Source: Burkholderia multivorans ATCC BAA-247
Lineage (GTDB): Bacteria > Pseudomonadota > Gammaproteobacteria > Burkholderiales > Burkholderiaceae
Assembly (NCBI RefSeq): GCF_000959525.1
Contig: NZ_CP009831.1
Coordinates: 2,170,001 to 2,234,000 of the forward strand
Length of the DNA: 64,000 bases
Reading direction: 5' to 3'
The notes under the pieces are model-generated. The model did not search any database, had not been told where the DNA came from, and was given only the letters and a program-made list of their open reading frames with translations. A program made the position numbers and the translations under genes. This document shows positions 1 through 64,000 of the stretch, in pieces (position 1 is the first letter of the stretch; each line of letters opens with the position of its first letter).

Positions 1-1
1 C

Positions 2-130
2 GTCGGCTGCCCCGCTCGCGCGTACGCAACCATGACGATCCACGGCGCGCCGTGTTCGTGCGAGGCGCTCGGCGCCGCGGCCGAACGCGCGCCGCCGCAG
101 AGGAAAAAAGCTGGTGACGGACATCAATGA
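2..130 (+). CDS. Possible 3' end of an upstream gene (partial)
   Basis: The window opens inside a reading frame that stays open to a TGA at 128-130. Its third codon positions are almost all G or C up to about position 100, as in the real genes here, whereas the other two forward frames are poorer or stop early. It would overlap the start of the next gene by 17 bases, which suggests a tightly packed operon on the plus strand. Only about 42 residues are visible and no family can be recognised. It could equally be non-coding leader sequence. Confidence 0.3.
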   Translation, partial: VGCPARAYATMTIHGAPCSCEALGAAAERAPPQRKKAGDGHQ

Positions 131-1259
131 AACCGCTTCGGGCCGCGCCCGCAAGCAACGGCCGGCGGTCGGCATCTCGCTGTTCGCGCGCGACGGCCAG
201 GCGATCTGGGAAAACGGCATCCATCAGAACATCGCATTCCTCGCGATGATGCTCAAGCGCTCGGACCGCGTGGGCCCGGTCTATTTCCTGAACGGCGGCG
301 ACGCGAAGGCACTGCCGGCCGGACTCGATCTCGACGGCCTCGACGTGCCGCTCGTGAATCCGGCCGACGTCACGCACGACATCGACGTCGTGATCGAAAT
401 GGGCGCGCAGCTGCCGGTCGAATGGCTCAGACATGTGAAGGCGCTCGGCGCGAAGCTCGTCGCCTGCTATGTCGGCCATACGTACAGCGGTCTGGCCGAA
501 ACGCCGATCTTCGACAAGCCGTCGGGTCACATCTTCAACGGCACGCAATTCGACGAAGTCTGGGTGCTCGAGAAGTCGCAAAAGATCGACGTGCCGCTGC
601 TGCGCACGCTGACGCGCGCGCCCGTCTATACGATTCCGCATCTGTGGTCGCCGTATTTTCTCGATCGCCGCATCGCCGCGCTCGCGGCCGAAGGCGCGAC
701 GTTCGGCTATCGGCCGGGCCGCCGCCCGTGGCGGCTCGCGACGCTCGAGCCGAACATCTCGGTCGTGAAGACCTGCCACTATCCGATGCTCGTGTGCGAC
801 GAACTTTATCGCGCGCGCCCCGATACGGTGCAGCACCTGTTCGTCGTCAACTCGATGCACATGAAGGAACATCCGACCTTCGTGCACTTCGCGAACAGCC
901 TCGATCTCGTGCGTCAGCACAAGGCGACGTTCGAGCCGCGCCTCGATCTACCGGGCTTCATGGCGCGCCATGCGGACGCCGTCGTGTCCCACCACTGGGA
1001 AAACGCGCAGAACTACCTGTACTACGACGTGCTGTACGGCGGCTACCCGCTGCTCCACAACTCGCCGCTGCTCGGCGACGCCGGCTACTACTATCCGGAC
1101 TTCGATTCCGCCACGGGCGGGCGCGTGCTGCTCGATGCGTGGCTGCATCACGACGAACGGCTCGACGACTATCGCGCCAAGGCCGACCGGCTGCTGCGCG
1201 CGGTCTCGATCGACAACCCCGCGAACCTCGACGCGTTCCTCGCGCGTCTGGTCGCCTGA
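114..1259 (+). CDS. DUF2827 family protein, copy 1 (putative glycosyltransferase-like)
   Basis: This 381-residue protein belongs to a family I recognise as DUF2827, which has no established function. A GTG start is chosen because a purine-rich AGAGGAAAAAAG lies just upstream. The N-terminus carries the family signature W-E-N-G-I-H-Q-N (residues 32-39). The C-terminal half carries H-W-E-N-x-Q-N-Y (about 294-301), G-Y-P-L-L-H-N-S and G-Y-Y-Y-P-D-F-D (from 324). A conserved N-terminal alpha/beta segment plus a C-terminal block around a substrate-like 'GYPLxHN...GYYYP' motif resembles the layout of GT-B glycosyltransferases, but that is inference. There is no signal peptide or membrane segment. 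It is the first of three tandem paralogues; the next starts 14 bases after this stop, so they are probably co-transcribed. Confidence 0.8.
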   Translation: MTDINETASGRARKQRPAVGISLFARDGQAIWENGIHQNIAFLAMMLKRSDRVGPVYFLNGGDAKALPAGLDLDGLDVPLVNPADVTHDIDVVIEMGAQLPVEWLRHVKALGAKLVACYVGHTYSGLAETPIFDKPSGHIFNGTQFDEVWVLEKSQKIDVPLLRTLTRAPVYTIPHLWSPYFLDRRIAALAAEGATFGYRPGRRPWRLATLEPNISVVKTCHYPMLVCDELYRARPDTVQHLFVVNSMHMKEHPTFVHFANSLDLVRQHKATFEPRLDLPGFMARHADAVVSHHWENAQNYLYYDVLYGGYPLLHNSPLLGDAGYYYPDFDSATGGRVLLDAWLHHDERLDDYRAKADRLLRAVSIDNPANLDAFLARLVA

Positions 1260-1273
1260 ACCGGAGCATGCAC

Positions 1274-2428
1274 ATGTCGGACTCCACTGCCCGCCACGCA
1301 TCCGGCGACGGCAAACGTCTCGTCGTCGGCGTGTCGCTGTACGTACGCGGCGCCGGCCAGTCGCTGTGGGAAAACGGCATCTTCCAGAACTGCCTGCTGC
1401 TGATCCTGCTGCTGCGCCAGTCGCCGCTCGTCGCCGAAGCCGTGATGGTGAACGGCGGCGAGCAGCTCGCCGATCCGCAGATGATGCTCGGCGAATGGGA
1501 CGTGCCGCTGCTGTCGATGGACGAAGCGCTGCAGCGCTGCGACGTGCTGATCGAAATGAGCGCACAGTTCGGCGCCGATTATCTGCGCGCGTTCCGCGAA
1601 CGCGGCGGCAAGGTCGTGACGATGCGCGTCGGCAACGACTACGTGATCGACATCGAGCGCGCGATGTTCAACAAGCCGTCGGGTTTCCTGTTCTCGGGCG
1701 CGCCGTACGACGCGGTATGGACGATTCCGGAATTCGAGCGCTCGTGCCTGCATTACTACCAGACAGGCCTGCGCGCGCCCGTGACGATCGTGCCGCACAT
1801 CTGGCATCCGATGCTGTTCGATAAGGCGCGCGCGACGCTCGGGCCCGGCCTGTCGTACGGCTATCGGCCCGGTCGGCCGCGCTGGCGCGTGACGATGTTC
1901 GAGCCGAACATCTGCATGGTGAAGACGAGCATCATCCCGATGCTCGTCACCGAAGAAGCGTATCGCGCGCAGCCGGCGTTCCTCGACATCGTGCGCGTGT
2001 GCAACACGGTACACATGAAGGAGCACGCGACTTTCGTGCACTTCGCGAAGAGCCTCGACATCGTCAACCACGGCATCACGACGTTCGAGAGCCGCTACGC
2101 GGTGTACGAGTTCATGGCCGCGTACGGCGACGCCGTCGTGTCGCACACGTGGGAAAACGCGCAGAACTATCTGTACTACGAGCTGCTGTACGGCGACTAT
2201 CCGCTGATCCATAATTCGCCGTTCCTCGGCAAGGCCGGGTATTACTATCCGGACTTCGACTGCCAGGCCGGCGGCCGCGCGCTGCTGCAGGCCTTTGCCG
2301 AGCACGACGCGAACCTCGACGCGTATCGCGAGCAGTCGAAGCACGTGCTCGACTCGGTCAGCATCTACAACCCCGACAACGTGGCCGCGTATACGGACGC
2401 GATCGCCGCGCTTTATCGCGACGCGTGA
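1274..2428 (+). CDS. DUF2827 family protein, copy 2
   Basis: This is a 384-residue paralogue of the preceding protein. The frame is open far upstream, but ATG 1274 is the best start: GGAG at 1263-1266 is spaced correctly for it, while the ATG at 1268 is too close. Shared blocks with copy 1 include the W-E-N-G-I-F-Q-N signature, Y-G-Y-R-P-G-R, E-P-N-I-x-x-V-K-T, H-M-K-E-H-x-T-F-V-H-F-A, S-H-T-W-E-N-A-Q-N-Y and G-Y-Y-Y-P-D-F-D. Copies 1 and 2 are clearly closer to each other than to copies 3 and 4. It is predicted to be cytoplasmic. The function is unknown; a glycosyltransferase-like role is an inference from motif layout only. Confidence 0.82.
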   Translation: MSDSTARHASGDGKRLVVGVSLYVRGAGQSLWENGIFQNCLLLILLLRQSPLVAEAVMVNGGEQLADPQMMLGEWDVPLLSMDEALQRCDVLIEMSAQFGADYLRAFRERGGKVVTMRVGNDYVIDIERAMFNKPSGFLFSGAPYDAVWTIPEFERSCLHYYQTGLRAPVTIVPHIWHPMLFDKARATLGPGLSYGYRPGRPRWRVTMFEPNICMVKTSIIPMLVTEEAYRAQPAFLDIVRVCNTVHMKEHATFVHFAKSLDIVNHGITTFESRYAVYEFMAAYGDAVVSHTWENAQNYLYYELLYGDYPLIHNSPFLGKAGYYYPDFDCQAGGRALLQAFAEHDANLDAYREQSKHVLDSVSIYNPDNVAAYTDAIAALYRDA

Positions 2429-2576
2429 CGCGCCGCGGCCGTCCGACTCGAACATGAATCCGAATCCCCTGCTCTCCTGCAAACGATATCCGGTCGGCCG
2501 TGCCGTCGCTGCCGTCGCGCGCGGCGCGCACGCATTTTTCGCGCAGTAAGCCGCGCCGACCCTTCCGGAGCCGCCG

Positions 2577-3713
2577 ATGAAAATCAATGTCGCGATTACG
2601 ATGAACGTGCAGCGCGACGCGACGCAGTCGATCTGGTATAACGGCGCGAACCAGCATTGCGTCTATCTGTACATGCTGCTGAAGCGTTCTCCGCTGATCG
2701 GCGAGGTGTGGCTCGCGCACGACGACGGTATCGCCGAGTATCCGCAGGCGCTGATGATGGACGCGTTCCGCGATGCGCTGCGGCCGCTCTCCTCGGTGAT
2801 CCATCAGACCGACCTGCTGATCGAGATGAACGCGTTCATCGATTCGACGCACGCGCAAGCGGTGCGGCAGCGCGGCGGCAAATGCGTGTCCTACCGGTTC
2901 GGCAACGACTACGTGATCGCCGTCGAAACGATCAACTTCGAGAAGAACAACTGGCGGCCGAATCCGCACCGCGTGCAGTTCGACGAAATCTGGACGAACC
3001 CGCAGCACATGCATACGTGCGCCGCGTACTTCCAGGCCGTCTATCGCGCGCCGGTGATCGAACTGCCGCACATCTGGTCGCCGTATTTCATCGAACGCAG
3101 CCTCGATGCGGACCCGGAACTGAAGGCGCGCTTCGGCTACCGCAATCACGGCCGCGCGAAACGGATCGCGTTCTTCGAGCCGAATTTGAACGTCGTGAAG
3201 AGCGCGCTCGTGCCGATGCTCGCTGCGAACGCGTGCTATGTCGAGCATCCCGAACTCGTCGAACACGTGTACATGACCAACACGTTCGACAAGAAGGAAA
3301 ACGTCGCCTTCAAGCATCTCGCGCTCGGGCTCGAGATGGTGCGCGACGGCAAGGCGACCGCCGACGTGCGTGCGCCGTTCGTCGCGTGGGCAGCGCATCA
3401 CACCGACATCGTCGTCTCGCACCATTGGGAAAACGGCCTCAATTACCTGCTTTACGACGCGCTGTACGGCAACTACCCGCTCGTCCACAACTCGGCGTTC
3501 CTGCGCGACGTCGGGTACTACTATCCGGACTTCGAGATCTTCGATGCGGCGCGCGCGATCGCCACCGCCGCGCAGACGCACGACGAACGGCTCGACGACT
3601 ACGCCGCAGCCGCACGCCGCTGCCTGCAGCACGTCGATGCGCTCGCCGAGCACAACGTGCGGATCCATACCGAGCACGTGCAGCGCCTGTTCGCCGGGCG
3701 CGCGCTTGGCTGA
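2577..3713 (+). CDS. DUF2827 family protein, copy 3
   Basis: This 378-residue protein is the third tandem member of the family. ATG 2577 follows a good CGGAG ribosome-binding site. The N-terminal signature is drifted (W-Y-N-G-A-N-Q-H), but the later blocks are kept: E-P-N-L-N-V-V-K, a K-K-E-N segment where copies 1 and 2 have M-K-E-H, S-H-H-W-E-N-G-L-N-Y, G-N-Y-P-L-V-H-N-S and G-Y-Y-Y-P-D-F-E. It is separated from copy 2 by 148 non-coding bases. Retention of the same motif set in divergent paralogues suggests each acts on a different but related substrate. That is inference; no biochemical role is known to me. Confidence 0.8.
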   Translation: MKINVAITMNVQRDATQSIWYNGANQHCVYLYMLLKRSPLIGEVWLAHDDGIAEYPQALMMDAFRDALRPLSSVIHQTDLLIEMNAFIDSTHAQAVRQRGGKCVSYRFGNDYVIAVETINFEKNNWRPNPHRVQFDEIWTNPQHMHTCAAYFQAVYRAPVIELPHIWSPYFIERSLDADPELKARFGYRNHGRAKRIAFFEPNLNVVKSALVPMLAANACYVEHPELVEHVYMTNTFDKKENVAFKHLALGLEMVRDGKATADVRAPFVAWAAHHTDIVVSHHWENGLNYLLYDALYGNYPLVHNSAFLRDVGYYYPDFEIFDAARAIATAAQTHDERLDDYAAAARRCLQHVDALAEHNVRIHTEHVQRLFAGRALG

Positions 3714-4031
3714 GCGCGTCGGCAGGGCATCCTGCGATCGCACACTTCAGCGATCTCGCGGCACCGAGACGCGCGGCGGACGTCGTCGCGACGACCTGCC
3801 CCGCGCATAACCGTCTCGCCGGCGCGCGCGTGCTGCCGGCCGTGCGACTACTGCCGAGCGGGAACGCAGACGCACACCCGGCAACGGAAACGCACTCCGC
3901 GCTGTATCGGGGCAAGCGGATCGCGCGCTCGGCGCGCGCCGGACAACGGGACGACGCGGTCGATCGCGCCATGGCGACGATGGCGATCGTCCGCGGCGGT
4001 TTCGCGCGCGCATGGCGCTGAGGCCGCGCCG
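3714..4031. other. Intergenic region between convergent genes
   Basis: These 318 bases lie between the end of DUF2827 copy 3 (+) and the end of the small unknown gene (-). I see no convincing gene, no U-tract terminator and no repeat. The open frames here are arginine-rich, which is typical of non-coding high-GC DNA. Confidence 0.5.
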
Positions 4032-4529
4032 CTACGGGCGTGCGCGCCGCTCGCAGTGCGCGGCGAACGCACGGCCGTGCAGCCGACCGATGCGCATGAG
4101 CACCGCGAAGCGACGCATCGACGCGCGGCTGGCGCCGCCGGCCAGCCGCGCCAGCCGTTCGGCCACGCCGAGCGCGACGGCCGACTCGTCGCCGCACGCG
4201 CCCGCCAGTACGCCGGCGTAATAATGCCGCGCGGCCAGTTGCCGGTCGGCCGCATCGAGCGGCTTGATGCGATGAATGCGCGCGGACACGGTCGTCAACC
4301 CGTCGAGGAACGGCGCGACATCGATCGGCCGGCCCGACGACGCGGCGCCGAGCTGGCGCAGCATGTCGGCCAGTTCGACGATTGCCGCGAGCGAGCGCGC
4401 ATCCATTACCGGTAACGCGGCTTCTTCCGTGGCCGCCTGGTTCGTCCCCGCCATGCCGATGCCCCTGTTGCGATCGCGCGGCCGTGCGCGGGCACACGTG
4501 ACGCCATGCGACCGTGCGTGCGCCGTCAT
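4032..4529 (-). CDS. Hypothetical protein coupled to an EAL-domain gene
   Basis: I do not recognise this protein. ATG 4529 overlaps the stop of the upstream EAL gene as ATGA, which would couple translation and gives 165 residues. A second possible start, ATG 4454, has an AGGGG sequence at good spacing and gives 140 residues; the family-like part begins there. The product looks wholly alpha-helical, rich in Ala and Leu, with no signal peptide or membrane helix. The end-to-start overlap with the phosphodiesterase gene suggests a linked role, for example as a partner or modulator, but nothing in the sequence shows what it does. Confidence 0.6.
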   Translation of the reverse strand: MTAHARSHGVTCARARPRDRNRGIGMAGTNQAATEEAALPVMDARSLAAIVELADMLRQLGAASSGRPIDVAPFLDGLTTVSARIHRIKPLDAADRQLAARHYYAGVLAGACGDESAVALGVAERLARLAGGASRASMRRFAVLMRIGRLHGRAFAAHCERRARP

Positions 4530-5341
4530 GCGGCAGCCGGCGAACGCCATGAGAAACGAATGCCCTGCGCCCACGCGACGCCGGCCTCTACGATCATCTG
4601 CCGATCCATTTCGTTTTCGACGCCCTCGACGACGACGTGACGCGCACCCTCGTGCGCGAACGCGATGAGCCGCCGAAGCTGGTAGCGCCCGATCGCGTTG
4701 CGCTTGATCATCGGCAGAATCGAGCGGTCGAGCTTCACGATGTCGGGGTTGCCGACCGCCAGATTGTTCAGTGCACTGAAGCCGATTCCGAAGTCATCGA
4801 TCGCGATGCGGCATCCGGCCTGCCGGAACCGCGCCACGAACGTGCGGCCCGCGACCGGATTCAGCGGCCCGGTCTCGGTGATTTCGACGACGAGCCGCGC
4901 GGCGACGGAGGGCTCGCGTTCGAGCCGCGCGAAGGTCGGCCGCCACGCGTCGTCCATCACCGCGCTCGAGGCGGACATGTTGCAGCCGTAGACGGCCGTT
5001 GGATCGGCGCGCAGCTGATCGATCGTGCGGTTCACGACCAGCCGGTCGAACCAGCGCATCAGCCCGAGCGATTCGAGGCGCGGCAAAAAGGCGATCGGCG
5101 GCCATGCGCCGCGCGCGTCGCGCCGCAGCCGCGCGAGACATTCGTCATACAGGACGCCGCCCGACAGGTCGGCCCGGCACACCGGCTCGTACACGAATTC
5201 AAGCCGGCTTTCTACGAAACTGCGTACCGAAGCGAGGTCGACAGGACCGTCCGGCACGCCGAACACCTTACCGATTTCATCGCGACTCGCTTCCCGATTC
5301 TGTTCCCTGTCCGCCGTCAGGCGACGTTCGACCGCATTCAT
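4526..5341 (-). CDS. EAL-domain cyclic-di-GMP phosphodiesterase-like protein
   Basis: This is a stand-alone EAL domain of 271 residues with no sensory, GGDEF or membrane region. ATG 5341 follows CCGGAG. The signature EAL is altered to E-C-L (within Y-D-E-C-L-A-R), and the usual N-x-S block reads N-M-S-A-S. The remaining catalytic positions are present: E in E-I-T-E-T, D-D in I-D-D-F-G, K in V-K-L-D, E in V-E-G-V-E and Q in the final Q-G. The metal-binding set therefore looks intact and the protein may hydrolyse c-di-GMP, although the altered motif leaves open a binding-only role. Single-domain EAL proteins often act on motility regulators. It overlaps the next gene by four bases. Confidence 0.85.
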   Translation of the reverse strand: MNAVERRLTADREQNREASRDEIGKVFGVPDGPVDLASVRSFVESRLEFVYEPVCRADLSGGVLYDECLARLRRDARGAWPPIAFLPRLESLGLMRWFDRLVVNRTIDQLRADPTAVYGCNMSASSAVMDDAWRPTFARLEREPSVAARLVVEITETGPLNPVAGRTFVARFRQAGCRIAIDDFGIGFSALNNLAVGNPDIVKLDRSILPMIKRNAIGRYQLRRLIAFAHEGARHVVVEGVENEMDRQMIVEAGVAWAQGIRFSWRSPAAA

Positions 5342-5875
5342 CCGGTGCTCCGGCTAGTGGTAGGCCGCCGCTGGCGACCGACCCGACGCGACACGCGGAG
5401 CGCAACGATCGCGCTCCGCCGCTTACCCGGCTCATCCCGTGTCTTCGATCTTCTTCGGAAGCGTACTTGCCATTTCAGCACACCGTCGAATTCGTTATTT
5501 TCAACCGTATTCATCCGCCGAAAATACGCGACGCGCTCTGCATGGACTGTACGAAAGCTTACACAATGCGGGACGCGGCTCCGCCACCGTTCGATTCGAT
5601 ATCGCGAAGAGAAAACGGGACGTTATTATGCGCGGCAGGGGAATGATTATGCCGGCGTGCGACCCGGCGCGTTTGATCGGATAAATCGCATCGCGAACGG
5701 CCGGCGTGCCATTATGTGGGACACGTCCGCGACGTGCTTTGCACATGGCGCAGATGATTTGGAGGTGCCACACTCCGTATACTCGTTCGCACCTCCAGCT
5801 AATTATCGCGTTTAATACGATATTATTAAATATATAGACATAATGACCGGAATTTAAAACAGGCAATCCGAACGC

Positions 5876-5904
5876 ATTATATAAAAATTGCCGATTGAAA
5901 ACTA
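5876..5904 (-). promoter_or_regulatory. Candidate sigma-70 promoter for the EAL gene
   Basis: On the minus strand a perfect -10 hexamer TATAAT (5881-5876) lies 17 bases after a weak -35 hexamer TAGTTT (5904-5899). It sits in the AT-rich island and would give an untranslated leader of roughly 530 bases before the EAL start. Confidence 0.35.
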
Positions 5905-5946
5905 TTTAACAAATTTTCAGAATCGTTCACCTATAAAATGATTTTC

Positions 5947-6018
5947 GACGGATTCCTCGGAACCGTCGAATTCGTGCCTTGAAAGCCGTCGAACCGTCGA
6001 GGTTCGGCGGTTCCTTTT
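5947..6018. terminator. Pair of hairpins after DUF2827 copy 4
   Basis: Two hairpins follow the end of the minus-strand gene at 6050. One has a 10-bp stem (5986-5995 with 6001-6010, one G-T pair) and is followed on the plus strand by TTCCTTTT. The other (5947-5967) has two paired blocks with a single bulge. They probably end the DUF2827 copy 4 transcript, but the U-tract on the minus strand is poor. Confidence 0.35.
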
Positions 6019-6049
6019 CAGCGCGCCCCCGCGCCCGGCACGCCGCGCC

Positions 6050-7192
6050 TTACGCGGTTCTCGCACCGGTCAGGTTCGCGAGCAGCGCATCGTATTCGGC
6101 CACGAGCGCCGGGCTCGCCGACGTATAGCGGCGCAGAATCTCGCGCTGGCGGCGCGTATAGGCTTCCCAGTCGTCGTCGTGCGCATGCAGCGCGCGCAGC
6201 AACGCATCGGCGCCCTGCTGAACGTCGTTGTCGGGATAGTAATAGCCGAGATCGGGCGCGAGGCTCGCGTTATGCACGAGCGGATAGCCTTGCCAGCACA
6301 CGTCGAAGTAGAAATAGTTCAGCGGATTCGACCACTGGTGCGACACGACCACATCGGTCAGCTCCGCGAGGAAAACCGGCGTGTCGAAACGTCCGACGAA
6401 GCTCGCCTTGCCCGCGCGCACGATGTCCAGATAGTTCATCAGCATCACGAATTCGGGGCTCTCGTGCGCGAGGCGCTCCGCGTTCGTCACGTGCGTGAAG
6501 GCGATCGCATCGGGATCGCGACGGTACGCCTCGTCGATGATCAGCATCGGATAGACACAGAACTTCACGACGTCGTGATTCGGCTCCATCACCGTCAGCC
6601 GCTTGCCGCGCTCGCCGCGCGGCCGGTATTCGCCGTGTTCCGGCAGCGACTGCGCGCGCTCGGTCAGGAACATCGGATCCCACACGAACGGCACGACGCG
6701 GCCCGGGCAGCGGCGCAACGACTGCAGGAACGGCAGCGACGACGGCGCGATCTGCGGAATCGCCCACACTTCGTCGTAGCCGCGGTTGATGAACAGCGTG
6801 TCCCAGAGCCGCCGGCCGAACAGGATCGACTCCATCGCATTGATGTACTCGACACCGCAGCAATAGCTGACGATCTTCGCGCCGCGCGCCTTCAGGTATG
6901 CGGTCTGTTCCGCGTCGATCTGCCCGCCGAGCTCGATCAGCACGTCGAGCGCATCCTTCATGTCGGCGAACGCGCGCGTGTCGAACACGCGGCGATCCCA
7001 CGGCAGCGCGTCGGTCAGCGGTACGGCCGTCGTGTTGACGAGCGTGACGCGGTAGCCGTGCGGCGACGCCATCAGCAGCTTCGCGAGAAACAGCGCGTTC
7101 TGCTTGATGCCGTTGATCCACAGGCTTTCGTCGGGGGTGCGCAGGCCGATCGTGATACCGATGCGCAGGCCGTTCAGGACAGGAGACGTCAT
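6050..7192 (-). CDS. DUF2827 family protein, copy 4 (divergent)
   Basis: This 380-residue protein is the most divergent of the four DUF2827 members and lies alone on the opposite strand. ATG 7192 is preferred over an upstream ATG at 7261 because it matches the length and N-terminus of the paralogues; neither has a clear ribosome-binding site. Family blocks are recognisable: W-I-N-G-I-K-Q-N, E-P-N-H-D-V-V-K, V-V-S-H-Q-W-S-N-P-L-N-Y, G-Y-P-L-V-H-N-A and G-Y-Y-Y-P-D-N-D. In this copy the W-E-N motif of the C-terminal half reads W-S-N. The function is unknown. Its separation from the tandem array suggests an older duplication or a relocated copy. Confidence 0.8.
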   Translation of the reverse strand: MTSPVLNGLRIGITIGLRTPDESLWINGIKQNALFLAKLLMASPHGYRVTLVNTTAVPLTDALPWDRRVFDTRAFADMKDALDVLIELGGQIDAEQTAYLKARGAKIVSYCCGVEYINAMESILFGRRLWDTLFINRGYDEVWAIPQIAPSSLPFLQSLRRCPGRVVPFVWDPMFLTERAQSLPEHGEYRPRGERGKRLTVMEPNHDVVKFCVYPMLIIDEAYRRDPDAIAFTHVTNAERLAHESPEFVMLMNYLDIVRAGKASFVGRFDTPVFLAELTDVVVSHQWSNPLNYFYFDVCWQGYPLVHNASLAPDLGYYYPDNDVQQGADALLRALHAHDDDWEAYTRRQREILRRYTSASPALVAEYDALLANLTGARTA

Positions 7193-7455
7193 CGTCGGCG
7201 GGACAGGAAAGGAAAGATCCAGTGTAGCGTGCGCGTCCGCGCAGGCCGAAACGACTCGCATTCTAGCCGAGCATCGACGCGCCGACTGTCATGGATCGTC
7301 AGCAGCGACCGGGCGCTGCATCGCCCGGTCCAAGCGCGCCTGCTTTCCGGCGCGCGGCTTCGACGGCGGCCCGATCGTCGCGAGGATCGCACGCCGGGAC
7401 GCCGCGCGCCGCGTTTCAGCCGCGCGCGCCGATGCGCGAGGACCGCCGACGGTCC

Positions 7456-9468
<2,013 letters not shown>

Positions 9469-9527
9469 GGCTGTCGTCCGGAAAAGGTTGGGGTCACGCG
9501 ACACGGGCGGCGCCGGCCGCCGCGCGT

Positions 9528-10313
9528 TCAATCACGCCAGGACGGCGTGCGTTTCTCCAGGAAGGACGCGATCCCTTCGCGCGCTTCCGCGCCCGCGCGG
9601 GTACGCGCGATCCAGTCCGCGGTCTGCTCGATCAGCGCCGCATCGAGCGGACGGCCCGCGACGTCGGCGACGAGCCGCTTGCACGCGCGCACCGCATCGG
9701 GGCCGTTCGCGACCAGCGTCGCGGCCAGCTTCGCGACGGTCTCGTCGAGCGCCGCGGCCGGCACCGCATCGTGGATGAAGCCGAGCGACGCCGCACGCGC
9801 GCTGTCGAACACCTCGGCGGTCGTGAAGTAGCGGCGCGCCGCGCGCTCGCCCATCGCGCGCACGACGTACGGTGCGATCGTCGCCGGAATCAGCCCGAGC
9901 CGCGCTTCGGACAGGCAGAACTTCGCGGTGTCGGCCGCGATCGCGATGTCGGCCGCGGCCACGAGACCGACACCGCCGGCGTACGCATCGCCCTGCACGC
10001 GCGCGATGACCGGCTTGCCGCAGCGGTGGATCGCCTCGAGCATCCGTGCGAGCTTGCGCGCGTCGGCGCGGTTCTCGTCGTCCGAGTAGCCCGCCATCTT
10101 CTTCATCCAGTTCAGGTCGGCGCCCGCGCAGAAGGCCGGGCCTTCGGCCGCGAGCACGACCGCGCGCACGCCCTCGTGCGCGTCGAGCCATTCGAACGCG
10201 GTGGTCAGCTCGGCGATCGCCGTCTCGTTGAACGCGTTGCGCACGTCGGGGCGCGCCAGCGTGACGGTCGCGACGCGGCCGGCTTCGCTTACCTTGATCG
10301 TTTCGTATCGCAT
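9528..10313 (-). CDS. liuC: Methylglutaconyl-CoA hydratase (enoyl-CoA hydratase family)
   Basis: This is a 261-residue crotonase-fold enzyme expected to hydrate 3-methylglutaconyl-CoA to HMG-CoA. The oxyanion-hole segments F-C-A-G-A-D-L (61-67) and G-D-A-Y-A-G-G-V-G-L (108-117) are present, as is the catalytic-glutamate block S-E-A-R-L-G-L-I-P-A-T-I (135-146). The sequence alone would only say enoyl-CoA hydratase; the precise substrate follows from its place between the two carboxylase subunit genes. It starts 19 bases after liuB, which indicates co-transcription. Confidence 0.93.
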   Translation of the reverse strand: MRYETIKVSEAGRVATVTLARPDVRNAFNETAIAELTTAFEWLDAHEGVRAVVLAAEGPAFCAGADLNWMKKMAGYSDDENRADARKLARMLEAIHRCGKPVIARVQGDAYAGGVGLVAAADIAIAADTAKFCLSEARLGLIPATIAPYVVRAMGERAARRYFTTAEVFDSARAASLGFIHDAVPAAALDETVAKLAATLVANGPDAVRACKRLVADVAGRPLDAALIEQTADWIARTRAGAEAREGIASFLEKRTPSWRD

Positions 10314-10332
10314 CGGTCAGTCCTCCCCGGCA

Positions 10333-11940
10333 TCACATGCGGAACACGCCGAAGCGCGTCTCGTCGATCGGCGCGTTCATCGCCGCGGCGAGCCCGAGGC
10401 CGAGCACGTCGCGCGTCTGCGCGGGATCGATCACGCCGTCGTCCCAGAGCCGCGCGCTCGCATAATACGGATGGCCTTGACGCTCGTACTGCTCGCGGAT
10501 CGGCTGCTTGAACGCCTCCTCCTCCTGCGCGGACCACGTGCCGCCCTTCGCCTCGATCCCGTCGCGGCGCACAGTCGCGAGCACCGACGCGGCCTGCTCG
10601 CCGCCCATCACCGAGATCCGCGCGTTCGGCCACATCCACAGGAAGCGCGGACCGAACGCGCGGCCGCACATCCCGTAGTTGCCGGCGCCGAACGAGCCGC
10701 CGATGATCACCGTGAACTTCGGCACCTTCGCGTTCGACACGGCCGTCACCATCTTCGCGCCGTGCCGCGCGATGCCTTCGTTCTCGTACTTGCGGCCGAC
10801 CATGAAGCCCGTGATGTTCTGCAGGAACACGAGCGGAATCTTGCGCTGGCAGCACAGCTCGATGAAGTGCGCGCCCTTTACCGCCGACTCGGAAAACAGG
10901 ATGCCGTTGTTCGCGACGATCCCGACCGGATAGCCCCAGATATGCGCGAAGCCCGTGACGAGCGTCGTGCCGTAGCGCGCCTTGAACTCGTCGAACTCGG
11001 AATCGTCGACGATGCGCGCGATCACCTCGCGCACGTCGAACGGCTTGCGCGTATCGACGGGAATCACGCCGTAGAGGCTCGCTGCGTCGTAGCGCGGCGG
11101 CTTCGGCTCGCGTACCGCGACCGGCGACGGAATCTTCGGCGCCAGATGACCGACGATGCTGCGCGCGATCGACAGCGCATGCGCGTCGTTCTGCGCGAGA
11201 TGATCGGCAACGCCCGACAGCCGCGTATGCACGTCGCCGCCGCCGAGATCCTCGGCGCTCACTTCTTCGCCGGTTGCCGCCTTCACGAGCGGCGGGCCGC
11301 CGAGAAAAATCGTGCCCTGGTTCTTCACGATGATCGACTCGTCGCTCATCGCCGGCACGTAGGCGCCGCCCGCCGTGCAGGAACCCATCACGACCGCGAT
11401 CTGCGCGATGCCGGCCGCCGACATCGTCGCCTGATTGAAAAAGATGCGGCCGAAGTGGTCGCGATCGGGGAACACGTCGTCCTGGTTCGGCAGGTTCGCG
11501 CCGCCCGAATCGACGAGATACACGCACGGCAGCCGGTTTTCCGCGGCGATTTCCTGCGCGCGCACGTGCTTCTTCACCGTGATCGGATAGTACGTGCCGC
11601 CCTTGACCGTCGCGTCGTTGCAGACGATCACGCATTCGCGGCCGGCGATCCGGCCGATGCCGGTGATGATGCCGGCGCCCGGCGCGTCGTCGTTGTACAT
11701 CCCGTTCGCCGCGAGTTGCGACAGCTCGAGAAACGGCGAACCCGGATCGAGCAGCTGCGCGATCCGGTCCCGCGGCAGCAGCTTGCCGCGCGCCAGATGC
11801 TTGTCGCGTGCGGCCTGACCGCCGCCTTGCGCGAGCTGCTCGATCTTCGCGCGCAGATCGGCGACGACCGCCTCGAGCGCCGCGGCATTCGCACGGAATT
11901 CTTCCGAACGCGGATTCAGTTTGGATTCGATGATCGGCAT
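10333..11940 (-). CDS. liuB: Methylcrotonoyl-CoA carboxylase, carboxyltransferase beta subunit
   Basis: This 535-residue subunit transfers the carboxyl group from biotin to 3-methylcrotonyl-CoA. It has the two crotonase-like carboxyltransferase halves: an N-terminal half with V-D-S-G-G-A-N-L-P and [11 protein letters not shown], and a C-terminal half with G-F-M-V-G-R and [14 protein letters not shown]. The C-terminal half includes [10 protein letters not shown], typical of the methylcrotonyl-CoA rather than the propionyl-CoA enzymes. Length matches the family. It lies 30 bases after liuA and 19 before liuC, in an operon order liuA-liuB-liuC-liuD. Confidence 0.95.
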
Positions 11941-11970
11941 CGACGGAGCTCCGTTCGCGTGACGTGGGCG

Positions 11971-13152
11971 TTACATCGTTTCCGCGAACAGCTCGCGGCC
12001 GATCAGCATCCGGCGGATCTCGCTCGTGCCGGCACCGATCTCGTACAGCTTCGCGTCGCGCCACAGGCGGCCGACCGGGTATTCGTTGATGTAGCCGTTG
12101 CCGCCGAGGATCTGGATCGCCTCGCCGGCCATCCACGTCGCCTTCTCGGCCGTATAGAGGATCACGCCCGCGCAGTCCTTGCGCACCTGACGGATATGGT
12201 CGCTGCCCGCCGAGTCGAGATGGCGGCCGACCGCGTACAGATAGGCGCGGCATGCCTGGAACGTGGTGTACATGTCGGCGACCTTGCCCTGAATCAGCTG
12301 GAACTCGCCGATCGACTGGCCGAACTGCTTGCGGTCGTGGATATAAGGAACGACCGCATCCAGACACGCGGCCATGATGCCCGTCGGGCCGCCCGACAGC
12401 ACCGCGCGCTCGTAGTCGAGGCCGCTCATCAGCACCTTCACGCCGCCGTTGAGCTGGCCGAGGATGTTCTCTTCCGGCACCTCGACGTCCTGGAACACGA
12501 GCTCGCCCGTATGCGAGCCGCGCATGCCGAGCTTGTCGAGCTTCTGCGCGACCGAGAAGCCCTTCATGCCCTTCTCGACGATGAAGGCCGTGATGCCGCG
12601 CGGACCGGCGTCGACGTCCGTCTTCGCATAGACGACGAGCGTGTCGCAATCGGGACCGTTCGTGATCCACATCTTCGTGCCGTTCAGCACGTAGCGGTCG
12701 CCGCGCTTGTCCGCACGCAGCTTCATGCTGACGACGTCGGAGCCGGCATTCGGCTCGCTCATCGCGAGCGCGCCGATGTGTTCGCCCGAGACGAGCTTCG
12801 GCAGATACTTGCGCTTCTGCGCTTCGGTGCCGTTGCGGTGGATCTGGTTCACGCAGAGATTCGAGTGCGCGCCGTACGACAGGCCGATCGACGCCGATGC
12901 GCGCGAGATCTCCTCCATCGCGACCATGTGCGCGGTGTAGCCCATGTTCGCGCCGCCGTACTCCTCGGCCACCGTCATCCCGAGCACGCCGAGATCGCCG
13001 AACTTCTTCCAGAGATCCATCGGAAACTGGTCGGTGCGGTCGACCTCGGCCGCGCGCGGCGCGATTTCCTTCGCCGCGAATGTCGCGACGGCATCGCGCA
13101 GCATCTCGATATCTTCACCGAGCATGAATTGCACGCCGGGCAGGTTGCTCAT
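11971..13152 (-). CDS. liuA: Isovaleryl-CoA dehydrogenase
   Basis: This 393-residue acyl-CoA dehydrogenase oxidises isovaleryl-CoA to 3-methylcrotonyl-CoA using FAD and passes electrons to ETF. The FAD-binding segments [10 protein letters not shown] (130-139) and W-I-T-N-G (162-166) are clear. The catalytic base is glutamate 248 in [12 protein letters not shown], the position used by isovaleryl-CoA dehydrogenases rather than by the general acyl-CoA dehydrogenases. ATG 13152 has a strong GGAGGAGAC site. It is the first gene of the operon, and its upstream region carries paired operator-like palindromes shared with the divergent TetR gene. Confidence 0.95.
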
Positions 13153-13194
13153 GTCTCCTCCGTCTCCAGAAAGTGCGTCGCATGCGCCGATTTC

Positions 13195-13207
13195 TGAGTT
13201 TTGCTCA
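13195..13207. promoter_or_regulatory. Operator-like palindrome upstream of liuA
   Basis: TGAGTTTTGCTCA has the form TGAG-N5-CTCA and lies 43 bases before the liuA start. It shares half-sites and spacing with a second site next to the divergent TetR gene, so both are probably bound by that regulator. Confidence 0.55.
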
Positions 13208-13295
13208 AATCGGGCAATACGCCGATTCATTGACCATTACTGCGGAAATTTCGCACAGTTTCGCGCGGCGTCGTGGTGGGCGTCAATAGCTTTTT

Positions 13296-13308
13296 TGAGT
13301 GACACTCA
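13296..13308. promoter_or_regulatory. Operator-like palindrome upstream of the TetR gene
   Basis: TGAGTGACACTCA is a perfect 13-bp palindrome with 6-bp arms, located 15 bases before the ATG of the TetR gene. It has the same TGAG-N5-CTCA pattern as the site before liuA, as expected for autoregulation plus control of the divergent operon. Confidence 0.6.
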
Positions 13309-13322
13309 GTTATCATGCGGAG

Positions 13323-14069
13323 ATGACAGCCGCTACCGCCCGCACCATGACCGCCACCGACAAAGCCGAGCGCGCCGACGCGCCGCGCGCGCCCGCCGGC
13401 CGCAAATCCCAGCAGCGCGTGCAGGACATCCTGCGGGCCGGGCGCGACGTGTTCGCCGAAAAGGGTTACGAGCACGCGACGGCCGCCGAGATCGCGCAAC
13501 GCGTCGGCGTGTCGGAGGCGACCGTGTTCAGTTACTTCCGCGGCAAGCGCGAGCTGTGCGCGCGCGTGATCGCCGACTGGTATGACGAAATCATCGCGGC
13601 GTTCGAGCACGGGATGCCGCAGGAGGCGACCGTGCAGCAGCAGTTCGCGTTCATCGTGCGTACGCATCTGCGGCTGATGCTCGTGAACGGCACGGGGCTG
13701 TGCGCGCTGGTGCTGTCCGAAGGTCGCGCGAAGCAGCACGCGCTGAGCGACGAGCTCACCGCGCTGCAGCGCCGCTACACGGCGCCGTTGATGAGCGTGC
13801 TCGCGCGCGGCCAGGCGGCCGGGCAGGTGCGTCGCGACATGCCGCTGAGCCTGCTGCGCTCGATGGTGTTCGGCCCGATCGAGCACGTGCTGTGGGACGC
13901 GATCCTCGGGCACCGCAAGCTCGATACGGAAACGACCGCGACGCAGCTGATCGACATGCTCTGGGCGGCCGTGCAGCCGCCCGCGCCCGAGCAGGCCGCG
14001 CTCGTGCGGTTCAGGAACGAGGTCGCGGAGGCGATGAAGCGGCTGGAAGCGTCGCCGGAACGAGAATAG
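13323..14069 (+). CDS. TetR-family regulator divergent from the liu operon
   Basis: This is a 248-residue TetR-type repressor. The N-terminal helix-turn-helix reads I-L-R-A-G-R-D-V-F-A-E-K-G-Y followed by A-E-I-A-Q-R-V-G-V-S-E-A-T-V-F-S-Y-F; a C-terminal ligand domain follows. ATG 13323 is the most likely start, though an in-frame GTG (13299) and a later ATG (13347) are possible and no start has an ideal ribosome-binding site. Divergent placement against liuA and the matching TGAG-N5-CTCA palindromes indicate that it controls leucine catabolism. TetR-type liu regulators (LiuQ) have been described in beta-proteobacteria; assignment to that group is inference. Confidence 0.88.
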   Translation: MTAATARTMTATDKAERADAPRAPAGRKSQQRVQDILRAGRDVFAEKGYEHATAAEIAQRVGVSEATVFSYFRGKRELCARVIADWYDEIIAAFEHGMPQEATVQQQFAFIVRTHLRLMLVNGTGLCALVLSEGRAKQHALSDELTALQRRYTAPLMSVLARGQAAGQVRRDMPLSLLRSMVFGPIEHVLWDAILGHRKLDTETTATQLIDMLWAAVQPPAPEQAALVRFRNEVAEAMKRLEASPERE

Positions 14070-14113
14070 GTCGGTGCGTCAGGCCTGCCGTCGACAATCG
14101 CCCGCGCCGTCCG

Positions 14114-16036
14114 TCACGGCCGCCAGCGGTACACGACGAGACTCGAGCCGTTGTAATTGTCCTTCGTGATCACGTATTCGCCGGTCGAGCGCAGATAGGC
14201 GCGAATGCCGTACATCGAGTCGACGTCGTTGCCGACATCCATCGCCGATGGGTTCGAGTTCGTCAGCGTCGTGACGAGGCCGCCCGTGTTCAGGTCGTAC
14301 ACGTCGATGTTCGGCACCGTGTGCACGTAGCCGACGAACAGATAATGGCCGGCCGCCGCGATCGACTTCGGGTTTGCGCTCGTCAGGTCGATCGCGAGGC
14401 TCGGCGTAGTTTTGTTGCCCGCTTTCCAGCCTCGATAGATCTCGATATGGCCGTTCATCGCGGTCCAGTCCCAACTGCCCGAAATGCCCTGCGCAAGGAT
14501 CATCGTGTCGCTGTCGGACTGGTAGATGATGCGCGTGAGCGGCAGCACCGAACGCGGAATCTGGATCTGCTCGGGCGCACCCCACGAAGGCTTGCCGTTC
14601 GCGTCGAAACCCGTCATCGGGTAGTGCGAGATGTTGTTGGTGCGGTCGAGCCCGGCCCACACGTCGCCGTTGCCGTCGATCGCGAAGCCGGCCGTCACCT
14701 GCAGGCTCGTGTTGAACGGCTTGCCGGGAATCGAGCCGTCGGGAATCGCGATGTAGCCGCTCGCCGGATTGAAGTGATAGAAGTTGAAGTTGCCGGGATT
14801 CTGACCGGACGCGACCAGAATCCGGTTGCCGCCGACCGTCACGAGCTGCCCGAAATGCTGACCGCGCTGATAGTCGTTCATGTCGAGGCGCGGGTCCTTC
14901 GGATAGGTGAACGGATCGATCGTATTCGCGACGAACGTGCCGCCCGCCGTGCCCGTATAGACGTTGTTGCCGCTATAGAAGAACGCACCGTCGGTCGCCG
15001 GATCGGGAGCGGCGGCGCCCTCGAAGTTCAGCGCCTGCAGTTTCCATTGCAGCGCGCCGGTCGGGCTGTATGCGTGGATGTCGGTGCTGCCGTTGCGCCC
15101 GAGATCCCAGCCGCCGCCCCACGCGTTGTTCAGCACGTACAGATTGCCGGCCGCATCCTTGCCGATGCCGACCACGCGCGTGAAGCGCTTGTCGCCGACC
15201 TGCCCCTTGACGCCCGTCGTCGTGTTCAGATAGCCGCCCTGCACGCCGAAGGTGCCGATCTGCAGCGGCACGCCGATGAGCGCGTAGATCTTGATGTTCA
15301 TGTCGGGCCCTTGATCGCCCACCATCAACTGCCCGGTCGATGCGTCGAAATACAGCGACGACGGCCGCGCCCCGGCCGCCATCTGGATCGTGTTCATCTG
15401 CGTGCCGGTCGGGCTGAACTGGACGACCACGCCCGCGCTCATGCGCGCGACCCACAGATTGCCCGCCGCATCGATCGCGAGCGCGCCCGGCCCTTGCACG
15501 CCGATGTCGCGCTGCCACACGCCGTCGGTCGTATAGACGCGCACGCGATTCCCGTAGAAGTCGCTCGCATACAGCAGATTGCCGGCCGTCGCGAGGCCTG
15601 TGATGACGTCGGCGTACTGAATGCCCGTCCACGTGCTGACCGGAATGCGCAGATCGCGCGCGTTGGTGCTGCGGTTGTAGCGGCCGACCGAGCCGCTGCC
15701 GAACGTACGGTTGTAGCCGAGGGCGACGAACAGCGACGTCGCGTTGCCCGTGATCGCGCCGCCCTGGAATTCGTCGTGGATGCCGATCGTGCCGAGCGAC
15801 TGCCCGTTCTGGTAGATCGCGACGCCGCCCGCGTTTTCGTCCCAGCGCGAGGCCGTATAGATCACGCCTTCGGGCGCGACCCACATCGAGCGCGCGCCGT
15901 TGCCGACGTGGGCGGCCAGTGTGCCGAACGTGTTCGCGAGCCAGTCGGTCGTGTATGGCGTCTGCGCATGCGCGACCGGCGCGAGCAGGATCATGCACAT
16001 TACAATCAATGCCGCGCGGATTTGTTTCATCGACAT
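14114..16036 (-). CDS. Secreted beta-propeller-like protein of unknown function
   Basis: This 640-residue protein begins with a signal peptide (positive K-Q-I-R, a hydrophobic stretch, cleavage after A-H-A at about residue 25). The mature part is a series of repeats of the kind 'G-I/A-x-D-A-x-G-N-L-Y/W-V', for example A-I-D-A-A-G-N-L-W-V, G-K-D-A-A-G-N-L-Y-V and A-I-D-G-N-G-D-V-W-A, characteristic of NHL or SMP-30-like beta-propellers. It ends in aromatic and basic residues and has no membrane anchor. An AGGGG site precedes the start. It is probably periplasmic or exported. I cannot assign a ligand or enzyme activity. It is convergent with the TetR gene and separated from it by 44 bases. Confidence 0.75.
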   Translation of the reverse strand: MSMKQIRAALIVMCMILLAPVAHAQTPYTTDWLANTFGTLAAHVGNGARSMWVAPEGVIYTASRWDENAGGVAIYQNGQSLGTIGIHDEFQGGAITGNATSLFVALGYNRTFGSGSVGRYNRSTNARDLRIPVSTWTGIQYADVITGLATAGNLLYASDFYGNRVRVYTTDGVWQRDIGVQGPGALAIDAAGNLWVARMSAGVVVQFSPTGTQMNTIQMAAGARPSSLYFDASTGQLMVGDQGPDMNIKIYALIGVPLQIGTFGVQGGYLNTTTGVKGQVGDKRFTRVVGIGKDAAGNLYVLNNAWGGGWDLGRNGSTDIHAYSPTGALQWKLQALNFEGAAAPDPATDGAFFYSGNNVYTGTAGGTFVANTIDPFTYPKDPRLDMNDYQRGQHFGQLVTVGGNRILVASGQNPGNFNFYHFNPASGYIAIPDGSIPGKPFNTSLQVTAGFAIDGNGDVWAGLDRTNNISHYPMTGFDANGKPSWGAPEQIQIPRSVLPLTRIIYQSDSDTMILAQGISGSWDWTAMNGHIEIYRGWKAGNKTTPSLAIDLTSANPKSIAAAGHYLFVGYVHTVPNIDVYDLNTGGLVTTLTNSNPSAMDVGNDVDSMYGIRAYLRSTGEYVITKDNYNGSSLVVYRWRP

Positions 16037-16567
16037 GAACGATTTCCCCTAAAAACGCATCAGTTTCGACACTATCAATCGACGGACATCCGATATTCGT
16101 GATACTGCAAAAACCATTTTTTTGCCGACGCGAATTATCTCATTCATTTTTTACCATCAGGAGACCGCGGCTTCGCGCGGCGCAATGGTCGTTCGGGCCG
16201 ACGCAATGCCGAATTCGCGCGGTCTTTCTCATGCAATTGTGCCGTTTAATTTCTTACGGAATTTTCTGCCGACTCTTTCAATGGAAATGCGTCAATTTTT
16301 CTGATGCGTGCGCATCCAACTGAATTGCCGTGGCAACGCATCGATGATTACAGACAGAAATTCGAATGAAAGAAAAAATATCGTCCGGAGCGCCGGAAGC
16401 GACACGGCAATGCCGGCAACGGGAGCGGTGCGTGCCGCGCACGCGCGGTCGCACGATGTCCGCCGCGGGCGCGGCGGAGAGCGGAGAATGAACCGGCGTG
16501 GCGCGGCTCGTGTCGACGAGCCGCGCGCCGCGCCGGCGATCGGAAGGGTTCGACGCTACGCGCCGCG
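16037..16567. other. Intergenic region between two minus-strand envelope genes
   Basis: These 531 bases hold an AT-richer stretch at about 16090-16380 that should contain the promoter of the beta-propeller gene, and a GC-rich hairpin near the end of the porin gene. I see no gene. The small open frames here have no coding character. Confidence 0.5.
16501..16526 (-). terminator. GC-rich hairpin after the porin gene
   Basis: A perfect 10-bp stem (16501-16510 with 16517-16526, 6-base loop) lies about 40 bases after the porin stop. It lacks a U-tract, so it may stabilise the 3' end rather than terminate on its own. Confidence 0.4.
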
Positions 16568-17761
16568 TCAGAACCGCTGACGCAACCCGAGGCTGACGAT
16601 CGCCTGAGACTGCGTATCGGACGAATGGCCGTTCGCCTTGTCCGACACCGACGCGGTCGCGGCCACCGGCCGGCCGAGCGCGTCGAGCGTCATCCCCGAC
16701 GCATGCTGGTACGCGCCGAGCAGATAGACGCTGGTGCGCTTCGACAGGTCGTAGACGGCGCCGAGCGTCACGTTGTGGTACTGCGCGCGATCGTCGATAC
16801 CGTCGACGTCGCTGCCGCGCGTGTAGCTGTAGCCCGCGAACAGCTGCGTCTGCGGGCGCACGTTCCAGCGCGCGAACACGCCGGCCACGTTGAACGTCGC
16901 GTGGCCGCTGAACAGCGAGCGGTCGCCGCTGCGGTACTGCACGTTGCTGTAGTTCACGCCGACCACCGCCGGCCCGAAGTCGTACGTCGCGCCGGTCGCG
17001 ATGATCTGCTGCGATTGCGCGCTCGCATAGCCTTCGTTGATCGACGAGTTGAACAGGCCGTCGTCGGTGCTCTGCCACTTGCCGAGCGTCGTGTCGGTCG
17101 CGCCCGTCTTGCTGTTGTCCGAACGCTCGTAGCCGACGCCCACACGCAGCGGCCCCGCCGCATAGGCTGCGCCGACGCTCCACGTATTGCGCTGCTTCAT
17201 GCTGCCCGGCTGGCCGCCGAAGCCGTACAGCGCGCCGAACGTGAAGCCCGCATAGTTCGCGCTCGTGTACTTGATCGAGCTGTCGACGCGCGCGGTCTGG
17301 TCGAGATCGTCGATGTCGCCCGGATGCGCGCCGAAGCCGCCGATGAACGACGACGGGCCGACCGGGCTCACGAAGTCGTCGAGCGACGTGTACTGGCGGC
17401 CGAGCGTGATCGAGCCGTAACGGTCGCTCCCGACGCCGACGAACGCCTGCCGGCCGAACTGGCGTCCGCCTTGCCCGGACGTGCCGTTCGTGATGTCGAA
17501 ACCGTTCTCGAGCACGAACAGCGCGCGCAGGCCGCCGCCGAGATCCTCGCTGCCCTTGATGCCCCAGCGGCTGCCGGACAGGTTGCCGGTCGTCAAGCCG
17601 ACGTTCGAGTGCCCGGTGTACGCGCCCGGCGTGCCGACGCGCTCGTTGCTGCGATACGTCACGCCCGCATCGACGATCCCGTACAGCGTGACGGAGCTTT
17701 GCGCGGATGCGAGGCCCGCGAGCGAGAGGAGCAGCGGCGCTGCGATCAGTTGCTTGTTCAT
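16568..17761 (-). CDS. Outer-membrane porin (Gram-negative OmpC-type)
   Basis: This 397-residue protein is a typical Burkholderia general porin. It has a signal peptide cleaved after L-A-S-A (residue 20), an opening strand S-S-V-T-L-Y-G-I-V-D-A-G, the block S-R-W-G-I-K-G-S-E-D-L-G-G-G, alternating amphipathic strands throughout, and a C-terminal strand ending R-Q-R-F with terminal phenylalanine as required for BAM-dependent insertion. ATG 17761 is chosen from the signal peptide and a GGAG site. It should form a trimeric 16-strand pore for small hydrophilic solutes; specificity cannot be read from the sequence. A LacI-type palindrome in the upstream region suggests carbon-source control. Confidence 0.93.
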   Translation of the reverse strand: MNKQLIAAPLLLSLAGLASAQSSVTLYGIVDAGVTYRSNERVGTPGAYTGHSNVGLTTGNLSGSRWGIKGSEDLGGGLRALFVLENGFDITNGTSGQGGRQFGRQAFVGVGSDRYGSITLGRQYTSLDDFVSPVGPSSFIGGFGAHPGDIDDLDQTARVDSSIKYTSANYAGFTFGALYGFGGQPGSMKQRNTWSVGAAYAAGPLRVGVGYERSDNSKTGATDTTLGKWQSTDDGLFNSSINEGYASAQSQQIIATGATYDFGPAVVGVNYSNVQYRSGDRSLFSGHATFNVAGVFARWNVRPQTQLFAGYSYTRGSDVDGIDDRAQYHNVTLGAVYDLSKRTSVYLLGAYQHASGMTLDALGRPVAATASVSDKANGHSSDTQSQAIVSLGLRQRF

Positions 17762-18175
17762 GATTGTGATGTCTCCGGGCTCGGGCCCGTTGTTGTAGCT
17801 GTGTTCGGCCGCCCGGGGCGGACGGCCGGCGAGTAGTCGCGCGGCGCTGCGAGTCGCCGGCGTGCCGCACGCATCGACGCGCGCAGGCGCGCGATCGCGC
17901 ATCGGGCATGCCCGGTGCGGCCGCCATCGTAGTTGGAACCGGTTCCCGTCGAAAGGGCAATAATTAAAAAAGTTTATTTCGAAAATAGAGATAGTCTGCG
18001 GCGCGGCAGAAATGCCCCGGGGCTAACGGAGGATCGATAATCGCCCCATACCAGCGAGTGGAGCGCCGTTCATGCAAGCAACGACTCCGCCGGCCGCGGC
18101 CGGACGTTCAGCCTGTGCGGTGCCGCGCCGGGCCGCAAGCGTGCGCATGGCGTCGCTCGAAACGGGCGCGATGAA
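17762..18175. other. Divergent upstream region of the porin and an acetyltransferase
   Basis: These 414 bases contain an AT-rich stretch at about 17958-17998, where the porin promoter should lie, and the 12-bp palindrome described separately. Nothing else is evident and no gene is seen. Confidence 0.5.
17935..17946. promoter_or_regulatory. LacI-type operator candidate upstream of the porin
   Basis: GGAACCGGTTCC is a perfect 12-bp palindrome with the central CG typical of LacI/GalR-family operators. It lies about 175 bases before the porin start, next to the AT-rich promoter region. No LacI-family gene is visible in the window, so the regulator must be encoded elsewhere. Confidence 0.5.
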
Positions 18176-18718
18176 ATGAAGATCGACACGCCGCCCGCTT
18201 CCGGCTTTCCGGGCCTGTCCGTCAGGCAACTCGACCGCGCCGACCTCGACGCATGGTTCGCCTACCTGTCGATGCCGGACGTCGTCCGCCACACGAGCTG
18301 GAATTTGCGTTCGCGCAACGATTTGCTGCCCTTGTTCGACGGCCTCGAGTCGTCCGATCCCGATTCGATTCGCCGGCTCGCGATCGTCGACGACACTTCG
18401 GGCGCCCTCGTCGGAACGATCGGGCTGCATACGGTCTCCACGGCCAACCGTTGCGCCGAAATCGCGTACGACCTCGCGCCCACGCATTGGGGCCGCGGCA
18501 TCGCGCGTGCAGTGTGTGCGAGCGTGACGGCCTGGGCATTCGCCGAAGGCGGCTTCATGCGCATGCAGGGCGTCGTGCTGACCGACAACATACGCTCTGC
18601 GCGCGTGCTGGAAAAATGCGGCTACCGCTACGAAGGGCTGCTGCGCGCGTACAGGATGGTGCGAGGCGTGCCGGGCGATTTCGCGATGTACGCCCGCCTC
18701 GCAACCGACACCGCCTGA
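18176..18718 (+). CDS. GNAT-family N-acetyltransferase (RimJ/RimL type)
   Basis: This is a 180-residue acetyl-CoA-dependent acetyltransferase. The fold is indicated by G-T-I-G-L-H followed by A-E-I-A-Y-D-L-A-P-T-H-W-G-R-G-I-A, the acetyl-CoA pyrophosphate loop (motif A). The C-terminal N-I-R-S-A-R-V-L-E-K-C-G-Y-R-Y-E-G is diagnostic of the RimJ/RimL subgroup, which also includes enzymes acting on small molecules and antibiotics. The substrate cannot be told. The start lacks a clear ribosome-binding site. A phosphoesterase gene follows 98 bases downstream on the same strand. Confidence 0.85.
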   Translation: MKIDTPPASGFPGLSVRQLDRADLDAWFAYLSMPDVVRHTSWNLRSRNDLLPLFDGLESSDPDSIRRLAIVDDTSGALVGTIGLHTVSTANRCAEIAYDLAPTHWGRGIARAVCASVTAWAFAEGGFMRMQGVVLTDNIRSARVLEKCGYRYEGLLRAYRMVRGVPGDFAMYARLATDTA

Positions 18719-18816
18719 GCGCAGCGCAGTCGCTGCCCGGCATCGCGCGCATCGCCGATTGGACGGCACACGCCGAATTCGCGACAATCGTCGCGCCCCC
18801 CTTTCCGACGCCTGCC

Positions 18817-19551
18817 ATGAAAATCGCCGCGCTGTCCGACATCCACGGCAACCTCGCCGCGCTCGACGCGGTGCTCGCGGACATCCGCCGCCGCGGCGCC
18901 GACGTGATCGTGAATCTCGGCGACATCGTGTCGGGCGCGCTGCATCCGGCCGAAACGGCCGACCGGCTGATCGCGCTCGACCTGCCGACGATCAAGGGCA
19001 ATCACGAGCGGCAGTTGCTGAGCGACGATCGCGAATCGCTGCGGCTGTCCGATCGCTGGGCGCGCGACACGCTGCGCGATGCGCATCTCGCGTGGATCGC
19101 CGCGCTGCCGCCGCGGCTGATGCTCGACGACGACGTGCTGATGGTGCACGGCACGCCGGCCAGCGACCTCGTCTATTTCCTCGAAACGGTGACGCCCGAC
19201 GGCTGCCGCGCGGCGACGCCGGACGAGATCGCGCAACGCGCGGGCAACGAAACGGCGCCGCTGATCCTGTGCGGCCACACGCACGTGCCGCGCGCCGCGA
19301 CACTCGAAGACGGCCGGCTGATCGTGAATCCCGGCAGCGTCGGATTGCAGGCGTACGCGGACGATCATCCGCATCCGCACCGGATCGAAAACGGCACGCC
19401 GCATGCGCGCTACGCAATGGTGTCGCGCACGGCGGCCGGCTGGCACGCCGAATTCCATGCGGTCGACTACGACTGGGACACCGCCGCCGCGACGGCAGCG
19501 GCGCGCGGGCGCGACGACTGGACCGTCGCGCTGCGCACCGGCCGCTGCTGA
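18817..19551 (+). CDS. Metallophosphoesterase (YfcE/MJ0936-like)
   Basis: This 244-residue calcineurin-like phosphoesterase has the full dimetal motif set: D-I-H-G-N at residues 8-12, G-D-I near residue 33, G-N-H-E near residue 67, and C-G-H-T-H further on, followed by N-P-G-S-V-G. That order is typical of small cytoplasmic phosphodiesterases that accept bis-p-nitrophenyl phosphate or nucleotide-like substrates. ATG 18817 is chosen because the family N-terminus M-K-I-A-A-L-S-D-I-H-G begins there, although the frame is open further upstream. The physiological substrate is unknown. Confidence 0.88.
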   Translation: MKIAALSDIHGNLAALDAVLADIRRRGADVIVNLGDIVSGALHPAETADRLIALDLPTIKGNHERQLLSDDRESLRLSDRWARDTLRDAHLAWIAALPPRLMLDDDVLMVHGTPASDLVYFLETVTPDGCRAATPDEIAQRAGNETAPLILCGHTHVPRAATLEDGRLIVNPGSVGLQAYADDHPHPHRIENGTPHARYAMVSRTAAGWHAEFHAVDYDWDTAAATAAARGRDDWTVALRTGRC

Positions 19552-19658
19552 TAGGCGCAAACGCCATCCGAAGGCCTGTCGCCCGTCTGTTCCCGCACGC
19601 GCGACGCGGCCGCGCCGCGCCGGAACGCTAAAGCGACCGGCCACACGCCATGCGTTCG

Positions 19659-20987
19659 CTACGCCGCCGCATTCACGAGCGTCAGCCGCGCATCGAGTCC
19701 GCCACCGCCATCCTGCCGATTGCTCAGCGTCAGCGTGCCGCCCATCGCGAGCGCGAGCTGGCGCGCGATCGCGAGGCCGAGGCCCGTGCCGCCCGTCTCG
19801 CGATTGCGCGACGTCTCCACACGGCGGAACGGTTCGAACACCGCGTCGAGCTGATCGTCCGGAATGCCGGGCCCGCGGTCGCGCACGACGATCACCGCGC
19901 CGCCGTCCGGCGCCGGCTGCACGTCGATCTCGGCTGCACCCGCGAACTTCAGCGCGTTGTCGACGAGATTGCCGACGATCCGGCGCAGCGCCTTCGGCCG
20001 CGTGACGAGCGCAAGCGGCGCGCGGCTGTGCAGCGCGACGTCCTGCCCCGCATCGACGTAATCGCAGACGATGCTGTCGAGCAGCGCATCGAGATCGATG
20101 CGGCGCGCCGCCTCGTCGGAGCCGTGCAGCGTACGCGCATACGCGACGCCCTCCTTCACCAGATGCTCCATCTCGATCAGGTCTTGCCGCAGCTTCGCGC
20201 CTTGCGCATCGTCGTCCATCACGTCGACGCGCAGTCGCATCCGCGTGATCGGCGTCTGCAGATCGTGCGAGATCGATGCGAGGATCTGCATCCGTTCGGT
20301 CATGTACTGCGCGATGCGATCCTGCATCGCGTTGAATGCGCGCGCCGCGCGTGCGACTTCGGACGGTCCGTCCTCGCTGAGCCGCTCGCCCTTCAGGTCG
20401 GGGCCGAGCGCGTCGGCGGCGAGTGCGAGCTGCTTGAGCGGCCGCGTCGCGAGCCGCACCGCGAGCCAGCAGCACGCGGCCAGCACCGCGAGCTGCAGCG
20501 CGAGCACGGCCGGCAGCCAGTCGGACAGCGGCACCGTCGACATCGGATGAATGTCGATCGTGAGCGGCGAGCCGTCGCTCAGCCGCAGATGCACTTGCAG
20601 ATGTTCGCGATCGCCGGGAATCGCGTTCGCGGTCAGCGGATACCGGCCGCCGATGCCGTCCGAGATCGACCGCTCGACGCGCGCCGACAGCCGCGCCTCC
20701 GGCGGCGTACCGGTTTCGCCGGGCCCGAGGATGAACGTATAGCTGCGTCGCGCGAGACGCGGCAGCCACGCGGCACGCTCGTCGGGCGGCAGATGATCGA
20801 GCAGCGCGACCGAGCTCGCGACTTCGCGCTCGATGTAGCCCATCATCAGGTTGGTCGTCGCCTGATCGCGTTCGGTGACGGTGAGCCAGAACGACAGCGT
20901 CTGCGCGAGCGCGAGCCCCACGCACAGAATCAGCGCGAGCCGCGCAAACAGCGAGCGCGGCCAATGCCACGGGATGCGCGCGTTCAC
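19659..20987 (-). CDS. Two-component sensor histidine kinase
   Basis: This 442-residue inner-membrane kinase has a first membrane helix at about 14-36, a periplasmic sensor of about 120 residues, a second helix at about 157-178, a HAMP region (180-231), and the phosphoaccepting histidine 241 in S-I-S-H-D-L-Q-T-P. The N box N-L-V-D-N-A-L-K-F-A (340-349), the G1 box D-R-G-P-G-I-P and the G2 box G-G-T-G-L-G-L-A complete the ATPase domain. The start is GTG 20987, which overlaps the stop of the response regulator as GTGA, so the two are translationally coupled. The signal is unknown. Confidence 0.9.
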   Translation of the reverse strand: MNARIPWHWPRSLFARLALILCVGLALAQTLSFWLTVTERDQATTNLMMGYIEREVASSVALLDHLPPDERAAWLPRLARRSYTFILGPGETGTPPEARLSARVERSISDGIGGRYPLTANAIPGDREHLQVHLRLSDGSPLTIDIHPMSTVPLSDWLPAVLALQLAVLAACCWLAVRLATRPLKQLALAADALGPDLKGERLSEDGPSEVARAARAFNAMQDRIAQYMTERMQILASISHDLQTPITRMRLRVDVMDDDAQGAKLRQDLIEMEHLVKEGVAYARTLHGSDEAARRIDLDALLDSIVCDYVDAGQDVALHSRAPLALVTRPKALRRIVGNLVDNALKFAGAAEIDVQPAPDGGAVIVVRDRGPGIPDDQLDAVFEPFRRVETSRNRETGGTGLGLAIARQLALAMGGTLTLSNRQDGGGGLDARLTLVNAAA

Positions 20988-21724
20988 GATGTGCCTTCGA
21001 TCGCGGTGACGGCCGACGAGAACACGTAGCCTTCGTTGCGCAGCGTCTTGATGTAGCGCGGCTCGCGCGCGCCGTCGCGCAGTCGCTGGCGCAGCCGGCT
21101 CACGAGCAGGTCGATCGAGCGGTCGAACGGATCCGACTGGCGGCCCTGCGTGAGATTCAGCAATTGATCGCGCGTCAGCACGCGCTGCGGATGATCGAGA
21201 AATACGCGCAGCAACCGGTATTCGGCGCCGCTCAGCGCGACGAGCGTACCTTCCGCATCGAGCAGATGGCGCCCCGCCGTGTCGAGCCGCCATTCGCCGA
21301 AGGCGAGCATGCCGGCCGTCTCCGTCACCTGCATGCCGGGCGGCAGCATCCGCGCGCGGCGCAGCACCGAACGGATCCGCGCGAGCAGTTCGCGCACCGC
21401 GAACGGCTTCGCGAGATAGTCGTCCGCACCCATTTCGAGGCCGACGATCCGGTCGGTTTCCTCGCTGCGCGCGGTCAGCATCAGCACCGGCACCGTGCGG
21501 AATTTGCCGGCGCGCAGATCGCGGCACAGCGCCAGGCCGTCCTCGCCCGGCAGCATCAGGTCGAGCACGATCAGGTCGGGCGCGCCGTCGTCGAGCACGC
21601 TGCGCATCTCGCGCCCGTTCGCGGCCAGCGACACGCGCATGCCGTTCTTCTCGAGATAGTCCGCGATCAGTTCGCGAATGGCGCGATCGTCGTCGACGAT
21701 CAGCATGTGGTCGGGCTTGTCCAT
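20984..21724 (-). CDS. OmpR-family response regulator
   Basis: This 246-residue regulator has a receiver domain with acidic pair D-D at 11-12, the phosphorylated aspartate 55 in V-L-D-L-M-L-P-G, and lysine 106 in L-A-K-P-F. A C-terminal winged-helix DNA-binding domain follows, with the recognition region D-R-S-I-D-L-L-V-S-R-L-R and the wing R-N-E-G-Y-V-F. It is encoded just upstream of its kinase. The divergent region contains an 8-bp direct repeat with exactly 10-bp spacing, the usual form of an OmpR-family binding site, so self-regulation and control of the neighbouring thioredoxin-like gene are likely. Confidence 0.92.
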   Translation of the reverse strand: MDKPDHMLIVDDDRAIRELIADYLEKNGMRVSLAANGREMRSVLDDGAPDLIVLDLMLPGEDGLALCRDLRAGKFRTVPVLMLTARSEETDRIVGLEMGADDYLAKPFAVRELLARIRSVLRRARMLPPGMQVTETAGMLAFGEWRLDTAGRHLLDAEGTLVALSGAEYRLLRVFLDHPQRVLTRDQLLNLTQGRQSDPFDRSIDLLVSRLRQRLRDGAREPRYIKTLRNEGYVFSSAVTAIEGTS

Positions 21725-21794
21725 GGATCGGTGTCGTACTCGTGAAGGGCGGCGGGGCGATGTCCGCCTTTATACCGCGGCGAACCGGCGCGTT

Positions 21795-21812
21795 TGTATC
21801 GCACTGTATCGC
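21795..21812. promoter_or_regulatory. Direct-repeat binding site for an OmpR-type regulator
   Basis: TGTATCGC occurs twice (21795-21802 and 21805-21812), so the repeat period is exactly 10 bp. It lies in the divergent region between the response-regulator gene and the thioredoxin-like gene and is the best candidate operator for that regulator. Confidence 0.55.
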
Positions 21813-21952
21813 GCCGCCGTCGCGACACACAACATTGCACACGCGCGGCTCGCCGGACACATCGCAGATACGTCGCAGCGGCCCAATGACGGCTATCGCA
21901 ACCCGACCGGCCGGCGCCCGCGCGCAGCAGCCGGCCGCACCGGAGAAACGCC

Positions 21953-22534
21953 ATGCTGCCCCGATTCAGGACCGCCGCCTTCGTGATCGCCCTCGCCGCC
22001 ACGGCCGGCCTCGCCGCGTTCGCCGGCACACGCGACGAGGCGGGCACGATGGCCTCGTTCGCCGGCTCGCGCGCGCCCGAGTTCGCCGGCATCGACCGCT
22101 GGCACAACAGCGCGCCGCTCACGCTCGACCAGTTACGCGGCAAGGTCGTGCTCGTCGACTTCTGGACGTACTCGTGCATCAACTGCATTCATACGATTCC
22201 GTACGTCAACGACTGGTACCGGAAATACCGCGATCGAGGGCTCGTCGTCGTCGGTGTGCATACGCCCGAGTATCCGTTCGAACGCGACGCGAAAAACGTC
22301 GCCGACGCGATTGCGCGCTTCGGCATCCGCTATCCGGTCGCGCAGGACAACCGTTACGACACGTGGCGCGCGTACGGCAACCAGTACTGGCCCGCGCTGT
22401 ATCTGATCGATGCGAACGGCAAGATCGTCTATACGCGGTACGGCGAAGGCGCGTACGACAAGACGGAGGCCGCGATTCGGGCCGCGCTGGCGCAAGCCGG
22501 CGAACGTGCGAAGGACGCGACGCGCACGCAGTAG
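21953..22534 (+). CDS. Exported thioredoxin-like protein (DipZ/TlpA type)
   Basis: This 193-residue protein has an N-terminal signal sequence or anchor (hydrophobic residues about 8-24) followed by a thioredoxin-fold domain. The active site is C75-I-N-C78 in F-W-T-Y-S-C-I-N-C, the form found in DipZ C-terminal domains and related AhpC/TlpA-like proteins. The later segment V-G-V-H-T-P-E-Y-P-F-E and the proline loop W-P-A-L-Y-L-I-D agree with that group. It probably reduces or isomerises disulfides in the periplasm. It is divergent from a two-component system and may be part of its regulon. Confidence 0.87.
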   Translation: MLPRFRTAAFVIALAATAGLAAFAGTRDEAGTMASFAGSRAPEFAGIDRWHNSAPLTLDQLRGKVVLVDFWTYSCINCIHTIPYVNDWYRKYRDRGLVVVGVHTPEYPFERDAKNVADAIARFGIRYPVAQDNRYDTWRAYGNQYWPALYLIDANGKIVYTRYGEGAYDKTEAAIRAALAQAGERAKDATRTQ

Positions 22535-22610
22535 CGTCGCCCGGCGCACGCGTGCACGAGCACGTGCATGAGCGCTTGCGGCCGATGCCCGTCCGTGATC
22601 GGCGAACGCG

Positions 22611-23249
22611 TCATTCGCGTTTCGCGTCGGCCGCCGCGAGCATCGCGCCGCCGATCGCGACGTTCCCGCTCGCGACCAGCGCTTCGCCTGCGCCCCGAAT
22701 ATCGGCGGCCGCCTTGTTCTGCCCGAGCTTGCGCTTGCCGACGAGCCGCGTGATCTCGATCTGCAGGCCGACGATCGATTGCAGCATCGCCTCGAGATAG
22801 TCGGACGGCGCGTCGCCCATCTTCCACGGCACCGGCTGCGATGCCTCGTGCGTGCGCGTGAGCCGCGCGACGACACCGCGCACGAACTTCTCGTCGTCGC
22901 GCACCGTAATGCGGCCGTGCGCATGCACGACCACGTAGTTCCACGTCGGCACCTGGCGGTGCGTCGCATGCTTGCTCGGATACCAGTTCGGCGAGATGTA
23001 TGCGTCGCCCGCGTGGAAGATCACGAGCACGTCGTCGCCGTTCGCGACCGCCTGCCACACCGGATTCGCGCGCGCGACATGCGCGTGCAGCTCGCCGAGG
23101 CCGCCGTCGCCGGGCAGCCATTCGAACGGGAGGTGGTTCGCGTCGAGCCCGTCTTTCCCGTGCGTGATCAGGCTGCCGAACGGATGGCGCACGATCAGCT
23201 CGCGCAGCACGTCGGGGCGGGATTCGGCGAAATCGGCAGGGACATACAT
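22611..23249 (-). CDS. PaiB-family FMN-binding protein
   Basis: This 212-residue protein is of the PaiB type, a split-barrel flavin-binding family first described as a negative regulator in Bacillus. The hallmark start M-Y-V-P-A-D-F and the blocks H-P-F-G-S-L-I-T, H-L-P-F and Y-I-S-P-N-W-Y-P-S-K are present, as is V-P-T-W-N-Y-V-V-V-H-A-H-G. Whether it binds DNA is uncertain; many members may be flavin-dependent enzymes or binding proteins. It is transcribed divergently from a MocR-type regulator, a class that usually controls the adjacent divergent gene. Confidence 0.85.
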   Translation of the reverse strand: MYVPADFAESRPDVLRELIVRHPFGSLITHGKDGLDANHLPFEWLPGDGGLGELHAHVARANPVWQAVANGDDVLVIFHAGDAYISPNWYPSKHATHRQVPTWNYVVVHAHGRITVRDDEKFVRGVVARLTRTHEASQPVPWKMGDAPSDYLEAMLQSIVGLQIEITRLVGKRKLGQNKAAADIRGAGEALVASGNVAIGGAMLAAADAKRE

Positions 23250-23361
23250 GCGGCGGCTCCACGATCGGACAGGATTCTTCGGACGACGCGCGGGCCGGCG
23301 GGATGCGGCTCACGGCACGCCCGTCGCGCGGCTTGCGCAATGCGCCGATTGTGGCTGCAAA

Positions 23362-23407
23362 CTGGTTTATGCTGTAGAGCCGGTTTCGAACAATTTTGGT
23401 AGACCAG
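23362..23407. promoter_or_regulatory. Repeated half-sites in the PaiB/MocR divergent region
   Basis: CTGGTTT (23362-23368) and CCGGTTT (23380-23386) are direct repeats 18 bp apart, followed by AGACCAG (23401-23407) in inverted orientation. Repeated half-sites close to the start are typical of MocR regulators, so this is a candidate binding region for the adjacent gene product. Confidence 0.4.
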
Positions 23408-23411
23408 AATC

Positions 23412-24917
23412 ATGGCAAGAACGGCGCGGATCGTCGACATCCCGTCGCTCGGCGCGCTCGATCGCGCGACCGGCGACCTGAGCCGCCAGCTCGCGCAGGC
23501 GCTGCGCGAAGCCGTGCGTCGCGGCGACGTCCGGCCCGGCGACACGCTGCCGTCCACGCGTCTGCTGGCGGCATCGCTGCAGGTCGCACGCGGCACCGTC
23601 GTCGACGCGTATGCGCAGCTTGTCGCCGAAGGCTTTCTCGAGTCGCGCGCCGGCGCCGGCACGCGCGTCGCGCATGCGCTGGCCGCGCCGCCGCCCGCGC
23701 GTTCGGCCGTGCGCCGGCCGCGCACTCGCACGGGGCTGCCGGAGCCGGCCGCGACGTTCGCGCGCATCGCGCAGGAGTTCCGGCCGTTGCCGCCCGCGCC
23801 GTTCGCGATCTCGGTGCCGGCTGGCCTCACCGCGCCCGACGACGTATGGCGCCGCCTCGGCAACCGGCTGCGCGCACGCGGCGCGGGCGCGCCGTCCGGC
23901 TACGCCGATCCGCAAGGCGCGCTGCCGCTGCGCGCAGCGATCGCCGATTACGTGCGCCGCTCGCGCTCGGTGCGCTGCGAAGCCGATCAGGTCGTGATCA
24001 CGAGCGGGACGCAACAGGGGCTCCATCTGGCGACGCAGGTCCTGCTCGGCGCACACGATCGCGCGTGGGTCGAGAATCCCGCTTACCGCGGCATCACGGC
24101 GCTGCTCGACAGCACGGGCCGCCGCGACGCGATGGTGCGCGTGCCCGTCGATGCGGACGGCATCGACGTCGACGCCGGCATGCGCGCAGCGCCCGATGCG
24201 CGCGTCGCGTTCGTGACGCCGTCGCACCAGTATCCGCTCGGGATGCCGATGAGCATGGCGCGGCGCAATGCGCTGCTCGCCTGGGCGCGCGCGCATCGCG
24301 CGTGGATCGTCGAAGACGACTACGACAGCGAGCTGCGCTATGAAGGCCATCCGTTTCCGTCGCTGCAGGGGCTGGACCCCGAGCGCGTCGTCTATCTCGG
24401 CACGTTCAGCAAGGTGCTGTTTCCATCGCTGCGGCTCGGCTACGTGATCGCGCCGGACGATCTGGTGCCCGCGTTCTGCGGCGCACGCGTGCTGATGGAT
24501 CGTCATGCGCCGACCGCCGATCAGTACGTGCTCGCTGCGTTCATCGCCGAAGGCCATCTCGACCGGCACATCCGTCGCGTGCGCGGCGTCTATGCGGAAC
24601 AGCGCACGCTGCTGATCGACACACTCGGCGCACGGCTGCCGCGCGCGCTCGCCTGGGTGCAGCCCGGCGATCAGGGCATGCATGTCGTACTGTGGCTCGC
24701 CGACGGCATCGACGATCTCGACGTCGTCGCACGCGCGGCCGACGCCGGCATCGCGGTGCGCGCGGTTTCGCCGATGTTCGCGCCGGGCACCGCGCGGCCC
24801 GGCCTCGTGCTCGGGTTCGGCGGATTCGGCCGCGCCCGGATGGAAGCCGCGGCGCAGCGGCTCGCCGAAGTGATCGTCGAGGCCGCCGGCGCGGCGCGCC
24901 GCCGACGCGCGCGGTAA
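23412..24917 (+). CDS. MocR-family regulator (GntR HTH fused to aminotransferase-like domain)
   Basis: This 501-residue protein has an N-terminal GntR-type winged helix (about residues 15-80, with L-P-S-T-R-L-L-A and A-R-G-T-V-V-D-A-Y) joined by a linker to a fold-type I aminotransferase-like domain. The PLP-binding lysine is K334 in T-F-S-K-V-L-F-P-S-L-R-L-G-Y, and the upstream Y-D-S-E-L-R-Y block is present. MocR proteins use PLP or an amino-acid adduct as effector and rarely act as enzymes. It is divergent from a PaiB-type gene, a likely target. PdxR-like control of vitamin B6 genes is possible, but no such gene is nearby. Confidence 0.9.
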   Translation: MARTARIVDIPSLGALDRATGDLSRQLAQALREAVRRGDVRPGDTLPSTRLLAASLQVARGTVVDAYAQLVAEGFLESRAGAGTRVAHALAAPPPARSAVRRPRTRTGLPEPAATFARIAQEFRPLPPAPFAISVPAGLTAPDDVWRRLGNRLRARGAGAPSGYADPQGALPLRAAIADYVRRSRSVRCEADQVVITSGTQQGLHLATQVLLGAHDRAWVENPAYRGITALLDSTGRRDAMVRVPVDADGIDVDAGMRAAPDARVAFVTPSHQYPLGMPMSMARRNALLAWARAHRAWIVEDDYDSELRYEGHPFPSLQGLDPERVVYLGTFSKVLFPSLRLGYVIAPDDLVPAFCGARVLMDRHAPTADQYVLAAFIAEGHLDRHIRRVRGVYAEQRTLLIDTLGARLPRALAWVQPGDQGMHVVLWLADGIDDLDVVARAADAGIAVRAVSPMFAPGTARPGLVLGFGGFGRARMEAAAQRLAEVIVEAAGAARRRRAR

Positions 24918-24983
24918 ATCGCGTGCCGGGTCGCGCACCGATACGTGCATGGCACCGCGGAAAGGTTGTCGGCGCGCAACAAA

Positions 24984-25000
24984 CGTAATCGTCTGTAAAT
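24984..25000. promoter_or_regulatory. GTAA direct repeat upstream of the penicillin-binding protein
   Basis: GTAAT-N5-GTAAA at 24985-24999 is a direct repeat with 10-bp period, about 80 bases before the gene. The 13-mer CGTAATCGTCTGT within it recurs with one change upstream of the MscS channel gene, which hints at a shared OmpR-family regulator. Confidence 0.35.
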
Positions 25001-25079
25001 CCTGCAAGCGAAACGCCGTTTGCGCCGCATTCGCCGCGCGCGCGTTTGCTAGCATCGCGGCTTTTTCCGCCCTTCCGCC

Positions 25080-27311
25080 GTGAATCGCTTCGTGTCGTTC
25101 CTTCGCCTCGCACTGGCGCGCTGCCGCGCGCGCGTCGCGCCGTTCGCCGCCGGCTGCGCGGCCCGCCTGCGCGCAGCGCTGCGCGGCGCCGCACACGCGC
25201 TTCGCCATCCGACGCGCCGCGGCATTGCGTTGACGCTCGCCGCGATACCGACGCTCGCGGTGCTGGTGCTGCTCGCGTTCGTGCCGTTCACGCCGAGCAT
25301 CGGCGACATCCGCAAGGCACGCATCGAGCGGCCCGCACGCGTGCTGTCGGCCGACGGCAAGCTGATCGCGGAGTTCCGGCCGGTCAACCGCGAATGGGTG
25401 CCGTTGAAGCTGATTTCGCCGCACGCGGTCGACGCGTTGATCGCGACCGAGGATCGCCGCTTCTACGCGCACCACGGCATCGACTGGCGCCGCACGCTCG
25501 CGGCCGCGTTGCACACGTTCGGCGGCGAGCGCCAGGGCGGCTCGACGATCACGCAGCAGCTCGCGCGCAATCTCTATCCGGACGAAGTCGGCCGCGCGCC
25601 GACGCTCACGCGCAAACTGAAAGAGCTCGTCACTGCGTTCAAGATCGAGATGGTGTACAGCAAGGCCGAGATTCTCGAGACATATCTGAACACGGTGCCG
25701 TTCCTCTACAACGCGTACGGCGTCGAGATGGCCGCGCGGACCTACTTCGGGAAATCCGCGGACCAGCTCGACGTCGTCGAAAGCGCGACGCTCGTCGGGA
25801 TGCTGAAGGGCAACAGCTACTACAACCCGGTGCTCAATCCCGAGCGCGCATTGCAGCGCCGCAACGTCGTGCTCGAGCAGATGGCGAAGGCCGGCATGCT
25901 GTCGGCGAGCGAACTGGCGCGGCTGCAGCGCCGGCCGCTGCGCGTCGACTTCGAACGGCAGACGGCCGAGCCGGGCCTCGCGCCGCATTTCGCGGTGCAG
26001 GTCCGCAAATGGCTGATCGCGTGGGCCGACAGCCACGACTACGATCTGTACTCCGACGGTCTCGTGATCCGCACGACGCTCGACGCGCGTCTGCAGCAGA
26101 TGGCCACGCGCGCGCTCGTCCAGCAGACCGACCGCTTGCAGGCCGTCGCCGACGCCGCCTGGCGCGGCCCGTCGGGATGCGGGCTGCGCAACGCGCTGTT
26201 CCGCGGCTTCATCCGGCAGACGCCCGATTACCGCGACGCGCGCGACGCGGGGCTCACCGATGCGGCGGCACTGACGCAGCTCGGCGCGAACCGCGCCTTC
26301 GTGCGCGCGCTGTGCGAACGCAAGACACAGGTGCAGGCCGGCTTCGTCGCGATCGATCCGCGCAACGGCGCGATCCGCGCGTGGGTCGGCAGCCCCGATT
26401 TCGGCGACGAGCCGTTCGACCACGTCGAGCAGGCGCGGCGCCAGCCGGGCTCGACGTTCAAGCCGTTCGTCTACGGCGCCGCGTTCGCGGACGGCGCCCG
26501 GCCGAGCGACACGTTCGTCGATCGCGACGTCGCGATTGCGCTCGGCGATGGCACTGTGTGGCGCCCCACCGACGCGGAGCCGCCGACCGGCGCGCCCATG
26601 ACGCTGCGCGATGCGCTCGCGCTGTCGCGCAACCGGATCACCGCACAGCTGATGCAGCGCGAAGGCGCGGCGAAGGTCGCGCGGCTCGCGCGCGCGATGG
26701 GCGTGCGCGACAGCCCGCTCGAGGCGGTGCCGTCGCTCGCGCTCGGCACGAGCCCCGTCACGCTGAAGGAGATGGTGTCCGCGTACGCGACGATCGCGAA
26801 CCGCGGCGTCTATGTCGCGCCGCAGGCGATCACGCAGATCGAGGATCGCAACGGCAAGGTGCTCGCGCGCTTCGCTGACGCGCCACCGCAGCGCGCCCTG
26901 CCGGCCGACGCGGCGCTCACGCTCGTCGACGTGATGCGCGACGTCGTCGACCGCGGCACGGGCGCCGACATCCGCACGCGTTACGGGATTCGCGGCGACG
27001 TGGCCGGCAAGACCGGCACGACGCAGGACAACGCGGACGGCTGGTTCATCCTGATGCATCCGCAGCTCGTCGCGGGTGCGTGGGTCGGCTTCGACGACGG
27101 CAGCGTGACGCTGCGCAGCGACTACTGGGGTGCGGGCGCGCACAGCGCGTTGCCGATCGTCGGTGCGTTCTATGTCGACGCGCTGCGTGCACGCGCGATC
27201 GATCCGCACGCGCAGCTCTCGCCCGATTTCCGCCCGCGCGCCGCGCCGGCATCCGCGCCGAAGCGGCGCGTGCATCCGGGCCTGTTCGACTGGCTGCGAC
27301 TGTTCCGCTAG
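25080..27311 (+). CDS. Class A penicillin-binding protein (PBP1-type, bifunctional)
   Basis: This 743-residue bifunctional peptidoglycan synthase has one N-terminal membrane helix (about 49-69). The glycosyltransferase (GT51) domain has catalytic glutamate 124 in A-T-E-D-R-R-F-Y and the block G-G-S-T-I-T-Q-Q-L-A-R-N-L. The transpeptidase domain has active serine 458 in S-T-F-K, S-R-N at 516-518 and K-T-G-T from 644. A segment of about 75 residues with two cysteines lies between the two domains. It lacks the C-terminal extension seen in PBP1C. A GTG start is used, without a clear ribosome-binding site. It is convergent with an L,D-transpeptidase gene, only four bases away, so two wall cross-linking enzymes sit side by side. 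Confidence 0.92.
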   Translation: MNRFVSFLRLALARCRARVAPFAAGCAARLRAALRGAAHALRHPTRRGIALTLAAIPTLAVLVLLAFVPFTPSIGDIRKARIERPARVLSADGKLIAEFRPVNREWVPLKLISPHAVDALIATEDRRFYAHHGIDWRRTLAAALHTFGGERQGGSTITQQLARNLYPDEVGRAPTLTRKLKELVTAFKIEMVYSKAEILETYLNTVPFLYNAYGVEMAARTYFGKSADQLDVVESATLVGMLKGNSYYNPVLNPERALQRRNVVLEQMAKAGMLSASELARLQRRPLRVDFERQTAEPGLAPHFAVQVRKWLIAWADSHDYDLYSDGLVIRTTLDARLQQMATRALVQQTDRLQAVADAAWRGPSGCGLRNALFRGFIRQTPDYRDARDAGLTDAAALTQLGANRAFVRALCERKTQVQAGFVAIDPRNGAIRAWVGSPDFGDEPFDHVEQARRQPGSTFKPFVYGAAFADGARPSDTFVDRDVAIALGDGTVWRPTDAEPPTGAPMTLRDALALSRNRITAQLMQREGAAKVARLARAMGVRDSPLEAVPSLALGTSPVTLKEMVSAYATIANRGVYVAPQAITQIEDRNGKVLARFADAPPQRALPADAALTLVDVMRDVVDRGTGADIRTRYGIRGDVAGKTGTTQDNADGWFILMHPQLVAGAWVGFDDGSVTLRSDYWGAGAHSALPIVGAFYVDALRARAIDPHAQLSPDFRPRAAPASAPKRRVHPGLFDWLRLFR

Positions 27312-27315
27312 CGCG

Positions 27316-28605
27316 TCAGTCCGCCGTATCGCCGCCCTTCGGCAGCTTCGACCACGCGCCGCGGCCCGGCAGCGGCGACCACGCCGGGCGCGTCTTGCGC
27401 GCGCTGTCGATCACGACCAGATAGCGGCCGGCGATCGGCGAGATCTCGCGGTCGCCGCGCAGCACCCACAGCGACTTGCCGGCCTCGACGCGCGCCTGAT
27501 AGTCGTCGTCGAGAATTCCGTGCCGGTCGAGGAACGTGTTGAGCGACGCGGGAATCCGCACGCAGCCCTTCGAGTGGCGGATGCCGAGCAGCGGCTCCAG
27601 CCGATCGGGATCGGTCGCATGCATCTGAAAGCGCATCGCCGACTTGCCGCCCTTGCCCCAGCCACGCTCGCCGTCGATCCAGCCGAAGTCGAAGATGCGC
27701 ATGTCGCGGTGGCCGTAGCCGCGAATGCCGTTCTCGTTCGTCGTGCCTTCCGCGCGGAAGTCCATGTGGTCCGGCGAATGATGGAACACGCCGAGCGGCG
27801 TCAGGAAGTGATCGTACTGGCCCGGCAGCCCCGTCGCGACCGGCGCGGCGCCGATCAGCAGCCACGCGTTCGCGGGCGTCGCGCGGAAGTAGATGAACAG
27901 CGCCTGCACGTTCGGCGCGCGATCGACCATCGCCACGTATTCGCCGGCCAGATCCGCGAGATCGGCGGCGGCGAGTGCGCGCTGAAGCCGTTCGCCGTAC
28001 GCGCGCTGTTCGTTCGCGGGCACGTTCAGGCGACGCGTGACTTCCTGCGCGAAGCGCTTGCGCATGTCGAGCGCGCGGGCCGTCGCGCTTTCGGCTTCGT
28101 GGGCGGACAGCGGCGGATGCCGGCGCGGCGGCGTCGGTGCCGCCTCGCTGGCCGGCGTTTCGGATGCGGCCGATGCGGGTGTCGCGCCGGATGCGCCGGA
28201 CGCGCCGGACGCGGTGGACGCGGTGGACGCGGTGGGCGCCGGCGCGGCCGCCGATGCACCGCTTGCCGCATGCGGACGCGAAGCTGCGGGCGCGGCCGAA
28301 GCGGCCGACGCACCGGACGCTCCGCTTTCGGCATGGGGACGCGAAGCCGCGGGCGCCGCCGAAGCGGCCGGCGACGATCCCGCCGTCGCGGACGACGGCG
28401 TATCGGACGCAGCCCACGTGGCAGACGGCGCGACGACGGACAGGGACGGGACGGCAGCGAGCCACATGCAGGCGGCCACTGCGAGGGTACGGCGACGCGG
28501 TCGAGCAACTCGCCGCGTCAGGTCGGAAAGCATCATGCGGTCGTTGACCATCGGCCGGGCCGGCGCTCGCGCAGGGCGAGCGGCACGCATTGCGCGAAAA
28601 GCCAT
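27316..28605 (-). CDS. L,D-transpeptidase (YkuD domain) with Ala/Ser/Pro-rich linker
   Basis: This protein of up to 429 residues has an export signal (basic R-R-V-A-R-P-R-R-R then a hydrophobic run ending A-T-W-A). A low-complexity linker of about 110 residues made of Ala, Ser, Pro, Gly and Thr follows, then a helical region and a C-terminal YkuD domain. The catalytic block is M-H-A-T, then H-S-K-G-C-V-R-I-P with the active cysteine. Such enzymes form 3-3 peptidoglycan cross-links or attach proteins to the wall. The start is uncertain: ATGs at 28605, 28551 and 28533 are all in frame and none has a good ribosome-binding site. The linker is encoded by repetitive DNA. Confidence 0.87.
   Translation of the reverse strand: MAFRAMRAARPARAPARPMVNDRMMLSDLTRRVARPRRRTLAVAACMWLAAVPSLSVVAPSATWAASDTPSSATAGSSPAASAAPAASRPHAESGASGASAASAAPAASRPHAASGASAAAPAPTASTASTASGASGASGATPASAASETPASEAAPTPPRRHPPLSAHEAESATARALDMRKRFAQEVTRRLNVPANEQRAYGERLQRALAAADLADLAGEYVAMVDRAPNVQALFIYFRATPANAWLLIGAAPVATGLPGQYDHFLTPLGVFHHSPDHMDFRAEGTTNENGIRGYGHRDMRIFDFGWIDGERGWGKGGKSAMRFQMHATDPDRLEPLLGIRHSKGCVRIPASLNTFLDRHGILDDDYQARVEAGKSLWVLRGDREISPIAGRYLVVIDSARKTRPAWSPLPGRGAWSKLPKGGDTAD
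28268..28372. repeat. 63-bp-period repeat inside the L,D-transpeptidase linker
   Basis: A block of about 39 bases starting at 28268 recurs at 28331 with few changes, a spacing of 63 bp or 21 codons, so the frame is kept. It encodes two copies of an A-P-A-A-S-R-P-H-A segment. Nearby, GCGGTGGAC-like 9-mers repeat at about 28205-28240. Linker length is likely to vary between strains. Confidence 0.6.
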
Positions 28606-28827
28606 CGAGACGGTCGGCGCGACGCAATGCGCGCGATGTCGACGCCTCTTCGCGGCGGAAGCCGTGCGCCGATGCCGCGCGCCCGGTCCGATGGTGAGCT
28701 AATGAGTCGTCAGGGCTACGATTCTACGCGTGCACGGCGAAATCGGCAGCGACGCGGCGCCCGTTTCGCCGCGGATTTGCGTTTCGTTACGGTTGTTTCA
28801 ACGCGTGACCGTGCCGCGCGCACCGTC

Positions 28828-30246
28828 TCATCGCGAGATCGCTTCGAGCGCGATGCCCTTCGTGCGCGGCCCCATGATGCCGATCGCGGCCATCACGATC
28901 GCCATCGCGCCCGCAATGAACGCGAACACGCCGACCGTGCCGAAGCCCTTGAGCACCGCGGCAATCACGAACGACGAGAAAATCGCCGAGAAGCGGCTCC
29001 ACGAGTAGACGAAGCCGACCGCGCGCGCACGGATCGACGTCGGGAACAGCTCGGCCTGATACGCATGGAAGCTGTACGACATGATGTTGCTCGCGAGCGT
29101 CAGGCCGATGCCGAGCACGATCAGCAGCGCGCCGATCGTCGTCTGGCTGAACAGCAGCCCGCAGACGAGCACCGTCGCCGCCATCGCGACGATCACCGAC
29201 TTGCGCTCGAAGCGGTCCGCGATCACGAGCCCGATCAGCGGGCCGATCGGCGCGGCGAGCGCGATCACGCTCGAATACATCAGGCTCGACGTGATCGTGA
29301 TCCCCTGCTTGATCAGCAGCGTCGGCACCCAGTTCGCGAACCCGTAGAAGCCGACCGTCTGGAACACGTTGAAGATCGTCATCATGATCGTGCGGCTACG
29401 ATACGGCGGCACCCACATGTCGCGGAAGCTGCCGCGTTCGGCAACCGGCTCCGCCGGGGCGGGCGCCGGCAGCGGCCGCCCGTATTCGGCCTCGACCTTC
29501 GCTTCGAGCGCACGCATCACGCGATCGGCTTCGTCGAGCCGGCCCTGCTGCGCGAGCCAGCGCGGGCTTTCCGGCAGTTCGCGGCGAATCCACCAGACGA
29601 AGATCGCGCCGTGCGCGCCGATCAGCACGACCCAGCGCCAGCCGTCGAGGCCGAACGGCGCGCGCGGCACGAGCAGATACGCGAGGAACGCGACCACCGG
29701 CACGGCGACGAAACCGACCGCCTGCTCGCACGCGAACGCGCGGCCGCGAATCTGCTTCGGCACGAGCTCGGAGATGTACGTGCCGATCGTCACCATCTCG
29801 ACGCCGAGGCCCAGCCCGACGACGAAGCGCCAGAAATTCAGCCCCGTCGCGGTGTCCTGAAACGCCATCACGACGTTCGCGGCCGTGTACCACAGCAGCG
29901 ACCACGTGAAGATCGCACGGCGCCCGAAGCGATCGGCGAGAAAGCCGCAGGCGATCGTGCCGACGAACAGCCCCGAAAACAGCGCGGCGATGAAGCTCGC
30001 GACGCCCGTCGTGCCGAACAGCCCGTGCGTCGTCGCGCTGAGGATCCCGCTTTTCACGAGACCGGGCGCGACGTAGCCGCTGTACAGCAGATCGTAGAGT
30101 TCGAAGAAGAAGCCGAGGCTCAGCAGCACGACGAGCTTCCACACGCTGCGCGTCGGCGGCAGCCGGTCGAGGCGGGCCGAAATCGTGCCGGCGTCGATCA
30201 GCGGGGATCGGGCCGGCGCCTGCGGGATGCTGTCCGTTGAAGCCAT
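28828..30246 (-). CDS. MFS transporter, sugar-porter/SV2-like group
   Basis: This 472-residue transporter has 12 predicted membrane helices. The family motifs are G-F-L-A-D-R-F-G-R-R after helix 2, an E-L-P-E-S-P-R-W-L block before the central loop, and I-A-D-R-F-E-R-K in the second half. ATG 30246 has an AGGAGACG ribosome-binding site. The early F-F-F-E-L-Y-D segment and overall layout resemble MFS members that carry aromatic acids or nicotinate (NiaP-like), but the substrate cannot be assigned. It is divergent from the MscS gene across 429 bases, and no metabolic gene adjoins it to suggest a pathway. Confidence 0.87.
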   Translation of the reverse strand: MASTDSIPQAPARSPLIDAGTISARLDRLPPTRSVWKLVVLLSLGFFFELYDLLYSGYVAPGLVKSGILSATTHGLFGTTGVASFIAALFSGLFVGTIACGFLADRFGRRAIFTWSLLWYTAANVVMAFQDTATGLNFWRFVVGLGLGVEMVTIGTYISELVPKQIRGRAFACEQAVGFVAVPVVAFLAYLLVPRAPFGLDGWRWVVLIGAHGAIFVWWIRRELPESPRWLAQQGRLDEADRVMRALEAKVEAEYGRPLPAPAPAEPVAERGSFRDMWVPPYRSRTIMMTIFNVFQTVGFYGFANWVPTLLIKQGITITSSLMYSSVIALAAPIGPLIGLVIADRFERKSVIVAMAATVLVCGLLFSQTTIGALLIVLGIGLTLASNIMSYSFHAYQAELFPTSIRARAVGFVYSWSRFSAIFSSFVIAAVLKGFGTVGVFAFIAGAMAIVMAAIGIMGPRTKGIALEAISR

Positions 30247-30675
30247 CGTGATGCGTCTCCTGTCTTGTCGTCTGTTGTTGTCGCGGCCATCCGCGCCGCG
30301 CGAATCGCTGCATTGTACCGGCACGTGCCGCGCTTACGTGCCGCACGCGACGGCATGCGGCGGCGCGCGGCGGCGGCGCGGATGCGCTGGCGCGGCCGGA
30401 AAGATGTAAATTTCGTAACCGTCTGTCGGCCGCCGGCGCACGGCAAAGGCCGCCGCATCGGCCGCCGCGCGCCGACGCCGCCGTGCGCGCAGCCCCCGCC
30501 GCACGGGGCACACGCGGCGATCGCGGCCCCACGCGCCGCGCGCGCCATCGCATCGGACGGCGCGCCGACACGCCGTCGCCGCCGCCGTCGCGCCCCGGTA
30601 ACATGCTACGGGGCCAACCGCCGGCCGCCCGATGCCTGTCGGCAAACAGGCGTGTCGGCAAATCGTAAGCAATCC
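30247..30675. other. Divergent region between an MFS gene and the MscS channel gene
   Basis: These 429 bases are mostly very GC-rich with one AT-richer patch around 30400-30425, which holds the GTAA repeats described separately. No gene is seen; the open frames here are arginine- and alanine-rich without coding character. Confidence 0.5.
30406..30426. promoter_or_regulatory. GTAA repeats upstream of the MscS channel gene
   Basis: GTAAA (30406-30410) and GTAAC (30415-30419) form a direct repeat, and CGTAACCGTCTGT (30414-30426) matches 12 of 13 bases of a sequence upstream of the penicillin-binding protein gene. It is a candidate site for a shared OmpR-family regulator, about 250 bases before the gene. 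Confidence 0.35.
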
Positions 30676-33123
30676 ATGTTCATACAACGACTTTCTCATT
30701 TCGCCCGCCGGATTGCGCTGATCGCACTGCTGCAGTTCGCAGTCGTCGCGACCGCGTCGGCGTTTCCGGCCGCCGCCTCGGCGCCGAGCGCGAGCGCCGT
30801 CGGCGCCGCACCCGTTCCGACGATTTCGCTCGGCGACGCGCTCGCGCAACTCAAGCAGATGCAGGCCGAACAGGACCGCATCAAGCAGAAGACGTCGACG
30901 TCGACCACCAGCAAGGAGCTCGACGCGCTCGAAGACGCGACGCAGCAACTGAGCGCCGCGGTGGAGAAACTGCAAGGCGAGCTCACGCCGCAACGTGTGC
31001 AGTTGCAGGCGCAGCTCGACGTGCTCGGGCCGCCGCCCGCGCCGGGCGCTGCGCCGGAAACGCCGGCCGTCGCGCAGCAGCGCGCGACGCTGAATGCGCG
31101 CAAGGCGCAGATCGAGGCAGCGCTGAAACAGGCCGCCGATCAGAAGACCAATCTCGCGAACCTGTCCGATCAGTTCGCGAAGCTGCATCGCAGCCTGCTC
31201 AGAAACCAGCTCGCGTTCCGTTCGGCCAGCATTTTCAGCGCGCAGTTCTGGCTGCCGCTGTTCCATCTGCCGCCGGACGACGTCCAGCGGCTCGGCGCTT
31301 TCCAGCGCGAGCTGCGCGACATGCTCGGCTCGTCCTGGACGCCCGGCCAGCGCGCGACCACCGTGCTGCTGTTGATCGCCGCGCTCGCGGCGTGGCTCGG
31401 CGGACGCCGGCTGCTCGAGTACGGGCTCGCGTGGATCTGCCTGAACCGTCTGCCGCCGACGCGGCTGCGCCGCAGCGCGCTCGCGCTGTCGACCGCGGTC
31501 GCGACGCTCGTGGCGACCGCGGTCGCCGTGCAGATCCTCTATCTCGCACTCGCGCGCCACTACACGCCGACACCGGCGATGAGCGATCTGTGGGACCAGT
31601 TCGTGAAACTCGCCGCGACCTGCGCGCTGATCGCGGGCCTCGGTCGCGCGCTGCTGTGTACGAAGCATCCGTCGTGGCGGCTGCCCGCGCTCGCCGATCC
31701 CGTCGCGCTCGCGATGCGACCGTTCCCCGGCGTGCTGGCCGCGCTGCTGCTGATATCGGGCACGCTCGAGTCGATCGACCGGATCGCGGACACGAGCCTG
31801 TCGGTCACGCTGCTCGGCCGCGGCTTCGTGTCGCTGGTCGTCGCGCTGACGGTGGGCGCGTCGCTGCTGCGCGCGAACCGCGTGCGCAGCGCGCTGGCGG
31901 CGGCCGGCGAATCGCCCGAGCAGCGCTCCACGCTCGCCGGGCTGATCCACGCGGGCGTGACGCTCGCGATCGTCGTGTCGCTGATCGCGCTGGCAATCGG
32001 CTACATCACGGTCGCGCGCTTCATCACGTACGAGCTCGTGTGGTTCGAGATCGTGCTCTGCAGCGTGTACGTGCTCACGCAGCTGACGCGCGACGCGAGC
32101 GAGAGCCTGTTCTCGGTGAACCTGTCGACGGGCAAGCAGATCAAGCATCTGTTCGCGCTCGACGACCGGCATCTCGAACAGGCACACACCGTCGTGTCGG
32201 GCGTCGGCACGAGCCTGCTGATGCTCGTCGCGGCGATCGCGCTGCTGACGGGCGGCTTCGGCACGACGCCGAGCGATCTGCTCGACAGCGCGATCGCGAT
32301 GATCGGCGGCCAGCGGCTGCAGAGCCTGAACATCATGCCGGACCGCATCATGAACGCGGTGATCGGGTTCGCGATCGGCTTCTATCTGCTGCGCTCGGTG
32401 CGGCGCTGGCTCGACAACGAGTTCCTGCCTGCGCTCGGCATGGACAGCGGCATGCGTGCGTCGCTCGTCACGCTGTTCGCGAACGTCGGCTACGTGCTGC
32501 TTGTGCTGATGACGCTCGGGCTGCTCGGCGTAAAGTGGAGCAACCTCGCGTGGATCGTCAGTGCGCTGTCGGTCGGTATCGGCTTCGGCCTGCAGGAGAT
32601 CGTGAAGAACTTCGTGTCGGGGCTGATCCTGCTGACCGAGCGGCCGGTGAAGGTGGGCGACATGGTCAGCATCGCCGGTGTCGAAGGCGACATCCGCCGC
32701 ATCAACGTGCGCGCGACCGAGATCCAGCTCAGCGACCGCTCGACCGTGATCGTGCCGAATTCGCAGCTGATCTCGCAGAACGTGCGCAACGTGACGATGG
32801 GCAACAGCACGCAGGGCGTCGCGACGCTGATGCTGACGTTCCCGCTGAACACCGATCCGGAGCAGGTGCGCGACCTGCTGCTCGAGGCATACCGCGCCCA
32901 CCCGGCGATTCTCGAGAAGCCGGCGCCGTCGGTCACGTTCAGCCAGCTCGCGCCGGACGGCATTACGCTGAGCGTGACGGGCTACGTGGCGAGCCCGCGC
33001 ATCGCGGGTTCGACGAAGAGCGATCTGCTGTTCGAGATCCTGAAGCAGCTGCGTGCGGCGAAGATCACGCTGTCGAGCCCGCAGGTGCTGGTGCTGCACA
33101 ACGAGCCGGCGAGCGACGCATAA
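30676..33123 (+). CDS. Large MscS-family mechanosensitive channel (DUF3772 type)
   Basis: This 815-residue inner-membrane protein has a signal peptide (cleavage after A-S-A, about residue 28). A periplasmic coiled-coil-rich domain (about 45-190, heptad-like with many Q, K and E) follows, then a membrane region of about ten helices, and the MscS core. In the core, the pore-lining helix and its sequel read I-G-F-G-L-Q-E-I-V-K-N-F-V-S-G-L, followed by the beta domain with V-G-D-M-V, I-N-V-R-A-T-E-I and I-V-P-N-S-Q. This layout matches the large MscK/YbiO-like channels that release solutes on osmotic downshock. A strong terminator follows. Confidence 0.92.
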   Translation: MFIQRLSHFARRIALIALLQFAVVATASAFPAAASAPSASAVGAAPVPTISLGDALAQLKQMQAEQDRIKQKTSTSTTSKELDALEDATQQLSAAVEKLQGELTPQRVQLQAQLDVLGPPPAPGAAPETPAVAQQRATLNARKAQIEAALKQAADQKTNLANLSDQFAKLHRSLLRNQLAFRSASIFSAQFWLPLFHLPPDDVQRLGAFQRELRDMLGSSWTPGQRATTVLLLIAALAAWLGGRRLLEYGLAWICLNRLPPTRLRRSALALSTAVATLVATAVAVQILYLALARHYTPTPAMSDLWDQFVKLAATCALIAGLGRALLCTKHPSWRLPALADPVALAMRPFPGVLAALLLISGTLESIDRIADTSLSVTLLGRGFVSLVVALTVGASLLRANRVRSALAAAGESPEQRSTLAGLIHAGVTLAIVVSLIALAIGYITVARFITYELVWFEIVLCSVYVLTQLTRDASESLFSVNLSTGKQIKHLFALDDRHLEQAHTVVSGVGTSLLMLVAAIALLTGGFGTTPSDLLDSAIAMIGGQRLQSLNIMPDRIMNAVIGFAIGFYLLRSVRRWLDNEFLPALGMDSGMRASLVTLFANVGYVLLVLMTLGLLGVKWSNLAWIVSALSVGIGFGLQEIVKNFVSGLILLTERPVKVGDMVSIAGVEGDIRRINVRATEIQLSDRSTVIVPNSQLISQNVRNVTMGNSTQGVATLMLTFPLNTDPEQVRDLLLEAYRAHPAILEKPAPSVTFSQLAPDGITLSVTGYVASPRIAGSTKSDLLFEILKQLRAAKITLSSPQVLVLHNEPASDA

Positions 33124-33161
33124 CGCACGGCGCCGATCGCACCGGACGCCTCACAGACGAA

Positions 33162-33203
33162 ACGGGCCGGCTGCCGCATCGCGGCAACCGGCCCGTCGGT
33201 TTT
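33162..33203. terminator. Strong bidirectional intrinsic terminator
   Basis: A 16-bp stem with one mismatch (33162-33177 with 33181-33196, 3-base loop) is followed by CGGTTTT on the plus strand and preceded by AAA, giving a short U-run on the minus strand. It lies between the convergent mscS-type gene and amaB and should end both transcripts. Confidence 0.8.
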
Positions 33204-33235
33204 GATGCCGGCGGCGCGAAGCGCGCCGCCCGCGC

Positions 33236-34747
33236 TTACACGTCGAACTTCACGCCTTGGGCAAGCGGCAGTTCGCGGCTGTAGTTGATCGTATTCGTCG
33301 CACGACGCATATACGCCTTCCACGCATCCGAACCCGACTCGCGGCCGCCGCCCGTTTCCTTCTCGCCGCCGAACGCGCCGCCGATTTCCGCGCCGCTCGT
33401 GCCGATGTTCACGTTGACGATCCCGCAGTCGCTGCCGGCCGCCGACATGAACTGCTCGGCCTCGCGCATGTCGTTCGTGAAGATCGCCGACGAAAGGCCT
33501 TGCGGCACCGCGTTGTGCACCGCGATCGCATCGTCGAAGTTGTCGTAGACCATCACGTACAGGATCGGCGCGAACGTCTCGCGCTCGACCACCGCCGACT
33601 GCTTCGGCATCCGCACGATAGCCGGACGCACGTAGTACGCATCCGCATGACCGACGTCGACACGCTCGCCGCCCTTCACTTCGCCGCCCTGCTCGCGCGC
33701 ATCGGCGAGCGCCTTCTGCATCGCGTCGAACGAGGCGCGATCGACGAGCGGGCCGACGAGCGTGCCTTCCTCGAGCGGGTTGCCGACCTTCACCGACGCG
33801 TAGGCCTTCTCGAGGCGCGGCAGCAGCTGATCGACGATGCTCCGGTGCACGATCAGGCGGCGCAGCGTCGTGCAGCGCTGGCCGGCCGTGCCGACCGCCG
33901 CAAACGTGACCGCGCGCACGACGAGATCGAGATCGGCGCTCGGCGCGACGATCATCCCGTTGTTGCCGCCGAGTTCGAGGATGCCGCGCGCGAGACGCTG
34001 GCTCAGCACCTTCGCGACCTCGGTGCCCATCCGCACGCTGCCCGTCGCGCTGACGACCGGCACCTTCTTCGACGAGGTCAGCACCTCGCCGACATCGCGC
34101 GTGCCGAGCACCAGCTGATGCAGCCCTTCGGGCGCGACGCCCGGATGGGTCTTGTCGAACTCGCGCAGCGCCTTGCCGAGCAGCACGTGGCATGCGATCG
34201 CGGTGAGCGGCGTCTTTTCCGACGGCTTCCACACGACCGGATCGCCGCACACGAACGCGAGCGCCGCATTCCATGCCCACACCGCGACCGGGAAGTTGAA
34301 CGCCGAAATCACGCCGCACACGCCGATCGGGTGCCACGTTTCCATCATCCGGTGACCCGGACGCTCCGACGCGATCGTCAGGCCGTAGAGCTGGCGCGAC
34401 AGGCCGACCGCGAAATCGCAGATGTCGATCATTTCCTGCACTTCGCCGAGGCCTTCCGACGCGATCTTGCCGGCCTCGAGCGTGACGAGGCGGCCGAGCG
34501 CGGCCTTGTGCTCGCGCAGCACGTTGCCGAACACGCGTACCAGCTCGCCGCGCACCGGCGCAGGCACCGTGCGCCACTTGAGGAATGCGTCGTGCGCGGC
34601 GTCGATCTTGCGCTCGGCCTCGGCGGGCGTGTCGACCGCCAGCGTCGCGAGCGTCGCGCCGTCGAGCGGCGAACGCGCGGTCAGCGCGTTGCCTTTCCAC
34701 TGGGCGAGATCGATGTCGAGCGCAGCAAGAATGTCGTTGAATTGCAT
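33236..34747 (-). CDS. amaB: Piperideine-6-carboxylate / aminoadipate-semialdehyde dehydrogenase
   Basis: This is a 503-residue aldehyde dehydrogenase of the ALDH7 group. The catalytic cysteine is C292 in G-T-A-G-Q-R-C-T-T-L-R-R, a sequence characteristic of ALDH7A1/antiquitin. The general base is E258 in L-E-L-G-G-N-N, and the N-terminal S-A-F-N-F-P-V block binds NAD. It oxidises alpha-aminoadipate semialdehyde, the open form of piperideine-6-carboxylate, to alpha-aminoadipate. ATG 34747 has a GAGGAAGTG site. It is divergent from the lysP-oxidase-TetR genes, which fits the lysine/pipecolate pathway known from Pseudomonas as AmaA/AmaB. Confidence 0.9.
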   Translation of the reverse strand: MQFNDILAALDIDLAQWKGNALTARSPLDGATLATLAVDTPAEAERKIDAAHDAFLKWRTVPAPVRGELVRVFGNVLREHKAALGRLVTLEAGKIASEGLGEVQEMIDICDFAVGLSRQLYGLTIASERPGHRMMETWHPIGVCGVISAFNFPVAVWAWNAALAFVCGDPVVWKPSEKTPLTAIACHVLLGKALREFDKTHPGVAPEGLHQLVLGTRDVGEVLTSSKKVPVVSATGSVRMGTEVAKVLSQRLARGILELGGNNGMIVAPSADLDLVVRAVTFAAVGTAGQRCTTLRRLIVHRSIVDQLLPRLEKAYASVKVGNPLEEGTLVGPLVDRASFDAMQKALADAREQGGEVKGGERVDVGHADAYYVRPAIVRMPKQSAVVERETFAPILYVMVYDNFDDAIAVHNAVPQGLSSAIFTNDMREAEQFMSAAGSDCGIVNVNIGTSGAEIGGAFGGEKETGGGRESGSDAWKAYMRRATNTINYSRELPLAQGVKFDV

Positions 34748-35352
34748 CACTTCCTCTTCAGGGACAGATTGATCGGTGCGGCGGCGACGCCGCCCGCGTG
34801 ATTCGATTGGAGCGCGTTCGCGCGCCTTGTGCAAGCGGATGCGCGCACCGCCGCGCCGTTGCGCGATGCCGCGCACGAACTGCGGCATCGCCGCCGCCGA
34901 GGCGGCCGGCCGGCACGCCCATGCGCTCGCGGCGCACGATCCATGGACGACATTGTGGGTGGCCACAAGTCGGGCGGCTATTGATATTAACTCACCACTT
35001 CATTCGAAAAACGCAAGACCGCGGGCGTATCGGCGACCGTCTCGGGCTCGCCATACGTGCGCCGTGAACGCCGGGCGCGGGCTTGCACCACGCGCCGCGA
35101 CGTCGCGCGCCTGCCTGGTAAGTTGATGACGAACCTGCATCACCCTGTGCGGAAATATCGTTTGCCGCACGGCGACCGGCCGCCCACAATCGGGGCCACG
35201 TCGAGGTGCGATCTGCACCCGGCGCGCTGACGGCCGCCGACGCGCGGCCGCACGGCGAACGAAGGCGATGCGCGCCGCCCGCGCGATCCGCGCGGACGCA
35301 CCGCCGCGTCGCATCGACAACAAAATTCCGGAGACAGCGCCCAGCGCCCGCC
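34748..35352. other. Long divergent region between amaB and lysP
   Basis: These 605 bases are long for this genome. The middle (about 34950-35010) is AT-richer and contains a 16-bp palindrome, so the promoters of both divergent transcripts probably lie here. I see no gene, although several arginine-rich open frames cross it. Confidence 0.5.
34953..34968. promoter_or_regulatory. Operator-like palindrome between amaB and lysP
   Basis: TTGTGGGTGGCCACAA has perfect 6-bp arms (TTGTGG, CCACAA) around a 4-base centre. It lies just before the AT-rich promoter region of the divergent lysine genes and could bind the TetR regulator encoded at the end of the lysP transcript. That link is inference. Confidence 0.4.
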
Positions 35353-36933
35353 ATGCACTCAGATGCCCGCCCCGATTCGTCCCGTCCGCCCGGCTCGCGC
35401 GCCGCGAAGCCGGCCCTCCACCGCCGCCTGCAGGCGCGCCATCTGCGGATGATCGCGATCGGCGGCTCGATCGGCACGGGCCTGTTCGTCGCGTCCGGCG
35501 CGTCGATCTCGCAGGCCGGCCCCGGCGGCGCGATGTTCGCCTACATGGTGATCGGGCTGATGGTGTATTTCCTGATGACGAGCCTCGGCGAAATGGCCGC
35601 ATTCATGCCGGTGTCGGGCTCGTTCGCGACCTACGGCGCGAAGTTCGTCGACGAAGGCTTCGGCTTCGCGCTGGGGTGGAACTACTGGTACAGCTGGGCC
35701 GTCACGCTCGCCGTCGAACTGGTCGCCGCGCAGCTCGTGATGCACTACTGGTTCCCGCACGTACCGGGTGTCTGGTGGAGCGCGCTCTTTCTGACGCTGA
35801 TCTTCGCGCTCAACGCACTGTCGGTGCGCGGCTTCGGCGAGGCCGAATACTGGTTCGCGCTGATCAAGGTGCTGACCGTGATCGCGTTTCTCGGGGTCGG
35901 TCTGCTGATGATCTTCGGGATCATGAAGGGCGGCCCGAGCGCGGGCCTCGCGAACTTCACGATCGGCGACGCGCCGTTCGTCGGCGGCCTGCCGGCGATG
36001 ATGGGCGTCGCGATGATCGCCGGCTTTTCGTTTCAGGGCACCGAAATGATCGGCGTCGCAGCCGGCGAATCGGAAAACCCGCGCACGACGATCCCGCGTG
36101 CGGTCAGCCAGATCTTCTGGCGCATCCTGCTGTTCTACGTGCTCGCGATCTTCGTGATCGGCGTGCTGATTCCGTACACCGACCCGAGCCTGCTGAAGAC
36201 CGACGTGACCGACATCGGCGTGAGCCCGTTCACGCTCGTGTTCCGTCACGCGGGCCTCGCATTCGCGGCCGGCGTGATGAACGCGGTGATTCTGACGGCA
36301 GTGCTGTCGGCCGGCAACTCGGGCATGTACGCGTCGACGCGCATGCTGTACAACCTCGCGACCGAAGGCCGCGCACCGAAGCTGTTCGCGAAGCTGTCGG
36401 CAGGCGGCGTGCCGCGCAATGCGCTGTACGCGACGACGGCGGTCGGCGCGCTGTGTTTTCTCACCTCGCTGTATGGCGACAAGACCGTGTACATGTGGCT
36501 GCTCAACACGTCCGGGATGGCGGGCTTCATCACATGGCTCGGGATTGCGGTCAGCCACTACCGTTTCCGCAAGGGACTGCTCAAACAGGGTTACCGTCTC
36601 GATCAGCTGCCGTACCGGTCGAAGTGGTTCCCGTTCGGGCCGATCTTCGCGTTCGCGCTGTGCGCGATCGTCGCGCTGGGGCAGGACTACCAGGCGTTCT
36701 TCGCGGCGCGGATCGACTGGGTCGCCGTCTCCGCGACCTATATCGGGCTGCCGTTCTTCTTCGCGATCTGGATCGGCTACGCGCTGGTGCGCAAATGCCG
36801 GCTGGTCCGCTACGAGGACATGGACATCGCACCGTGGATCGAGCGCAACGCGACACCCGAGCCGGCCCCCGACACCTCGGCCGGCTACGCCGCCTACGTC
36901 GCGCGGCCCGCGAACCCGACGTCCGGCGCATAA
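35353..36933 (+). CDS. lysP: Lysine-specific permease
   Basis: This 526-residue APC-family transporter has 12 membrane helices. The N-terminal block G-G-S-I-G-T-G-L-F-V-A-S-G and the stretch from F-M-P-V-S-G-S-F-A-T-Y-G to G-F-G-F-A-L-G-W-N-Y-W-Y match E. coli LysP very closely, as does S-V-R-G-F-G-E-A-E-Y-W-F. It imports L-lysine by proton symport. ATG 35353 is preferred over upstream in-frame starts because the family N-terminus begins shortly after it. The next gene is an amino-acid oxidase and the divergent gene is amaB, so the import feeds lysine catabolism. A C-terminal tail of about 25 residues is specific to this protein. Confidence 0.92.
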   Translation: MHSDARPDSSRPPGSRAAKPALHRRLQARHLRMIAIGGSIGTGLFVASGASISQAGPGGAMFAYMVIGLMVYFLMTSLGEMAAFMPVSGSFATYGAKFVDEGFGFALGWNYWYSWAVTLAVELVAAQLVMHYWFPHVPGVWWSALFLTLIFALNALSVRGFGEAEYWFALIKVLTVIAFLGVGLLMIFGIMKGGPSAGLANFTIGDAPFVGGLPAMMGVAMIAGFSFQGTEMIGVAAGESENPRTTIPRAVSQIFWRILLFYVLAIFVIGVLIPYTDPSLLKTDVTDIGVSPFTLVFRHAGLAFAAGVMNAVILTAVLSAGNSGMYASTRMLYNLATEGRAPKLFAKLSAGGVPRNALYATTAVGALCFLTSLYGDKTVYMWLLNTSGMAGFITWLGIAVSHYRFRKGLLKQGYRLDQLPYRSKWFPFGPIFAFALCAIVALGQDYQAFFAARIDWVAVSATYIGLPFFFAIWIGYALVRKCRLVRYEDMDIAPWIERNATPEPAPDTSAGYAAYVARPANPTSGA

Positions 36934-37065
36934 GTGCGCCGCCGCGCCACGCGCCGACGCTGCGCGCGGCCGGCGCCACCCCAACACCATTCGACGCGGC
37001 GCGCGCGTTCAGGCAAGATCGACGCGCGCCGCCCGTTTTTTCGACGTCACGACTTGCCGAATCGC

Positions 37066-38334
37066 ATGCAGAACTTCTACGAAGCCACCGTTACCCGCCC
37101 GCCGTATCCGCAACTGAGCGGCACGCTCGACACGCAGGTCTGCATCGTCGGCGGCGGCCTTGCCGGCCTGTGCACGGCGCTCGGCCTCGTCGAGCGCGGT
37201 GTGCGCGATGTGATCGTGCTCGACGGCGAGCGCGTCGGCTTCGGCGCCTCGGGCCGCAACGGCGGCTTCGTGTTCGGCGGTTACAGCCTCGACAACGCGG
37301 ACCTGCTGCGCACGCTCGGCCGCGACGAAGCGCGCCGCCTGTACCGGTTGACGGTCGACGCGGTCGACCTGATCCGCGCGCGGATCGCGCGCTACGGGAT
37401 CGACTGCGACATCGTCGATCGCGGCGTGATGCTCGCGAACTGGTTCGACGATCCGTCGCGGCTCGACGGCGTGCGCACGCTGATGAAGCGCGAATTCGAC
37501 GTCGACTGGGAACCGGTGACGCGCGACGCGTTGCGCGCGCAACTGCATACCGCGCGCTACCACGGCGGTCTGTTCGAGCCGAACGCCTTCCACTTCCATC
37601 CGCTGAAGTACGTGCTCGGCGTCGCGGCGGCCGCCGCACGCGGCGGCGCGCGCATCTACGAACGCTCGGCCGCGCTCGGCATCGCGCGCGAAGGCGCGGG
37701 CTACGTCGTGCGCACGGCGCACGGCAGCGTGCGCGCGAAGGACGTCGTGTTCGCGGGCGGCGGCTACGCGCGCGGCGTGTCGCCGCGCATCGAGCGCGCG
37801 GTGCTGCCGATCGCAACCTACGTGATCGCCACCGAGCCGCTCGGCGAACGGCTGAAGGACGCGATCGACGCGCCGTATGCGATCTACGACACGCGCTTCG
37901 CATTCGACTACTACCGGCCGCTGAAGGACACGCGGATCCTGTGGGGCGGCCGCATCTCGGTGCTCGACCGTGGCCCCGACGCGATCGCGCGGCTGCTGCG
38001 CCGCGACCTGCTGCGCGTGTATCCGCAGCTCGCGGACGTCAAGGTCGATTACGCCTGGGGCGGACTGATGAGCTATGCGCGGCACAAGATGCCGCAGATC
38101 GGCCGCGACGCCGACGGCGTCTGGCATGCGATCGCGTTCGGCGGCCACGGGATGGCGCCGACCACGGTGGCCGGCGAAACGCTCGCCGCTGCGCTGGCCG
38201 AAGACCGGCCGGTGCCGGACGGCTTTCGCGCCTTCGGCCTCACGCGCACGTTCGGGCTCGCAGGGCTCGCGGCCGCGCAGCTGACCTACACCGCGTACCA
38301 GGCGCGCGACGCGCTCGCCGCGTACCGCCGGTGA
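37066..38334 (+). CDS. amaA: FAD-dependent oxidoreductase, probable L-pipecolate oxidase
   Basis: This 422-residue flavoenzyme is of the DAO fold. The FAD-binding motif V-G-G-G-L-A-G-L (from about 28) and the segment F-G-A-S-G-R-N-G-G-F are typical of the family that includes gamma-glutamylputrescine oxidase and pipecolate oxidase. The C-terminal G-G-H-G-M-A-P-T-T closes the FAD site. Its place between lysP and a TetR gene, opposite amaB, makes oxidation of pipecolate to piperideine-6-carboxylate the best assignment; that step comes from context and not from sequence alone. It begins 132 bases after lysP and is probably co-transcribed. Confidence 0.8.
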   Translation: MQNFYEATVTRPPYPQLSGTLDTQVCIVGGGLAGLCTALGLVERGVRDVIVLDGERVGFGASGRNGGFVFGGYSLDNADLLRTLGRDEARRLYRLTVDAVDLIRARIARYGIDCDIVDRGVMLANWFDDPSRLDGVRTLMKREFDVDWEPVTRDALRAQLHTARYHGGLFEPNAFHFHPLKYVLGVAAAAARGGARIYERSAALGIAREGAGYVVRTAHGSVRAKDVVFAGGGYARGVSPRIERAVLPIATYVIATEPLGERLKDAIDAPYAIYDTRFAFDYYRPLKDTRILWGGRISVLDRGPDAIARLLRRDLLRVYPQLADVKVDYAWGGLMSYARHKMPQIGRDADGVWHAIAFGGHGMAPTTVAGETLAAALAEDRPVPDGFRAFGLTRTFGLAGLAAAQLTYTAYQARDALAAYRR

Positions 38335-38459
38335 GCGTCGCGGGCCGCGCTGGCGCGCCCGGAACGGCGCCGGAAAGCGAGCCGGCGCTCGAGGAATCGT
38401 CGATTTTCCGCATGCTAGAATGCCCGTTCCACGCCGCCGCGAAGCCAGAACAACCGCAC

Positions 38460-39134
38460 ATGAAAGCAGGAAGCAAGGCCGCCACGTCCGACAACCGCGC
38501 GCTTCCGTCCGATGCACGGCGCAAATACGATCCCGAGCAAACCAAGCGCAACATCCTCGACGTCGCCACGCAGGAATTCTCCGCGATGGGGCTCGCCGGT
38601 GCGCGTGTCGACGCGATCGCCGAGCGCACGAACACGACGAAGCGGATGCTGTACTACTACTTCGACAGCAAGGAAGGCCTGTACGAGGCCGTGCTCGAAA
38701 AGGTGTACGGCGACATCCGCGCGCTCGAGCAGGAACTGCACGTCGGCGACATGGAACCGCGCGAAGGGATGCGCCGCCTCGTCGAATTCACGTTCGACTA
38801 TCACGACAAGCATCGCGACTTCGTTCGCCTCGTATCGATCGAAAACATCCACGGCGCGAAGTATCTCGAACAGCTGAAGTCGTTCAAGAACCGCAACGTC
38901 AGCATCATCAAGACGCTCGAGGAACTGCTCGAGCGCGGCGCGGCGAGCGGCGCGTTTCGCAAGGACATCGACGCGTTCGACCTGCATCTGCTGATCAGCT
39001 CGTTCTGCTTCCATCGCGTCTCGAACCGCTACACGTTCGGCGCCGCGTTCGGTCGCGATCCGTCGGCGCCGCGGCTGCGCACGCGCCATCGCGACACGAT
39101 CGCCGAAGCCGTGCTGCGCTACATCGCCGCGTAA
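38460..39134 (+). CDS. TetR-family regulator of the lysine cluster (probable)
   Basis: This 224-residue regulator has the helix-turn-helix segments I-L-D-V-A-T-Q-E-F-S-A-M-G-L-A-G-A and D-A-I-A-E-R-T-N-T-T-K-R-M-L-Y-Y-Y-F, followed by an all-helical ligand domain. ATG 38460 gives the usual length; an upstream in-frame ATG at 38413 would add 16 residues. It follows the oxidase gene by 125 bases on the same strand. Its tail overlaps the convergent phospholipase-like gene by 16 bases. Control of lysP/amaA/amaB is inferred from position only. Confidence 0.88.
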   Translation: MKAGSKAATSDNRALPSDARRKYDPEQTKRNILDVATQEFSAMGLAGARVDAIAERTNTTKRMLYYYFDSKEGLYEAVLEKVYGDIRALEQELHVGDMEPREGMRRLVEFTFDYHDKHRDFVRLVSIENIHGAKYLEQLKSFKNRNVSIIKTLEELLERGAASGAFRKDIDAFDLHLLISSFCFHRVSNRYTFGAAFGRDPSAPRLRTRHRDTIAEAVLRYIAA

Positions 39135-40954
39135 CGCAGACGTTCGCGGTCGCTCGTTTCCGTTTCCGCGCTCGCATCGGCCGGCGCGGGCGACGCCAGT
39201 GCGCACCGCGCCTTCTCCTCCGGGCTCCCCGCCACGAAATACTTGCGCGCCCAGCGTGCATCGGGCGCGAGCGCGAGCCGCGCATGCGCGCCCGTGCTGC
39301 CCTGCTTCGCCTCGATCGCGAGCGCCCGCGCCCGGTAGTGTTCGTAGAGCCGCAGGAATTCCGCGAGATAGGTGCCGGCGATCCGCGCGTCGCGAATCTC
39401 GAGCAGGTTCTCGTCGTTGTACTGCTCGGAGTTGCGGCTCATGTTCGCCGAGCCCGTATAGACGATCGGATTCTCGCCTTCCGCATCGATCACGATGAAC
39501 TTGTGATGGATCACGACGGGCGGATAGGCCGGTGCCGGTTCGCCCGGAAATAGCCGCAGTTCCGGCTCGAAACCCTGCGGCACCGTCGCGGGCGAGAAAT
39601 ACGCGGCGTCGATCACGTCGCGATGGTCGCGCCGGCGATGGTACAGCTCGAGGTTTGCGAGCGTCGCGGCGTCGAGCGACTGCCCCGCCTGCTGCGCCGC
39701 GTCGGCCTTCGTCGCGCTGCCCGCGCTGATCCGGTTCACGAGTCCGAACATCATCAGCCCGCGATCGCCGGCTGCAAAGCATGCGTCGCGCAGCGCCGCG
39801 TCGGTCGGCATGAACAGGCAGAACGACACCGAATGCTTCGCGGCCGCGATCGCGGCGACGATCGTGTCGATCTCGGTGCGCCGGCCCGCCGGCTCCGGCG
39901 AAAACGCGACGCGCACCTGCGCGCCGCCGATCGTCACCGGCGCCGACCAGCCCGACGACAGGCGCGCCGTCTCCGCAATCGACGGATTCGCGGCCAGCGC
40001 CCGCGCACGCTCTTCGTACAGCGCGGCCAGCTCCGGGGAGTCGAACGCGTGCAGCACGTTCGCCTGCTCGGTGAGCCCTTCCGTCGTGAAGTTCGCGGAC
40101 CCTGTCAGTACGCGCGCGGGCGCGACGCCCGCGCCGGTGTTCGTCACGATGAACTTGTCGTGCATGATGTGCGTCCTGTCGCGCGGCGCGAGCGTCGCGA
40201 GGCCCTGCAGCGCGTCGACGGCCGGCTGGTTCGGCGACGGCAGCGGCCGCTTGCCCTTGCGGGTCGTCACGTGCGCGTCGTAGACGATCGCGAGCGACGC
40301 CTCGCCGTGCGCCCGCCCGAACGCTTCGAAGGCGGGCAGCGCCCACAGCGTGTCCGTCAGGTGATAGACGGCCGACACCGCGCGCGAGGCCGGATCGAGC
40401 ATCTCGGCGAACACCTGCTCCATGTCGTTCGCGAGCCAGGTACGCAGCTTCAGCGCCTGCGCGTCGCTCGGCGCTGCGTCCGGCGCGAGGCCGAGCGCCG
40501 CGACCTGCCTGGCGAACGCCTGCGAACTGACCACCGCGCGGTTGAACCAGGTGCCGATCCCGTCCTCGATGTGCGCGGGCAGCACGATGCGGCACACGCC
40601 GGCCTGCGCGTCGAGCAGTTGCAGACGCTCGGGCGTGCCGACGACCGGATACACGTCATAGCGAAACGCCGCCCCGCGATCCTGCGGATCGATGCGCGCG
40701 TCCCACCACATGAATTTCTGGATCGGCGCCTGGTCGGTCGGCGCGTCGCCCTGCGTATCGGCGGCCGGGCCGTCGAACGTCAGCCGGTTCGGCAGCCAGC
40801 TGGCCGACGCACGCCTGCTGCCGTCCGCCGACCGGAAGCCCGGCGTGCGCCGGATCGCGAAGCCGAGGAAGTCGGCACGCGACTGCGCGTCGGGCCAGTC
40901 GAACGCCAGCAGGACGAGAGTGGGCGACAGATAGCTGCGTACGCGCACGGACAT
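39119..40954 (-). CDS. Phospholipase D-like protein with one altered HKD motif
   Basis: This 611-residue protein has two phospholipase D superfamily half-sites. The second is canonical: H483-x-K485-x4-D490 followed by G-S-A-N-M-S (501-506). The first reads H265-x-K267-x4-N272, with asparagine replacing aspartate, followed by G-S-A-N-F-T (285-290). The catalytic histidine and lysine of both halves are present, so activity is likely. No signal peptide or membrane helix is seen. Family members include phospholipases, transphosphatidylases and nucleases, and I cannot choose among them. About the first 200 residues match no domain I recognise. It could be a secreted effector or a repair-type enzyme. 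Confidence 0.83.
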   Translation of the reverse strand: MSVRVRSYLSPTLVLLAFDWPDAQSRADFLGFAIRRTPGFRSADGSRRASASWLPNRLTFDGPAADTQGDAPTDQAPIQKFMWWDARIDPQDRGAAFRYDVYPVVGTPERLQLLDAQAGVCRIVLPAHIEDGIGTWFNRAVVSSQAFARQVAALGLAPDAAPSDAQALKLRTWLANDMEQVFAEMLDPASRAVSAVYHLTDTLWALPAFEAFGRAHGEASLAIVYDAHVTTRKGKRPLPSPNQPAVDALQGLATLAPRDRTHIMHDKFIVTNTGAGVAPARVLTGSANFTTEGLTEQANVLHAFDSPELAALYEERARALAANPSIAETARLSSGWSAPVTIGGAQVRVAFSPEPAGRRTEIDTIVAAIAAAKHSVSFCLFMPTDAALRDACFAAGDRGLMMFGLVNRISAGSATKADAAQQAGQSLDAATLANLELYHRRRDHRDVIDAAYFSPATVPQGFEPELRLFPGEPAPAYPPVVIHHKFIVIDAEGENPIVYTGSANMSRNSEQYNDENLLEIRDARIAGTYLAEFLRLYEHYRARALAIEAKQGSTGAHARLALAPDARWARKYFVAGSPEEKARCALASPAPADASAETETSDRERLRYAAM

Positions 40955-41177
40955 TCGTTGCTCCCTGGCCCGCGGCCGGGCCGATTCAATGGAGAAATCG
41001 CGACTGTTCCCGTCTTCGCCGGTACGGGCGGCGCGTCAGCGCGCTGCGGCCAGGGCGGACGCAGCCAGCCGCGGCCGCGCAGGTACCGCACGCAATCGGC
41101 GAGAACCGGTGTCGAGTGTCCGTGTCGATGTTTCCGTCGGAATGACGGTTCGATGAAGCTTCTGTGTCGTGCGCGCG

Positions 41178-41936
41178 TCAGCCGCAGAGCACGAGTTCGA
41201 TGCCGCGTGCGGTCAGCGCGCGACGTACGGCGCGGTCGGGCGCGCGCTCGGTCACCAGATAGCGCGCGGCCGACGTGCCGTTGATGCGCACCGGCGTCAC
41301 GCGGCCGAACTTCGAATGATCGGCGACGATGATCGCGGTGCCGGCGGCCGCGATCATCCGGCTGCGCACCTCGGCCGCGAGCCGCGAGTAGTCGGTGCAG
41401 TCACCGTCGGCCGTGATGCCGCCCGCGCCGACGAACGCGAAATCGACGTGGTATTGCGCAAGCTGCTGGATCGTGTCGAGGCCGAACGTCGCGTCCTCGT
41501 CGTCGGACAGCTCGCCGCCGAGCAGCGTCACGCGATTGCCGTTGCGCCGCGCGAGTACGAGCGCGGTGCGCCAGTCGTTCGTGTAGACCGACAGCCGATG
41601 CCGGTCGGCGAGCGCGAGCGCGACCGCGTGCGGCGTACTGCCGGAGTCGATCAGCACCGATGCGCCGTCCGGCACGAACTCGGCCGCACGCCGGCCGATC
41701 GTGCGCTTCGCGTCGGCGTTCGCCGCCTCGCGCTCGGACAGGCTCGGCTCGCGCCGGTCGGCCGCCAGCGCGCCGCCGTGCGTCATCACGAGCAAGCCGC
41801 GCGCGGCGAGCGCGTTCAGATCGCGCCGCACGGTCTCGCGCGACACGTCGAGCGAGCGCACGAGTTCCGCGACCGACAGCGCGCCCGATCGACCGAGTTC
41901 CGACAGGATGTACTGATGACGTTGTTCCGCGAGCAT
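41178..41936 (-). CDS. DeoR-family transcriptional regulator
   Basis: This 252-residue repressor has the N-terminal DeoR helix-turn-helix R-H-Q-Y-I-L-S-E-L followed by L-S-V-A-E-L-V-R-S-L-D-V-S-R-E-T-V-R-R-D-L-N. The C-terminal sugar-phosphate-sensing domain has the typical D-S-G-S-T and G-A-G-G-I blocks and a final I-V-A-D-H-S-K-F-G-R. Such regulators usually respond to phosphorylated sugars or glycerol phosphate. No carbohydrate operon adjoins it: upstream is a 61-residue protein of unknown role, downstream a phospholipase D-like gene on the same strand. It may control that gene or a distant operon. Confidence 0.9.
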   Translation of the reverse strand: MLAEQRHQYILSELGRSGALSVAELVRSLDVSRETVRRDLNALAARGLLVMTHGGALAADRREPSLSEREAANADAKRTIGRRAAEFVPDGASVLIDSGSTPHAVALALADRHRLSVYTNDWRTALVLARRNGNRVTLLGGELSDDEDATFGLDTIQQLAQYHVDFAFVGAGGITADGDCTDYSRLAAEVRSRMIAAAGTAIIVADHSKFGRVTPVRINGTSAARYLVTERAPDRAVRRALTARGIELVLCG

Positions 41937-42143
41937 CGCGCGTTGCGCCCGAGGCGACAGGTAATGGGATGGCCGGCCATTGTATTACGGCCGTTTGACT
42001 GCGATTTGACGACGGCGCGCAGGCCGCGACGGGCATCGGCGAAATGCGAAATGGTGTATTGCCTGCCGCGCGCGAATCGGCGCGGCGCGCGTTGCTACAC
42101 TCTGCGCTTCGCCCAATCACCGACCAGCCAGGGGACTCGCGCA

Positions 42144-42329
42144 ATGTATCGCAAAGGCAGTGTGCTCGAAATCCAGTTTTCGCCCGAACGTCTGAACGAC
42201 GGCGCCGGCGATCCGTACTGGATCGATCTGACGCTCGACGAAGCGCGGCGCTTGTACGAGCAGCTCGCCGCACGTTTCGCATCCGACGCGCGCGCGAACC
42301 AGCCGCTCGACACGTTCTCGCTCGACTGA
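42144..42329 (+). CDS. Small conserved-looking hypothetical protein (61 residues)
   Basis: ATG 42144 follows an AGGGG ribosome-binding site at ideal spacing. The 61-residue product is acidic and balanced in composition (Y-W-I-D-L-T-L-D-E-A-R-R-L-Y-E-Q-L), unlike the arginine-rich shadow frames here. The predicted form is a short beta segment followed by one helix. I recognise no family. It is divergent from the DeoR gene and 155 bases before an EamA transporter gene. Confidence 0.7.
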   Translation: MYRKGSVLEIQFSPERLNDGAGDPYWIDLTLDEARRLYEQLAARFASDARANQPLDTFSLD

Positions 42330-42484
42330 TCGCGGCGCCGTCCGGCCGCCGGCCTGTGTGCTGCGGCACGCGCAGGCCGGCGGCCGCGCGCGAGTGCAGG
42401 ATTCGACAAGACGCGCGCGCCGCGTCGACCGATACTGGCCGACTTCCCGATTTCGTCCGGCCGCGCGTCCGCGGCCCGTCACGC

Positions 42485-43360
42485 ATGCTCACGTCGCTCG
42501 TCGCCGCGTTGTTCGTCGCGCTCTGGTCCACCGGCTTCATCGTCGCCCGGGCGATCAAGCCGTATGCCGATCCCAACCTGTTCCTGCTCGCGCGCTTCGC
42601 CGGCACCGCCGCGCTGTTCGCGGTCGTCGCGCTCGCGGCCCGCGCGCCGTGGCCCGCACGCCGCGAATGGCCGCGTCATCTGATCGCGGGCGCGCTCCTG
42701 CAAGGCGTTTATCTCGGCGCAAGCTACTGGGCCGTCGCGCAGGGGCTCAACGCCGGCGTGATGGCGCTGCTCGGCGCGTTGCAGCCGCTCGCGACCGCCG
42801 TGCTCGCGGTGCCGCTCTTCAACGAGCGGTTGCCGGCGCGCGGCTGGCTCGGGATGGCGCTGGGGCTCGTCGGCGTCGCGCTCGTGCTCGCGCCGAAGGT
42901 GTCGGGCGGCGTCGCCGCCGCGTCGCCGGGCGCGGCGCCGGCGTGGCTCGTCGTCGGCGTGTCGGTGCTGTCGGTCGGCGCAATCACGGCCGGATCGCTT
43001 TACCAGAAGGGCAAGCTCGCACAAAGCGATCTGCGCACGGCGGTCGCCGTGCAGAATCTCGGCGCGGCGCTCGTCGCGGCCGTGTTCGTCGTGCTGCTGC
43101 ACGAATCGCGATGGATCGGCGCGCCGGCGCTGTGGGTGTCGCTCGTCTGGGGCGTCGTCTTGCTGTCGGGCGGCGCGGTCACGATGCTGATGTGGATGCT
43201 GCGGCGCGGCAACGCGGCGCGCGCGACGTCGCTCCTGTTCCTCGCACCGCCGCTCGCCGCGCTGCAGGGTTATCTGCTGTTCGACGAGACGCTCGCGGCG
43301 ATCCAGCTCGCCGGGTTTGTGCTTGCGCTGGCGGGTGTCGTGCTTGCGCGCCAGCGTTGA
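42485..43360 (+). CDS. EamA/DMT-family exporter
   Basis: This 291-residue protein has ten predicted membrane helices arranged as two EamA repeats. The first repeat contains W-S-T-G-F-I-V-A-R and N-L-F-L-L-A-R-F, a typical RhaT/YdcZ-like start; the second contains the short loop E-T-L-A-A-I-Q-L-A-G before the last helix. Members export amino acids or other small metabolites, and the substrate is unknown. ATG 42485 begins the first helix directly and lacks an obvious ribosome-binding site, so a slightly upstream start is possible. Confidence 0.85.
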   Translation: MLTSLVAALFVALWSTGFIVARAIKPYADPNLFLLARFAGTAALFAVVALAARAPWPARREWPRHLIAGALLQGVYLGASYWAVAQGLNAGVMALLGALQPLATAVLAVPLFNERLPARGWLGMALGLVGVALVLAPKVSGGVAAASPGAAPAWLVVGVSVLSVGAITAGSLYQKGKLAQSDLRTAVAVQNLGAALVAAVFVVLLHESRWIGAPALWVSLVWGVVLLSGGAVTMLMWMLRRGNAARATSLLFLAPPLAALQGYLLFDETLAAIQLAGFVLALAGVVLARQR

Positions 43361-43732
43361 GGCGGGTGGCATTGGGCTGGCGGCTGGCGCCTTGCCTCTC
43401 CTGTCCTGCGTCTCGCGTCCCGTGCCGTAGGTACCGTGCCCCGCGCGTCCCGTGCCTGGCCTTTCGCGCCTCGCCTTTCGCGTCTTGCGTCTTGCGTCTT
43501 GCGTCTTGCGTCTTGCGTCTGGTGGCTCACGGCTCGCGACTCACGGCTTGCGCCTCGCGCCTCGCGGCTCCCCCCGGCGGCTTGCACCTCATGCCGTGCG
43601 TCCCGCATCCCACACCGCGAACGTCACGTATCGCATGCGCAACGCCCCCCGCACGATCGCACCCGGCGCGCGGCAGGGCACGGCGATTGCGCTTATGATG
43701 AGCGCCTTGCATTTCGTTCCGGAACTTTCCCC
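43361..43732. other. Intergenic region with low-complexity repeats before nadE
   Basis: These 372 bases consist largely of degenerate pyrimidine-rich repeats of the CGCGTC / CTCGCG kind around a perfect 7-bp minisatellite. A TATGAT sequence at 43694-43699 is a possible -10 element for nadE. No gene is seen. Confidence 0.55.
43480..43520. repeat. 7-bp minisatellite, GCGTCTT in nearly six copies
   Basis: GCGTCTT is repeated head to tail five full times plus six bases of a sixth copy, without any mismatch. Perfect short tandem repeats of this kind change copy number by slippage. It is about 210 bases before nadE and flanked by degenerate relatives of the unit. Confidence 0.85.
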
Positions 43733-44611
43733 ATGACAGCCGCCGATTACGCCAGCCGCCAACGCGCGATCATCGCCGAACTGAACGTTGCACCACACTT
43801 CGATGCCGACGCCGAAATCGCGCGTCGCGTCGATTTCCTCGCGCAATATCTGCGCTCGACCGGCCTGCGGACCTATGTGCTCGGCATCAGCGGCGGCGTC
43901 GATTCGTCGACGGCCGGCCGCCTCGCGCAGCTCGCGGTCGAACGCCTGCGCGGCGAGGGCTACGATGCGCGCTTCATCGCGATGCGTCTGCCGAACGGCG
44001 TACAGAACGACGAGGCCGACGCACAGCGCGCGCTCGCGTTCGTGCGCGCGGACGAAGTGCTGACCGTCGACGTGAAGCCCGCCGCCGACGCGATGCTGAA
44101 GTCGCTGATCGCCTCCGGCCACGCGTTCGACACGCCGGCGCAGCAGGATTTCGTGCACGGCAACATCAAGGCGCGCGAGCGGATGATCGCGCAATACGCG
44201 GTGGCCGGCGCGCGCCGCGGCATCGTGATCGGCACCGATCACGCGGCCGAATCGCTGATGGGCTTCTTCACGAAGTTCGGCGACGGCGGCGCGGACATCC
44301 TGCCGCTCGCCGGCCTGAACAAGCGTCGCGTACGCGCGGTCGCGCGTGCGCTCGGCGCCGAAGACGCGGTCGTGATGAAGGTGCCGACCGCCGATCTGGA
44401 AGAGCTGCGTCCGCTGCGTCCGGACGAGCACGCGTACGGCGTCACGTACGACGAGATCGACGATTTCCTCGAAGGCAAGCCGGTCGAAGACCGCGTGTAC
44501 GAAACGGTCCTGCGCTTCTACGACGGCTCGCGCCACAAGCGCGCGCTGCCGTACACGCCGTTCGACTGGCCGGGCCTCGGTATCGCCTCGAACGCCGGCC
44601 ACTGCGGCTGA
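43733..44611 (+). CDS. nadE: NAD synthetase, ammonia-dependent
   Basis: This 292-residue enzyme makes NAD from deamido-NAD, ATP and ammonia. The PP-loop S-G-G-V-D-S-S lies at 53-59, and later blocks G-T-D-H-A-A-E-S and the final H-K-R lysine-arginine region match the E. coli-type short NadE. There is no N-terminal glutaminase domain, so it depends on free ammonia. ATG 43733 matches the family N-terminus. It is a single-gene unit downstream of a minisatellite and convergent with the S10 peptidase gene. Confidence 0.94.
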   Translation: MTAADYASRQRAIIAELNVAPHFDADAEIARRVDFLAQYLRSTGLRTYVLGISGGVDSSTAGRLAQLAVERLRGEGYDARFIAMRLPNGVQNDEADAQRALAFVRADEVLTVDVKPAADAMLKSLIASGHAFDTPAQQDFVHGNIKARERMIAQYAVAGARRGIVIGTDHAAESLMGFFTKFGDGGADILPLAGLNKRRVRAVARALGAEDAVVMKVPTADLEELRPLRPDEHAYGVTYDEIDDFLEGKPVEDRVYETVLRFYDGSRHKRALPYTPFDWPGLGIASNAGHCG

Positions 44612-44690
44612 CGCGGCCGGGGCCCACCGATACCGGCCACCGGCCGCGCGCGACACCGTTGCGCACGCGGCCGGGCAAGCGGGCACGACG

Positions 44691-46367
44691 CTACGCGTGC
44701 CCGCCCGTCTTCTTCGCCTGCAGCGCGCGGATCCGCATCCGTGCGCCCGTATCGGCGACCGTCGCGTCGTACATCGTCGCAAGATCGCGCTTCAGCGCAG
44801 TGCGCGAACCGGCGTCGAGATACACCATGTGTCCCGACGGATAGAAGCGCGCGGACAGGTTCTGCCGCACCTTCTGATCCTCGAGCGGCATCTGCTGCAG
44901 GTCGATCACGGTCTGATAGAACGGCGTGACGAAGTCGTACAAGCCGTTCGCGGACAGCACCTTGAGATCGACGTTCAGCGCCATCACCGCCGCGAGATCG
45001 CCGGCCGTGTAGAGAATCAGGTTCCCCTTCGCATCGATGCCCTGCTGCTCGCCGGTCGGATCGATGTGGCTGAAGTCCCAGTTGCGGAACGCCTGGTCGT
45101 TCAGGTCAGTGAACGCCGAATTCGACGTGAACTTCAGCTGCTCGTTCAGATAGCTGTTCCACATCGCCGTGTAGACGCCCGTCACGGCCGTCATGGTCGG
45201 ATCGTTGCCGCCCGAGTTCGGATCGATCTTGCCCGCGATGCCGGTCGAGATCGCGGTCACGCGGCCGTCGTACGCACCGAGCGCGAGCCCGCGCGCGTGC
45301 AGCAGCGTCGTCAGGAACAGCGAATTGCCGCGCGCGTCGTAACCGGCGATGTCGAGGTTCCAGGATTTGAGCGTGTCGGTATCGATGCCCGTGTAGTCCG
45401 ACAGCTTCTTCACGACCGCCGGGTCCGCATGCGGGCGCTTGCGCAGCGCGTTCAGATAATCGGTACGCGCGAACTGCGCGACTTCCTCGACGAACGCGCC
45501 GAGATCGGCCGGCGCCGGCGTGATGCCGAGCCGCTTGTGATACCACGCGTCGGCCGCCGCGGTCGGCAGCGTGCCGACCGGATTGCCGGCCTGCCGATAG
45601 TCGAGAATCGACGACTGCAGCGTGATGCCGTTCAGATCGACGCCGTCCTCGTGCAGCTTGTACGCGAGCACGCAGCTGCGCGCCGTGCCGTACGACTCGC
45701 CGAACAGGTATTTCGGCGAATTCCAGCGATTGTTCTTCGTCAGATAGCGCTTGATGAATTGCTTGAGCGAATCGGCGTCCTGGTCGACGCCCCAGAAATC
45801 GCGGTTCTTGTTCGGCGCCACCGCCGCCGAATAACCGGTGCCGACCGGGTTGATGAACACGAGGTCGCTGTGGTCAATGAGGCTGTCCGGGTTGTCCTCG
45901 ATCTGGTACGGCGCGGGCGGCGTGAAGCCCGGCATCGCCGTCTTGATCCGCTTCGGCGCGAACGAGCCGAGCAGCACGAACACCGACGACGAACCGGGCC
46001 CGCCGTTGTAGAAGAACGTGACGGGCCGCGTTTCCTCCTTCGCGTTGTCGGCAGTGAAGGCGACGTAGAAGATCTTCGCGGCCGGCTGCGAACTGCTCGG
46101 ATCGACCGTCACGAGGTGGCCGACCGTCGCCGTATACGCGATGCGCCGGCCGCCGATCAGGATCGTGTGATGCGTGATCGCGGCCGCTTCGGTCGTGTCG
46201 GTGACCGAGTCGTCGGGGCCGTTGCCGTACGCGACCGGATCAAAGAACGGCTGGTCGCGCCCGTGGCTCAGCGCGACCGGGTCGACGCTCGGCGGCACGC
46301 CGTGCGAATTGTGGTCGCCATGATGCAGCGGATACACGCCGCCGGAGGATGCGGAATCGATGCCCAT
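44691..46367 (-). CDS. Serine carboxypeptidase-like protein (peptidase family S10)
   Basis: This 558-residue alpha/beta-hydrolase peptidase has the oxyanion block N-G-G-P-G-S-S-S (121-128), the nucleophile S225 in G-E-S-Y-G, an aspartate in N-G-L-Y-D-F-V-T-P and the histidine in Y-P-S-G-H-M-V-Y near the C-terminus. These form the S10 catalytic triad. No standard signal peptide is seen; the N-terminus is His- and Gly-rich. S10 enzymes act best at acid pH and remove C-terminal residues. ATG 46367 has an AGGAG site. It follows a sedolisin gene by 71 bases, with an intrinsic terminator between them. Confidence 0.88.
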   Translation of the reverse strand: MGIDSASSGGVYPLHHGDHNSHGVPPSVDPVALSHGRDQPFFDPVAYGNGPDDSVTDTTEAAAITHHTILIGGRRIAYTATVGHLVTVDPSSSQPAAKIFYVAFTADNAKEETRPVTFFYNGGPGSSSVFVLLGSFAPKRIKTAMPGFTPPAPYQIEDNPDSLIDHSDLVFINPVGTGYSAAVAPNKNRDFWGVDQDADSLKQFIKRYLTKNNRWNSPKYLFGESYGTARSCVLAYKLHEDGVDLNGITLQSSILDYRQAGNPVGTLPTAAADAWYHKRLGITPAPADLGAFVEEVAQFARTDYLNALRKRPHADPAVVKKLSDYTGIDTDTLKSWNLDIAGYDARGNSLFLTTLLHARGLALGAYDGRVTAISTGIAGKIDPNSGGNDPTMTAVTGVYTAMWNSYLNEQLKFTSNSAFTDLNDQAFRNWDFSHIDPTGEQQGIDAKGNLILYTAGDLAAVMALNVDLKVLSANGLYDFVTPFYQTVIDLQQMPLEDQKVRQNLSARFYPSGHMVYLDAGSRTALKRDLATMYDATVADTGARMRIRALQAKKTGGHA

Positions 46368-46385
46368 CGTGCTGCTCCTGGAAGT

Positions 46386-46412
46386 AAGAAAAGACGCGGG
46401 AAACCCCGCGTC
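46386..46412 (-). terminator. Intrinsic terminator between the sedolisin and S10 genes
   Basis: On the minus strand a perfect 8-bp stem (46412-46405 with 46400-46393, 4-base loop) is followed directly by TTTTCTT. It lies after the sedolisin stop and just before the ribosome-binding site of the S10 gene, so S10 expression depends on read-through or a promoter within these 71 bases. Confidence 0.75.
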
Positions 46413-46438
46413 GAACGAAAAGCCGTGTGTCGCGCGCG

Positions 46439-48028
46439 TCAGCTCGACGGCTTGCGCGCGAGGATCGCCGCGAGCTTCGCGCCGTCGGGGCTGCCGAGCC
46501 CGGTGCAGGCGTCCCAGCCGGCGGCCGCCGCGAACGTGCCGTTCGATCCTTTCGTGATGTCGCGCAGCGCGTCCGGATGCCGGTACAGCTTCGGGTTGAT
46601 CCAGCCGGCCGACGTGCCGGCCGCTGCGTTGATCCGCGCGATCAGCGCGGCCCACAGCGGCGCGACCGCGCTCGTACCGCCCATCACGGCCGGCGTGCCG
46701 GCGACGGAGACCTCGTAGCCCGTCTGCGGCGACGCATCGCCCGCGACGTCGGGCACGCCGCGCTTCGCGAGCGGCGCGCGGCTGCCGTCCGCGCGCGTTA
46801 GCGAGAGCCCGTGCTGCCACGCCGGCAGATCGAACAGCGTGCTGACACCGCCACCGCCCGCGCCGCCGCCGGACGCCTCGTCGTTCCACGCGACTTCGCT
46901 GCGGATGCCCTGCCCCGGCAGCGCGTCGAGCTGCGTGCCGCCGCAGCCGAGCACGTACGGGCTCGATGCGGGGAAGTCGACGTGATCGGCGCCGTCCTGC
47001 AGCCCGTCGCCCGAGCCGCTGTCGCCGGACGCCGCGCAGACGGTGATGCCCTGCGCGGCTGCCGCCTGCAGCACGCGGTTGAACGCCTGCGCGGATTGCG
47101 CCTGCCAGATCGCCTCCGGGCCGCCCCAACTGATCGAGATCACCGACGGCTTGTTCTTCGTGTCGTTGACGGCCGCGTTGACGGCCTGGATGAAGCCCGC
47201 ATCGCTGTTCGGCGCGAAGTAGACGGCGATTTTCGCGGCGGGCGCGATCGCGCCGGCGATCTCGATGTCGAGCGCGACTTCGCCGTCCGGGCCGTTCGGA
47301 TCGCCGGTCGGCGTGTTGCGGCCGGTGCCGACGTTCACGTCGACGAGCGTCGGCGGCGTCTTGATGCCGAGCCCGCTGAAGTACCGCGCGATGTCCGCGG
47401 CGCGGTAGCCGCCGCCGAGCTCGACGATCGCGATGCACTGGCCAGCGCCGTCGCCGGCCGGAAACCCGTACAGCGACGCGAGCTGCGGCGGCGTGAACGT
47501 GACGCTCGCCGCGCCGCGCGCCGGCTTGAACGGCGGGCGCAGCCGGAAGTGCGGCCGCGCCTGCGGGCGGCTGTCGAGGCCGAGCACGGCCGTGACCGCA
47601 TCGCCGAGCTCGTCCGGCAGCGCGATCGGCCCCGAGCGGCCGCGATACTGCCCGATCGCGTGATGCTCGAAACGCTCGAGCGTGACGCCGAACGCGGTTT
47701 CGAATTGCTTGATGGTGCCCGACAGCACGACGACGCTTTCGGCCGGATCGACGCGATCGACCGTCAGCTGATGACGGCGCGCGAAGTCCTCGGTTTTGCG
47801 GATGTCGTCGGGGCTTGCCGAGAAGCGCTGCGCGAATGCGTCGCGCGACAGCGGTTTGGCTTGCGGATCGCCGCTGGCGAGCCGCTGGAGCAGCGTGTCG
47901 AGTTGCCCTTCTTCCTGCCGCCGCAACATGATCGTGACGTGGATGCGTTCTGCCGGATCGCACGGGCCGAGACACTTGGAGTCGGCGACGATTCGGGGTT
48001 CGCGGTCGGCGTGAAGATGCCTTGCCAT
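46439..48028 (-). CDS. Sedolisin-type serine peptidase (family S53)
   Basis: This 529-residue peptidase has an activation prodomain (about 20-170), with the typical R-R-H-Q-L-T-V-D and F-E-x-A-F-G-V-T-L blocks, and a subtilisin-fold catalytic domain. The catalytic residues are visible: E250 and D254 in G-E-V-A-L-D-I-E-I-A-G, the oxyanion D336 in S-G-D-S-G, and the nucleophile S453 in G-G-T-S-A-V-A-P. ATG 48028 has a very strong AAAGGAGGG site. There is no classical signal peptide, which is common for bacterial sedolisins. It should work at acid pH. It is transcribed upstream of an S10 carboxypeptidase gene. Confidence 0.92.
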   Translation of the reverse strand: MARHLHADREPRIVADSKCLGPCDPAERIHVTIMLRRQEEGQLDTLLQRLASGDPQAKPLSRDAFAQRFSASPDDIRKTEDFARRHQLTVDRVDPAESVVVLSGTIKQFETAFGVTLERFEHHAIGQYRGRSGPIALPDELGDAVTAVLGLDSRPQARPHFRLRPPFKPARGAASVTFTPPQLASLYGFPAGDGAGQCIAIVELGGGYRAADIARYFSGLGIKTPPTLVDVNVGTGRNTPTGDPNGPDGEVALDIEIAGAIAPAAKIAVYFAPNSDAGFIQAVNAAVNDTKNKPSVISISWGGPEAIWQAQSAQAFNRVLQAAAAQGITVCAASGDSGSGDGLQDGADHVDFPASSPYVLGCGGTQLDALPGQGIRSEVAWNDEASGGGAGGGGVSTLFDLPAWQHGLSLTRADGSRAPLAKRGVPDVAGDASPQTGYEVSVAGTPAVMGGTSAVAPLWAALIARINAAAGTSAGWINPKLYRHPDALRDITKGSNGTFAAAAGWDACTGLGSPDGAKLAAILARKPSS

Positions 48029-48234
48029 GTTCAGACCCTCCTTTGTACCGCGTTGCACGGAACAGCCAGGAAATCGGACATGGCCGACGGAAGACGGTTC
48101 CGTGTGGTCAGTCGGGTTCGCAGTCGCGCGAAGTCACAGGAAGTGTAGAACAGTCGGATGATTTGCGCGCGGCGCGCGGCGTGCGGCGCGCAGCGCGCGG
48201 CAGGCGCGGGGCGGCCGCGCGCTGCCGCACGCGC

Positions 48235-48858
48235 TCAGTCCATCGACAGCCGCAGCGCGAAGCCGAGCAGTGCGGCAGAGAACGTCCAGCGCTGCACCGT
48301 CTGCGCGAGCGGATGCGCACGCATCCATGCGGCGATCCGCGACGCGCCGAACACGCAGGCGAGATCGAAGCAGACGCCGGCCGCGACCAGCAGCGCGCCG
48401 AGCGCGAACATCTGCCAGACGACCGGCCCGGCCTCCGGCCGCACGAACTGCGGCAGCAGCACCGAGCAGAACAGCAGCGCCTTCGGATTCAGCAGGTTGG
48501 TCAGCAGCCCTTTCACGAACGACTGACGCAGTTCGCCGGCCGCGGCCGCGTCGCCGTTGCCGATGTCGAATACCGGCGAGCGGAACACCTGGATCGCGAC
48601 GTAGCCGAGATAGAGCGCACCGCCGTAGCGGATCGCTTCGTAGAGCCACGGCGCGCTGCGGATCAGCGCCGCGACGCCGCACGCGGACAGCGTCACGTGC
48701 GCGCTACGCGACAGCGACAGGCCGGCCGCGGCCGCGATGCCGGGCCGGACGCCGCGGCCGATGCTGGTCTGCAGCACGAGCGCCATGTCGGGCCCCGGCA
48801 CGGCGTAGATCGCCGCGAGCGCGGCGAGATAAATGAACAGCAAATGCGTGGAAATCAT
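48235..48858 (-). CDS. LysE/RhtB-family amino-acid exporter
   Basis: This 207-residue inner-membrane protein has six predicted helices. The family start I-Y-A-V-P-G-P-D and the central L-T-N-L-L-N-P-K-A-L-L-F are diagnostic. Members export amino acids such as threonine, homoserine, leucine or lysine. ATG 48858 has a GGGGGAAG site. It is divergent from an Lrp/AsnC-type regulator across 134 bases, a common arrangement in which the regulator senses the exported amino acid. Confidence 0.9.
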   Translation of the reverse strand: MISTHLLFIYLAALAAIYAVPGPDMALVLQTSIGRGVRPGIAAAAGLSLSRSAHVTLSACGVAALIRSAPWLYEAIRYGGALYLGYVAIQVFRSPVFDIGNGDAAAAGELRQSFVKGLLTNLLNPKALLFCSVLLPQFVRPEAGPVVWQMFALGALLVAAGVCFDLACVFGASRIAAWMRAHPLAQTVQRWTFSAALLGFALRLSMD

Positions 48859-48946
48859 CGTCTTCCCCCGTCCCTCAACGGCGATAGTTTGCCGCTGGCG
48901 GATGAGGGTTTATTGGCCGTCTTCTGCCCCGCACTCGCATTTGATA

Positions 48947-48988
48947 GCGGAATCCGCCACAATTTGCGCATTCGAACAGGATTTCCGC
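48947..48988. promoter_or_regulatory. Inverted repeat at the Lrp/LysE divergent promoter
   Basis: GCGGAATCC (48947-48955) and GGATTTCCGC (48979-48988) form an imperfect inverted repeat directly before the Lrp-type gene. It is a plausible binding site for that regulator and would cover its own promoter region. Confidence 0.4.
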
Positions 48989-48992
48989 CAAG

Positions 48993-49457
48993 ATGACCGA
49001 ACTCGACAAAACCGACCGCGCGATCCTCGCCGCGGTGCAACGCGACGGGCGCCTGTCGATCGCGCGGCTGGCCGACAGCGTCGGCCTGTCCGAGACGCCG
49101 TGTGCGCGGCGGCTGAAGCGGCTGGAAAACGACGGCTACATCGAGCGCTACCGTGCGCAGCTGTCGCGCAAGGCGCTCGGCTTCGGCGTCGTCTCCTTCG
49201 TGCTCGTGCGCTTCGCGACGCACGACCGCAAGGTCGCCGACCGCTTCGAGCGCGAGGTGCTCGGCATCGAGCGGATTCTGTCGTGCCACAACGTCGCGGG
49301 CACGGCCGACTATCTGTTGCAGATCGTTGCGCGCGATCTCGACGACTACGGCACGTTCCTGCGCGACTCGCTGCGGATGCTGCCGGGCGTCACGTCGATC
49401 GAATCGGCGCTGTCGCTGCGCGAGGTCAAACACGACGCGGGGCTGCCGGTGCCTTGA
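48993..49457 (+). CDS. Lrp/AsnC-family transcriptional regulator
   Basis: This 154-residue regulator has an N-terminal helix-turn-helix (L-D-K-T-D-R-A-I-L-A-A-V-Q-R-D-G-R-L-S then A-D-S-V-G-L-S-E-T-P-C-A-R-R) and a C-terminal RAM ligand-binding domain with G-T-A-D-Y-L-L-Q and the final block P-G-V-T-S-I-E-S. It is divergent from an amino-acid exporter, its most likely target. An inverted repeat overlaps the region just before its start. Confidence 0.92.
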   Translation: MTELDKTDRAILAAVQRDGRLSIARLADSVGLSETPCARRLKRLENDGYIERYRAQLSRKALGFGVVSFVLVRFATHDRKVADRFEREVLGIERILSCHNVAGTADYLLQIVARDLDDYGTFLRDSLRMLPGVTSIESALSLREVKHDAGLPVP

Positions 49458-49523
49458 TCGCGCGGGCGGCGAAGCCGCGAACGCCAAATCGAAGCCACGC
49501 GCGGCGCGCGGCGGGGAATGGTG

Positions 49524-50438
49524 TCAGGCCGGCGTATCCGGCGTGTGGTGCGCGCGCTCGAGGTCCTCGAGAAACGCTTCGACGAGCGGATTGCCGCGCC
49601 CGCTGCGCGCGACGACCATGTGAAACGTGACGTCGTAACGCAGCCGCTCCGGATCGAGCGGCGCGAGCAGCCCTTGGGCGACGTACGGCGCCGCGAAATG
49701 CTGCGGCAGATAGCCGAGGTGATGGCCCGACAGGATCAGCAGCGCGACGGCCTCCATGTTGTCGGCGGTCGCCGTCACGCGGTCGGGGGTCGTCGACATC
49801 TGCGCTTCCGGCAGCGGGTACGAGCGCCAGGCCCACTCGAATCCGGCGACGTCCTCGGGCGTCAGCGTGCCCGCGCGCGCGAACAGCGGATGGCCGCGGC
49901 CGCAATACGCGACCTGCCGCTCGACGAACAGCGGCGTGTATTCGAGCGACGGCACGCGATGCCAGAAATAGCCGACCGCGATCTGGATCTCGTCGCTCAG
50001 CAGCTTCTCCTCGAGATCGCCCGGCGCGCGCACCGAGATCGAGAAGCGCACGGCCTCGTCGCGCGTACGGAACGCGGCGATCGCCTCGGCGATCCGCGCG
50101 TTCTGGCTCACCGGCGTATGGCCGATCAGCCCGATATTGAGCGTGCCGACCAGCTGGCGATCCATATGCCGCGCGGCCATGCCGAATTCGTCGAGCGCTG
50201 CGAGCAGCTTGCGGCTCATCGCGTGGAACCGCTCGCCCTTCGGCGTGAGCCGGAAGCCGCTGCGGCCGCGCTCGCAAAGCCGATAGCCGAGCCGCGTCTC
50301 GAGCGACGACAGCTGCGCGCTGATCGTCGACTGGCCGACGTTCAGCACCGCCTGCGCCGCCGATACGCCACCCGCGTCCGTCACCGCGAGAAACACGCGG
50401 ATCAGCCGCAGATCGAGGGTCGACAGATTCCCCAGCAC
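49524..50438 (-). CDS. LysR-family regulator divergent from a ureohydrolase
   Basis: This 304-residue LysR-type regulator has the helix-turn-helix segments L-I-R-V-F-L-A-V-T-D-A-G-G-V-S-A-A-Q and V-G-Q-S-T-I-S-A-Q-L-S-S-L-E, followed by a two-lobed effector-binding domain. A GTG start at 50438 is supported by an AAGGGG site. It is divergent from a guanidino-acid hydrolase and transporter pair and most likely activates them in response to the guanidino compound. An inverted repeat covers its leader region. Confidence 0.9.
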   Translation of the reverse strand: MLGNLSTLDLRLIRVFLAVTDAGGVSAAQAVLNVGQSTISAQLSSLETRLGYRLCERGRSGFRLTPKGERFHAMSRKLLAALDEFGMAARHMDRQLVGTLNIGLIGHTPVSQNARIAEAIAAFRTRDEAVRFSISVRAPGDLEEKLLSDEIQIAVGYFWHRVPSLEYTPLFVERQVAYCGRGHPLFARAGTLTPEDVAGFEWAWRSYPLPEAQMSTTPDRVTATADNMEAVALLILSGHHLGYLPQHFAAPYVAQGLLAPLDPERLRYDVTFHMVVARSGRGNPLVEAFLEDLERAHHTPDTPA

Positions 50439-50462
50439 GCTATTCCCCTTCCATGCATCGAT

Positions 50463-50490
50463 GAAGATCGATGTTTACGTCGATATCTTC
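50463..50490. promoter_or_regulatory. Inverted repeat in the LysR/ureohydrolase divergent region
   Basis: GAAGATCGA (50463-50471) and TCGATATCTTC (50480-50490) form an imperfect inverted repeat, with the core ATCGA-N8-TCGAT. It lies between the divergent starts and is the best candidate site for the LysR protein, although it does not fit the simple T-N11-A form. Confidence 0.45.
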
Positions 50491-50576
50491 GCATTCTTCT
50501 TTAAGGCCGGAACGCGTACAACTGTGCGCCGAGCCGCGTCGAATGATACGGCAACCCCACATTGGAAGAGCGCCCC

Positions 50577-51533
50577 ATGAACGACCACACCCATTTCCAG
50601 CCGCTCGGCGGCAATGAAATGCCGCGCTGCGGCGGCATCGCGACGATGATGCGCCTGCCGCACGTGGCGAGCGCCGCCGGCCTCGACGCCTGCTTCGTCG
50701 GCGTGCCGTTCGATCTCGGCACGTCGAACCGCACCGGCGCACGCTTCGGCCCGCGCCAGATCCGTACCGAATCCGTGCTGCTGCGCCCGTACAACATGGC
50801 GACGCGCGCCGCGCCGTTCGATTCGCTGCAGATCGCCGACATCGGCGACGTCGCGATCAATCCGTACAACCTGCACGATTCGATCGCGCGCATCGAAGCC
50901 GCGTACGACGCGATCCTCGAGCACGACTGCAAGCCGATCACGCTCGGCGGCGATCACACGATCGCGCTGCCGATCCTGCGCGCGATCCACCGCAAGCACG
51001 GCAAGGTCGCATTGATCCACGTCGATGCGCACGCCGACGTGAACGATACGATGATGGGCGAAAAGATCGCGCACGGCACGCCGTTTCGCCGCGCGGTCGA
51101 GGAAGGCCTGCTGCACGGCGACAAGGTCACGCAGATCGGCCTGCGCGGCACCGGCTACGCAGCCGAAGACTTCGACTGGTGCCGCGAGCAGGGTTTCCGC
51201 GTCGTTCAGGCGGAAGAATGCTGGAACAAGTCGCTCGCGCCGCTGATGGACGAAGTGCGCGAGCGCGTCGGCGACACGCCGGTCTACATCAGCTTCGACA
51301 TCGACGGCATCGATCCCGCCTACGCACCGGGCACCGGCACGCCGGAAATCGCGGGCCTCACGGTGCCGCAGGCACTCGAGATCATCCGCGGCGCGCGCGG
51401 GCTGAACATCGTCGGCTGCGATCTCGTCGAAGTCGCGCCGCCGTACGACCCGTTCGGCACGACGGCATTGCTCGGCGCGAACCTCGCATACGAGCTGCTG
51501 TGCGTGCTGCCGGGCGTCGCGTACCGCGACTGA
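50577..51533 (+). CDS. Ureohydrolase, probable guanidinobutyrase/guanidinopropionase (agmatinase family)
   Basis: This 318-residue binuclear manganese hydrolase releases urea from a guanidino compound. Metal-binding blocks are G-G-D-H-T (124-128), D-A-H-A-D (150-154) and S-F-D-I-D-G-I-D-P (about 240-250). The N-terminal L-G-G-N-E-M-P-R-x-G-G-I-A-T-M and R-P-Y-N-M-A-T segments are those I associate with Pseudomonas guanidinobutyrase (GbuA) and guanidinopropionase (GpuA) rather than with true agmatinases. ATG 50577 follows GGAAGAG. It is co-oriented with an MFS transporter 51 bases downstream and divergent from a LysR regulator, the arrangement expected for a catabolic uptake-and-hydrolysis unit. 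The exact substrate is not certain. Confidence 0.87.
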   Translation: MNDHTHFQPLGGNEMPRCGGIATMMRLPHVASAAGLDACFVGVPFDLGTSNRTGARFGPRQIRTESVLLRPYNMATRAAPFDSLQIADIGDVAINPYNLHDSIARIEAAYDAILEHDCKPITLGGDHTIALPILRAIHRKHGKVALIHVDAHADVNDTMMGEKIAHGTPFRRAVEEGLLHGDKVTQIGLRGTGYAAEDFDWCREQGFRVVQAEECWNKSLAPLMDEVRERVGDTPVYISFDIDGIDPAYAPGTGTPEIAGLTVPQALEIIRGARGLNIVGCDLVEVAPPYDPFGTTALLGANLAYELLCVLPGVAYRD

Positions 51534-51584
51534 CGCGCGCCGCGACCATTCCCAATCAGAGGATTCAAGAGGAGCCAGAAAAAG

Positions 51585-52925
51585 ATGGAGACTTCCGTCA
51601 AGCAACCGAAGCGGGCGGCGCTTGCGTCGTTCGTCGGCACGACGATCGAGTGGTACGACTTCTACAGCTATGCGACCGCCGCCGCCATCGTGTTCGGCCC
51701 GCTGTTCTTTCCCGGCGAGAACCGCTTCGTGAGCTTGCTCGCGTCGTTCGGCTCGTTCGCGGTGGGCTTTTTCGCGCGGCCGTTCGGCGGCGTGCTGTTC
51801 GGCTATCTCGGCGACCGCTTCGGCCGCAAGCGCTCGCTGCTCGCGACGCTGATGCTGATGGCCGTGTCGACGGTCGCGATCGGCCTGCTGCCCACCTATG
51901 CGACGGCCGGCATGCTCGCGCCGATCCTGCTCGTGCTGATGCGCGTGCTGCAAGGGATCGCGGTCGGCGGCGAATGGGGCGGCGCGGTGCTGCTCGCCGG
52001 CGAACATGCGCCGGCAGGCAAGCGCACGTTCTTCGCCTCGTTCGCGCAGCTCGGCAGCGCGAGCGGCCTGATCCTGTCGATGCTCGCGTTCGGCGCGATC
52101 AGCACACTGCCGAAGGAAGACCTGATGAGCTGGGGCTGGCGCCTGCCGTTCCTCGCGAGCGCGGTGCTGCTCGCCGTCGGCTTCGTGATTCGCGCAAGCG
52201 TGTCCGAATCGCCGGAGTTCGAGGAGGTGCGCAAGAGCGGCGACACCGCGCGCAATCCGGTGCGCGAGGCGCTGAAGTACTGGCCGCTGCTGCTGCTCGC
52301 GATCGGTGCGAACGTATACGGGATCGCCGGCGTGTACTTCAGCAACATCTTCATGATCAGCTATGCGACGCAGTTCCTGTCGCTGGACCGCTCGATGGTG
52401 CTGCATTGCATGACGATCGTGGCCGTGCTGCAGTTCGTCGTGCAGCTCGCGGCCGCGTTCTTCGCGCAGCGCTTCGGAACGACGCGCGTGCTGCTGATCA
52501 CCGGCGCGTGGGCCGCGATCGTGCCGTTCGTGATGCTGCCGCTCGTGCATGTCGGCACGCCGCTGTCGATCACGGTCGGCGTCGGCCTCGCGACGCTCGC
52601 GGAATCCGGCTACTACTCGGTCGTCGCGGGCTTCGTGAGCGGCATCTTCGTCGCACGGATCCGCTACACGGCGATCTCGATCGCCTATCAGGTGTGCGGC
52701 GCACTCGCCGGCGGCCTGACGCCGCTCGTCGCGACGATCATCGCGCAGAACACCGCGCCGCAGTGGTGGCCGCTCGCGATTCAGTACACGAGTGCCGCAG
52801 TGCTGTCGTCGCTGTGCGTGTGGCTGATCTCGCGCCGCGTCAGCATCGACGATGCGGGATCTTCCGCGAAGGATGTCGATGCGCTGCCGCGCGCTGGCGC
52901 GCACACCGCCGCGCATACCGCGTAA
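51585..52925 (+). CDS. MFS transporter of the metabolite:H+ symporter group
   Basis: This 446-residue protein has 12 predicted membrane helices. The start F-V-G-T-T-I-E-W-Y-D-F-Y is the hallmark of the MHS group (shikimate, proline/betaine and citrate carriers), as is F-G-Y-L-G-D-R-F-G-R-K-R and the block Q-G-I-A-V-G-G-E-W-G-G-A. It lies 51 bases after the ureohydrolase gene and is probably co-transcribed, so it likely imports the guanidino acid or a related compound. That substrate is inferred from context. Confidence 0.88.
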   Translation: METSVKQPKRAALASFVGTTIEWYDFYSYATAAAIVFGPLFFPGENRFVSLLASFGSFAVGFFARPFGGVLFGYLGDRFGRKRSLLATLMLMAVSTVAIGLLPTYATAGMLAPILLVLMRVLQGIAVGGEWGGAVLLAGEHAPAGKRTFFASFAQLGSASGLILSMLAFGAISTLPKEDLMSWGWRLPFLASAVLLAVGFVIRASVSESPEFEEVRKSGDTARNPVREALKYWPLLLLAIGANVYGIAGVYFSNIFMISYATQFLSLDRSMVLHCMTIVAVLQFVVQLAAAFFAQRFGTTRVLLITGAWAAIVPFVMLPLVHVGTPLSITVGVGLATLAESGYYSVVAGFVSGIFVARIRYTAISIAYQVCGALAGGLTPLVATIIAQNTAPQWWPLAIQYTSAAVLSSLCVWLISRRVSIDDAGSSAKDVDALPRAGAHTAAHTA

Positions 52926-52936
52926 GCGTCGCACTT

Positions 52937-52966
52937 CGCCGGGCAGACCTCGGCGCCTGCCCGGCG
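52937..52966. terminator. GC-rich hairpin between convergent MFS and metE genes
   Basis: A perfect 10-bp stem (52937-52946 with 52957-52966, 10-base loop) fills the 58-base gap between the two convergent genes. There is no U-tract, so it may act as a 3'-end stabiliser or as a weak bidirectional terminator. Confidence 0.45.
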
Positions 52967-52983
52967 CGCCGCGCGCGGCGACG

Positions 52984-55278
52984 TTACCGCTGCTGCGCGC
53001 GCAGCGTCTTCGCGGCCGCCACCATGTTGGCCAGCGCCGGAATCACTTCCTCCCACCGGCGCGTCTTCAACCCGCAATCCGGGTTCACCCACAGACGGTC
53101 GGCCGGGATCCGCTCGGCCGCCTTCTTCATCAGCGCGACGATGTGGTCCTGTGTCGGAATGTTCGGCGAATGAATGTCGTACACGCCGGGCCCGATCTCG
53201 TTCGGATACCTGAAGCTGTCGAACGCGTCGAGCAGTTCCATGTCGGAGCGCGACGTTTCGATCGTGATCACGTCGGCGTCCATGTCGGCGATCGACGCGA
53301 TGATGTCGTTGAACTCCGAATAGCACATGTGCGTGTGGATCTGCGTGTCGTCGCGCACGCCGTTCGCGGCGAGCCGGAACGACTCGACCGCCCATTGCAG
53401 ATACGCACTCCATTGCGAACGGCGCAGCGGCAGCCCTTCGCGCAACGCGGCCTCGTCGATCTGGATCACGCGTACGCCGGCCTTCTCGAGATCGAGCACT
53501 TCGTCGCGGATCGCGAGCGCGAGCTGACGGCAGGACACCGAGCGCGGCTGGTCGTCGCGCACGAACGACCAGTTCAGGATCGTCACGGGACCCGTCAGCA
53601 TGCCCTTCATCGGCTTGTGCGTCAGCGACTGCGCATACGCGATCCATTCGACCGTCATCGCCTTCGGGCGGCTGATGTCGCCGAACAGGATCGGCGGCTT
53701 GACGCAGCGCGAACCGTACGACTGCACCCAGCCGAACCGGCTGAACGCGAATCCGTCGAGCTGCTCGCCGAAATATTCGACCATGTCGTTGCGCTCGGCT
53801 TCGCCGTGCACGAGCACGTCGAGTTCGAGCGACTCCTGCTCGCGCACGCTGCGCTCGATCTCGGCACGCATCGCCGCGCGATAGCCGGCTTCGTCGAGCG
53901 TGCCCGCCTTGAAGCGGCTGCGCGCGTGCCGGATCTCCGCGGTCTGCGGGAACGAGCCGATCGTCGTCGTCGGGAATGCCGGCAGATTCAGTTGCGCGGC
54001 TTGCTTCGCCGCGCGCTGCGGATACGGGCTCGCGCGATCGCCGAGACGTGCATCGATACGCGCAATCGCGTCCTTCACGGCCGCGTTGTGCACGCGCGGC
54101 GAGCGGCGGCGCGAGTCGATCGCGGCGGCATTCGCGGCAAGCGCGTCGGCAACCTTGTCGCGCCCTTCGTTCAGCGCGGTCGCGAGCACCTTCAGCTCGT
54201 CGAGCTTCTGCAATGCGAAGGCGAGCCACGAACGGATGTCGGCATCGAGCCGGTCCTCGCTCGCGAGGTCGACCGGCACGTGCAGCAGCGAGCACGACGG
54301 CGCGAGCCACAGCCGGTCGCCGAGTTCCTTCGCAAGCGGTTCGAGCCAGTCGAGCGTCGCGTTCAGATCTGTCTTCCAGATATTGCGGCCGTTGATCGCG
54401 CCGACCGACAGCACGCGGTCCGCCGGCAGTTCGCGCACGACTGCGGCGATCTCGTCGCGCGCGTTGATCGCATCGACATGCAGGCCGTCGACCGGTAGCG
54501 ACGCCGCAAGCGTCAGGTTGTCCTGCAACTCGCCGAAGTAGGTCGCGAGCAGCAGCTTGATGCGGCGCGTCTCGAGCGCCGCATAGGCGGTGCGCAGTGC
54601 GTGCCGCCATTCGGCATCGAGTTCGGTGACGAGAATCGGCTCGTCGACCTGCACCCACTCGACGCCTTGCGCAGTCAGCGTATCGAGCAGCGCGCCGTAT
54701 ACGGGCAGCAGTTTCGGCAGCAGCGCGAGCCGGTCGGAATCGTCCTTCGACTTGCCGAGCCACAGATAGGTGACGGGGCCGAGAATCACGGGCTTCGCGG
54801 TCACGCCCGCCGCGCGCGCCTCCGCGAGATGCTGAAGCAGCCGCGACGGATCGAGCGAGAAGTTCGTATCGGCGTGGAACTCCGGGACGATGTAGTGATA
54901 GTTCGTGTCGAACCACTTCGTCATCTCGCCGGCCGCGACGCCGCCGCAGCACGCGGCGTGCGCGTCGGCGGACTGCGCGGAACGGCCGCGCGCCACGCGG
55001 AAGTAATTGTCGAGCGGATCGCCGGGAAAATCCCGCACGCGCTTCGGCAGATTGCCAAGCGTGAAGCTCATGTCGAGCACCTGATCGTAGAACGCGAAAT
55101 CGCCGATCGGCACGAGATCGAGCCCGCGCTGATCGTTCCAGTGCTGCCGACGCAGCGCCGCGCCGAGCGCCGTCAGTTCGTCGCGCGACGATTCGCCGTT
55201 CCAGTAGCGTTCGAGACCGAACTTGAGTTCGCGCTTCGCGCCGATGCGTGGAAAACCGAGGTTGTGTGTCGTGACCAT
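52984..55278 (-). CDS. metE: Cobalamin-independent methionine synthase
   Basis: This 764-residue enzyme transfers a methyl group from methyltetrahydrofolate-triglutamate to homocysteine. The N-terminal domain carries the start [13 protein letters not shown]. The C-terminal domain carries the zinc ligands in [11 protein letters not shown] and in N-P-D-C-G-L-K-T-R near the end, plus T-T-I-G-S-F-P-Q-T at its beginning. ATG 55278 is chosen from the family N-terminus; the ribosome-binding site is weak. It is divergent from metR, and a long palindrome between them fits MetR-dependent activation by homocysteine. Confidence 0.96.
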
Positions 55279-55335
55279 GGAGCTGCCGTTCTGAAGGAAT
55301 GATGGATCGGCAGCCATGATAGGGATTTCAACACA

Positions 55336-55358
55336 TGAAATAAAATGGCATTATTTCA
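55336..55358. promoter_or_regulatory. MetR operator candidate between metE and metR
   Basis: TGAAATAA (55336-55343) and TTATTTCA (55351-55358) are perfect 8-bp arms around a 7-base centre. The outer TGAA...TTCA bases agree with the MetR recognition half-sites known from enterobacteria. The site lies in the 126-base divergent region and could serve both genes. Confidence 0.65.
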
Positions 55359-55404
55359 TTCATCCATCAAAACTGTTCATGTATCCGGTTCGCCGGCGCA
55401 CGTC

Positions 55405-56313
55405 ATGCTCGAACGTTTTCATCTCGTCGTCATTCGCGAAGTCGAACGGCAGGGCTCGCTGACAGCCGCCGCCAACGCGCTGCATCTGACGCAATCGGCC
55501 TTGAGCCATACCGTCAAGAAGCTTGAGCAGCAGCTCGGCACGCCGATCTGGGACCGCGAAGGCCGCGGGCTGCGGCTCACGCAGGGCGGCCAGTATCTGC
55601 TGCGGCTCGCGCATCGGCTGCTGCCGCAGTTCGAGTTCGCCGAGGAACGGATGAAGCAGTACGCGAAAGGTGAGCGCGGCACGCTGCGCATCGGGATGGA
55701 ATGCCACCCGTGCTATCAGTGGCTGCTGAAGGTCGTGTCGCCGTACCTGTTGCGCTGGCCGGACGTCGACGTCGACGTGAAGCAACGCTTCCAGTTCGGC
55801 GGAATCGGCGCGCTGTTCAGCTACGACATCGACGTGCTCGTGACACCCGATCCGCTGAACAAACCGGGGCTGCGGTTCGATCCGGTATTCGACTACGAGC
55901 AGGTGCTGGTCGTCGCAGACGCGCACCGTTTCGCCCGCGCCGATTACGTGACGCCCGAACAACTCGTCGACGAAGTGCTGATCACGTACCCGGTCGAAAC
56001 GGACCGGCTCGATATCTACAACCAGTTCCTGACGCCGGCCGGCATCGTGCCGAGACGGCACAAGTCGATCGAGACGACCGACATCATGCTGCAGATGGTC
56101 GCGAGCGGACGCGGCGTCGCCGCGCTGCCGAGATGGCTCGCCGACGAATATGCAGACCGGATGCCGGTCGTGCCGGTCAAGCTCGGCAAAAAAGGAATCG
56201 CGAAACAGATCTTTCTCGGCATCCGCGAAGCGGACGCGCAGATCGACTATCTCGCCGCGTTCGTCGCGCTCGCACGCGAATCGACGTGGCACGCGCCGCG
56301 CCTGTTGAGGTAA
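55405..56313 (+). CDS. metR: LysR-family regulator MetR
   Basis: This 302-residue LysR-type activator has the helix-turn-helix L-V-V-I-R-E-V-E-R-Q-G-S-L-T-A-A-A followed by L-T-Q-S-A-L-S-H-T-V-K-K-L-E. The effector domain contains G-M-E-C-H-P-C-Y-Q-W-L, characteristic of MetR, which senses homocysteine. ATG 55405 is preferred because it gives the standard M-L-E-R-F-H start. Its divergence from metE and the palindrome between the two genes support the assignment. Confidence 0.94.
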   Translation: MLERFHLVVIREVERQGSLTAAANALHLTQSALSHTVKKLEQQLGTPIWDREGRGLRLTQGGQYLLRLAHRLLPQFEFAEERMKQYAKGERGTLRIGMECHPCYQWLLKVVSPYLLRWPDVDVDVKQRFQFGGIGALFSYDIDVLVTPDPLNKPGLRFDPVFDYEQVLVVADAHRFARADYVTPEQLVDEVLITYPVETDRLDIYNQFLTPAGIVPRRHKSIETTDIMLQMVASGRGVAALPRWLADEYADRMPVVPVKLGKKGIAKQIFLGIREADAQIDYLAAFVALARESTWHAPRLLR

Positions 56314-56400
56314 GCCGCGCACGGCGGCCGAGACCGCTGTCATCAAACTGACTGAATGGCGACGCTAGGATCGGACGGGACTCCTTCACGAGATGCCGCC

Positions 56401-57990
56401 ATGAACCAGCCTGCTCCGTCCGCCGCCAATCAGGGCTCCGTCGAGCGCACCCGACAGATCGGCTATGCCGCCTTCCTGCTCGTCCTCGTCGGCGGCGGCG
56501 TCTACATCGCGACCCATTTGCTCGCCGATCTCGCGCCGGTTCGGGAGGGCTCGCTGTTCCCGTACCTGATGCTCGGTGCGGCGCTGCTGATCGCGCTCGG
56601 CTTCGAGTTCGTGAACGGCTTTCACGATACGGCGAACGCGGTCGCGACCGTGATCTACACGCACTCGCTGACGCCGAACGTCGCGGTGATCTGGTCCGGC
56701 ATGTGGAACTTCCTCGGTGTGATGGTCTCGAGCGGTGCGGTCGCATTCGGAATCCTGCAGCTGCTGCCGGTCGAACTGATCCTGCAGGTCGGCAGCGGCG
56801 CCGGGTTCGCGATGGTGTTCGCGCTGCTGATCGCGGCGATCGTATGGAATCTCGCGACCTGGTATTTCGGACTCCCATCGTCGAGCTCGCATACGCTGAT
56901 CGGCTCGATCATCGGCGTCGGGCTGATGAACCAGCTGATGCATGGCTCGTCCGGCACGAGCGGCGTCGATTGGGGACAGGCGCTCGGCGTCGGCAAATCG
57001 CTGCTGTTCTCGCCGATCGTCGGCTTTGTCTGCGCGGCGCTGCTGCTGCTTGCGCTGAAGGCCGTCGTGCGGATTCCCGAGCTCTACAGCGAGCCGCAGA
57101 AGGATCAGCCGCCGCCGTTCTGGATCCGCTGCCTGTTGATCCTGACCTGCACCGGCGTGTCGTTCGCGCACGGGTCGAACGACGGGCAAAAGGGCATGGG
57201 GCTGATCATGCTGATTCTGATCGGTACCGTGCCGACTGCGTATGCGCTGAACAAGGCCGTGACGCCGGCCGAGTCGCAGACGTTCGTCGCGGTCGCGAAC
57301 CAGGCCGCCGCGACGCTCGGCAAATATGCGAACGGCGTCGCGCCCTCGGCGAATCCGCGCGCCGATGTCGAGCATTACGTGCAGCATCGCGAACTGACGC
57401 CCGCCGTGATTCCCGCCGTGCAGCAGCTTTCCCGGTCGCTGGCCGGCGCGGTCGGCTCGTCCGGCTCGATGGCGGCCGTCCCGCAGGGCGACGTCGACAA
57501 CGTGCGCAACACGATGTACCTCGTGTCGGAGGCGATCCGGCTGATCGAGAAGTCCGGACAGCCGGCGTTCGCCGCTGACGACAAGCTCGCGATCGACAAC
57601 TACCGCTCGCAACTCGACCACGCGACGAAGTTCATTCCGACCTGGGTGAAGGTCGCGGTCGCGATTGCGCTGGGGCTCGGCACGATGGTCGGCTGGAAGC
57701 GGATCGTCGTGACGGTCGGCGAAAAGATCGGCAAGCAGCGCCTGACGTACGGCCAGGGCGCGTCGGCCGAACTCGTCGCGATGCTGACGATTGGCGCCGC
57801 GGATGCGTACGGGCTCCCGGTCTCGACGACACACGTGCTGTCGTCCGGCGTGGCCGGCACGATGGCCGCGAACGGGTCGGGGCTGCAATGGGGGACGGTT
57901 CGTAGTCTCGTGCTCGCGTGGGCGCTGACGCTGCCGGCGTCGATTGTGCTGGCGGGGGCGCTGTATTGGGTGTTTCGGTCGCTGGCGTGA
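56401..57990 (+). CDS. PiT-family inorganic phosphate transporter
   Basis: This 529-residue permease has the two PiT signature regions: G-F-H-D-T-A-N-A-V-A-T-V-I-Y-T in the N-terminal half and G-S-N-D-G-Q-K-G-M-G-L in the C-terminal half. S-S-H-T-L-I-G-S and S-T-T-H-V-L-S-S-G-V also mark the repeated transport fold. A hydrophilic cytoplasmic loop of about 130 residues separates the two halves. It should import phosphate, probably as metal-phosphate, with protons. ATG 56401 is chosen because the residues before it lack coding character. A 1.6-kb non-coding repeat region follows. Confidence 0.93.
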   Translation: MNQPAPSAANQGSVERTRQIGYAAFLLVLVGGGVYIATHLLADLAPVREGSLFPYLMLGAALLIALGFEFVNGFHDTANAVATVIYTHSLTPNVAVIWSGMWNFLGVMVSSGAVAFGILQLLPVELILQVGSGAGFAMVFALLIAAIVWNLATWYFGLPSSSSHTLIGSIIGVGLMNQLMHGSSGTSGVDWGQALGVGKSLLFSPIVGFVCAALLLLALKAVVRIPELYSEPQKDQPPPFWIRCLLILTCTGVSFAHGSNDGQKGMGLIMLILIGTVPTAYALNKAVTPAESQTFVAVANQAAATLGKYANGVAPSANPRADVEHYVQHRELTPAVIPAVQQLSRSLAGAVGSSGSMAAVPQGDVDNVRNTMYLVSEAIRLIEKSGQPAFAADDKLAIDNYRSQLDHATKFIPTWVKVAVAIALGLGTMVGWKRIVVTVGEKIGKQRLTYGQGASAELVAMLTIGAADAYGLPVSTTHVLSSGVAGTMAANGSGLQWGTVRSLVLAWALTLPASIVLAGALYWVFRSLA

Positions 57991-59571
57991 GGGTAGCGGT
58001 GGTCGGGGCGGGTTTGCCGAGGTCGAGCGCGGCTGTGAGGTGGTGACTGACCGGTTGATCGACGCTGTGCGTGGCGTGATGGCGATCGGGTGGCGGTCGC
58101 GATCGCGTCGCCGCGGGCGATGCCGCTCGCGGTGGCAGGCGCTGGCGATTCACTAACAATGGCGATCGCATCGGCGCCGATGCCCCGTCGGCAGTAGCGA
58201 TCGCGTCGGCACTAGTGATCTGATGGCGATAGCGACCGCGTCGGCACGCCGTCGATCCGGCAGCAATAACGATCGGGGTGGCACCGGCAACCCGCTCGTC
58301 ATGGCGATCGCGTTGGCACTAGCGAGTTGCCAGCGATCACGTCGGCGCCGTGGATTCGCCTACGATGGCGATCGCGCTTCGCACCGGTGGTTCGCCTGAA
58401 CCGCGACCGGGTTGGCACTGGGGAGCCGCCAACGGTGTCGACCGCGTCGGCTGGCATCCGTGCTTTCCTAGCGTTCGCGTTAGCACTGGTGATTCACTAG
58501 CGGCGAAGATCCCGTTGGCACCGGCGACTTCTAGCGGCCTCGATGGCGTTCCACCCACGATTCACTAGCGGCGGCGGTCGCGCTAGCACTGGCGATTCAC
58601 TGGCGGGGACGATTCCGTCGGGACTGGCGACCGCTGGCCACCTCGATCGATCGCACTGACGATTCACTAGCGGTGGCGATCGCGCTGGACACGCGATTCA
58701 CCAGCGGCGACGATCCCACTGGCACTGGCGATTCACTGGCGGGGACGATCCCGTCGGGATTGGCGACCGCTGGCCACCTCGATCGCGTTCGCACCGGCGA
58801 TTCACTAGTGGGACCATCCCACTGGCAGTGGCGATTCACTGGCGGGGACGATCCCGTCGGAACTGGCGACCGCTGGCCACCTCGGTCGCGTTAGCACCGG
58901 CGATGCACTAGCGGCGACCATCCCGCTGGCAGTGGCGATTCACTCGCGGCGATGATCCCACTGGCACTGGCGATTCACTAGCGGGGACGATCCCGTTGGG
59001 ACTGGCGGCCGCTGGCTACCTCGCTCGCGTTCGCACCGGCGATTCACTAGCGGCGACGATCCCGTTGGTACCGGCGACCGCGGGCCACCTCGACCGCGTT
59101 CGCACCGGCGATTCACTGGCGCTGGCGATCGCGTTGGTACTGGCGACTCATTCGCAATGGCGTTGGCACCGTCGCTCCAGTAGCCGCAACGATCGCGTTC
59201 GCAAACTCGAGCCGCCAGCGATGCCGATCGCGTCGACACCGTCGATTCCCGGCGCGGGTGGCCGCCGTCGGGATGGCGGAACAGCCGGCCGGCGATACGT
59301 CGGCCCCACGTCGTCGCCCCGCTCCGCCTTCGTTCCCCACCGAATTGGCGCGCAAGATCCGGCACGCATCGACGCGCGCTCGCCTCTACACTGAAGCCAT
59401 TCATGGGTCATCGCGGAAAGCAGCACGAACGTCGCTGCCCGAATGGCGTTGTCGCGTATCGGGTCGTGCCGACCCCATATCGCCGCGTATCGCAGTGTGC
59501 GCTCCCCGCGAGCCGCGACGCCGACCATCCCGCAACCGCAACGCCGCACCGCTGACGAACGGAGTACGTCT
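57991..59571. other. 1.6-kb non-coding region dominated by degenerate repeats
   Basis: No convincing gene lies between the phosphate transporter and the oxygenase. From 57991 to about 58450 the sequence is a degenerate mixture of GGCGATCGCG-like and GTTGGCACT-like words. A regular array follows, and decayed copies continue to about 59250. The remaining 320 bases to the oxygenase start are ordinary upstream sequence. Frames that cross the array shift at every unit because the unit length is not a multiple of three. Confidence 0.7.
58453..59141. repeat. Head-to-tail array of about 20 units of 34-35 bp in two types
   Basis: Type A units begin GGCGATTCACTAGCGG (or close variants) and start at 58488, 58556, 58591, 58658, 58692, 58727, 58796, 58830, 58899, 58934, 58969, 59038 and 59107. 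Type B units begin GGCGACCGCTGGCCACCTCG (or variants) and start at 58453 (decayed), 58523, 58626, 58762, 58865, 59004 and 59073. Merged, the starts are spaced 32-35 bp, mostly 34 or 35, without a gap. Both types share the leading GGCGA and a tail of the kind GTTGGCACT or GTTCGCACC. There are no unique spacers, so this is not CRISPR. Confidence 0.88.
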
Positions 59572-60315
59572 GTGAACATTGCCGATCTTCCCCGCACGGC
59601 CGAACCCGTCGACGTCGCAAGTCGCGTCGACGCGCTCGACTGGCACCTCATCGACACCGACCTGGACGGCTACGGCTGCGCGCACGTGCCGCGCCTGTTG
59701 TCGCCCGACGAATGCCGCGCGCTCGCGGCGCTCTATCCGGACGACACACGCTATCGGTCACGCGTCGTGATGGCGCGGCACGGATTCGGGCGAGGCGAAT
59801 ACAAGTATTTCGCGTATCCGCTACCGACACTCGTCGATGCGCTGCGCACCGCGCTGTATCGCCATCTCGCGCCGATCGCGAATCGCTGGAATCGTGCGCT
59901 CGGCATCGATACACGCTACCCCGCCGATCTGGCTGCGTTTCTCGCGCGCTGCCACGAGGCGGGACAGACGCGCCCGACACCATTGCTGCTCCAGTACGGT
60001 CCCGGTGACTACAACTGCCTGCATCAGGATCTATACGGCGAGCATGTGTTTCCGCTGCAGGTCGCGATTCTGCTGTCCGCGCCGGAGCGCGATTTTACCG
60101 GCGGCGAATTCGTGTTGACCGAGCAGCGACCGCGGATGCAGTCGCGCACAGAAGTGGTGCCGGTGGCGCAAGGCGATGCGGTGGTTTTCGCCGTGCATAG
60201 CAGGCCGGTGCAAGGCACGCGCGGCATTTATCGCGTGAACCTCCGTCATGGCGTGAGCCGGATCCGCAGCGGGCATCGGCACACGGTCGGCATCATTTTT
60301 CACGACGCGCAGTGA
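59572..60315 (+). CDS. 2OG-Fe(II) oxygenase (COG3826 type)
   Basis: This 247-residue protein matches the 2-oxoglutarate/iron oxygenase group annotated as 'oxygenase, catalysing oxidative methylation of damaged DNA', a tentative name. The iron site H151-x-D153 lies in Y-N-C-L-H-Q-D-L-Y-G-E, with the distal histidine probably H226 in R-H-G-V-S-R. The co-substrate-binding region is near R-H-T-V-G-I-I-F-H-D. Conserved F-T-G-G-E-F-V-L-T-E-Q-R-P-R supports the family. A GTG start at 59572 is supported by CGGAG at good spacing. The real substrate is unknown. It stands alone downstream of the repeat array. Confidence 0.88.
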   Translation: MNIADLPRTAEPVDVASRVDALDWHLIDTDLDGYGCAHVPRLLSPDECRALAALYPDDTRYRSRVVMARHGFGRGEYKYFAYPLPTLVDALRTALYRHLAPIANRWNRALGIDTRYPADLAAFLARCHEAGQTRPTPLLLQYGPGDYNCLHQDLYGEHVFPLQVAILLSAPERDFTGGEFVLTEQRPRMQSRTEVVPVAQGDAVVFAVHSRPVQGTRGIYRVNLRHGVSRIRSGHRHTVGIIFHDAQ

Positions 60316-60414
60316 CAGTCGCGCCACTGCGACTGCGACTGCGATATTCGCCGACGAGCGGAGGCGGCACACGCTTCGCCGCGCGGATGTACGTCATATC
60401 CGCGCGCCGCTCGC

Positions 60415-61839
60415 TTACCCGCGTGCGGCGCTTGCACGCAGCCGATCGCCCGCATCGCGTGCGAGCCGCGCGTAACCGGGCAACGTCAGCAACGCGAGCA
60501 CACCGGCCGCGACGAAGGCCCATCGAAAATCCTCGAGCAGATAATGAACGCCGCCCGTATCGCCACGCAGCGAAGCCGCAACGCGCAGCGACAGCGCGCC
60601 GAGCGCGATGCCCATGCCGATCGTCATCTGCTGCGCGGCGCTCCATAGCGTGCTTGCCGCGCTCGTCTGCTGAGTGGGGATGTCGGCATACGCGAGCGTC
60701 GCCAGCGTCGTGAACTGCATCGATCGCGTCAGTCCGTAGACGAACACGACGAGCAGCGTGATCGCGAGCGGCGTCGACGCCGTGAGCCAGCCGCATGCGA
60801 TCGTGCAGATGCCGACAATGGTCACGTCGACGAGCGCGACACGGCGGAAGCCGAACCGATCGAGGATCCACGACGTGCCGGCCTTCATGCCGAGATTGCC
60901 GAGTGCGCTCGCGAGCAGCAGCAGGCCCGACTGAAACGGCGATAGTCCGAAGCCAATCTGGAACAGCAGCGGGAGCAAATACGGCACCGCGTTGATCGCA
61001 ATCCGCGTGATCGATCCGGTGATCACGGTGACCGAGAACGTCGGCACTTTCAGCGTCGTGAAATCCAGCAGCGGGTGTGCGCATCGCCGCGCATGAACCC
61101 ACGCGGCAATGCCGAACAGCAGGCTGGCGCCGACGAGCATGCCGGCCTGCGCGAACCGCGCATTTTGCTGCCCGGCCGTTTCGGTACCGAGCAGTAGACA
61201 GGTCAAGGCGCCGCCGGCCAGGACGAACCCGATCCAGTCGAGCGGCCGCTGCTGCTCCGCGCGCGTGTTCCGGACGATGAGCCAGGTGCTGACGAGTGCG
61301 GCGATACCGAACGGCACGTTCAGCAGGAAGATCCAGCGCCACGATGCATAAGTCGTGATAAAGCCGCCGATCGGTGGTCCGACGACTGGCGCAACGATGC
61401 CCGGCCAGGTGATCGTCGCGATCGCGCGCATCAGCCGCGATTTCTCGGTGCTGCGCACGACGATCATTCGGCCGACCGGCACCATCATGGCTCCGCCGAC
61501 GCCCTGCAACAGCCGCGCGGCCGTGAATGTCCCGACGCCGTTCGACAGACCGCAGAGTACGGAGGCGCCGGTAAAGACCACGATGGCGCTGCCGAACACC
61601 GTTCTCGAGCCGTAGCGGTCGGCGATCCAGCCGCTGATCGGGATGAAGACCGCGAGCGCGAGCATGTAGGCCGTCATACCGAGGCTGAGCGCATTCGGTC
61701 CGACGCCGAACGTGTGCGCCATTTGCGGTAGCGCGGTCGCGATCACGGTGGTGTCGAGATACTCCATGAAGAATGTCGCGGCGACGAGATACGGCAGGAA
61801 GTCGGTCGTCCGATCACCTGAGGCGGAACGAGCAGTCAT
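60415..61839 (-). CDS. DHA2-family multidrug MFS transporter (EmrB/QacA type)
   Basis: This 474-residue transporter has 13-14 predicted membrane helices. The start M-E-Y-L-D-T-T-V-I-A-T-A-L-P and the block I-P-I-S-G-W-I-A-D-R-Y-G-S-R are motifs of the 14-helix drug:proton antiporters, as is the R-L-L-Q-G-V-G-G-A segment and G-P-P-I-G-G-F. It probably exports hydrophobic toxic compounds. No EmrA-type membrane-fusion gene or regulator adjoins it. It lies downstream of the rRNA operon on the same strand, separated by an rrn terminator. Confidence 0.9.
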   Translation of the reverse strand: MTARSASGDRTTDFLPYLVAATFFMEYLDTTVIATALPQMAHTFGVGPNALSLGMTAYMLALAVFIPISGWIADRYGSRTVFGSAIVVFTGASVLCGLSNGVGTFTAARLLQGVGGAMMVPVGRMIVVRSTEKSRLMRAIATITWPGIVAPVVGPPIGGFITTYASWRWIFLLNVPFGIAALVSTWLIVRNTRAEQQRPLDWIGFVLAGGALTCLLLGTETAGQQNARFAQAGMLVGASLLFGIAAWVHARRCAHPLLDFTTLKVPTFSVTVITGSITRIAINAVPYLLPLLFQIGFGLSPFQSGLLLLASALGNLGMKAGTSWILDRFGFRRVALVDVTIVGICTIACGWLTASTPLAITLLVVFVYGLTRSMQFTTLATLAYADIPTQQTSAASTLWSAAQQMTIGMGIALGALSLRVAASLRGDTGGVHYLLEDFRWAFVAAGVLALLTLPGYARLARDAGDRLRASAARG

Positions 61840-62055
61840 GAACGGTGTAATAGACGGGGATGCAGAAACGCCGGCCGCCGTCGCTGACGGTTACAGCTGG
61901 AGCCGGCACGAATCGCGATATTACCCTGAAGAGGTGATTTCCCGCTTTGGCTGGGTATGTCGATGCATGGTGCGCGGTGCAGGCACTGACTGTGCGTGCG
62001 ATGCGCTGGAGACGGGAAGAGGATTAGAGCGACGCATTTCGGCCGCCGCAAATGC

Positions 62056-62084
62056 AAAAACCCCCGCCTGCTCGGGCGGGGGTT
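62056..62084 (-). terminator. rRNA operon intrinsic terminator
   Basis: Perfect 10-bp arms (62059-62068 with 62075-62084, 6-base loop) made mostly of G-C pairs are followed on the minus strand by TTTTT. It lies about 14 bases after the 5S gene and ends the rrn transcript. Confidence 0.92.
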
Positions 62085-62097
62085 CTTGGCTTAGGGA

Positions 62098-62212
62098 GCC
62101 TGACGATTACCTACTTTCACACGGGAATCCGCACTATCATCGGCGTAGAGTCGTTTCACGGTCCTGTTCGGGATGGGAAGGGGTGGGACCGACTCGCTAT
62201 GGTCATCAGGCA
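62098..62212 (-). rRNA. 5S ribosomal RNA
   Basis: The minus strand reads TGCCTGATGACCATAGCG at the 5' end and closes with CAGGC, so the ends pair as in all 5S RNAs. The interior contains the conserved CCCATCCCGAACAGG loop region and the GATAGTG segment. Its length of about 115 bases fits. It lies downstream of 23S in the usual order. Confidence 0.96.
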
Positions 62213-62322
62213 AAGAGGGTTGTTGCGCAGCTTCGCAGCGCAACCAATCGGGAAGAAGCAGTAATTTTGGTTGTGCGTATCGCACACGAGAATCGACAAG
62301 TTCTGTAAGACAGACTTGTTAT
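62213..62322 (-). other. 23S-5S internal spacer of the rRNA operon
   Basis: These 110 bases separate the 3' end of 23S from the 5' end of 5S. They are AT-richer than the genes and contain no tRNA. The segments next to 23S (ACAAGTCTGTCTTACAG on the minus strand) can pair with sequence near the 23S end for processing. Confidence 0.7.

Positions 62323-64000
<1,678 letters not shown>

Follow-up and report, generated by a model that had tools for sequence, protein, structure and literature searches.

A tandem array of 34-35-bp units lies between pit, a phosphate permease gene, and an oxygenase gene in Burkholderia multivorans ATCC BAA-247. This array is very probably an ageing, passive intergenic minisatellite with a higher-order structure, and among the genomes searched it occurs only in two B. 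multivorans strains. The window, that is the whole stretch of DNA analysed, comprises 64,000 nt of an assembly of 6.32 Mb in three contigs. The coordinates of the features are given in Table 1.

Position, units and distribution of the array

The array was recovered by the tandem-repeat finder TRF at 58478-59150 with a period of 35, 19.5 copies and a score of 422, and further TRF rows gave periods of 51, 69, 138 and 139. An edit-distance parse from 58453 returned units 32-35 bp long in the order B-A-B-A-A-B-A-A-A-B-A-A-B-A-A-A-B-A-B-A. The results agreed letter for letter with the unit order in a preliminary description of this DNA, and bore out its account of a regular two-type array with a 34-35-bp period. 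The leading unit (58453-58487) is weak, being 12 edits from B and 14 from A, and we therefore set the core at 19 units. The word GGCGATTCACTAGCGG, allowing up to three mismatches, occurred 14 times in the window, all within 58144-59122, against 1.38 expected from dinucleotide shuffles (n = 100; highest shuffle count 6). The B word occurred six times, five of them inside the array, against 0.00 expected from dinucleotide shuffles. Both TRF and the parse showed head-to-tail units within the range of roughly 10-100 bp that is usual for a minisatellite. CRISPR arrays share the regular period, but the units here are contiguous and diverged and the parse contained no unique spacers, so that a CRISPR array was rejected, as the preliminary description had done. 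Elsewhere in the window, TRF reported a degenerate 7-bp row at 43478-43570, in which GCGTCTT is repeated perfectly 5.9 times (43480-43520).

Table 1. Features of the locus between pit and the oxygenase gene (window coordinates)
Feature	Position	Strand	Basis and remarks
pit, phosphate permease gene	56356..57990	+	ORF; Pfam PHO4, E 6.9e-86; upstream of the array
pit-to-oxygenase spacer, 1581 bp	57991..59571	.	ORFs on either side; contains the array
Decayed left flank	58081..58487	+	TRF and parse; 18-bp sub-repeats at 58186-58246
Array core	58488..59141	+	19 units of 32-35 bp, ABAABAAABAABAAABABA; TRF, word counts and parse
First three-unit + four-unit module pair (A A B, A A A B)	58556..58795	+	Unit distances
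Second three-unit + four-unit module pair (A A B, A A A B)	58796..59037	+	Unit distances
Decayed right flank	59142..59290	+	Self-match 68%, E 5.7e-4; parse against shuffles
Promoter-like block, common to relatives	59341..59393	+	CGAATT..GCGCAAGAT..GG, followed by a word like TAGACTG; delimits the slot on the right
Oxygenase-NA family gene, GTG start	59572..60315	+	Pfam PF09859, E 2.9e-90; start inferred from upstream GGAG

Decayed copies had also been claimed on both sides of the array, and this was confirmed for each flank taken as a whole. We parsed each flank alongside 25 dinucleotide shuffles. The left flank (57991-58487) had a cost of 176.1, compared with a shuffle mean of 199.9 and a lowest value of 196.0, and the right flank had a cost of 159.2, compared with a mean of 169.8 and a lowest value of 162.1; 0 of 25 shuffles were as good in either flank. 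The decayed units are 9-15 edits from A or B and are not trustworthy individually; when the entire spacer was shuffled by mononucleotides five times, 17-24 such units were obtained, compared with 38 in the unshuffled spacer.

The genes 5' of pit are metE and a LysR-type regulator gene. On the 3' side of the oxygenase gene lies an MFS gene on the opposite strand, followed by the 5S and 23S rRNA genes. The block at 59341-59393 was conserved in an alignment of both B. multivorans strains and eight chosen relatives, and the matches in a BLAST search of the spacer against relatives fell mostly within it. This block may act as a promoter.

The array is single in its own genome and a dispersed repeat family was rejected; genome-wide word matches, with the array included, numbered 46 and 47, compared with 85 and 75 in a backward-read control. 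No match of array length was found in 64 other genomes of the same genus (eight first-look candidates per genome scored), nor in a family sample of 299 genomes besides the window's own (two first-look candidates per genome scored); the two genome sets overlap. Matches of any kind were present in 10 of 65 same-genus genomes, own included, the matches in the nine others being no longer than about 48 bp, and in 16 of 299 family genomes, own included, with 25-52 bp in the 15 others. TRF detected no array at the five outside-match loci that were checked, out of 12 fetched. A horizontal origin was rejected because the outside matches were only about 25-52 bp long. The results answered in the negative the question of whether the unit is fixed beside the phosphate transporter, as its sequence is not fixed next to pit across Burkholderia. 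No description of this locus was recognised in the titles and abstract beginnings of openly licensed papers, among the matches listed.

Higher-order structure and divergence between two strains

We compared the units by edit distance, and the results showed that A is a mixture of subtypes. Core units 4, 8, 11 and 15 belong to one A subtype, are 2-3 edits apart, and each lies immediately 5' of a B unit. The best-kept blocks are A-B pairs. The four central pairs differ by 4-10 edits in 67-69 bases, with units 8-9 and units 11-12 only 4 edits apart over 69 bases, while pair 17-18 is 8-12 edits from the central pairs and the first pair is 12-18 edits from all others. Among the periods tried, the ungapped self-match peaked at 69 bp (0.509), and reached 0.461 at 242 bp. 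These results support the two-unit module of about 69 bp that had been suggested beforehand.

With the extra A units, the array is organised into three-unit and four-unit modules that alternate as 3-4-3-4. The comparisons made between three-unit modules gave 11, 12 and 19 edits in 102-103 bases (three comparisons), and the two seven-unit blocks were 38 edits apart in 240 bases. The mean distance between units was lowest at lag 7 (7.3 edits, n = 12), followed by 8.5 at lag 4, 9.1 at lag 3 and 10.8 at lag 2, and was 12.0 between adjacent units (lag 1). Multi-monomer blocks are therefore more alike than neighbouring monomers, which is the mark of a higher-order repeat. The lag-7 minimum, together with a TRF row of period 244 and score 812 in strain 2023CK-01339, had suggested the seven-unit block as the last duplication; this was dropped, as the A-B pairs and three-unit modules are closer to one another. 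The TRF listing of the window contained no row of 242-244 bp. A shorter sub-period was also seen, the self-match being 0.375 at 17 bp, compared with 0.287 at 16, 0.313 at 18 and 0.219 at 19. From this pattern, growth of the array looks like stepwise block duplication. In alpha satellite higher-order repeats, diverged monomers are amplified jointly as multi-monomer blocks. The array shares this joint amplification, but it is tiny (0.65 kb), bacterial and without a known centromere-like role.

An array with nearly the same unit order was found at the same locus in strain 2023CK-01339 (NZ_CP143551.1), in a strain search whose set may lack records very near the window's genome. The pit and oxygenase proteins of the two strains are 99.6% and 98.0% identical, respectively, and DNA divergence is 2.2-2.7% in four genes. 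The core of 2023CK-01339 reads ABAABAAABAABAAABAA (18 units), compared with 19 units in the window, so that unit number, about which the preliminary description had asked, does differ within the species as in a VNTR, two strains being a weak test of this. The length differences consist of 34 bp near the right end of the core and 35 bp in the decayed left flank, and the spacer total of 1581 bp is the same in both strains by chance.

Since the order is nearly identical in the second strain, the unit order predates the divergence of the strains. Between the strains, units in corresponding places differed by a mean of 3.4 edits (16 pairs), and units of the same type at other places by 7.6 (182 pairs). 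The same-place partner was the best match of the window unit in 7 of 16 pairs and was within one edit of it in 14 of 16. The unit order has been stable since the strains split, with limited exchange between units being possible. Hypervariability of the array is not seen between these strains, the only two comparable, which hardly sample copy-number change in the population.

We then compared substitution levels. The core differed at 57 of 616 positions (9.3%) and the rest of the spacer at 72 of 921 (7.8%; left flank 38/491, right flank 34/430), and third codon positions of pit, the oxygenase gene and the MFS gene differed at 83 of 1268 (6.5%; 38/545, 16/248 and 29/475, respectively). The core was slightly faster than third positions (Fisher p = 0.039) and did not differ from the rest of the spacer (p = 0.35). 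Because the strains have diverged here no more slowly than at silent sites, there is no visible constraint on the sequence.

The strain comparison also bears on coding. A coding reading was considered, as the length of a unit pair, 69 bp, is divisible by three and the array is spanned by ORFs of 80-154 aa. It was rejected because A-A neighbours shift the frame, because indels that separate the strains have lengths not divisible by three (6/6 in the core; 11/12 in the spacer), because the ORFs of the other strain differ, and because the three spacer ORFs tested all returned 0 Pfam families. The claim that the array is non-coding was thus upheld.

Recurrent tandem repeats in the corresponding spacer of relatives

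The oxygenase gene was matched in 62 of 65 genomes, own included, and upstream stretches were obtained from 57 of the 61 others. Five stretches without a usable pit match were dropped, leaving 52 relatives with spacers of 168-863 bp, whose ends are approximate where the oxygenase match began late; one pit match (L081) was partial. The results showed that in 26 of 52 relatives TRF detects an array with units of 5-8 bp in this spacer at a score of at least 40, two more rows of 21 and 13 bp with about two copies each being excluded from this count, and in 19 of 52 at a score of at least 60. The array starts 42-77 bp after pit in 24 of the 26, and an octamer, mostly pyrimidine-rich, is the main unit in 24 of the 26. 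These repeats are unrelated in sequence to the B. multivorans units. In B. arboris (NZ_CP101525.1; L191 2030-2306), a GC-rich hexamer array of 26.7 copies adjoins an octamer array of 13.5 copies, and the corresponding spacer of B. cenocepacia holds an octamer in 4.9 copies, the place of the arrays in both species being judged from match coordinates.

Perfect runs of at least three units of 5-9 bp numbered 16 in 7,376 spacer bases (11/20 genomes) and 13 in 785,965 bases outside the spacer (about 40 kb upstream in the 20 genomes). This is a 131-fold higher density in the spacer, relative to mostly coding DNA; a smaller excess would be expected against intergenic DNA alone. An additional control of 20 hand-spaced 20-kb stretches from four genomes contained 3 perfect runs in 400,000 bases.

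Several further observations were made around this locus. A second recurrent repeat place, with rows of 14, 42 and 22 bp, is located some 11.9 kb upstream of where pit ends in 3 of 20 genomes (G039, G041 and G002). Four draft contigs (G013:C130, G005:C68, G019:C39 and G057:C630) stop within about 525 bp upstream of the oxygenase gene, possibly where the spacer repeats broke the assembly. At G022:C2:2956012-2956717, two overlapping matches to the oxygenase gene lie in different frames, so that the gene looks frameshifted. Words like those of the block at 59341-59393 can be read by eye in the short spacers of distant relatives (e.g. L106), and the arms of a strong hairpin after pit seem, by eye, to change compensatorily between species (e.g. 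L070 and L091).

We next scored two marks after pit: the fold of the first 65 nt, expressed as z against 100 mononucleotide shuffles, and C/G in a 120-nt stretch starting 45 nt after pit. Where the spacer measured 286 bp or more (39 relatives), z was <= -2 in 31 and C/G was > 1.3 in 33. Rho prefers an unstructured tract with C in excess of G, and the hairpin and C-rich tract of these relatives may perhaps be a terminator. A wider reading takes the whole slot between pit and the oxygenase gene as a transcription terminator or insulator, in which the hairpin and the C-rich, G-poor octamer tract would, together with Rho, terminate the pit transcript and protect the resulting RNA end; in B. multivorans the array would have taken the place of this device and may serve the same purpose by other means. 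Against this reading, none of the 13 relatives with shorter spacers reached the z threshold and only 4 of 13 had C/G > 1.3 (37/52 overall), and the two B. multivorans strains carry neither mark (z -0.3 and 0.0; C/G 0.60 and 0.58). No terminator-like site was found in 57900-59700, which is hardly informative, as shuffles give 0.6. A promoter scan also found nothing, where shuffles give almost nothing as well (0.2). Rho-dependent termination by the array itself was rejected, as C/G is 0.60 in the stretch after pit and close to 1 throughout the array. We consider the terminator or insulator reading unlikely. Because the post-pit marks lie on the left and the common block on the right, the array fills the interval that a hairpin and octamers hold in many relatives.

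Proposed origin, other roles and meaning

The passive minisatellite would have arisen in several steps. A sequence with a 17-bp sub-period would have given the 34-35-bp unit, which would then have diverged into B and several A subtypes. The pattern suggests that these multiplied as A-B pairs and as three- and four-unit modules, by replication slippage or unequal crossing-over. The array sits in the slot that runs from the pit stop to the conserved block 5' of the oxygenase gene, a slot which gathers unrelated tandem repeats in many Burkholderia species. At present the array would change chiefly through point mutations, units being gained or lost only rarely, and it shows no sign of selection on its sequence. 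The preliminary description had offered three roles. The passive minisatellite fits best in view of the strain divergence, while a structured RNA gained weak support at most and a protein-binding array none. A function that depends on length or composition, such as spacing or insulation, would leave the same trace as passivity.

A further possibility is that the spacer is a functional slot, a device for ending transcripts or an insulator, which Burkholderia species repeatedly rebuild from any tandem repeat arising there, selection keeping its position and repetitiveness and not its sequence. We regard this as quite improbable. If it were true, the slot would be built of octamers in most species, of heptamers or pentamers in some, and of a 34-35-bp higher-order minisatellite in B. 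multivorans.

A structured non-coding RNA of repeated hairpins, in which CTAGCGG and CCGTTGG of each A unit would form the two arms of a stem closing an 8-nt loop, is very unlikely. In 25 A units, 89.1% of 175 cells were paired, compared with 87.1% in shuffles (16/500 as high), and covariation over the seven pairs was 0.254, compared with 0.208 in shuffles (5/500 reached it). Versions with the partner slid were far lower, but this control favours the stem, which was itself derived from these sequences. The + strand folded with z -2.24 (1/20 shuffles as good), whereas the - strand reached only -1.12, and RNAalifold of the unit alignment gave only -0.65 kcal/mol. Stem pair 14-27 is broken in 6 of 25 units and pair 16-25 in 7 of 25, the array has no Rfam match, and strain divergence at or above the silent rate also argues against a structured RNA.

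A protein-binding array, for example a set of operators for the oxygenase promoter or a cluster of iterons like that of an origin, would suit the regular 34-35-bp spacing upstream of the conserved block, but it is hardly credible, as no array-length match was found in the 64 same-genus genomes although the downstream block is common to the eight aligned relatives, the sequence shows no constraint between strains, and no replication initiator gene adjoins the array, its neighbours being pit and the oxygenase gene, nor is there a replication gene among the five neighbours tested (metE, the LysR-type regulator gene, pit, the oxygenase gene and the MFS gene).

As a passive minisatellite, the array is a known kind of element, and the recurrent repeat slot is the curious part. 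In a study of B. pseudomallei (PMC1853098), tandem repeats are likewise mostly intergenic, abundant in Burkholderia and subject to whole-unit change. The VNTRs there are mostly 6-9-bp motifs in 4-10 units, whereas the array described here has 34-35-bp units, about 19 of them, in a higher-order arrangement. The array thus offers a tidy bacterial case of higher-order repeat growth followed by ageing. The presence of unrelated repeats in one orthologous spacer, in 26 of 52 relatives, provides a concrete place in which local mutation mechanics can be tested against selection for an end-of-gene element.
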